Virus record (IMG/VR): IMGVR_UViG_3300042319_000282
Span: 1 to 25,394 of that record
From: a virus
Reading direction: 5' to 3' (one strand)
DNA length: 25,394 nucleotides
The position numbers and the translations under genes are program-made. Below the pieces are notes generated by a model that was not told the DNA's origin, searched no databases, and was given only the letters and a program-made list of their open reading frames with translations. Below are positions 1 to 25,394 of the stretch, piece after piece; positions within the stretch are counted from its first letter, which is position 1; every line of letters starts with the position of its first letter.

Positions 1-1
1 T

Positions 2-190
2 AACAATATTTATAATACCGTCAAATTTATCTAAAGAAAACTCACGTGTTATTCTATCTCTGGCCAAAAATATATCGTGTCGTTTTATGCGGTTCCATAA
101 AGTAGTGTTTTGTTGTTCTGCATTTTGTACATATTCTACTCTTTGGTTTTCTTGACTTGCTGATTCTGCTGTTTGATTATGTATTTGGTC
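2..190 (-). CDS. Open -1 frame extending the membrane protein (partial, runs off window)
   Basis: Read in the -1 frame from the slippery site, 63 codons are open without a stop to the left window edge. The translation looks like real protein: an acidic/Gln-rich linker (QTAESASQENQRVEYVQNAE) and then a mixed segment (LWNRIKRHDIFLARDRITRE). There is no ATG or GTG in this frame before the edge and only an internal TTG near 65-67. Independent initiation is therefore less likely than entry by frameshift from the upstream frame. It overlaps the zero-frame 3' end over 136-190. Confidence 0.5.
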
Positions 191-1278
191 TTTTTTTTTG
201 AATCGTCGATTTGTTCTTGTGCCCACTTGGCAGCCTCTTCGGCGGCTTCATTGTCTTGTGCTGGTGGAAAGTCTGTTTCAAGCACAGGTTCCGATTTAGC
301 CACGATGGGCGTGGTATTGGTGAAATGATCAAATGGTTTTAACAAGTAAGGATGTTTGTCAAATACAGTGTCTTTAACTTCTGGTTCATTTTTAACAATG
401 CTGGATTTTTCAAACATCCACCCTGCTGGATGCGGATCTACAGATTCTTTTATCTGATCAATTTGTTCATCGGTTAGCGGGCCGTCGTCTGGCTCATATG
501 CTGGTTTAATTTTTTCTTTTTCTTCTTTCAACCAACCAAAGGTCATTTGAGCGGCTAACAGCATGATAACTGCCAACGGATCAAACACAATAACAATAAG
601 GATAATGACCCAAGTGACTGCCTTCTCAAGAAGGTTGGCATCCGTATTGTCGCCATATACAAATGCCGCAATGTATTTTATTGGACCAACTTCGGCTTCT
701 ACTTTGCGAATCTCGGCGGCAATCGGTGCTCGCTCTTCAGCAAGTATGCTAACTGTTTTCTGTTCGGCGGCAATCTCGGATTGAAGGCGAGCACGTTCTT
801 TTTGTTGTGCTCGTCGTAGTGCAACTGCTTTGTCAGCACCTTTTTCGTCTTGGCTTCGACCCATAACTTGGTCCACAGCCTCATCCATCTGTTTAAGAGC
901 CTTACGGTTGACATCTATATTATCCTTGGCTGTTTTAATTTTTTCATCATAGATAGCAATCTTGCTGGTTACATCGCCTGACACTAGACTTTGATCACTG
1001 TGTGCTTTACTTAAGAATCCAAAGATGCCCATGCTGGTAATAAACATCAGTACCAACACCGCAGTGGTCATGTAGATTTTCATCAACGCAGGAGCACGAT
1101 GCCAATTTTCTTTTAACCAACTTGCACACACTAATTTGGCTACTTCTAAACTGCCACCCATAATATAGATAGGAATAGCGGCAGCGGCAAAGATAGCGGC
1201 AAGACCGATGACAGAATAATAAATGGCCACTGCTGATATAATCAGGCCAGTGGCCAACAAAAGCACTGCTAATATCAT
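136..1278 (-). CDS. Phage membrane protein with central coiled coil (zero-frame product)
   Basis: A 380-residue protein I do not recognise by family. Residues about 1-22, 23-45 and 68-90 are strongly hydrophobic and read as membrane segments. Residues about 100-198 are charged, helical and coiled-coil-like, rich in K, E, A and Q. A fourth membrane segment lies at about 221-247, and the tail is acidic and Pro-rich. This topology suggests an inner-membrane protein with a long helical domain between the third and fourth segments. The gene starts at ATG 1278, 7 nt after the stop of the upstream virion-like gene. Oddity: near the 3' end, codons 361-363 (AAA AAA AAG) form an in-frame A_AAA_AAG slippery heptamer. 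The -1 frame beyond it stays open to the window edge, while the zero-frame tail is short and Lys/Gln-rich. The true full-length product may therefore be a frameshift fusion. Function is unknown. Confidence 0.8.
   Translation of the reverse strand: MILAVLLLATGLIISAVAIYYSVIGLAAIFAAAAIPIYIMGGSLEVAKLVCASWLKENWHRAPALMKIYMTTAVLVLMFITSMGIFGFLSKAHSDQSLVSGDVTSKIAIYDEKIKTAKDNIDVNRKALKQMDEAVDQVMGRSQDEKGADKAVALRRAQQKERARLQSEIAAEQKTVSILAEERAPIAAEIRKVEAEVGPIKYIAAFVYGDNTDANLLEKAVTWVIILIVIVFDPLAVIMLLAAQMTFGWLKEEKEKIKPAYEPDDGPLTDEQIDQIKESVDPHPAGWMFEKSSIVKNEPEVKDTVFDKHPYLLKPFDHFTNTTPIVAKSEPVLETDFPPAQDNEAAEEAAKWAQEQIDDSKKKTKYIIKQQNQQVKKTKE
190..196 (-). other. Candidate -1 ribosomal frameshift site (A_AAA_AAG)
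   Basis: On the minus strand a run of nine A (plus-strand T at 191-199) is followed by G. In the frame of the membrane protein the codons read TCA AAA AAA AAG ACC, which contains A AAA AAG in the X_XXY_YYZ phase used by bacterial -1 programmed frameshifting, as in dnaX. A -1 slip here enters a frame with no stop for 63 codons, up to the window edge. A true frameshift mutation or a homopolymer assembly error would look the same. Confidence 0.55.
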
Positions 1279-1284
1279 TGTTGA

Positions 1285-1947
1285 TTATGCAGTCTGTGTC
1301 AAATTAGCCTCAACTGCTACCGAGACATCGGCAAAAACGTTTGCTGGAGTGTCTGGTTGAGTAATCGTGATGGCTTCTTGAAATGACGAGTCATTGCCAG
1401 TTGGATCCATAGTTCTATAAGTTTTAGTGTACCCGCTAGCACCACCACGAGTAATTCCTCTAGTCACTGCTTCTTGGATACAGTCTTCTATAGCGGTAGC
1501 CAAACTGCCTGCAGATAATGCTTCAAATGTGCTAGTGGTCAGTGTGGTTGAACCGTCACTCAATGTGCCAGCGCCAATGATTTTTTGCCAACCGCCTAGC
1601 ACATATTCTTCTTGTGCATAGCCAACAGTAAAACTTAAACTGGTAGTAATGTCGTCTGACTCGTCTAGTGTGCTAGGTCCTGATTCTAAACTAGTAATAT
1701 CTAAAATCATAGGTTGGCTGAATCTGCTCAATTCGTCTATAATCGCTTGCCAACGCATGTTGCCACGTGCTCTACGACGGCTGTTGTTCAAACTAGTTGG
1801 TAATGTTGTAAATGAGTTAAAATCATCTACTTCAACACCGCCCGATGTGTCTAATGTAGCGGTAGTTGGGTAACCGCTTGCATCAATAGAGATGCGATAA
1901 AAATTTGGGGTTAGTTGATCTTGTGTGTTTTGAAATCCTGATGCCAT
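1285..1947 (-). CDS. Probable phage virion protein, unknown family
   Basis: A 220-residue protein, not recognised. It is rich in Thr, Ser, Asp and Gly with alternating polar/hydrophobic stretches typical of beta-rich phage structural proteins. The Arg-rich stretch NNSRRRARGNMRW near residues 54-66 is the only basic patch, and there is no signal peptide or membrane segment. The ATG at 1947 has a good upstream site (AGAGGA). A late-promoter-like box CTAAATA lies at 1969-1975, so it is probably expressed late. The membrane-protein gene follows 6 nt downstream. The virion assignment is inferred from composition and the late box, not homology. Confidence 0.65.
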   Translation of the reverse strand: MASGFQNTQDQLTPNFYRISIDASGYPTTATLDTSGGVEVDDFNSFTTLPTSLNNSRRRARGNMRWQAIIDELSRFSQPMILDITSLESGPSTLDESDDITTSLSFTVGYAQEEYVLGGWQKIIGAGTLSDGSTTLTTSTFEALSAGSLATAIEDCIQEAVTRGITRGGASGYTKTYRTMDPTGNDSSFQEAITITQPDTPANVFADVSVAVEANLTQTA

Positions 1948-1968
1948 GTTATGGTCCTCTTTATATAA

Positions 1969-1975
1969 TATTTAG
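1969..1975 (-). promoter_or_regulatory. Late-promoter-like box CTAAATA
   Basis: CTAAATA on the minus strand, 21 nt before ATG 1947 with an AGAGGA ribosome site between. It matches the recurring WAAATA-type box found before several virion-like genes here and resembles the T4 late consensus TATAAATA. Confidence 0.45.
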
Positions 1976-2296
1976 TCACTTAAAGATGATCAAAGCCATT
2001 AACATTGCCTGTACAAAGAATCCAAAGCCAATGGTAATGATGTTCAACAAATCTTTAGCAATAACTGATCGCACAAAAAACGTAAACAGACCCAGCCACA
2101 TTAGGGCAATCATGTCAACCGGTGGTAATTTTTCAGTTAGCCCTGTTAATACTGCAATCAAGGTAGGAATAGTGGCTAAATGTACCAGTATAACTCCAAC
2201 CCAGCCCAATGTTTCTGCTGACAAATGCCCAATGTTCTCTGTAACACTGTCGCGCATTTTCTTTAAATTTACCAATTCTCTCAAACTAACTTGCAT
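1976..2296 (-). CDS. Small polytopic membrane protein, unknown function
   Basis: 106 residues with three hydrophobic segments (about 29-50, 61-80 and 82-104) after a short amphipathic N-terminus (SLRELVNLKKMRDSVTENIG). It sits directly downstream of the SleB-type hydrolase gene, with a spacing of about 9 nt. A small multi-spanning membrane protein beside an endolysin could be a holin or antiholin, but I see no diagnostic motif, so that role is inference only. The start ATG at 2296 is preceded by AAGGAAAA. Confidence 0.65.
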   Translation of the reverse strand: MQVSLRELVNLKKMRDSVTENIGHLSAETLGWVGVILVHLATIPTLIAVLTGLTEKLPPVDMIALMWLGLFTFFVRSVIAKDLLNIITIGFGFFVQAMLMALIIFK

Positions 2297-2305
2297 GATT
2301 TTTCC

Positions 2306-2836
2306 TTATTTGTAAAATACGTGTCCGCCAATTTGGGCTACTTTTTCTCTATCCCATTTTGGATTTATGTGTGTAGCATGAAAATACAGAGCATTTTTCA
2401 AACTGGGCAGTCTAAAATTTTCCAACAGTACCTGACGTGCTACTAACTCACTTTCTCGAAATACTGCGATGTTTTTTGGTTTAACACCACTGGCTTGCTG
2501 ACAGTACCAACTGAATTGGCAAAGTACCTTTTCGTAAACTACGTTCTTTTGATAGACCACTTGGCAGATATCTTTTGGAAATTTTCCACTTTCTGCACGA
2601 TTGATAGTGACCTGGGCCACTGCTACTTTACCTTCGAAGGACTCGCCTCCTGCTTCAAAATAGATATTTTTTGCCAGACATTCTAACTGTTTGTTTCTAA
2701 CATCTGCTGTGATAACACTAGTTGACATTGTCAACTGCTTTGCTGGATCAAGTTTATACTTGATTGCTTTGTATCCAATAAATCCTGCTACTGCTAGACC
2801 TATCAATACAAGTAAGACTTTTATGAAAATTTTCAT
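2306..2836 (-). CDS. SleB/CwlJ-type cell wall hydrolase (endolysin-like)
   Basis: 176 residues. An N-terminal hydrophobic segment (about 5-22) acts as signal-anchor or signal sequence. Residues about 50-175 match the Hydrolase_2 (SleB/CwlJ) family. The family signature NIYFEAGGESFEGKVAVAQV carries the presumed catalytic Glu, followed by the TINR element. Downstream, QFSWYCQ and ALYFHATHINPKW are typical family motifs. Enzymes of this family cleave peptidoglycan glycan strands. With the N-terminal anchor, export by the host Sec system as a SAR-type endolysin is plausible. It is followed by a small membrane protein that could assist lysis. It starts at ATG 2836 with AAGGAAAA upstream. Confidence 0.9.
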   Translation of the reverse strand: MKIFIKVLLVLIGLAVAGFIGYKAIKYKLDPAKQLTMSTSVITADVRNKQLECLAKNIYFEAGGESFEGKVAVAQVTINRAESGKFPKDICQVVYQKNVVYEKVLCQFSWYCQQASGVKPKNIAVFRESELVARQVLLENFRLPSLKNALYFHATHINPKWDREKVAQIGGHVFYK

Positions 2837-2888
2837 TGTTTTTCCTTTACTTGATTGGGTAAATTAGTTATAACCAGAAATGAACCAA

Positions 2889-3284
2889 TTATCTGCGCAT
2901 TTTTGAAATGTCAACAGCCTGCTCATCACTAAACACTGGTACTGCATTGCTTTTATGCATAGTAGCAATACCCTTAACTTTGGTTCCTGTATAAACAGGA
3001 CTAGGCTTCAACAGAGCATTGCCACCAGTATCAACACTTCGAATATGTGAAGTAGTATTGCGGCCTTCTGGAATGGCAAGACTGTAAGAGTCTGTTAGCG
3101 GTGCGGCACTCATGGCTCGCTTACGCTTTTTGTCTTCAATCTCTACAGCCCATTTCTTCTGTAGTTCTTTCCACGATTCGTCCAACGCTCTGGCTTTGCG
3201 AGCATGTTCTGCAGAAGCAAATTTTTGTTTGCCTTTCTTCTTGCCTGTGGTACTAAGCCAAGGTCCTTCCAAATGCATAGTCAT
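2889..3284 (-). CDS. Conserved-looking phage protein, basic, unknown function
   Basis: 131 residues, rich in Lys/Arg. The N-terminal third (GKKKGKQKFASAEHARKARA) and the following helical region look nucleic-acid-binding in composition. The C-terminal half is less structured and ends in DISKMRR. I do not recognise a domain. It stands alone behind an excellent sigma70-type promoter (TTGACT, 17-nt spacer, TATAAT) at 3314-3342 rather than a late box, so it is probably expressed early or middle by host-type RNA polymerase. Confidence 0.65.
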   Translation of the reverse strand: MTMHLEGPWLSTTGKKKGKQKFASAEHARKARALDESWKELQKKWAVEIEDKKRKRAMSAAPLTDSYSLAIPEGRNTTSHIRSVDTGGNALLKPSPVYTGTKVKGIATMHKSNAVPVFSDEQAVDISKMRR

Positions 3285-3313
3285 AATACGCCAACTGTTG
3301 TTAGTATGTGTGT

Positions 3314-3342
3314 ATTATAGCACAAATGGTCGCACCAGTCAA
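3314..3342 (-). promoter_or_regulatory. Sigma70-type promoter
   Basis: Minus strand TTGACT (3342-3337), exactly 17 nt, then TATAAT (3319-3314). It lies 30 nt before ATG 3284, leaving room for a short leader. Near-consensus in both hexamers and the spacer. Confidence 0.75.
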
Positions 3343-3362
3343 CAGTTTTGACTATGTTTAGA

Positions 3363-3692
3363 TTACGATCGATTGGCTACTAGGGTCAACATGTCTTCGT
3401 AATCCATACCGCTGAGTTGATCTCCCAACTCCATTACACAGTCTTCGGCTGTTTCCCAACCCGATATACCCAAAAGTTCATAAACTTCGCGTTTAGATAC
3501 TTCTTCTGCCCGCATGTAGCATACCCAAAGTACTGTGACAAATCCCAAAGTGAAAATTGTTTCTTGGTCAACTACGTAGTGTCTCTCGGCCCAATCAATA
3601 GTTTGATTGAGATAATAGTTTAAATCTTCCAGACGATTTTCCATCTGTGCTATCCAATATTGAGTGTCATTCCTAGTCCAATATTTTGTCAT
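3363..3692 (-). CDS. Unknown protein coupled to iscA
   Basis: 109 residues, acidic, rich in Trp, Tyr and Glu, with no recognised domain. The N-terminus ([20 protein letters not shown]) is helical, the centre has a hydrophobic stretch (about 46-62), and the C-terminus is acidic. Its ATG (3692) overlaps the iscA stop in an ATGA junction, so it is translationally coupled as the third gene of the iscU-iscA string. The coupling may hint at a shared role, but nothing in the sequence proves one. Only two Cys (about 58 and 85), so it is not an obvious Fe-S protein. Confidence 0.65.
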
Positions 3693-4009
3693 ACTCTGAA
3701 ACTTTCACCACATCCGCAACGATCACGTTCATTTGGATTGCGAAACTCGAAACCTTCATTCAGCCCGTTTCGAACCCAATCCACTTCCACACCTTGGATA
3801 TACGCAAGACTTTTTGGATCAACAAATAACTTGCATCCCTGGCTTTCAAAACATTGATCGTCTGTAGTTAGACTATCTACATATTCCAACACATAGGCAA
3901 GGCCACTGCATCCTGTAGTTTTTACACCTAGTCGGATGCCCACACCTCGTCCACGTTTAGTCAACTGCTGTTTTATTTTTTTAGCCGCTGTGTCGGTTAC
4001 GGTAATCAT
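3689..4009 (-). CDS. iscA: IscA/ErpA-family A-type Fe-S cluster carrier
   Basis: 106 residues, the standard length for A-type carriers. It begins [12 protein letters not shown] and carries the three invariant cysteines: Cys34 in TTGCSGLAY, and Cys98 and Cys100 in DRCGCGESF. The family receives Fe-S clusters or iron from the IscU/IscS system and passes them to apo-proteins. The start at 4009 lies inside the 3' end of iscU (29-nt overlap), so the two are translationally coupled. IscA, ErpA and SufA are hard to separate by sequence alone; IscA is chosen because iscU is immediately upstream. Its neighbours are phage genes rather than a full host isc cluster: no iscR, iscS, hscB, hscA or fdx is present here. 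Confidence 0.93.
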
Positions 4010-4367
4010 TTACGGCTGCTTTGATGGCATCTTCAGCCAATATTGAACAATGTATCTTAACTGGCGGTAGGGCTAGTTCTTCGGCGATTTCGGAGTTTTT
4101 AATTGCTCCGGCTTGGTCAAGTGTTTTTCCTTTGACCCATTCCGTAATGAGGCTTGAACTCGCGATAGCCGATCCGCAGCCATACGTTTTAAATTTTGCA
4201 TCTGTAATAATACCTGTATCATGATCAACCTTTATCTGTAGTTTCATTACGTCGCCGCAAGCAGGTGCGCCAACCATACCAGTACCAACACTAGGATCAC
4301 TCTTGTCAAAAGATCCGACATTCCTGGGATTTTCATAGTGGTCTACAACCTTATCTGAGTATGCCAT
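3981..4367 (-). CDS. iscU: IscU Fe-S cluster assembly scaffold
   Basis: 128 residues, the same length as bacterial IscU. It begins [20 protein letters not shown] and keeps [29 protein letters not shown] and the C-terminal [19 protein letters not shown]. Cluster ligands are Cys37, Cys64 and Cys107, with Asp39. LPPVK (100-104) is the motif by which IscU binds the HscA chaperone, so the product should plug into a host ISC machinery. I start it at ATG 4367, overlapping the upstream stop as TAATG; an in-frame TTG at 4379 would add four residues absent from the family. It is remarkably close to cellular IscU, suggesting recent acquisition or strong constraint. In the phage setting it is a candidate auxiliary metabolic gene. 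Confidence 0.96.
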
Positions 4368-4666
4368 TATTGTGTACAAGTCCTTTCACGATAGACTTGT
4401 CCATCGGAATTTTGTATTTCTTTCCACTCAGTACAAACTGTTTGACGTTGTATGATTACTGACTGCGGTGGTTGTACTATTATAGGAGACTGTTGATTCT
4501 CTCTAGCAATTACTGCACCTGCGATTCCGCCAATGACCAACGGTGCTACCCAGTAACCAAAGCCTGGACCCGCATGACGATGGCCATGATGACGCCAGTG
4601 ATGATTATGTTGAGCGAATGCTGTGGCACTGACCGTTAGTAACAGAACAGTTAAAAGTTTTTTCAT
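4367..4666 (-). CDS. Secreted His-rich glycine-zipper-like protein
   Basis: 99 residues. A clear Sec signal peptide (MKKLLTVLLLTVSATAFA, cleavage before Gln19) is followed by a His-rich stretch (HNHHWRHHGHRH), a Gly/Ala-rich hydrophobic segment (VAPLVIGGIAGAVIA) resembling glycine zippers, and a C-terminal region with two Cys (TVCTEW and ERTCTQ) that could form a disulfide. It should act in the periplasm or outer membrane. The His cluster could bind a metal, which would suit its position just upstream of iscU (TAATG junction), but metal binding is inference. RBS AAGGGG precedes ATG 4666. A late-like TAAATA lies at 4693-4698. Confidence 0.75.
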   Translation of the reverse strand: MKKLLTVLLLTVSATAFAQHNHHWRHHGHRHAGPGFGYWVAPLVIGGIAGAVIARENQQSPIIVQPPQSVIIQRQTVCTEWKEIQNSDGQVYRERTCTQ

Positions 4667-4718
4667 ATTATACCCCTTGTAAGTATATAACGTATTTACC
4701 CGGGGATTTGTTGACAGA

Positions 4719-4919
4719 TTACTTGCCCGATGCTTCTTTACGTGCGTTTTTAGTTGCTGTTACATCGTTACGAGTTTCTTTGCACAACTTAGCCAAGTCT
4801 TGGCAAGCCTTGCGAACACGGGTGCCGGCAGCGCCAACTTCCTTGTCATAGAACTTTTCGAAGTCTGACTCCATTGCTTCTACGATTTTTGTGAACTCTT
4901 GATATTTGTTTGCTGACAT
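4719..4919 (-). CDS. Hc1-type histone H1-like protein
   Basis: 66 residues matching the conserved Hc1 (bacterial histone H1-like) core. It has ESDFEKFYDKEVGAAGTRVR followed by KACQDLAKLCKETRNDV and a short basic tail (TKNARKEASGK). Family members are small nucleoid proteins that bind DNA through helical, basic segments. This one is close to the short forms made of the core alone, without the long Lys/Ala tail of chlamydial Hc1. It has a strong site AAGGAGA 10 nt before ATG 4919. In a phage it could package or mask phage DNA or remodel the host nucleoid; which of these is unknown. Confidence 0.82.
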   Translation of the reverse strand: MSANKYQEFTKIVEAMESDFEKFYDKEVGAAGTRVRKACQDLAKLCKETRNDVTATKNARKEASGK

Positions 4920-4947
4920 AATTGTCTCCTTGTTGTTATATTAGTTA

Positions 4948-5139
4948 TTACCAGTGACGAATTGTGTTTGCAATAATGAAGCAACACGTTATCACATGTA
5001 TGATGACCCAGAAGGTCTTTAAAAACAACGCTATACGTGCTTCTCTTAAAGTAAGTATAGGTGTATCTGGACGGTCTTCGTCGGTTTGACCCATTAAATG
5101 ACCTGTGGCTCTCGCCCAAACTTTCTCTAAACTGTTCAT
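4948..5139 (-). CDS. Small single-span membrane protein, unknown function
   Basis: 63 residues. The polar N-terminal part has a Pro/Asp-rich bend (QTDEDRPDTPILTLREAR), followed by one membrane segment (about 38-58, LKTFWVIIHVITCCFIIANT) and the end IRHW. Its ATG (5139) overlaps the nucleotidase stop as ATGA, which supports this frame over an overlapping alternative reading at 4880-5119. I do not recognise the family. Confidence 0.65.
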   Translation of the reverse strand: MNSLEKVWARATGHLMGQTDEDRPDTPILTLREARIALFLKTFWVIIHVITCCFIIANTIRHW

Positions 5140-5636
5140 GTTAGATCAAGTTGCTTCTCCAACCAAGGCTTACAGTTGGCCCAAGTTGTAAAGATGTGTG
5201 CTACACCGCCAGCGTCTTCCCATTCTTTACAGTTACTGTGTCTATCGTCGATCAAGATGTCACCTGCATTTTTACAGTGGCGCCATTTGTCGTAACTGAA
5301 TGGTCCAATAGTAACTGGTACTCCGGGGAAGTGATCATTGGCCCACATAACTTTGTCACTCACAGCCATAGGCATTGAGTAGTCGTGTGGTAATGCTGTT
5401 AGAAAGCGCAAATGATACTGTGGATTTTTTTCAATGTAGGCCTTACACATATCGACCATTTCGTGTGCGCCCTCCATCAAAGGCAAGTTACGATAGAATC
5501 GCATGTCGTCTTTGACTCGATCCCACTCTTCTTGCGGAATACGTTCGCCGTCTTTGTCCCAACGCTTCTTAAGAACTTGTTGTGCATGTGCATGCCAATC
5601 TGCAACGACATCGTCCATGTCTAAATAAATGTTCAT
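5136..5636 (-). CDS. 5'(3')-deoxyribonucleotidase (HAD superfamily)
   Basis: 166 residues. The N-terminal YLDMDDVVADW is HAD motif I, with nucleophile Asp6 and acid/base Asp8. LRFLTALPHD fits motif II, and ILIDDRHSNCKEWEDAGG fits motif IV with its metal-binding Asp pair. This matches the NT5C-type deoxyribonucleotidase family, which removes phosphate from deoxynucleoside monophosphates. Phages carry such enzymes to balance dNTP pools, and it lies upstream of the coupled small membrane protein in the nucleotide-metabolism block. Length is near that of the phage and bacterial family. Exact substrate cannot be read from sequence. Confidence 0.87.
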   Translation of the reverse strand: MNIYLDMDDVVADWHAHAQQVLKKRWDKDGERIPQEEWDRVKDDMRFYRNLPLMEGAHEMVDMCKAYIEKNPQYHLRFLTALPHDYSMPMAVSDKVMWANDHFPGVPVTIGPFSYDKWRHCKNAGDILIDDRHSNCKEWEDAGGVAHIFTTWANCKPWLEKQLDLT

Positions 5637-5649
5637 TTGATGTATCTAA

Positions 5650-5946
5650 TTAATCTGCAAATACAGTCGAAGATCCTGAAGTTATCGATCCAGCATCAGC
5701 CGAATCCCCAACTCGGGCAATAGGTTTACCATTGACAAACACAGTGCCTGATCCTGAATTAACAACAGCAGTATGAGTAACCGAACAACCCGTGCCAGTC
5801 AATCTGTGAACTACTGTAGGATCGCCTTGACGCTCAACACCTAATCCCTCAACAAACACATCACCCGATGGCCCTGTGAGTGTTGTAGTTCCGTCACATC
5901 CATGACCTGTAGAAATTGAATCACCGATTCTTGCTATTGCTGGCAT
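5650..5946 (-). CDS. PAAR-repeat spike-tip protein
   Basis: 98 residues with PAAR hallmarks. The start is MPAIARIGDSISTGHGCDG. Repeated short beta turns follow (VEGLGVERQGDPTVVHRL, then NGKPIARVGDSADAGSITSG). His and Cys residues (H15, C17, H47, C54, H58) are suitable for metal coordination. PAAR proteins form a conical metal-stabilised tip on the gp5-like spike of contractile tails and on type VI VgrG trimers. The presence of one supports a myovirus-type contractile tail. It lies just downstream of a Sm-like-looking ORF and glutaredoxin, so virion and metabolic genes are mixed here. RBS AGGATA is just upstream. Confidence 0.9.
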   Translation of the reverse strand: MPAIARIGDSISTGHGCDGTTTLTGPSGDVFVEGLGVERQGDPTVVHRLTGTGCSVTHTAVVNSGSGTVFVNGKPIARVGDSADAGSITSGSSTVFAD

Positions 5947-5950
5947 AATA

Positions 5951-6268
5951 TTATCCTGTTACAATACTGCCCGCTGATACAGGTTGTATACCAGTGGTTT
6001 GAAATGTATATTGATCTGCTACTTCTTTGGCTGTTTCGCCTTTGGTCATAACCAGTTGTTTGTTGATACCGTAGTTCTTATCCGGATCGGTAGTCATCAT
6101 CAACGGTGCAAACGCAGGCCCCTTGGCAGTCATGGCCAACATCAAAGGTCTACCCACCACCAATTCTGACATGTCTTCACTGACATATTTTCCAATTATT
6201 TCTTCACCTGAGGTGATTTTAAGTGATATGATATCACCAACTGCAAATTTTGATTTTTCAAATAACAT
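5951..6268 (-). CDS. Unknown protein with possible small beta-barrel N-terminus
   Basis: 105 residues. The segment from about residue 9 (VGDIISLKITSGEEIIGKYV, then DMSELVVGRPLML) has the strand-turn-strand rhythm of a Sm/LSm-like or similar small beta-barrel. That resemblance is weak and rests on pattern, not a recognised motif. The C-terminal half is helical and acidic with a Thr/Gly-rich end. The start overlaps the glutaredoxin stop (TAATG), so it is part of the nrdA-nrdB-grx transcription string, with the PAAR gene next. Function unknown. Confidence 0.65.
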   Translation of the reverse strand: MLFEKSKFAVGDIISLKITSGEEIIGKYVSEDMSELVVGRPLMLAMTAKGPAFAPLMMTTDPDKNYGINKQLVMTKGETAKEVADQYTFQTTGIQPVSAGSIVTG

Positions 6269-6525
6269 TAAATTTCTCCGTCTCCGTATCCTACTATATT
6301 ATCACGGTCTAATAATTTTTTAAGATCATTAAATCCCCCAATGACATCGCCATTGATTACAATTTGTGGCAATGTTCTAGCAGCAGGTATGTGTTCCAAC
6401 AACTCTTCTTTAGTCCAACCGTCGCCTATTTTACGCTCTTCAAAGGTAATATTTTTTTGTTGCAACAATGACTTGGCTTGATCACAATACGGGCAATGAT
6501 ATTTGCTCCAAACAACAACTTTCAT
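6268..6525 (-). CDS. grx: Glutaredoxin
   Basis: 85 residues with a thioredoxin fold. The dithiol active site is CPYC at residues 11-14 (SKYHCPYCDQAKSLL), the cis-Pro loop is TLPQIVING, and the GG element that closes the glutathione site is IGGFNDL. It would reduce ribonucleotide reductase, whose large subunit ends in a C-x2-C pair and is encoded just upstream in the same operon. Its ATG follows directly on the stop of the 56-codon ORF (TAAATG). A classic phage arrangement (compare NrdC of T4). Confidence 0.93.
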   Translation of the reverse strand: MKVVVWSKYHCPYCDQAKSLLQQKNITFEERKIGDGWTKEELLEHIPAARTLPQIVINGDVIGGFNDLKKLLDRDNIVGYGDGEI

Positions 6526-6696
6526 TTAATTTCCTCTTTCAATTTCAACTAATGTTCGGGTGTCGCCTGCCAGTTGTTCAACAACTTGCTGTAGTGCAGA
6601 TATATTGTCGTTGTCCATAATTGCAGTCATGTCGGCACCGTCGGGCAACAATGTGCTGATTTTAATTATTATAACTTCTTCATTTAGTTTTGCCAT
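6526..6696 (-). CDS. Small acidic protein between nrdB and grx, unknown function
   Basis: A 56-residue ORF, MAKLNEEVIIIKISTLLPDG at the start and LVEIERGN at the end, with an Asp-rich centre and a helix ALQQVVEQLAGD. It fits exactly between nrdB (9 nt upstream) and grx, whose ATG abuts its TAA. That tight packing and a good ribosome site (AAGGAA) support it as real. It has no Cys, no membrane segment and no recognised domain. Confidence 0.65.
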   Translation of the reverse strand: MAKLNEEVIIIKISTLLPDGADMTAIMDNDNISALQQVVEQLAGDTRTLVEIERGN

Positions 6697-6704
6697 ATTT
6701 TTCC

Positions 6705-7805
6705 TTATAATGCGGGTAATTCTTCGTAGTTTACACTGTCACTCATAATGCCAATAACATAGTTAGTGCTTTCGTTTTCTTGCAGTGCAGTTTGTTTCTT
6801 GCTGGTGTCCACGTGTTTATTGAACCACGGGATTGGTGTAGTCTTGGGCGCGGTGTTCCAGTATTTAATACCAACGTCTTTCAACGCTGCCACTGCTGTA
6901 TAATCTACAAAGTCTTTCAGTATGTTGGCATTTAGACCAATCACCGGTCCTTTTTGGAATAGATAGTCTGCCCACGCTTTTTCTTCTTGTATAACGCCTT
7001 TGTACAATTCAATCACCTCTTGTTCGCACTCGCGAGCAGCCACTACAAATCGAGGATCTTCCTTAACCACTTGGTTGATCAAATAGGCAGTCCACCCTTT
7101 GTGTAGCAGTTCGTCTTGCAGAATCAGACTGATGATGTTGCCGTTGCCAATGAAGATCTTGTTCTCAACCATGGCCAAACTAGTAGCGAACGATACCATG
7201 AAGCGGAATGCCTCCAAAGCGTAACTGGCGTGTAGTGCCAACCAAACGGCTTTAACGTGTTCCTTCTCAGTGACTTCCATGCCAAGTTCTTTGCGGCAGT
7301 TGATAGCGTGTAACTTGTCATAGTAGTTGCCCACACTTGATGCCATGTCTACAATTTCTTTGGTATCATGGATGGTGTTAAACACATCCTTGGGCACATT
7401 ATAAATGTTACGAATGATATGACTGTAACTCTTGCTGTGAATGTTAGTTTCAAAGAAACCCCAGTTGTACATCAGTGCTTCAACTTCGGGCAGACTACAA
7501 ACAGGAGTGAATACCTGTGTTGGTCCACGACCTTGCAAACTATCAAGTGCTGTTTGACGTAACAAGTTGCTGGTAAAGATATGCTTGACAGCATCGCTGG
7601 CATCTTTAAAGTCATTTGCATCTTTACTAAGACTAATTTCTTCTGGTTGCCAGAAGAAGCCACGGGCTGTAGCATCGAAGTCTGCAATCTTTTTATATTT
7701 GACTTCTTCGAAGCGTTGGATAGTAACTGGCCCTGCTGGATCTAGAAACATCTTACGGCTTAGATAGTCTGTCTTTGTTGTTAAGTTGTATTGTTGTTTT
7801 GACAT
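6705..7805 (-). CDS. nrdB: Class I ribonucleotide reductase, small (radical) subunit NrdB
   Basis: I start it at ATG 7805 (366 residues, MSKQQYNLTTKTDYLSRKMF), 4 nt after the nrdA stop; an in-frame ATG at 7847 would overlap nrdA by 38 nt. It is a ferritin-like four-helix protein. Ligand candidates are Asp88 (QTALDSLQG), Glu119 and His123 (FFETNIHSKSY), Glu198 (YALEAFRF), and Glu232 and His235 (DELLH). The radical Tyr is Tyr127. Oddity: between Glu119 and His123 there are three residues, whereas E. coli-type NrdB has two (E-x2-H); all other ligand spacings match. It forms the tyrosyl-radical partner of NrdA in dNTP synthesis. It sits in an operon with nrdA, a 56-codon ORF and grx. Confidence 0.96.
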   Translation of the reverse strand: MSKQQYNLTTKTDYLSRKMFLDPAGPVTIQRFEEVKYKKIADFDATARGFFWQPEEISLSKDANDFKDASDAVKHIFTSNLLRQTALDSLQGRGPTQVFTPVCSLPEVEALMYNWGFFETNIHSKSYSHIIRNIYNVPKDVFNTIHDTKEIVDMASSVGNYYDKLHAINCRKELGMEVTEKEHVKAVWLALHASYALEAFRFMVSFATSLAMVENKIFIGNGNIISLILQDELLHKGWTAYLINQVVKEDPRFVVAARECEQEVIELYKGVIQEEKAWADYLFQKGPVIGLNANILKDFVDYTAVAALKDVGIKYWNTAPKTTPIPWFNKHVDTSKKQTALQENESTNYVIGIMSDSVNYEELPAL

Positions 7806-7809
7806 AGTT

Positions 7810-10131
7810 TTATAATTTGCATGATTCGCAATCTTCTTCGTCATCAAAGTTGATAGGCTCTAACATAGTAGGAGCATCTTCTGCAACAGCCTTGCTACCT
7901 GCCTTGTTGATTAGACTGTAGTAGAATGTTTTCAATCCCCATACGTGTGCCTGCATCAAGTTCTTGGCGATCAATGTAGTTGGCACTTTACGATCTGCCC
8001 AGTGTGCAGGATTGTAAAATGTGTTTGTTGAAATACTTTGGTCGACATAGGCGGCAAGAACTGCTGCGGTTTTTAGGTATCCAACGCAGTCCTTTTGTTC
8101 CCACATCATTTGATATTTGTTTTTCAGTTTGGCATATTCAGGAACAACCTGAGTGAATGACCCTGCTTTTGATTCCTTGGTACTGATCAAACTCATGGGC
8201 ATTTCAATGCCATTGGTTGAGTTAATAACAACACTGGAACTTTCTACAGGGGCAATGGCCATCAATGTGGCATTACGCACACCGTACTGCTTCATATTAC
8301 CACGTAGTGATTCCCAGTCTAGTTCCGGAGCGAAGTCTACTAATTCATTAACTCCCTTGGCACGTAGTTCCCAGGGGAATACGCCTTGACCGTATCTAGT
8401 TTTGTGACTTTCTGTACATGGGCCACGCTCTTTGGCCAACTCCACTGTGGCTTCTGTTAGATAATAGGCCTGATGTTCCATCCATGTCTTAACTTCTTGC
8501 AGTGCATCTTTGTCGCCATACTTTAGGCCACGCTTGGCATGCCAGTAGGCCAAATTGGTAATACCAATGCCCAACGGTTGTATCTCGTCATTACTCAATT
8601 TACTTTGTATTGACAAGAAGTCTTGATAGTCAAGAATGTTACACAGGCTACGCTGTAGAATCCTGCAGGCTCTACGCATATCCTCTGGGTTCCGGAACGA
8701 TCCCCAGTTGATAGATCCCAGTGTACATAACGCTATGCGGCCACTGTCGTCGTCTAATCGTTTGAATGGACGTGTGGGTAATAGGATCTCACAGCACAAG
8801 TTACTCTGATATATCGTATGATATTCAGGATCAAAGGGTCCTTGACTCATTACATTGTCAATGAACACCAAATAGATTCGACCGGTGTCTGTGCGTTCTT
8901 TCAGTATACCACTCTTGAACACTTCTTCGGCGCTCATCGTTTTCTTACGGAGGCCTTTTTGTTTTTCATATTTTACATATAGTTCTTCAAACAATGCAGT
9001 GTCTTTGTAAAATGCTTCATACAAGTCTGGCACTTCATTGGGGTCAAAGAAAGTTATGTCTTCTTTGTTTTTAAATCGTCTCCAGAAGAAAGCACTAAGC
9101 ACAACCCCATAATCCATATGACGGACTCGGGTTTCTTCTGTTCCTTGGTTGTTCTTAAGAACAATAAGATCATCAAACTGATGATGCCAAATAGGATAAA
9201 ATACAGTAGCACTTGCATTACGAATACCTCCCTGCGAACATGATCGCAAATCACCGAACCATTTTTTCAGGAAAGGTATCATACCTGTGTGCATAATCTC
9301 ACCACCTCTGATGGGACTACCCAACGGACGTAAGCGTCCTATCTCCAAACCAATGCCCGCTCGCTTGCTGGCATACTTGGCCATCATTTCCCCAGAGGCA
9401 AAAATAGAGTCCAGATCGTCATCGCTACGAATAAGAACACAGGAACTAAACTGTTTGGTAGGAGTACCAAGGCCAGCAAGTACAGGAGTAGCAAGAGTAA
9501 AAAGACCATCACTGGCGGCGTTGTAATACTCTTTGATATAACGCATACGTGCTGAGTTAGGTTCTTCTTTATGGAATACAGTTGCGGCTGCAACCATGTA
9601 ACGAATTTGTGGAGTTTCATATGTCTGTTTAGTACTACGATTCTTAACCAAGTACTTCTCAATCAACTGCTCAATGGCAGCATAACTGTACTGTTCATCT
9701 TTTTCATGATCCAGCATGTCATTCATCTTGTTCCAGTCTTCTTCACTATACCACTCGAGCAGTTCGCTAGTATACAGTCCAGTGGCCACATTGGTCTTGA
9801 CGATAGAATAAAGATCTGGCACTGTGTAACTGCCATAGATATCTTTGCGTAACATGCTAAGGCGTTGTTTGCCCGCTACATATTGATAGTTAGTATGCCC
9901 AACATCTGGATTAGATTCTACATCAATAAGATCCACAATGGCACGTAGTGTTATTTCATCTATTTCTCTAGTAGTGATACCGTCGTAGAAATGAGGTTGC
10001 GCTTTGATCTCAATCATGCTTTGACTGACATCGGCAATGTTTTTACATACTTTTGCTATCTGAGTTTGCCATTTTTCAATGGTCAATTGCTCACGTTGAC
10101 CATTTCTCTTTATTACTGTTATGTTGTTCAT
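7810..10131 (-). CDS. nrdA: Class I ribonucleotide reductase, large (catalytic) subunit NrdA
   Basis: 773 residues, the usual length. An N-terminal ATP-cone (about 1-95, ITVIKRNGQREQL) suggests allosteric activity control. Active-site residues are visible: Cys231 (QFSSCVLI), Asn444/Cys446/Glu448 (SNLCCEI), Cys469 (IALCTLGSIN), the tandem Tyr737-Tyr738 of the radical path (KTFYYSL), and a C-terminal C-x2-C (Cys768, Cys771) that shuttles electrons from glutaredoxin. It reduces ribonucleoside diphosphates to deoxy forms. First gene of the nrdA-nrdB-ORF-grx operon, preceded by a TATAAATA box and an AT-rich 173-nt spacer. No intein or intron is seen. Confidence 0.98.
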   Translation of the reverse strand: MNNITVIKRNGQREQLTIEKWQTQIAKVCKNIADVSQSMIEIKAQPHFYDGITTREIDEITLRAIVDLIDVESNPDVGHTNYQYVAGKQRLSMLRKDIYGSYTVPDLYSIVKTNVATGLYTSELLEWYSEEDWNKMNDMLDHEKDEQYSYAAIEQLIEKYLVKNRSTKQTYETPQIRYMVAAATVFHKEEPNSARMRYIKEYYNAASDGLFTLATPVLAGLGTPTKQFSSCVLIRSDDDLDSIFASGEMMAKYASKRAGIGLEIGRLRPLGSPIRGGEIMHTGMIPFLKKWFGDLRSCSQGGIRNASATVFYPIWHHQFDDLIVLKNNQGTEETRVRHMDYGVVLSAFFWRRFKNKEDITFFDPNEVPDLYEAFYKDTALFEELYVKYEKQKGLRKKTMSAEEVFKSGILKERTDTGRIYLVFIDNVMSQGPFDPEYHTIYQSNLCCEILLPTRPFKRLDDDSGRIALCTLGSINWGSFRNPEDMRRACRILQRSLCNILDYQDFLSIQSKLSNDEIQPLGIGITNLAYWHAKRGLKYGDKDALQEVKTWMEHQAYYLTEATVELAKERGPCTESHKTRYGQGVFPWELRAKGVNELVDFAPELDWESLRGNMKQYGVRNATLMAIAPVESSSVVINSTNGIEMPMSLISTKESKAGSFTQVVPEYAKLKNKYQMMWEQKDCVGYLKTAAVLAAYVDQSISTNTFYNPAHWADRKVPTTLIAKNLMQAHVWGLKTFYYSLINKAGSKAVAEDAPTMLEPINFDDEEDCESCKL

Positions 10132-10304
10132 TTGTTTTCTTGATAAGGAAAATATTTATACCCCTTGACATTATTAGTTTAATTAGTTGAGGTTAGAAAA
10201 TATTGTTCAAAATCAAATGGTTATAAATTTATCAAAATTGATTTATGTACTATACTGTATATGTATATTTTAATACATTACTATAATTATTGCAATTGAT
10301 CTGA
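10132..10304. promoter_or_regulatory. AT-rich intergenic control region upstream of nrdA
   Basis: 173 nt, the longest non-coding gap in the window and strongly AT-rich. It contains a TATAAATA box on the minus strand at 10153-10160, 21 nt before ATG 10131. It also has several TA-rich tracts (around 10245-10285, including TACAGTATAGTACA on the minus strand) that could be further promoter or operator sequence. I see no convincing stem-loop terminator for the tail-spike gene that reads into it. Confidence 0.5.
10153..10160 (-). promoter_or_regulatory. T4-late-type promoter box TATAAATA
   Basis: An exact TATAAATA on the minus strand, 21 nt upstream of the nrdA ATG. This is the full T4 late consensus. 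Confidence 0.5.
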
Positions 10305-11936
10305 TTAAGAAAGTGCCGAATATGTATAGACAAATTTACCATTGTCGCCGACGGTGCTGTTGGTATAACTCACAACCACCGTGTCCACGCTGCCACTACC
10401 GTCAGAATCCACAATGGCTGCAAAAAACTGTAGATTGGAATCTGCGCCAACAGTGCCTGTGAATTCATATTCGTCTGTAATCTGCAATCCACCGTTGATC
10501 GAATCCACTGCAATGTTCAATGTGCCTTTGCGCATCATTGTTTGAGCAGCGCCATTGCTGATGCTTTGATACATATAGTTCACCGCATAGGCAGCACTGG
10601 AATAGTAGGGCAATCTGAACAACGGAAATGCAAGAGTTTTTTGTACGATGTCAAGACTTCTAGCAAAATTGTTTGCAAAGGCCACAGTGCCATTATGGGC
10701 AGTAAAATATCTACTGCCGAAATTGCCTTCAGACATAGTCTCTGTTCTATCTGACCAATCTTGCACTGTGGCATTGCCGCTGGATAAAAATGATATATGG
10801 GCTGTAACAGCATTGAGATTGGTAGATCCATCATTGCCAACAAATGTAAATCTATTGCTTTTTGATGTATTACTGTCCCCGTTGGTAATTAAAAAACCTT
10901 CACGATCGATATTGCTAAATTTGCTGTTGCTGATCATGCAAAGCCTTGGGCCTAACAATTGACCGGCACCAAACAGATTGCTGTTTTGTCCAAAACTTGT
11001 ACCTCGATAACAAGTGTCAAATTCGCAGTGATCCCATATGCAGTAATTGATGTCGTAATCACTATAGATTCCATAACTAAACCCACTGACCTTGCATTGA
11101 GTAAAATACAAACGTTCGCAGGTAACAATGTCACTCACTGCCCTTAACGCAAATCCTACATTGTCAGTATTGCTGCCATCTAGACTAGACCACATTCCGC
11201 TAAATGCTATTTGATGAAACACACTGTCACGTACTGCGTCTAACTGCATCATAGTTTCTGTTGCTACGGTACTGTGTACACTGAATCCAACCATTGAAAT
11301 ATTCTTAGGTTGATTATTGTAGGTAGTACTGTTCAATGTGCTACGTAATGCCACTGTGGATGTGTCGTTAATAAAAATAAAAGCCGGTTGATTATGTGAA
11401 TGTAAGAATATAGTTTTTCCAATGCCAGCGCCTTTGATATTACAGTTGCTGGGAATATACACTGGAGCAGATAAAATATACGTGCCAGCGGGCACATCCA
11501 GTGTAACACGGCTGTCTGCGGTGTTGATAGTTGCTGGGTTTAAAAACAATTGATCAATGGCACGTTGTATTGCAACAGTGTTGTCAGTGCTGCCGTCGCC
11601 CATTGCACCAAAACTCAACGCAGACACGTAGTCGTCTAGTCTTTGATTTATACTGCGTTCGACTGGAAAGTTGGGGTCGCTGCCTGTCTGTACACTGCTG
11701 CCCAAAAAGTTTTTGTACACATACTGTTCGACAAAGTCCAACAGATTGTCATGTTCAGTTAATATCTTGGTATTGCCCACATAGGGCGCACCTTCTGCCA
11801 CTGCGCCGTTGCCCACAAACATCTCTTGTGTATCAACAGCCCATGCCATCTCGCCGCTGGCTAACTGTGGTAACCCTGAACCTTGATTTTTTTGTCCTCT
11901 ACGGACCTGTATTCTTGAAATTTGAACAACAGCCAT
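10305..11936 (-). CDS. Tail spike with pectin-lyase fold
   Basis: 543 residues. The N-terminus (about 4-50, ISRIQVRRG, then PQLASGEMAWAVDT and MFVGNG) matches the small beta domain found at the N-terminus of phage tail proteins such as the Bordetella phage Mtd. From about residue 105 the stretch VSALSFGAMGDGSTDNTVAI is the classic opening of the Pectate_lyase_3 parallel beta-helix, followed by VPAGTYILSAPVYIPSN and many short Asn/Ser-rich coils to about 400. The C-terminus is beta-rich. It likely binds or degrades a surface polysaccharide. The substrate and catalytic residues cannot be assigned. A late-like CTAAATA box lies at 11957-11963 with RBS AGAGGAT. Confidence 0.85.
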   Translation of the reverse strand: MAVVQISRIQVRRGQKNQGSGLPQLASGEMAWAVDTQEMFVGNGAVAEGAPYVGNTKILTEHDNLLDFVEQYVYKNFLGSSVQTGSDPNFPVERSINQRLDDYVSALSFGAMGDGSTDNTVAIQRAIDQLFLNPATINTADSRVTLDVPAGTYILSAPVYIPSNCNIKGAGIGKTIFLHSHNQPAFIFINDTSTVALRSTLNSTTYNNQPKNISMVGFSVHSTVATETMMQLDAVRDSVFHQIAFSGMWSSLDGSNTDNVGFALRAVSDIVTCERLYFTQCKVSGFSYGIYSDYDINYCIWDHCEFDTCYRGTSFGQNSNLFGAGQLLGPRLCMISNSKFSNIDREGFLITNGDSNTSKSNRFTFVGNDGSTNLNAVTAHISFLSSGNATVQDWSDRTETMSEGNFGSRYFTAHNGTVAFANNFARSLDIVQKTLAFPLFRLPYYSSAAYAVNYMYQSISNGAAQTMMRKGTLNIAVDSINGGLQITDEYEFTGTVGADSNLQFFAAIVDSDGSGSVDTVVVSYTNSTVGDNGKFVYTYSALS

Positions 11937-11956
11937 GAAAATATCCTCTTATGGGA

Positions 11957-11963
11957 TATTTAG
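11957..11963 (-). promoter_or_regulatory. Late-promoter-like box CTAAATA
   Basis: CTAAATA on the minus strand 20 nt before the tail-spike ATG (11936), overlapping the stop of the upstream nuclease gene, with AGAGGAT between. Confidence 0.45.
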
Positions 11964-12679
11964 CCGTATTTTGCGTAGTATTCTTCTACTCGTTTGCACC
12001 AACGTTCTGTCCAGTAGTCAAAGTCTTTGGGTTCTAGGATAAACTCCTGATATACAGGTTCTCCCCAGACCATGGGCGCAATTTCAGGCGGTTTAACGCA
12101 CATTAGAATAACGCCCTTGCGGATGTTTGTACCGTGTACTTCGTTGTGTGCTAGAGCGTATGCAGTGAGTTGAATAAAGTAATCGTCAATATATTCTAGT
12201 TTCTTGGGCTTGTTAGTCTGTTTGTAATCTAGAATGCTCTGATCGCCGTTGTGTACGCCCACACAGTCAGTAGTACCCGCATATAGTTCAGGAAAGAACA
12301 AAGGTACTTCATTGCCCCATACTTCGCTAACAGGCCCAAATCCCTGCTTGATAATACAGTCAGCCATTTTGTGACTCTGTTGACTAAACGGGTTAGAACC
12401 GGGAGTAGACAAAAATCCTTGCGTGACATAGTCTTCAAGGTACTTGTGCATCCTAGTACCACGGCTGGCTGCTTCGGTGGTAATCTGTCGAGCCTTTTCT
12501 TCTCCAACTGCCTTGCGCCAATTGGCCAGTGCTTCACGTGCTTCTGCGGGTTTGGTCTTGTCTAGGATTGTGGTAACACTGGGCACTTTGTTACCGTCCG
12601 GAGTTGCATATAGACGTTTGCCTGTGCTGTCGTCTCTGGATAATGCAGTGTAGTTGTATTTTTCTATTAATAATGACAT
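11960..12679 (-). CDS. PD-(D/E)XK (RecB-like) exonuclease
   Basis: 239 residues. The RecB/Cas4-like nuclease motifs appear in order: GTRMHKYLE with His78, the Glu124 region, TTDCVGVH with Asp138, ILDYKQTN with Asp151 and Lys153 of the D/E-x-K core, and the helix motif YFIQLTAYA with Gln170. Family members are metal-dependent 5' or 3' exonucleases used in phage recombination and host DNA breakdown. It sits behind a consensus sigma70-type promoter whose -10 box ends 7 nt before the ATG and has no clear Shine-Dalgarno, so its mRNA may be leaderless and the expression early or middle. Confidence 0.87.
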   Translation of the reverse strand: MSLLIEKYNYTALSRDDSTGKRLYATPDGNKVPSVTTILDKTKPAEAREALANWRKAVGEEKARQITTEAASRGTRMHKYLEDYVTQGFLSTPGSNPFSQQSHKMADCIIKQGFGPVSEVWGNEVPLFFPELYAGTTDCVGVHNGDQSILDYKQTNKPKKLEYIDDYFIQLTAYALAHNEVHGTNIRKGVILMCVKPPEIAPMVWGEPVYQEFILEPKDFDYWTERWCKRVEEYYAKYG

Positions 12680-12686
12680 AACCTAT

Positions 12687-12715
12687 ATTTTACTATGTCA
12701 CATTAGTTATGTCAA
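12687..12715 (-). promoter_or_regulatory. Sigma70-type promoter, close to the start codon
   Basis: Minus strand TTGACA (12715-12710), 17-nt spacer, TAAAAT (12692-12687). The expected transcript start falls around 12680, next to ATG 12679, predicting a leaderless or nearly leaderless exonuclease mRNA. Confidence 0.65.
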
Positions 12716-13032
12716 CCTTGTCGGCGAGATGTAGCAGACTTGGCCATTTGTGCTACTTTGCTCTGGCCGCCACTTTGACCAGTGTCAGTTGAATCTTTTT
12801 TGGTTTTTATTTGCACTGTATTGTCATCGTATCTTTTGATATACTGTTTCAATACTTCACCTTGCGGAGAGTCCCACAGTCTTTTCAATCCGTCTAATGT
12901 CAATCCGGTGAAATCTGTGAAGGTGTTTTCTGCCCAATTATACACAGCCGATTGATCTGCAGCATCGGCCTGTTTCTGAATGGCTTCCAAAGAACCAATG
13001 ATATCTAAAATATCATTGGTTTCTTCTTTCAT
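12712..13032 (-). CDS. Unknown protein, helical N-terminus and basic tail
   Basis: 106 residues. The first 45 are acidic and helical (NDILDIIGSLEAIQKQADAA), then LTLDGLKRLWDSPQGEVLKQ, and the C-terminus is low-complexity and basic (SGGQSKVAQMAKSATSRRQG). It is joined to the 317-residue protein gene by a TAATG overlap. No family recognised. The pairing with a larger helical protein suggests a shared virion or scaffold role, but this is inference. Confidence 0.6.
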   Translation of the reverse strand: MKEETNDILDIIGSLEAIQKQADAADQSAVYNWAENTFTDFTGLTLDGLKRLWDSPQGEVLKQYIKRYDDNTVQIKTKKDSTDTGQSGGQSKVAQMAKSATSRRQG

Positions 13033-13985
13033 TACTTTTTTTTTGAGCCTAACATCAATCCCAGTCTACGGCTAAGATCAATGCTTTCACGTTGTTCTCT
13101 ACCTGCTGGTGATTCTTCTGATGAGCCGCCAATTGCTGGAGGTTCTTCAATGCCTGGTTCCATTTCAGGAGTTTCGGGAGGAGTCATCCCCATGCCTTGA
13201 GCATCTTCTTGTCCGGTCAAAATTCCAACAGCACCAGATAATGCTTGACGATTTTTTTCTAATGTAGTGTAAATCTCAGCCAATGCTGGTTTCACAATGG
13301 CTGCATATTTTTCACTGATCTCTGAGCCCATTTCATCTCTTATAGAGTCTAGTAATTCTAACATGTTTTCTGCTTGCATTGAAGCAGTGTCTTCTAACCA
13401 GCCTGTTAATTTGTCAACCATATCTTTACTGGCCATTATCAACTCTGCACGTTCTTCTTCGCCTTCTGTTAAAATGCGTTGTGCCTCTTTGTTGCCTGAC
13501 ATTTCTGCCATTAGTCTTGCCACTACGTATTGGGCTTGATCTTCATTCAATTCATTACGGATAACCAATTCATCGATTAAATCTCTAGCAGTGTCTTGCT
13601 GTTGACTCAAACGCCACACAGCAACTTTCAACCATTCATCGCTGACATTTTCCATAGCAGTGAATCGCTTGGCCATCTTGTCTGGATCTTTGTGCAATTT
13701 TTTACTTTCCATTTGTACGGCTTCTCCTAGTTCGTTACGTTCTTGAATAGCACGATTTATAACATCTAACAAACTGCGAGTCTTGTGATACGCATTAGAC
13801 TCCAGCATGGAATCATAACTTTCGTTTGTTTCGATAGTGTTAATAGAAGTTCGTAGTCGATTGCGAGCATCTTCTAGTTGTTCTAAAGTAAAAGTTTCTA
13901 AATTGACCTTATAGCCAAACGTTTTAGCCATGTTTTCATTCAAAACTTTGCTGTTTAATGATTTTCCGAATTCTTTGACCTGCAT
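13032..13985 (-). CDS. Helical phage protein, unknown function (possible scaffold or core)
   Basis: 317 residues, mostly alpha-helical and acidic, with a disordered Pro/Glu/Gly-rich segment at about 265-300 and a basic C-terminus (LGLMLGSKKK). The N-terminal part (VKEFGKSLNSKVLNENMAKT, then LEQLEDARNRLRTSINTIE) looks like a conserved helical domain. Such composition is typical of phage scaffold, prohead core or internal virion proteins, but I cannot assign one. It starts at ATG 13985 with a late-like AATAAATA box at 14009-14016. Confidence 0.65.
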   Translation of the reverse strand: MQVKEFGKSLNSKVLNENMAKTFGYKVNLETFTLEQLEDARNRLRTSINTIETNESYDSMLESNAYHKTRSLLDVINRAIQERNELGEAVQMESKKLHKDPDKMAKRFTAMENVSDEWLKVAVWRLSQQQDTARDLIDELVIRNELNEDQAQYVVARLMAEMSGNKEAQRILTEGEEERAELIMASKDMVDKLTGWLEDTASMQAENMLELLDSIRDEMGSEISEKYAAIVKPALAEIYTTLEKNRQALSGAVGILTGQEDAQGMGMTPPETPEMEPGIEEPPAIGGSSEESPAGREQRESIDLSRRLGLMLGSKKK

Positions 13986-14008
13986 GTTCTATCCTACCCA
14001 ATATGATA

Positions 14009-14016
14009 TATTTATT
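14009..14016 (-). promoter_or_regulatory. Late-promoter-like box AATAAATA
   Basis: AATAAATA on the minus strand, 23 nt before ATG 13985, one base away from the T4 late consensus. It lies just before the end of the upstream gene. Confidence 0.45.
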
Positions 14017-14440
14017 AAAATGATGTTCTATACATCTGTTGTATTTGTTCTTTTATGTCAGATATTTTTGCATAACATTCTTGCAATCTAAACAAATAGT
14101 TATCTTTTTTCACTGTGTCGTTGGTTTTTTTCATCTGATATCTAAAATGTGTGATATCGTTGTGTAACTTAGCGTAGAGTTGATCCATACTCAAAATCAA
14201 TTTGAACTCTCGCATTTTGCTTTTTTCATAATTTTTTGCAGCCATCAACGCAGATATTCTTAGATAAAATCTATCGACCAAGTCTAAGCCATTGAAGTTA
14301 GCATACAGATTCCAATATTCTTGACTGTCTTGTTTGATCACATAGTCATTGTAAGTGATGACATTGTTCACAATCTTAATAGGCAGTTCTTTCAGTAACT
14401 GCTGCTCTATCATATTGTGATGTTTTTTAGATATTTTCAT
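14015..14440 (-). CDS. Unknown helical protein
   Basis: 141 residues, basic, Lys/Gln/Tyr-rich and predicted mostly helical (LSMDQLYAKLHNDITHFRYQ, then YLFRLQECYAKISDIKEQIQ). Its start overlaps the end of the DUF3008 gene (ATGA), indicating coupling. AT-rich codon use is somewhat higher than in its neighbours. No recognised domain. Confidence 0.6.
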   Translation of the reverse strand: MKISKKHHNMIEQQLLKELPIKIVNNVITYNDYVIKQDSQEYWNLYANFNGLDLVDRFYLRISALMAAKNYEKSKMREFKLILSMDQLYAKLHNDITHFRYQMKKTNDTVKKDNYLFRLQECYAKISDIKEQIQQMYRTSF

Positions 14441-15669
14441 CTTAGGCCTGCAATACTCAACATTGCTATCAATTCTGGGCTTTCTTTAACTGCTGCAGGA
14501 TTTTGTTTCTGGAAGGCTGCAAACTTCTTAGGATCAACACCTTTGCGGTCTGCACTAGCATCTACGCTGTTGATAGAATCTGCTTCTGGACCTTGTGCTG
14601 TTAATGTCTTAACACCAATTGGATTTTGTTGAACCCTAGCAGTAGTATTCCCTATGTTTGCTGTCATGTCTGATGACCCATCTTTGTTCTGTCTCATACT
14701 CAACGGACCTTGATTGTAACTCATATCGCCGTTGGCATGTTGTGTTACACCGTTGAATGAAATGTCTTCACCCTTTAAGCCAGATAGTTCTTTAATACGA
14801 TCAAGTTCTTCCATTGGGGCAGTAGCAGGTATCTTCATATTGTTTCCGGCTGTCTTACGATTGGCCATGGCTTGATCTAACTGAGGCATCTGTGCCTGCA
14901 TCTGTTTAATCTGCGCTTGCATTGCTGGTAGTTGCGCCTTGCCGTCGGCAATGGCGTCATCAACACTCTTTCGTTCTTCTGGGGTGTATGTTGACCACTG
15001 TGCTGTATCTGCTTTGGCTTTTTCTAATAGGCCAATCCATTCTGTAAACATCTCAAGCAACTGCGGCATGAAGTTGGCAAACTCTTTCGCAGTCTTGACC
15101 ATTGTGGCATCCATGTCAATGGATCCGTCTGGTTCAGTGACTAGCATATTCATTAGTCCGGCACTGTCTTCTGGCGACAATCCTGATTTGGCTGCTGATT
15201 TCTGTAGCCAGGCTTTGTATGATTCTGCGCTGTCAATAGGAGGATCACCATCGTCTTCTTCGGTACCCATGGCTTCTGCGCTGACTACCTGTGTTCCAGG
15301 CTTTAATGCATCGCCGGCAGCATCTGGTTTCATCTGCACAGTTCCGGGCTTGGCACCTGGCAACAGTGCATCTTTGGTTGTTTCTATTTCAGTGCCAGTA
15401 GGTGTTTTGATTTTGATTTTACCGCTGGCATCAGGTGCGGCTGACACAGTGCCTAACGGATCACCTGTGGCTTCGCCTACTTTGTTGGGCAAGCCTTTAT
15501 GTTTGGTCTTGGCAAAATCTTTAGCGTCGGACTTGCTCATGCCGGCTGCTGTTTTGGCCACTGCTGGGCTGGCTGGCTCTTCGCCTTTCTTGGCTGCATA
15601 TACCATGCCCATAAACTTTTGTTGTTGTTGGCTCACTGATTTCTCTGTGATTACTTGATTGATTTTCAT
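14437..15669 (-). CDS. DUF3008-containing phage protein
   Basis: 410 residues. The N-terminus (about 10-65) matches DUF3008: SVSQQQQKFMGMVYAAKKGE, then VAKTAAGMSKSDAKDFAKTK and HKGLPNKV. The remainder is Ala/Pro/Asp-rich with two long helical segments (MFTEWIGLLEKAKADTAQW and LPAMQAQIKQMQAQMPQLDQ) and a Gly/Asn-rich C-terminal part. DUF3008 has no known function and often occurs as a short protein; here it is fused to about 340 extra residues. It is coupled by ATGA junctions to the nucleotidyltransferase upstream and the 141-residue gene downstream. Confidence 0.8.
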   Translation of the reverse strand: MKINQVITEKSVSQQQQKFMGMVYAAKKGEEPASPAVAKTAAGMSKSDAKDFAKTKHKGLPNKVGEATGDPLGTVSAAPDASGKIKIKTPTGTEIETTKDALLPGAKPGTVQMKPDAAGDALKPGTQVVSAEAMGTEEDDGDPPIDSAESYKAWLQKSAAKSGLSPEDSAGLMNMLVTEPDGSIDMDATMVKTAKEFANFMPQLLEMFTEWIGLLEKAKADTAQWSTYTPEERKSVDDAIADGKAQLPAMQAQIKQMQAQMPQLDQAMANRKTAGNNMKIPATAPMEELDRIKELSGLKGEDISFNGVTQHANGDMSYNQGPLSMRQNKDGSSDMTANIGNTTARVQQNPIGVKTLTAQGPEADSINSVDASADRKGVDPKKFAAFQKQNPAAVKESPELIAMLSIAGLR

Positions 15670-16379
15670 TTCATGTTCTCCACAGAGAGTATTTCACTCT
15701 GCACGTTGTACTTATGTTCTCTAAGACGATCTATCCAACCATTTGCACGTAGCACTTTAAAGGCTAGATTTTCCACACTGAACTCACCTTCACGGTCTAG
15801 TCCAGTTTGGCGTAATTTTTTAATACTGGTTTGCACTGACTCTATATAGTCTAGGTCGTCAGTGTTCAATGCTGATGAGATTTTGCCTAGATAGTTATTG
15901 ACCTTGCGGCGCACATCCTGATCACTAATTCTCACTTTGACCACCTTGGGCTCACTGATCCATCGACTGTTTTTAATGCTGTAAATTCCAGCACTGTGAT
16001 GCGTGTCACGACTGTCTTGTACATAGAGTTCAACATCTATGCCTTTCACAGTGAAATTGTGTAGATAGTTGTATTGATTTTTCTTAGCATCAAACAGTTG
16101 TTTGTACAGTTTGGCTTGCGCTTGGGGAATGTCTGCAATGATGTGCAGATCAAGATCACTGTTGGGTGTATAGGTATAGGCTGCGTTGCTGCCCGATATG
16201 GTGATGTCTACAATTTTAAAATCTATGCCAATAAAGGTCACAAAGTCTTTGGCAATTTTCAGTAATGCTAACCTAATTAAAGGCTTGAGTTGTTGATTGT
16301 TCCACAACAGTGGATTTAACGTGTTGTGAAATACAATGGCTTGATCTACTATGCCTTCTTGAAACTCTTCTAATATCAT
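15666..16379 (-). CDS. Nucleotidyltransferase-fold protein
   Basis: 237 residues. The Pol-beta/NTase signature is clear: ISGSNAAYTYTPNSDLDLHI, with Gly63-Ser64 and the metal-binding Asp75 and Asp77. A third acid, Asp116 or Glu118, lies in VKGIDVELYVQD. The C-terminal half is helical (VRRKVNNYLGKISSALN). Such proteins transfer an NMP to a protein, RNA or small molecule, and some act as antitoxin or toxin-like MNT enzymes. The partner cannot be told. It is coupled to DUF3008 by ATGA, so the two may work together. No HEPN partner is next to it. Confidence 0.8.
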   Translation of the reverse strand: MILEEFQEGIVDQAIVFHNTLNPLLWNNQQLKPLIRLALLKIAKDFVTFIGIDFKIVDITISGSNAAYTYTPNSDLDLHIIADIPQAQAKLYKQLFDAKKNQYNYLHNFTVKGIDVELYVQDSRDTHHSAGIYSIKNSRWISEPKVVKVRISDQDVRRKVNNYLGKISSALNTDDLDYIESVQTSIKKLRQTGLDREGEFSVENLAFKVLRANGWIDRLREHKYNVQSEILSVENMK

Positions 16380-16385
16380 TGTTTA

Positions 16386-16691
16386 TCATTTTAAAATGCG
16401 TAACACAGTGTCGGCATGAGCAGTCATCCAACTCAACACCACTGCGCCGCCAGCGATAGTGTAAATCCATCGTTGTTTAAAACTTTCTAATTCTGTAATT
16501 TTTTTGGCCAATTGGCTGTGTTGTTCACAACTTGCCCCGTACATGTCATCTAGTTTGGCCATGACACTGTCACGAGTTTTATCCAAACAGTCGTGCATAT
16601 CCTTGACATCAACCTTGATCTCGTCTAATTTTTCGTCTAGGTTTGCTACCTTGGTTTCTACTACACCAAGTCGTTCTACTGTAGTGGCCAT
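16386..16691 (-). CDS. Coiled-coil protein with C-terminal membrane anchor (XhlA-like)
   Basis: 101 residues. A long N-terminal heptad region (VERLGVVETKVANLDEKLDE, then IKVDVKDMHDCLDKTRDSV) is followed by one hydrophobic segment at about 75-92 (WIYTIAGGAVVLSWMTA) and a short tail. This coiled-coil-plus-C-terminal-anchor plan resembles phage haemolysin XhlA-type accessory lysis proteins, but the resemblance is topological and no motif proves it. It starts at ATG 16691 with a site AAAGGAA upstream. Confidence 0.65.
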   Translation of the reverse strand: MATTVERLGVVETKVANLDEKLDEIKVDVKDMHDCLDKTRDSVMAKLDDMYGASCEQHSQLAKKITELESFKQRWIYTIAGGAVVLSWMTAHADTVLRILK

Positions 16692-16776
16692 CGTGGCTGA
16701 TTCCTTTTATGTTAAGTCAAGTTCCCGGCGGGACATGTGCCTAAGTGTTCCGAATGCCTAATGTGCCTGTAATGAG

Positions 16777-17184
16777 TTATTTATCGCTATAACTGAAAAT
16801 GATATTAGCGTCTGGGCCGCTAGTCATAAACATAGGGCGTTTCAACACAGTGGTTTCATCCAAGTTAGGTATGATGGGTACTAGATCGAAATCGTGTCGG
16901 AGCCAATGTATAGGATCACCACTCTTTTCAAACAGATAGTCAATTTCCATTTGCCACTCAAACTGCCACATCTTTACTGTTTTGTTTACAGCAAAACCCT
17001 GACTCTTGCCCGTGGCTTCTATCACTGTGGGTTTCACTGTGTAATAGACATTGCCCCTTATGCCCAAAGTCTGCAACACAGTGTTAAAATTCTGTTGTTG
17101 ATCAAACTGCTGTTGACGTCCCGATTCTTGTCTATACTGTCCGGTGGCAGTGATATCTATCAATGTGATCAACTTGTATTCCAT
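16777..17184 (-). CDS. Unknown conserved-looking phage protein
   Basis: 135 residues, beta-rich with aromatic residues. It starts MEYKLITLIDITATGQYRQE, then QQQNFNTVLQTLGIRGNVYY, and later VKMWQFEWQMEIDYLFEKSG. I recall similar ORFs in T4-like aquatic phages without a known function; this is memory of pattern, not a search. The ATG (17184) has no Shine-Dalgarno and lies 6 nt after a TTAAATA box at 17191-17197, so the transcript may be leaderless. It is preceded by a terminator of the upstream gene. Confidence 0.7.
   Translation of the reverse strand: MEYKLITLIDITATGQYRQESGRQQQFDQQQNFNTVLQTLGIRGNVYYTVKPTVIEATGKSQGFAVNKTVKMWQFEWQMEIDYLFEKSGDPIHWLRHDFDLVPIIPNLDETTVLKRPMFMTSGPDANIIFSYSDK
16778..16785 (-). 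promoter_or_regulatory. Late-promoter-like box GATAAATA
   Basis: GATAAATA on the minus strand overlapping the end of the 135-residue gene, 86 nt before ATG 16691. Farther from its gene than the other boxes, hence lower confidence. Confidence 0.3.
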
Positions 17185-17190
17185 GGCAAG

Positions 17191-17197
17191 TATTTAA
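17191..17197 (-). promoter_or_regulatory. Late-promoter-like box TTAAATA, 6 nt before ATG
   Basis: TTAAATA on the minus strand ends 6 nt before ATG 17184, and there is no ribosome site between. If it works like a T4 late box, transcription starts at or next to the start codon. Confidence 0.4.
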
Positions 17198-17204
17198 CAG
17201 CCGT

Positions 17205-17232
17205 AAAAAAGCCCCGGAATAAATCCGAGGCC
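17205..17232 (-). terminator. Rho-independent terminator after the 174-residue virion-like gene
   Basis: Minus strand GCCTCGGA, TTTAT loop, TCCGGGGC (8-bp stem with one G-T wobble), then TTTTTT at 17210-17205. It lies 27 nt after the stop of the gene ending at 17259. Confidence 0.85.
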
Positions 17233-17258
17233 TCTTCCCATCCCTTTGGAAAGTTTGA

Positions 17259-17783
17259 TTAGGTTAGCACTAATCCTGTTTCAACGCATGTAGAACCTGT
17301 AACGGTAAGGTTACCATCTTTACCTGCTGTAGTGCCGGGGTTGCCCAAGGCTTGTAGAACACCTGAAGAGTTGTAACTGGTCTTAGCAATGACATGAATG
17401 TCATCTTCGATAGCGGCTGGTAATGTTACTGCGGAACCACCTGCTAGACGTGGAACCCATGTTGCACCGTCGGCCTCTCCTGAACCACCTACATCCAATG
17501 CTACGAAGATGAAACCATCTGTGGCTGCACTGTCACCGACACGCATGTGCTCAATTGTTCCGTAGTTCTGTAGAATTTGAACTACTTGTTGAACTAGACC
17601 TGGTGTATTGTCATCATCACCACCTGAAGCAGTAACAGAGTCACTGCCAAATTCATTGGCTAAACTAACTGCGGTTGCACTGCCGTCGATGATTGCGATT
17701 TTGAAAAAACGCAATTGACGTTGTGCGAAACTGAACGATTTTGCCGCTGTTCCTGCGGCGCTGTTTACTAAAATTGCTGGCAT
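17259..17783 (-). CDS. Probable abundant virion protein, unknown family
   Basis: I start it at ATG 17783 (174 residues, MPAILVNSAAGTAAKSFSFA) because a strong AAGGAG lies 8 nt upstream; an in-frame start at 17816 falls in the leader hairpin. The protein is Gly/Thr/Ser/Ala-rich with an N-terminal mixed domain (RQLRFFKIAIIDGSATAVSL) and a beta-rich C-terminus. The unit is set off by a late-like box (17831-17837), a leader hairpin (17806-17820) and its own terminator (17205-17232). That monocistronic design is typical of a highly made phage structural protein. The abundant-virion call is inference. Confidence 0.7.
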   Translation of the reverse strand: MPAILVNSAAGTAAKSFSFAQRQLRFFKIAIIDGSATAVSLANEFGSDSVTASGGDDDNTPGLVQQVVQILQNYGTIEHMRVGDSAATDGFIFVALDVGGSGEADGATWVPRLAGGSAVTLPAAIEDDIHVIAKTSYNSSGVLQALGNPGTTAGKDGNLTVTGSTCVETGLVLT

Positions 17784-17805
17784 AATATATTCTCCTTGTT
17801 GCCTG

Positions 17806-17820
17806 CCCCGGCTCACGGGG
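17806..17820 (-). other. GC-rich leader hairpin
   Basis: CCCCG, TGAGC loop, CGGGG on the minus strand, in the 5' untranslated region of the 174-residue gene, about 22 nt before the ATG. There is no following T tract, so it is more likely an RNA-stabilising leader stem than a terminator. Confidence 0.5.
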
Positions 17821-17830
17821 ACTGTATTAT

Positions 17831-17837
17831 TATTTAG
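17831..17837 (-). promoter_or_regulatory. Late-promoter-like box CTAAATA
   Basis: CTAAATA on the minus strand, 47 nt before ATG 17783, leaving room for the leader hairpin and a strong AAGGAG. Confidence 0.45.
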
Positions 17838-17861
17838 TCCAAAGTGAAAAAACTACCTTGA

Positions 17862-18116
17862 TCAGGTGTCTTTTGACTCGATTATCTTTTTAATTCCGCG
17901 GGTGAATTTGGCACTGTCGCCTGTGCGTATCGAGTTGATAAACCGGCGTTCTAGTTCTGCGGCTGTTTCAACATCATAGTGTTCACGAATCAATGAAATT
18001 AGATTCACTGCACTTTGTATGATATTGGCGCCGCGGCTTTCTACAACCAAATCGGTATTTCTTGATATGCCCAAGTCGCTGAGTTCTTGCAGTATTGATC
18101 TAGTGCTTTTACGCAT
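17862..18116 (-). CDS. Small helical protein, unknown function
   Basis: 84 residues from ATG 18116 (MRKSTRSILQELSDLGISRN), chosen because an in-frame start at 18215 would add 33 residues lying across the opposite-strand promoter. Helical throughout, with a conserved-looking centre VVESRGANIIQSAVNLISLI and the end SAKFTRGIKKIIESK. The C-terminus is basic. No recognised domain. Last leftward gene before the plus-strand island. Confidence 0.65.
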   Translation of the reverse strand: MRKSTRSILQELSDLGISRNTDLVVESRGANIIQSAVNLISLIREHYDVETAAELERRFINSIRTGDSAKFTRGIKKIIESKDT

Positions 18117-18163
18117 ATAATTCTCTATAATATATTTAACCTTTTCTTTTGACAGAATAAGAT

Positions 18164-18192
18164 TTGATAATTGTTGCAATGCAGTATATAAT
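18164..18192 (+). promoter_or_regulatory. Sigma70-type promoter for the plus-strand small-ORF cassette
   Basis: TTGATA (18164-18169), 17-nt spacer, TATAAT (18187-18192). It drives rightward transcription about 70 nt before the first small ORF. It marks the switch from leftward to rightward coding. Confidence 0.75.
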
Positions 18193-18209
18193 ACTAAATA
18201 CATTAGTAG

Positions 18210-18226
18210 AAACACTAGTAGTGTTT
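18210..18226 (+). other. Leader stem-loop AAACACT-AGT-AGTGTTT
   Basis: A perfect 7-bp inverted repeat with 3-nt loop in the leader of the small-ORF cassette, next to two ACTAGT palindromes (18214-18219, 18230-18235). Its position just after the promoter suits an operator or RNA structure; the function is unknown. Confidence 0.4.
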
Positions 18227-18265
18227 ACCACTAGTATCTACATACACTTACACAAGGATTATAGC

Positions 18266-18445
18266 ATGAAATATCTATCAGAGCAAATGATTAGAATCAT
18301 GGAACGTTTAACCGAAATGTTTCCGGGTTCGTCATATCAAAATCGTTTAGATGCTTATCTAAGCACCAAAGGTATTACCGATGCCGCACAGTTGGAAAAC
18401 TACATCCAACAATTTAACTATTCTCACAAGGAAAAAAATATATGA
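18266..18445 (+). CDS. Small protein 1 of plus-strand cassette (59 aa)
   Basis: 59 residues from ATG 18266 (MKYLSEQMIRIMERLTEMFP, later STKGITDAAQLENYIQQFNY). I choose this start because AAGGATT lies just upstream; an in-frame start at 18164 would sit inside the promoter. The N-terminus is an amphipathic helix and the C-terminus is polar (NYSHKEKNI). Its TGA overlaps the next ATG (ATGA). It is not a recognised family. A candidate early host-takeover protein by position. Confidence 0.65.
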   Translation: MKYLSEQMIRIMERLTEMFPGSSYQNRLDAYLSTKGITDAAQLENYIQQFNYSHKEKNI

Positions 18446-18561
18446 AAACAATCGTCAACTCAATCTGGTTATTTTTAGAAGCATTTGGGCAGGCTCGTGA
18501 TGCCGCAAGTCTTGCTCGTCAAGGCCGTATAGAAGAAGCCAAAGCGGTATACGGAAACTAA
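18442..18561 (+). CDS. Small protein 2 of plus-strand cassette (39 aa)
   Basis: 39 residues: MKTIVNSIWLFLEAFGQARD, then AASLARQGRIEEAKAVYGN. The region from residue 19 has the helix-turn-helix spacing of a single TPR-like or short alpha-hairpin. It overlaps the preceding ORF by ATGA and has AAGGAAA about 6 nt upstream. Function unknown. Confidence 0.6.
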   Translation: MKTIVNSIWLFLEAFGQARDAASLARQGRIEEAKAVYGN

Positions 18562-18562
18562 A

Positions 18563-18640
18563 ATGGAATTAGCAGCAATTCAAATTATACTATTTGGGGT
18601 AATAATTCTTGTGTATATGGTACAGGAGTTTGATAAATGA
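18563..18640 (+). CDS. Small protein 3: single-span membrane peptide (25 aa)
   Basis: 25 residues, starting MELAAIQIILFGVIILVYMV and ending QEFDK. Nearly all of it is one membrane helix with a short acidic tail. The stop TGA overlaps the next start as ATGA, and it lies one base after the previous stop. Such tightly packed membrane micropeptides are common in phage early regions. Real translation is likely but unproven. Confidence 0.5.
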   Translation: MELAAIQIILFGVIILVYMVQEFDK

Positions 18641-18738
18641 CCTACTTAGATATATTGTTAACCCTACTACGCTGGAAAGATCTAGGATGGGAAGTACATC
18701 CTATTAATCTACAAGAAGAGTTTCAGGGCTGGTTCTAG
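18637..18738 (+). CDS. Small protein 4 of plus-strand cassette (33 aa)
   Basis: 33 residues beginning MTYLDILLTLLRWKDLGWEV and ending in LQEEFQGWF, rich in Trp and Leu. It has an ATGA overlap with the membrane peptide and an upstream AGGAG 11 nt before the ATG. Function unknown. It ends 16 nt before the alpha/beta hydrolase. Confidence 0.55.
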   Translation: MTYLDILLTLLRWKDLGWEVHPINLQEEFQGWF

Positions 18739-18742
18739 GCCG

Positions 18743-18749
18743 CTAAATA
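18743..18749 (+). promoter_or_regulatory. Late-promoter-like box CTAAATA, 5 nt before ATG
   Basis: CTAAATA on the plus strand ends 5 nt before ATG 18755 with no ribosome site between, matching the leaderless pattern seen at three other genes. Confidence 0.4.
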
Positions 18750-18754
18750 TTGGC

Positions 18755-19330
18755 ATGAACTTGGTGTACATTCACGGGGCTAATGCCACCAGCGAGAGCT
18801 TTAACTATATTAAGAGTAAACTGGGCACTGGTCTAGACCTTAACTATGATAGTCGAAATGGGTTTGAAAATAACCTAAAAGATATGCAGGCAACACTACA
18901 GGACCATAAGGACCTAGTGTTTATTGCCCATAGTCTAGGTGGCATCTATAGTCTACATTTGGCCAACTCAATGCCCCTTGCTGTTAAGGGTGCTGTGACC
19001 CTAAGCACACCCTATGGTGGCGCTGAAGTAGCGGACTATGCTCAATACTTCTTGCCATTTAGTCGACTGATGCGTGACATTGGTCCCAGTTCGTGGGTAA
19101 TGAAGCAGGCTAAACGTATTAAAATACAGCATCCCTGGACTAATATAGTAACTGTAAAAGGGCAAAGTGCCTTTATGCATGAGCCTAATGACGGTGTGGT
19201 GACCATTGCCAGTCAAAAGCATCATGAGGATATGGAACTAGTAGAAGTAGAATACAACCACTATGAAGTTGTGCTGAGTGACGTAGTGGTTGGACTTATC
19301 AAGGAACGAGTAAACAAGTTCAAGAAATAA
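18755..19330 (+). CDS. Alpha/beta hydrolase (lipase/esterase-like)
   Basis: 191 residues. The fold is shown by the oxyanion HG motif (LVYIHGANATSE), the nucleophile elbow IAHSLGG with Ser60, an acid Asp146 in EPNDGVVTI (a pattern common in PGAP1/DUF676-type lipases), and a plausible His169 in EYNHYEVVL. The triad is therefore Ser60-Asp146-His169. No signal peptide is present, so it acts in the cytoplasm. Substrate unknown: lipid, ester or thioester are all possible. It stands on the plus strand after the small-ORF cassette, with a late-like box directly at its ATG and no Shine-Dalgarno. Confidence 0.87.
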   Translation: MNLVYIHGANATSESFNYIKSKLGTGLDLNYDSRNGFENNLKDMQATLQDHKDLVFIAHSLGGIYSLHLANSMPLAVKGAVTLSTPYGGAEVADYAQYFLPFSRLMRDIGPSSWVMKQAKRIKIQHPWTNIVTVKGQSAFMHEPNDGVVTIASQKHHEDMELVEVEYNHYEVVLSDVVVGLIKERVNKFKK

Positions 19331-19331
19331 G

Positions 19332-19360
19332 TTGCTTTTAGATCACAAAGCATATATAAT
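19332..19360 (+). promoter_or_regulatory. Sigma70-type promoter
   Basis: TTGCTT (19332-19337), 17-nt spacer, TATAAT (19355-19360), 57 nt before ATG 19418. It directly follows the hydrolase stop, giving the next gene independent control. Confidence 0.65.
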
Positions 19361-19417
19361 AGTACATAGAGAAAAAGAAGTATCTATGTTAACAGACATT
19401 ACACACAGGAGATTAAT

Positions 19418-19687
19418 ATGTCACAATTCGAAACACCAAAACTACCAGAAGTTAAATTCAACAAGAACGGATACGAAATCCGCACAGACATCTTGGACAT
19501 GGCCAAAGGCTTGGTTAGTGAAGATTTTCACGCTAAGTTCCGTGGTTGGGAACTGACCGCTGCTCGCGATGAAAAGACTGGACAATTCCTTACTAAGGTT
19601 GAAATGCCAACTTTTCCAGGACTTGACAAGGTTCTTGAAACTGCCGAGAAGATGTACAGTTTTGTAAACAACGGCGTAAAGAAATAA
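19418..19687 (+). CDS. Small conserved-looking phage protein
   Basis: 89 residues: MSQFETPKLPEVKFNKNGYE, then IRTDILDMAKGLVSEDFHAK, a charged middle and FPGLDKVLETAEKMYSFVNN near the end. I recall similar ORFs in T4-like phages as unknowns. Two amphipathic helices and a central strand region are likely. It has a strong site CAGGAG before ATG 19418, its own sigma70-type promoter, and a terminator 45 nt after the stop, so it is a strong monocistronic unit. Function not recognised. Confidence 0.75.
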   Translation: MSQFETPKLPEVKFNKNGYEIRTDILDMAKGLVSEDFHAKFRGWELTAARDEKTGQFLTKVEMPTFPGLDKVLETAEKMYSFVNNGVKK

Positions 19688-19732
19688 ATTATATACTCGC
19701 ATAGCGAATACTTAAATTATTATATTATAAAC

Positions 19733-19759
19733 AAAAAGGACCCTTCGGGGTCCTTTTTT
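19733..19759. terminator. Bidirectional rho-independent terminator
   Basis: AAAAAGGACCC, TTCG loop, GGGTCCTTTTTT: an 11-bp perfect stem with a stable tetraloop, flanked by A and T runs so that it can stop both strands. It separates the plus-strand island from the leftward genes that begin at 19.8 kb. Confidence 0.93.
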
Positions 19760-19772
19760 AATTAGTGCTCAC

Positions 19773-19877
19773 TTACGAGGTCCAATAGCGAGTTGGATGA
19801 TTCGAGGCAGCAGCCGCCCCACCACGGTAACTAGTACCGGTCCTAAGGGTGTTAGTTGCACCAACTCTGTTTAGCAT
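19773..19877 (-). CDS. Candidate 34-residue protein overlapping the thermonuclease 3' end
   Basis: An ORF from ATG 19877 to TAA 19773, overlapping the last 26 nt of the nuclease gene in another frame. It starts MLNRVGATNTLRTGTSYRGG, has an Ala run and ends NHPTRYWTS. The composition (Gly, Arg, Thr, Tyr, Trp) looks like a real small or structural peptide rather than a chance reading, and it fills the gap between the nuclease and the terminator exactly. There is no clear Shine-Dalgarno beyond GGCG, so it would rely on coupling. Not a recognised family. Confidence 0.4.
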   Translation of the reverse strand: MLNRVGATNTLRTGTSYRGGAAAASNHPTRYWTS

Positions 19878-20292
19878 CGCCGTAGTATTCACGTGCTAAA
19901 CCGTTGGTAATTAATCCTTGACGAATGCTCTGCCCATTAACTAAGATGTCTCCCAATATACGGCCGCCGAACTTGTCCCAACCGTAGATGATAACTTGAT
20001 GTTTAGGGTGGGATTGAATGGCCTGTGTGGTAAATTTGCTGGCCACTAATGCTCGCTCATTTTCTTGTGGGCACTGTGCTCGGTGGCCTTTTTCTGGTGT
20101 GTCGACTCCGTAGATTCTAACAGCAAGTTCTGGCTTGAGAGGAGCGGGGAGAAAGGGGGCAGCGATTACAATAGTATCGCCATCACTCACACGGATAATT
20201 TGTGCATCGTATGTTGCTGACTTTGCGGGCATCTTGCCTTGTGCAAAGGCCAGTACCGGAACTGACAACAACAATAATAAAAACTTCTTCAT
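19852..20292 (-). CDS. Secreted thermonuclease (staphylococcal nuclease homologue)
   Basis: 146 residues. A signal peptide MKKFLLLLLSVPVLAFA (cleavage before Gln18) precedes an SNase fold. Key residues appear: Asp39 in VSDGDT, Arg59 and Asp64/Glu67 in VRIYGVDTPEKGH, and Arg111 in KFGGRILGD, matching the Ca-binding and catalytic set of staphylococcal nuclease. Two Cys (74 and 145) could form a disulfide outside the cytoplasm. It would degrade DNA or RNA in the periplasm or outside the cell. A TATAAATA box lies at 20314-20321 and a site TGGAGT before ATG 20292. Confidence 0.92.
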   Translation of the reverse strand: MKKFLLLLLSVPVLAFAQGKMPAKSATYDAQIIRVSDGDTIVIAAPFLPAPLKPELAVRIYGVDTPEKGHRAQCPQENERALVASKFTTQAIQSHPKHQVIIYGWDKFGGRILGDILVNGQSIRQGLITNGLAREYYGDAKQSWCN

Positions 20293-20313
20293 ACTAACTC
20301 CAATAAGTGCTAT

Positions 20314-20321
20314 TATTTATA
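20314..20321 (-). promoter_or_regulatory. T4-late-type promoter box TATAAATA
   Basis: An exact TATAAATA on the minus strand, 21 nt before the thermonuclease ATG, with a TGGAGT ribosome site between. Confidence 0.5.
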
Positions 20322-20330
20322 CCCAGGTAA

Positions 20331-20960
20331 CTATTTCCAAAGTACTTGACCAAAGTTTTCTGGTATAATATTAAAATAATCACACTTATACTTGCTTTGT
20401 GGAAACCATGCTAGATGATGCCATTCATCTTTCCTGGCCAACATCTGTTTGGCTGCGTATTCCCAATCAATGTTTAGAAATTTGTTTTGATATAGTTGTC
20501 TATACTCTTCTATTACTGCTGGCTCTGTGTTATCATATTCCCAGTGTAATACTTCAAAGATAGTACCGTCCGGCTGTATATATTCCACACAAAGATCTAA
20601 ACCAAATCTTGGACGCTGTTGTAAAACTCTATGTATTCTAGGATCCTGTTGGGCTAGATTCCATAAAAATTCTGCAGCCTCTCCATCATAGGCTCTTCTG
20701 TAAAGAATGAAACTGTGATTTAGAATAACTCCAGATTTTGTAATAGGCTGAGCTAACCAATCTGTTTTTTGTGTAAGATAGTCTTCTCGATAAAAAACAC
20801 CATTATTGGCTCTTATTAATTCTATTTCTAACTCAGTCAACCCAAAACCATTAGGGTCAAAGTCAAGCGTAGGGTCATCGCTGAGTACATCAATAGAGCA
20901 GGGGTTAGAGTAGAAAGCATTTGTTTCTACTCTATCATATTTAACAAATAAATTGTTCAT
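20331..20960 (-). CDS. Unknown protein, aromatic-rich
   Basis: 209 residues, acidic and rich in Tyr, Trp and Phe. It starts MNNLFVKYDRVETNAFYSNP; the middle has FILYRRAYDGEAAEFLWNLA and DLCVEYIQPDGTIFEVLHWE; the end is YFNIIPENFGQVLWK. No signal peptide or membrane segment. No family recognised. The start overlaps the stop of a 7-codon leader peptide (ATGA), so it is likely translated by coupling from the strong AAGGAG upstream. Confidence 0.65.
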   Translation of the reverse strand: MNNLFVKYDRVETNAFYSNPCSIDVLSDDPTLDFDPNGFGLTELEIELIRANNGVFYREDYLTQKTDWLAQPITKSGVILNHSFILYRRAYDGEAAEFLWNLAQQDPRIHRVLQQRPRFGLDLCVEYIQPDGTIFEVLHWEYDNTEPAVIEEYRQLYQNKFLNIDWEYAAKQMLARKDEWHHLAWFPQSKYKCDYFNIIPENFGQVLWK

Positions 20961-20980
20961 TTTTTACGACGTTCAAACAT
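20957..20980 (-). CDS. Seven-residue leader mini-ORF (MFERRKK)
   Basis: ATG 20980 to TGA 20957 encodes MFERRKK and its stop overlaps the ATG of the 209-residue protein (ATGA). The strong AAAGGAG sits at the right distance for this mini-ORF rather than for the main gene, which otherwise lacks a site. It looks like a translational coupling leader. Confidence 0.5.
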   Translation of the reverse strand: MFERRKK

Positions 20981-21006
20981 AGGTTTTCTCCTTTCAATTT
21001 ACTTAG

Positions 21007-21411
21007 TTATTTTACAATAGGTCCGCCTGTGATCCAGGCTTCGCAGCTACGTGTTCCTGCACATTTGAAATGCAGTAGATTGCAGTAGCCTAGGTCTGCT
21101 GCTTCACGAGTCTTTTCTGCTTCGTATGCTTCTTTGCCCATGCCGTCGTGTATGCACTTGTACATTGCATCTGTGATGTTGAATGCCGCACAATTACCAC
21201 AGGTCATTGTCTTGGCGGTCTTTTCCGTTATGTTCCATTGCTTGGCACTGTCTTTCCAATAGTCGCCTGGCTCATCAGGATTGGCAGGACCGTAGTGATG
21301 TTTGTCTATAGCCGTCTGTCTATTCTTAACATTTACTTCTAGGTCGTGAGTGGCAATAGGACAGCCTTTGTTGGCTGCTTCTACGATGTTGATATATTTT
21401 CTATAGGTCAT
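21007..21411 (-). CDS. Cys-rich, probably metal- or Fe-S-binding phage protein
   Basis: 134 residues. The N-terminus contains a His-rich stretch (IDKHHYGPANPDEPGDYW). The C-terminal half has conserved-looking Cys: MTCGNCAAF (C-x2-C), MYKCIHDG, LGYCNLLHFKC and TRSCEAWITGG. Four or more Cys with the C-x2-C and the spacing seen in high-potential iron-sulfur-like or zinc folds suggest metal binding, but which metal cannot be read. Similar ORFs are, from memory, common unknowns in T4-like phages. If Fe-S-binding, it is a possible local client for the phage IscU/IscA. RBS GAAGGAAG precedes ATG 21411. Confidence 0.7.
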   Translation of the reverse strand: MTYRKYINIVEAANKGCPIATHDLEVNVKNRQTAIDKHHYGPANPDEPGDYWKDSAKQWNITEKTAKTMTCGNCAAFNITDAMYKCIHDGMGKEAYEAEKTREAADLGYCNLLHFKCAGTRSCEAWITGGPIVK

Positions 21412-21424
21412 ATACTTCCTTCAG

Positions 21425-22597
21425 TTAGGGGTTAGCCACTAACAGTATCTCGTAGTTCACAGCCGTTTTACCCGACCCTGCTTCGATTGTAGTATACACG
21501 TCAGTCTTTTCAGATAATACTATTGGGAATGGGAAGTCGTAGATGTATGTGCTGTTGTCCACAATGGCCACGTGTAAAACCGTGAATGCTTTATTAAAAG
21601 CGCGACGCATAAAGTTTACCACAGTGGCTGCTGTTGAACTGGAATCAAATTTAAACAAGTATCCAGTATAACCTGCGGGCACAGTATACACTCCTGCTTG
21701 TGCTCTACCTCTACCTGCTGACATTTTAGAAACTACGGTGCCAGTGCCTGATGTTACATGAACAGTAATATCACCCGCATTGGTATTTGCACCATTACAC
21801 ATAATACTATGAATACGCAAGAACTGTTTGGTCGATGTTATCACAGTCCTAGAGTCTGATGCGTCAAGTGTTATCACTTCTGTTTGATTGGCATAGTTGG
21901 CATCTAGTCCGTCGATGAGTATTGGCATACTTCTGTCAGTGGCATTGTTAGTTGAACTCTTTAGATACAGAGTCTGTGCTGTTACTAGACTGCTCCAGGG
22001 ATATGCTGTTCCTGCGCTCCATACAGCATCACCTGCTGATGTGGTGGGATTGTATCCTGTAATTTGTTCTACAGTATGCCCAGCAATCAATCCCTGTGTT
22101 ATCTGCATGGTCCACAACTTGCCTTGAGCACTGCCTCCAATAGTAGTCACACTGCCTGTAACTGTTATTGGATTTCCTGCGTCGTTTTTAATCTCTACTT
22201 CAGGAAGTGAGGCGATACTGACTGGTTGTGTTGCCTGCCAGAATGTACCTGTTACTGCCTGCGTAGCGGGAAAGTTAGATACTGATACACTACCGTCTAC
22301 TGTTAAACTACCGTTGTTGTCTGTGACTGCTACAGGTTGATTTACGGTAACTGTGCCGCCTACGGGCAAGTAAGCAGTGGTCAATACACCGCTGGTGCCT
22401 ACTTCTGTTATGTGCGTGTGAACAGGATCTTCTGGTGTAGAGTTAACTGTAACTGTGCCAGGAATGTTAACATCACCGTTGATATTAATGTCGCTACCGA
22501 TGTCAACACGCAGAACTGGTTTGCCGTCCGCATTATACTCCATGGCCTGATGCAGGTCATTCAGTCTATAATCTTTACTGTCGTGTTCGTAAGTCAT
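21425..22597 (-). CDS. Beta-repeat virion protein, putative adhesin
   Basis: 390 residues. After a short polar N-terminus (MTYEHDSKDYRLNDLHQAME) come short beta-repeats of the type GTVTVN and SVSNFPATQAVTGTF (about 45-135), which are frequent in phage head-decoration and tail-adhesin proteins. The C-terminal two thirds form a globular beta-rich domain ending in YEILLVANP. It is coupled to the LamG protein by a TAATG overlap. The exact virion position is unknown. No Cys-rich or enzymatic motif is seen. Confidence 0.75.
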   Translation of the reverse strand: MTYEHDSKDYRLNDLHQAMEYNADGKPVLRVDIGSDININGDVNIPGTVTVNSTPEDPVHTHITEVGTSGVLTTAYLPVGGTVTVNQPVAVTDNNGSLTVDGSVSVSNFPATQAVTGTFWQATQPVSIASLPEVEIKNDAGNPITVTGSVTTIGGSAQGKLWTMQITQGLIAGHTVEQITGYNPTTSAGDAVWSAGTAYPWSSLVTAQTLYLKSSTNNATDRSMPILIDGLDANYANQTEVITLDASDSRTVITSTKQFLRIHSIMCNGANTNAGDITVHVTSGTGTVVSKMSAGRGRAQAGVYTVPAGYTGYLFKFDSSSTAATVVNFMRRAFNKAFTVLHVAIVDNSTYIYDFPFPIVLSEKTDVYTTIEAGSGKTAVNYEILLVANP

Positions 22598-23550
22598 TAT
22601 AGTCCGTAGTAGGATTTGGTTGTGTTATAGTTGCTCAGTATCTCAGCATCACTCAATGTTCGACTATAAATCTGTATGGCTCCCATGCCGCCGTTGAAGT
22701 TGGGGTCTGGAGGATTGCCCCAGTTTGATTTGCCAATATAACAATTGGCTCTGACGCCGGCTACAGGGGCTGCTACAGTTCCTGTGCCTGTCAGCACTCC
22801 ATCTATGAATACTTTTCCCACAGTTCCTGTGGGAGTCCATGTGGCACATACATGATGCCATCCTGTGTTGGCCTGTAGTTCAACTGTAGATTGAACAGTA
22901 TCTCCACTTGGGCCAACCCACAACGCAGGCATACCATTTGTGCCTAATGTGGAAGACAACAACACATTGTCCGAGCCTGCGTCACTGCCAAAGTCTATAA
23001 TACGGTTCCAGTTAGGTACGCTAATAACATAAACCCAACTTTGAATTGTGTATCCAGCACTGGTAAAGTAAACGCCTGGTGGGCATTGCGCATATTGTGC
23101 GTCTGAACCGTCAAATGCCAATGCTCCGCCTAGGGCCTCACCGTAGGCAATGCCGCCGTAGACTGTGGCGTGATTGTTGTTGCCGCTGAGATCATACCAA
23201 GTAGTTTCTCCAGGTGTTCTTGACCAACTGTTTAAATTACGAGCATCTAAATTTAATACCAGTCCTTCTTCAATAACAGTAATGATAGTATCTGGATTCC
23301 AAGGACGTCTGTCTAGAAGTCCGCCTGTATTGGGGTTATCAACAACAACATCGCCACTATACTGTGTTGGTAACTGTGCGACATCGTATATGTTGTTAAC
23401 GCGATAATAAGGTGCTGTGGGATCTATACTACCAGTAATAGTGCCGTCAAGCGCCACAGTCTTGCCCTGCCTCTTGGCTGTAGCAATAGCCAGTTTAGCT
23501 TCTTGCCTTAACTGTTTAGTTCCCAGTGTTGATATTCCGTTTGTGGCCAT
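22597..23550 (-). CDS. LamG/concanavalin-like lectin-domain virion protein
   Basis: 317 residues. The N-terminal region (about 1-95) is a phage-specific segment. From about residue 98 a LamG-like jelly-roll is clear: LVLNLDARNLNSWS, TWYDLSGNNNHATVYGG, ALAFDGSDAQYAQ, YTIQSWVYVISVPNW, GWHHVCATWTPTGTVGKVFI, and the ending IQIYSRTLSDAEILSNYN. This is the Laminin_G_3 pattern, usually a carbohydrate-binding module. On a phage it suggests host-surface glycan recognition. It lies in a three-gene TAATG-linked string with the 109- and 390-residue proteins. Confidence 0.85.
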   Translation of the reverse strand: MATNGISTLGTKQLRQEAKLAIATAKRQGKTVALDGTITGSIDPTAPYYRVNNIYDVAQLPTQYSGDVVVDNPNTGGLLDRRPWNPDTIITVIEEGLVLNLDARNLNSWSRTPGETTWYDLSGNNNHATVYGGIAYGEALGGALAFDGSDAQYAQCPPGVYFTSAGYTIQSWVYVISVPNWNRIIDFGSDAGSDNVLLSSTLGTNGMPALWVGPSGDTVQSTVELQANTGWHHVCATWTPTGTVGKVFIDGVLTGTGTVAAPVAGVRANCYIGKSNWGNPPDPNFNGGMGAIQIYSRTLSDAEILSNYNTTKSYYGL

Positions 23551-23879
23551 TATCTAACTCCGTATTGATATGCCGGATATATGCTGGGATGTTCGCCACG
23601 GATATCGCTTGGATCTTTAGGTCCGTTAACTCCGCCGCCAGCATCTGTGGTCACAGCGGCAATGTCCGCAACAACTTCGTTAGGCTCATTAGCAAATGTT
23701 GCATCTGTACCTTGACTTATCAGGTCTACTATTTGTTTGAAATGATTGATATCATCTGTGGGCTGTGTTTGTATTTCTACACTTTGAGGCTCTACTATGG
23801 ACACAGCCTGTGGTGCTTCTGGTTCTACCATTTTATCTATAACATTCAACAAATCTCTAATTATTTCGGCTGCTCGCAT
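23550..23879 (-). CDS. Unknown phage protein, likely virion-associated
   Basis: 109 residues. It starts MRAAEIIRDLLNVIDKMVEP, then has a low-complexity acidic middle and the end PSDIRGEHPSIYPAYQYGVR, a motif I associate with unknown small proteins of large aquatic phages. It is first of the adhesin string (TAATG link to the LamG gene) with a late-like AATAAATA at 23898-23905 and an AAGGATT site. Function unknown. Confidence 0.65.
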   Translation of the reverse strand: MRAAEIIRDLLNVIDKMVEPEAPQAVSIVEPQSVEIQTQPTDDINHFKQIVDLISQGTDATFANEPNEVVADIAAVTTDAGGGVNGPKDPSDIRGEHPSIYPAYQYGVR

Positions 23880-23897
23880 GATTAATCCTTGATGCTA

Positions 23898-23905
23898 TAT
23901 TTATT
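23898..23905 (-). promoter_or_regulatory. Late-promoter-like box AATAAATA
   Basis: AATAAATA on the minus strand, 18 nt before ATG 23879, overlapping the stop of the glycosyltransferase gene, with AAGGATT between. Confidence 0.45.
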
Positions 23906-24983
23906 GGTTTACTGGCTGAACACTAGTTAGATAAAAATTAATGTTGGCTTTTAATCTGGGATCTGTAGGATTCAGCAACATAGCATCAGTGCCGTATTCT
24001 ACTGCTTTTTCGTATAGCCCCAACCGATAAGCACTGATTGCCGCAAGATCGGGAGTCTTAGCACCCCACACTTCGGGATCTACTGTGTACACCAATTGCT
24101 TATCAGTGATTTTCAAAGCAGACACTGCCGCAGCATAACATTCTTCCCACATGCCCAATCGATAGCAACAATCTGCTAACTCTACCCAGGGTTCACGTGT
24201 GTAAGGTGCTTCTGCAGAAGCCAGTCTAAACCATTTCAGTGCTTCGTCCCATCGACCCAGTTCACTGGCAGCACGACCCGCGCATCGCATGGCATAGCAT
24301 CGTTCATTTTCCCAAGTTGCTTCAGGCATGTCTAGATATTTTTTACAAGCATCGATGCTGGCTTGCCAACGGTTATGAAAGCCTAACTCTCTAGCATAGT
24401 AAAAAGCATTACGTGGGCATCGTGGATCTTCTTTAACAGCCAGTTCCAGCAGATCCATATACTGACCACGGCTTTTTGTGGGATCAGGTTTGTGTACAGC
24501 CAATAATACATCAGTGGTAGCCCATACTTCTGTAGTTCTTGAGTCAGGCACAGGGTATTCATGGCAAGGGTGATGCCACTTGTAGCCCTTACGGTGATGA
24601 ATTTTTTCATAGTAAAATACTATTCCAGCACCCCAGTCAAACTTATAGCGCAGTCTTGTTGTATCTGTTGTCCAAACTGCTTCAATGGCTTCTCGCCATC
24701 CTGGCTGTAGTTCTTCGTCTAGATCCAAACTAATACAAATATCAATATCTGCTGGTACCAGCATCAATGCGGCATTTCTAGCATGATCGAACCGCCAAGG
24801 TTGCACACTGATTTCATGCACTATGGCTCCATGTTGTCGAGATAGGGTCACTGTGTTGTCTGTACTGCCAGTATCGGCTATCACAATGCAGTCAGCATCT
24901 CGGGCTGCGGCGCAAAAACGTTCTACAAATTGACTTTCGTTTTTGGCTATGGCATAAACACATATTTTTAGTTTCTTTTGCAT
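23901..24983 (-). CDS. Family 2 glycosyltransferase with C-terminal TPR repeats
   Basis: 360 residues. The GT-A fold starts KICVYAIAKNESQFVERFC and continues IADTGSTDNTV; the metal-binding D-x-D is Asp87-Leu-Asp89 in CISLDLDEEL. From about residue 175 come helical TPR-like repeats (ENERCYAMRCAGRAASELG, WDEALKWFRLASAEAPYTRE, WVELADCCYRLGMWEECYAA). The GT2-plus-TPR layout is known for large phages and bacteria and would add a sugar to phage protein, phage DNA or host envelope; the acceptor cannot be told. There is no Shine-Dalgarno; a TATAAATA box ends 4 nt before ATG 24983. Confidence 0.88.
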   Translation of the reverse strand: MQKKLKICVYAIAKNESQFVERFCAAARDADCIVIADTGSTDNTVTLSRQHGAIVHEISVQPWRFDHARNAALMLVPADIDICISLDLDEELQPGWREAIEAVWTTDTTRLRYKFDWGAGIVFYYEKIHHRKGYKWHHPCHEYPVPDSRTTEVWATTDVLLAVHKPDPTKSRGQYMDLLELAVKEDPRCPRNAFYYARELGFHNRWQASIDACKKYLDMPEATWENERCYAMRCAGRAASELGRWDEALKWFRLASAEAPYTREPWVELADCCYRLGMWEECYAAAVSALKITDKQLVYTVDPEVWGAKTPDLAAISAYRLGLYEKAVEYGTDAMLLNPTDPRLKANINFYLTSVQPVNQ

Positions 24984-24987
24984 GCGA

Positions 24988-24995
24988 TATTTATA
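24988..24995 (-). promoter_or_regulatory. T4-late-type box TATAAATA, 4 nt before ATG
   Basis: An exact TATAAATA on the minus strand ending 4 nt before ATG 24983. It forms a divergent pair with the plus-strand box at 25009-25016. The spacing predicts a leaderless glycosyltransferase mRNA. Confidence 0.5.
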
Positions 24996-25008
24996 GTAGT
25001 AGTTAATG

Positions 25009-25016
25009 GATAAATA
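25009..25016 (+). promoter_or_regulatory. Late-promoter-like box GATAAATA, 5 nt before ATG
   Basis: GATAAATA on the plus strand, ending 5 nt before ATG 25022 of the aminolevulinate synthase gene, with no ribosome site between. The 38-nt divergent gap contains both boxes. Confidence 0.45.
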
Positions 25017-25021
25017 TCTTT

Positions 25022-25394
25022 ATGATAGATCTACAGCCATTCAATACTTTGATCGACACACTGAAAGCCCAAGGCAAGTATCGTGTGTTTAACGACATAC
25101 TACGTGAGAATGGAAAATTCCCACAGGCCATTTGGTACGGGCCATATGCTATCAAGAACATAACCAACTGGTGTAGCAATGACTATTTGGGCATGGGGCA
25201 AAACAAAGTTGTCATTGATGCCATGCGAACTGCACTAGACATGACTGGTGCTGGATCGGGCGGCACACGTAACATTGCCGGTACCAGTCACTATCATGTG
25301 GCCCTGGAACATGAGTTGGCTGGCCTACATCAGAAGCAACAATCCTTGCTGTTCAGTTCAGCCTATGTGGCCAACGAATGGACACTGATTGCTC
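25022..25394 (+). CDS. hemA: 5-aminolevulinate synthase (partial, runs off window)
   Basis: The first 124 residues of a PLP-dependent alpha-oxoamine synthase, cut by the window end. The ALAS-specific N-terminus is clear: KYRVFNDILRENGKFPQAIW, then ITNWCSNDYLGMGQNKVVID, TGAGSGGTRNIAGTSHYHVA, LEHELAGLHQKQQSLLFSSA and YVAN. Arg21, Asn53, Thr82 and Asn84 occupy positions matching residues used in ALAS for succinyl-CoA recognition. The enzyme joins glycine and succinyl-CoA to give 5-aminolevulinate, the entry to tetrapyrrole synthesis by the Shemin route typical of alphaproteobacteria. Relatives KBL, BioF and serine palmitoyltransferase lack this N-terminal pattern. The PLP lysine lies beyond the edge, so activity cannot be checked. 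An ALAS-like enzyme of C5N natural-product pathways is the main alternative. Confidence 0.9.
   Translation, partial: MIDLQPFNTLIDTLKAQGKYRVFNDILRENGKFPQAIWYGPYAIKNITNWCSNDYLGMGQNKVVIDAMRTALDMTGAGSGGTRNIAGTSHYHVALEHELAGLHQKQQSLLFSSAYVANEWTLIA

Follow-up and report, generated by a model that had tools for sequence, protein, structure and literature searches.

Does a membrane-protein gene at the end of a phage contig specify one product or two? The window analysed here, the whole of IMG/VR record IMGVR_UViG_3300042319_000282 (25,394 bases, a fragment), truncates a minus-strand gene at its left edge, and close to that edge the gene carries a run of nine A's. A preliminary description of the window had placed a dnaX-like heptamer, A_AAA_AAG, in this run in the phase needed for -1 slippage, and had left a choice between two products from one gene and a homopolymer error. 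The phase is as it stated: the ORF at 1278..136 reads ..GAC GAT TCA AAA AAA AAG ACC.., with A_AAA_AAG in phase. Programmed -1 recoding in phages is already well known. At this locus two products are the favoured reading, since 65 distinct sequences share the site, its phase and a -1 tail conserved as protein. We consider it probable that the sites described below are a programmed -1 recoding signal, that isoforms of the membrane protein arise from it through tandem tRNA-Lys slippage, and that the same 11-mer, TCAAAAAAAAA, serves in a second gene.

Coordinates are collected in Table 1. The zero frame ends, as had been described, at a TAG after 17 sense codons. The -1 frame is likewise open to the window edge with no ATG or GTG within it, but a GTG in that frame upstream of the site had been overlooked, as had the second site altogether. 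Runs of at least eight A or T number only two in the window, both of nine bases, at 191 and 13036, and the same two sites hold the only in-phase A_AAA_AAG heptamers in the window's genes, each opening a long -1 frame; site 1 is therefore more than a chance occurrence.

Table 1. Positions of the two shift sites, their genes and tails, and other features of the window
Feature	Position	Strand	Details
-1 frame tail, site 1	2..193	minus	63 codons past KKK to the window edge
Zero-frame membrane-protein gene	136..1278	minus	ORF, 380 aa; short isoform C-terminus ..SKKKTKYIIKQQNQQVKKTKE, stop
Zero-frame stop TAG	136..138	minus	read from the sequence
Zero-frame tail	139..189	minus	17 codons, overlaps the -1 frame; conserved KKK-(T/S)-Y-M-(T/I)-K-D...G-(Q/K)-I-(Q)-(I/V)-K-x-R
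Shift site 1, TCA AAA AAA AAG	190..201	minus	TCA 201..199, A9 199..191, A_AAA_AAG 196..190; T9 at 191-199 on the plus strand; minus-strand G at 190 after A9
GTG in -1 frame, upstream of site 1	224..226	minus	only candidate separate start; GAGG seven bases before it; not kept in more distant relatives
Small membrane protein	1976..2296	minus	106 aa; holin-like by appearance only
Cell-wall hydrolase (Hydrolase_2, SleB type)	2306..2836	minus	PF07486, E 2.3e-24; PHROG 938 endolysin, E 5.6e-21
IscA and IscU genes, adjacent	3689-4009 and 3981-4379	minus	each above the NCBIfam equivalog cut-off
PAAR-motif protein	5650-5946	minus	PF05488, E 2.7e-11
Class Ia ribonucleotide reductase alpha and beta, glutaredoxin	6268-10131	minus	beta ORF overlaps alpha ORF
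-1 tail of second site	12712..13044	minus	KKKVMKEETNDILDIIG..RRQG; ATG at 13032 in the window
Second shift site, TCA AAA AAA AA(G) TAA	13032..13046	minus	A9 13044..13036, G 13035, TAA 13034..13032; T9 at 13036-13044 on the plus strand; next ORF in the -1 frame
Second recoded gene, head/packaging-type virion protein	13032..13985	minus	317 aa; C-terminus ..LMLGSKKK, stop; PHROG 14154 'virion structural protein', E 2.6e-11, residues 167-260
Start of 5-aminolevulinate-synthase-like gene	25022-25394	plus	TIGR01821, E 2.2e-45, 117 residues; truncated by the right edge

Two contigs with other IMG numbers extend beyond the window edge: L002, identical over the gene, and L083, identical in the tail. 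Both have the same A9, and a single bad assembly is therefore not its cause. Leftward extension had been suggested as a check, and in these contigs the -1 frame indeed continues, to a stop 110 codons after KKK (in L002 the C-terminus is ..RISTYSEDELEHFAYYIYESRKTQSNNTAR, stop), which would give a full trans-frame product of about 473 aa.

A scan of viral contigs with the membrane protein yielded more than 590 relatives, of which 80 were kept. A second scan used the motif RIYELRK(N/D), about 100 codons downstream, with no selection for the shift site. Together the distinct loci bearing a tail numbered 70; measured against the membrane protein, the tail is in the -1 frame in 65 and in the zero frame in five; about half of the 65 came from the downstream-motif scan and hence were not chosen for the site. 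All 65 share the same junction, an in-phase A-run (A9 in 59, A8 in five, reading TCT AAA AAA AAG, and A11 in one). The slippery heptamer in phase is A_AAA_AAG in 64 of them and A_AAA_AAA in the other, and the zero-frame stop follows 19-22 codons after the start of the run. Comparison with homologues, also suggested beforehand, thus revealed a conserved slippery site, and in none of the site-1 relatives found was the tail a separate gene having its own start.

The tail exists in a short form of about 42 aa and a long form of about 107-115 aa, both with a motif resembling Y(V/I)QN.EQ..(T/S)(L/I)W. Long tails have 13 invariant columns (46 sequences) and are 35-70% identical to the tail of L007. 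With its last codons the long form runs into the beginning of the next gene, and the conservation of RIYELRKN is for this reason partly due to that gene. No convincing counterpart of the tail was found in cultured phages, in the phage collection, in Pfam or in PDB, and none at all in GTDB genomes; the relative of the membrane protein in Pelagibacter phage Mosig ends without site or tail.

Some relatives of the membrane protein have other arrangements. In a sister group (L012, L015 and L017) an A9 lies in another codon phase within the 3′ part of the membrane gene; the zero frame runs on for about 65 codons, and after a -1 slip a stop would come within few codons. In this group normal reading would yield the long product and slippage the short one, as in dnaX. 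In three relatives without the shift site (L020, L044 and L066), belonging to a sister group whose membrane part is the same, the C-terminal 100 aa are different and in frame; they match PHROG 11591 weakly (virion structural, head and packaging; E 4e-4 to 4e-5).

Is the tail translated? Judged by substitution patterns, it is conserved as protein and, away from the overlaps, subject to purifying selection; the short forms persist too. In the middle of the tail, outside both overlaps, the median pN/pS was 0.49, against 1.70 in a wrong-frame control and 0.23 in the membrane part, and the other two frames across this region hold on average 3.5 and 9.1 stops per 66 codons. Where the two frames overlap, pN/pS was 0.39 in the zero frame and 1.03 in the -1 frame, the latter lying between the values for coding and wrong frame, as is expected under double coding.

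Synonymous divergence among the relatives is near saturation, so that conservation at silent positions is informative. At site 1 synonymous variability is reduced, as at bacterial sites of -1 programmed ribosomal frameshifting. The serine codon before the run is TCA in 56 of 61 cases, against 24.9% elsewhere in the same genes. Three loci have CTA and one has CCA in its place, again with a final A, and in total the codon before the run ends in A in 60 of the 65 loci. For the third Lys, 64 of 65 loci use AAG, against 29.6% elsewhere; the conservation of its G is confounded, because the same base is the first of a conserved Asp/Glu codon in the -1 frame.

The second site lies at the end of a gene for a virion protein of head/packaging type, a relative of which is present in 27 of 30 related records. 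Across 18 distinct relatives it reads TCA (once CCA) AAA AAA AA TAA, with a third base of the last Lys or Asn codon that is G in 12, A in three and C in three, and the run is A9 or A10 in every one. The tail is conserved from KKK onward, and the more distant L225 and L226 (34% identical) keep the arrangement. For the second tail, scanned for with single sequences, there is no convincing match in the phage collection, Pfam or PHROGs. That a second gene has the same motif in the same geometry speaks for recoding, and the renewed use of the A-run in a head-protein gene points to a lineage-wide recoding signal, not a sequencing error.

Outside the two sites the motif is avoided. We counted it in 332 non-redundant ORFs with the sites cut out, taking the expectation from synonymous shuffling. 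In-phase A_AAA_AAG occurred 7 times against 30.0 expected, and the same letters in phase 0 occurred 75 times against 84.7; for A_AAA_AAC the ratio of observed to expected was 0.47 in phase, and 0.81 and 0.87 out of phase. This depletion, being mainly in phase, points to ribosomal slippage as the hazard avoided. A-runs of at least eight were also rarer than expected (17 against 42.5). Exclusivity was assessed in nine related records of 71,910 to 383,411 bases (1.72 Mb in total, partly redundant as some are near-copies), where 22 A-runs of at least nine were found, 19 of them at the two sites, with L007's CTA site and L180's CCA site assigned by coordinates. The same records contain 33 runs of exactly eight A's and 379 of exactly seven. 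In the 265,680-base and 191,095-base records the two sites are the sole A9 runs.

On these sequence comparisons, recoding of one kind or the other at the A9 tract is well supported and, we judge, highly probable. In the mechanism we prefer, most ribosomes would read through TCA AAA AAA AAG and stop 17 codons on, giving a membrane protein of 380 aa that ends in a short, Lys-rich tail. Some would shift back by one base within the A-run. Tandem slippage of tRNA-Lys at A_AAA_AAG is the likeliest route, with the overlapping A_AAA_AAA possibly a further slip position, and the tail of the slipped product (about 473 aa) would end in a small helical domain. At the end of the head/packaging-type gene the 11-mer would act likewise, with UAA directly after the run. 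Since selection acts on the extensions and the short forms also persist, the phage probably needs the two isoforms in a fixed ratio.

Several features of -1 programmed ribosomal frameshifting are present, namely an in-phase heptamer, a start-less conserved -1 ORF and a nearby zero-frame stop. Stimulators, which are frequent at such sites but not obligatory, were looked for as had been suggested, and neither a stem-loop nor a Shine-Dalgarno element was found. Windows of 50-80 nt starting 0-20 nt past site 1 gave no sign of a downstream hairpin or pseudoknot (mean z +0.1 to -0.5 against shuffled sequences), and a weak folding signal +40 to +60 nt past the site was little stronger than in upstream coding DNA. 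Good pairing with an upstream Shine-Dalgarno occurred in 19% of sequences against a background of 15%, which is no excess. At about +20 stands a purine-rich AAGGA able to pair with the anti-SD; it comes after the site, however, and mostly has no -1 start behind it. In E. coli a bare A_AAA_AAG yields about 0.3%, and at best 3.7% through the 3′ context (PMC4066793).

The best-surviving alternative is programmed transcriptional slippage, in which RNA polymerase would add an A (or drop two) on the A9 and messages with A10 would give the long protein. We regard it as a serious competitor, if on the less likely side. Bacterial RNA polymerases slip on nine A/T, a length that many bacteria select against, and IS elements exploit A8/A9 tracts in this way (PMC1088944; PMC5009743). 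A conserved homopolymer of about nine or more, as expected of transcriptional slippage sites, is present at both phage sites. The A of TCA lies outside the strongest heptamer yet is conserved, even within CTA or CCA; site 2 tolerates AAG, AAA and AAC but never has fewer than nine A's. The conserved A of TCA and the run length at site 2 both fit slippage by RNA polymerase driven by run length. Conservation attaches to the nine-A run more than to the heptamer, and for that reason polymerase slippage is possible; the missing stimulators and the overall depletion of long A-runs favour it as well. Against it, in-phase A_AAA_AAG is depleted far more than the phase-0 letters, and a polymerase could not sense phase. 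Moreover, both sites share a codon phase, AAG is usual in both, and the five TCT variants at site 1 have A8 only, yet with A_AAA_AAG. With these variants and the heptamer in phase at both sites, it is most likely the ribosome, rather than RNA polymerase, that slips. The sequences show the phase, the conservation, coding in both frames, the lack of starts and the exclusivity of the motif; the slippage itself, its agent, and the ratio and any function of the isoforms we infer.

Phase variation at the DNA level is very improbable. Here replication slippage would toggle the run between A9 (short form) and A10 (long form) within the phage population, which would account for the contigs with the tail in frame: L097/L098 and L141 have A10, and L039 has A9 after TCT. 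When one A is omitted from these in-frame contigs the old zero-frame tail becomes recognisable by eye, and they could be real variants or homopolymer slips of assembly or sequencing. Distinct loci of this kind are few, whereas 65 have the -1 arrangement, and the zero-frame tail is conserved in the remaining loci.

Still less credible is an overlapping gene in which the tail would have its own start, in the window the GTG preceded by GAGG. Such a gene would also suit the ATG that overlaps the stop at the second site of the window, and the remote L227, where a stretch related to the second tail (2354-2710) is an ORF with ATG starts and no A-run. However, when the -1 frame is followed from its preceding stop to the conserved QN.EQ motif, ATG, GTG and TTG are all absent from 48 of 52 non-redundant site-1 loci, the window's own clade being among the four exceptions. 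In the five TCT variants this frame reads TAA exactly at the site, which leaves no point of entry upstream of it. The relatives at site 2 have GTA AAT GAA, GTA ATA GAA or GTA ACT GAA instead of the window's ATG, and in 16 of 18 distinct relatives no start codon occurs up to and including the point where the conserved tail begins. The missing start codons and the TAA at the site refute a separate gene for most relatives, and such a gene would leave the conserved A9 unexplained. Least probable of all is the error raised in the preliminary description, a sequencing or assembly slip in a single continuous gene at a nine-base homopolymer with contig ends close by, given that contigs from many metagenomes, identical as well as diverged, agree in the A9 and in the relation of the frames, and that the zero-frame tail is conserved under purifying selection, with its stop position.

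How does the proposed recoding compare with known systems? The E. coli dnaX gene has the same heptamer in phase and likewise gives two products of one gene; there the slip leads to the shorter product, and an upstream Shine-Dalgarno and a downstream hairpin are used. The term dnaX-like is apt for the heptamer but calls for caution, since at phage site 1 the slip would lead to the longer product and neither stimulator was detected. Transcriptional slippage in Thermus dnaX and in IS elements also uses a tract of eight or nine A's of conserved length, where bases are added or lost (PMC1088944), whereas the phage tract keeps one codon phase, usually with AAG, and A_AAA_AAG is avoided elsewhere mainly in phase. 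Transposase genes of the IS1/IS3 type (A_AAA_AAC, A_AAA_AAG) resemble the phage genes in having an A6 heptamer near the 3′ end of ORF 1 and reaching ORF 2 by a -1 shift; the phage genes are structural and membrane genes, not transposases, and their tails of about 40-120 aa are accessory domains. The lambda-type G/GT tail-assembly chaperone is a phage example of a -1 shift near the 3′ end with a C-terminally extended product. In that system the first ORF encodes a tail chaperone and lies near the tape-measure gene, whereas here the first gene is for a membrane protein near a cell-wall hydrolase and the second for a head/packaging-type protein, and searches of Pfam, PHROGs and PDB found no similarity of the recoded genes to tail-chaperone families. 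Capsid and tail virion proteins of phages T3/T7, A2, A118 and PSA occur in two forms through frameshifting (PMC5009743), and these extended proteins are the closest precedent for the second site. The phage tail domains have no Pfam or PHROG match, hence no Ig-like match.

Four transmembrane segments are predicted from the sequence of the membrane protein, the third and fourth separated by a long helical coiled-coil stretch. L097, a relative of 507 aa that is naturally in frame, gave a model (mean pLDDT 67.6) with helices at 2-57, 64-141, 145-208 and 216-258, followed by a low-confidence disordered stretch and small terminal helices, and the site-1 tail modelled alone forms four helices (pLDDT 69). 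Sequence searches of Pfam, PHROGs and PDB with the membrane protein and the tail gave nothing above cut-off or convincing. DUF4407 (PF14362) reached at best 21.1 bits in a relative, against a gathering cut-off of 31.3, and was not listed for the window protein; a Pfam match to Tetraspanin fell below the curated cut-off. Foldseek matched only generic coiled coils or uncharacterised phage proteins.

In both the window and L007 the neighbours of the gene are a cell-wall hydrolase and a small membrane protein. The latter has no family match in Pfam or PHROGs, and the similar gene of L007 stands at the same place. In Pelagibacter phage Mosig the relative of the membrane protein adjoins a putative glucosaminidase. 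That the membrane protein acts in lysis or the cell envelope is a guess, and a doubtful one. Other genes in the window (Table 1) include a PAAR-motif protein, possibly a tail-spike tip. In L007 the region 7718-11031 encodes a full DnaK (above cut-off), beside which Hsp20-, ClpS- and heme-oxygenase-like proteins were recognised by eye, and L002 also has the start of dnaK.

A family of uncultured large bacteriophages appears, from its sequences, to make two versions of one membrane protein, whose gene would join the short list of recoded phage genes. In the open-access literature we found no report of -1 recoding in this membrane-protein family or of one motif common to two genes; here one signal occurs in two genes and hardly anywhere else. 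Ordinary gene finders, being unable to join frames, would truncate both proteins, leaving two conserved phage domains unrecorded. The sites also provide a natural test of the capacity of A9 with A_AAA_AAG without stimulators. More speculatively, and to our mind improbably, the lineage may reserve the 11-mer as a recoding signal for two unlinked genes, purging long A-runs elsewhere, so that both yields are set jointly. If this is true, the state of host tRNA-Lys, the polymerase or a phage factor would set the yields of both long isoforms without RNA stimulators, and the shared control would couple two steps of the infection cycle, one involving the membrane protein and the other the head protein.
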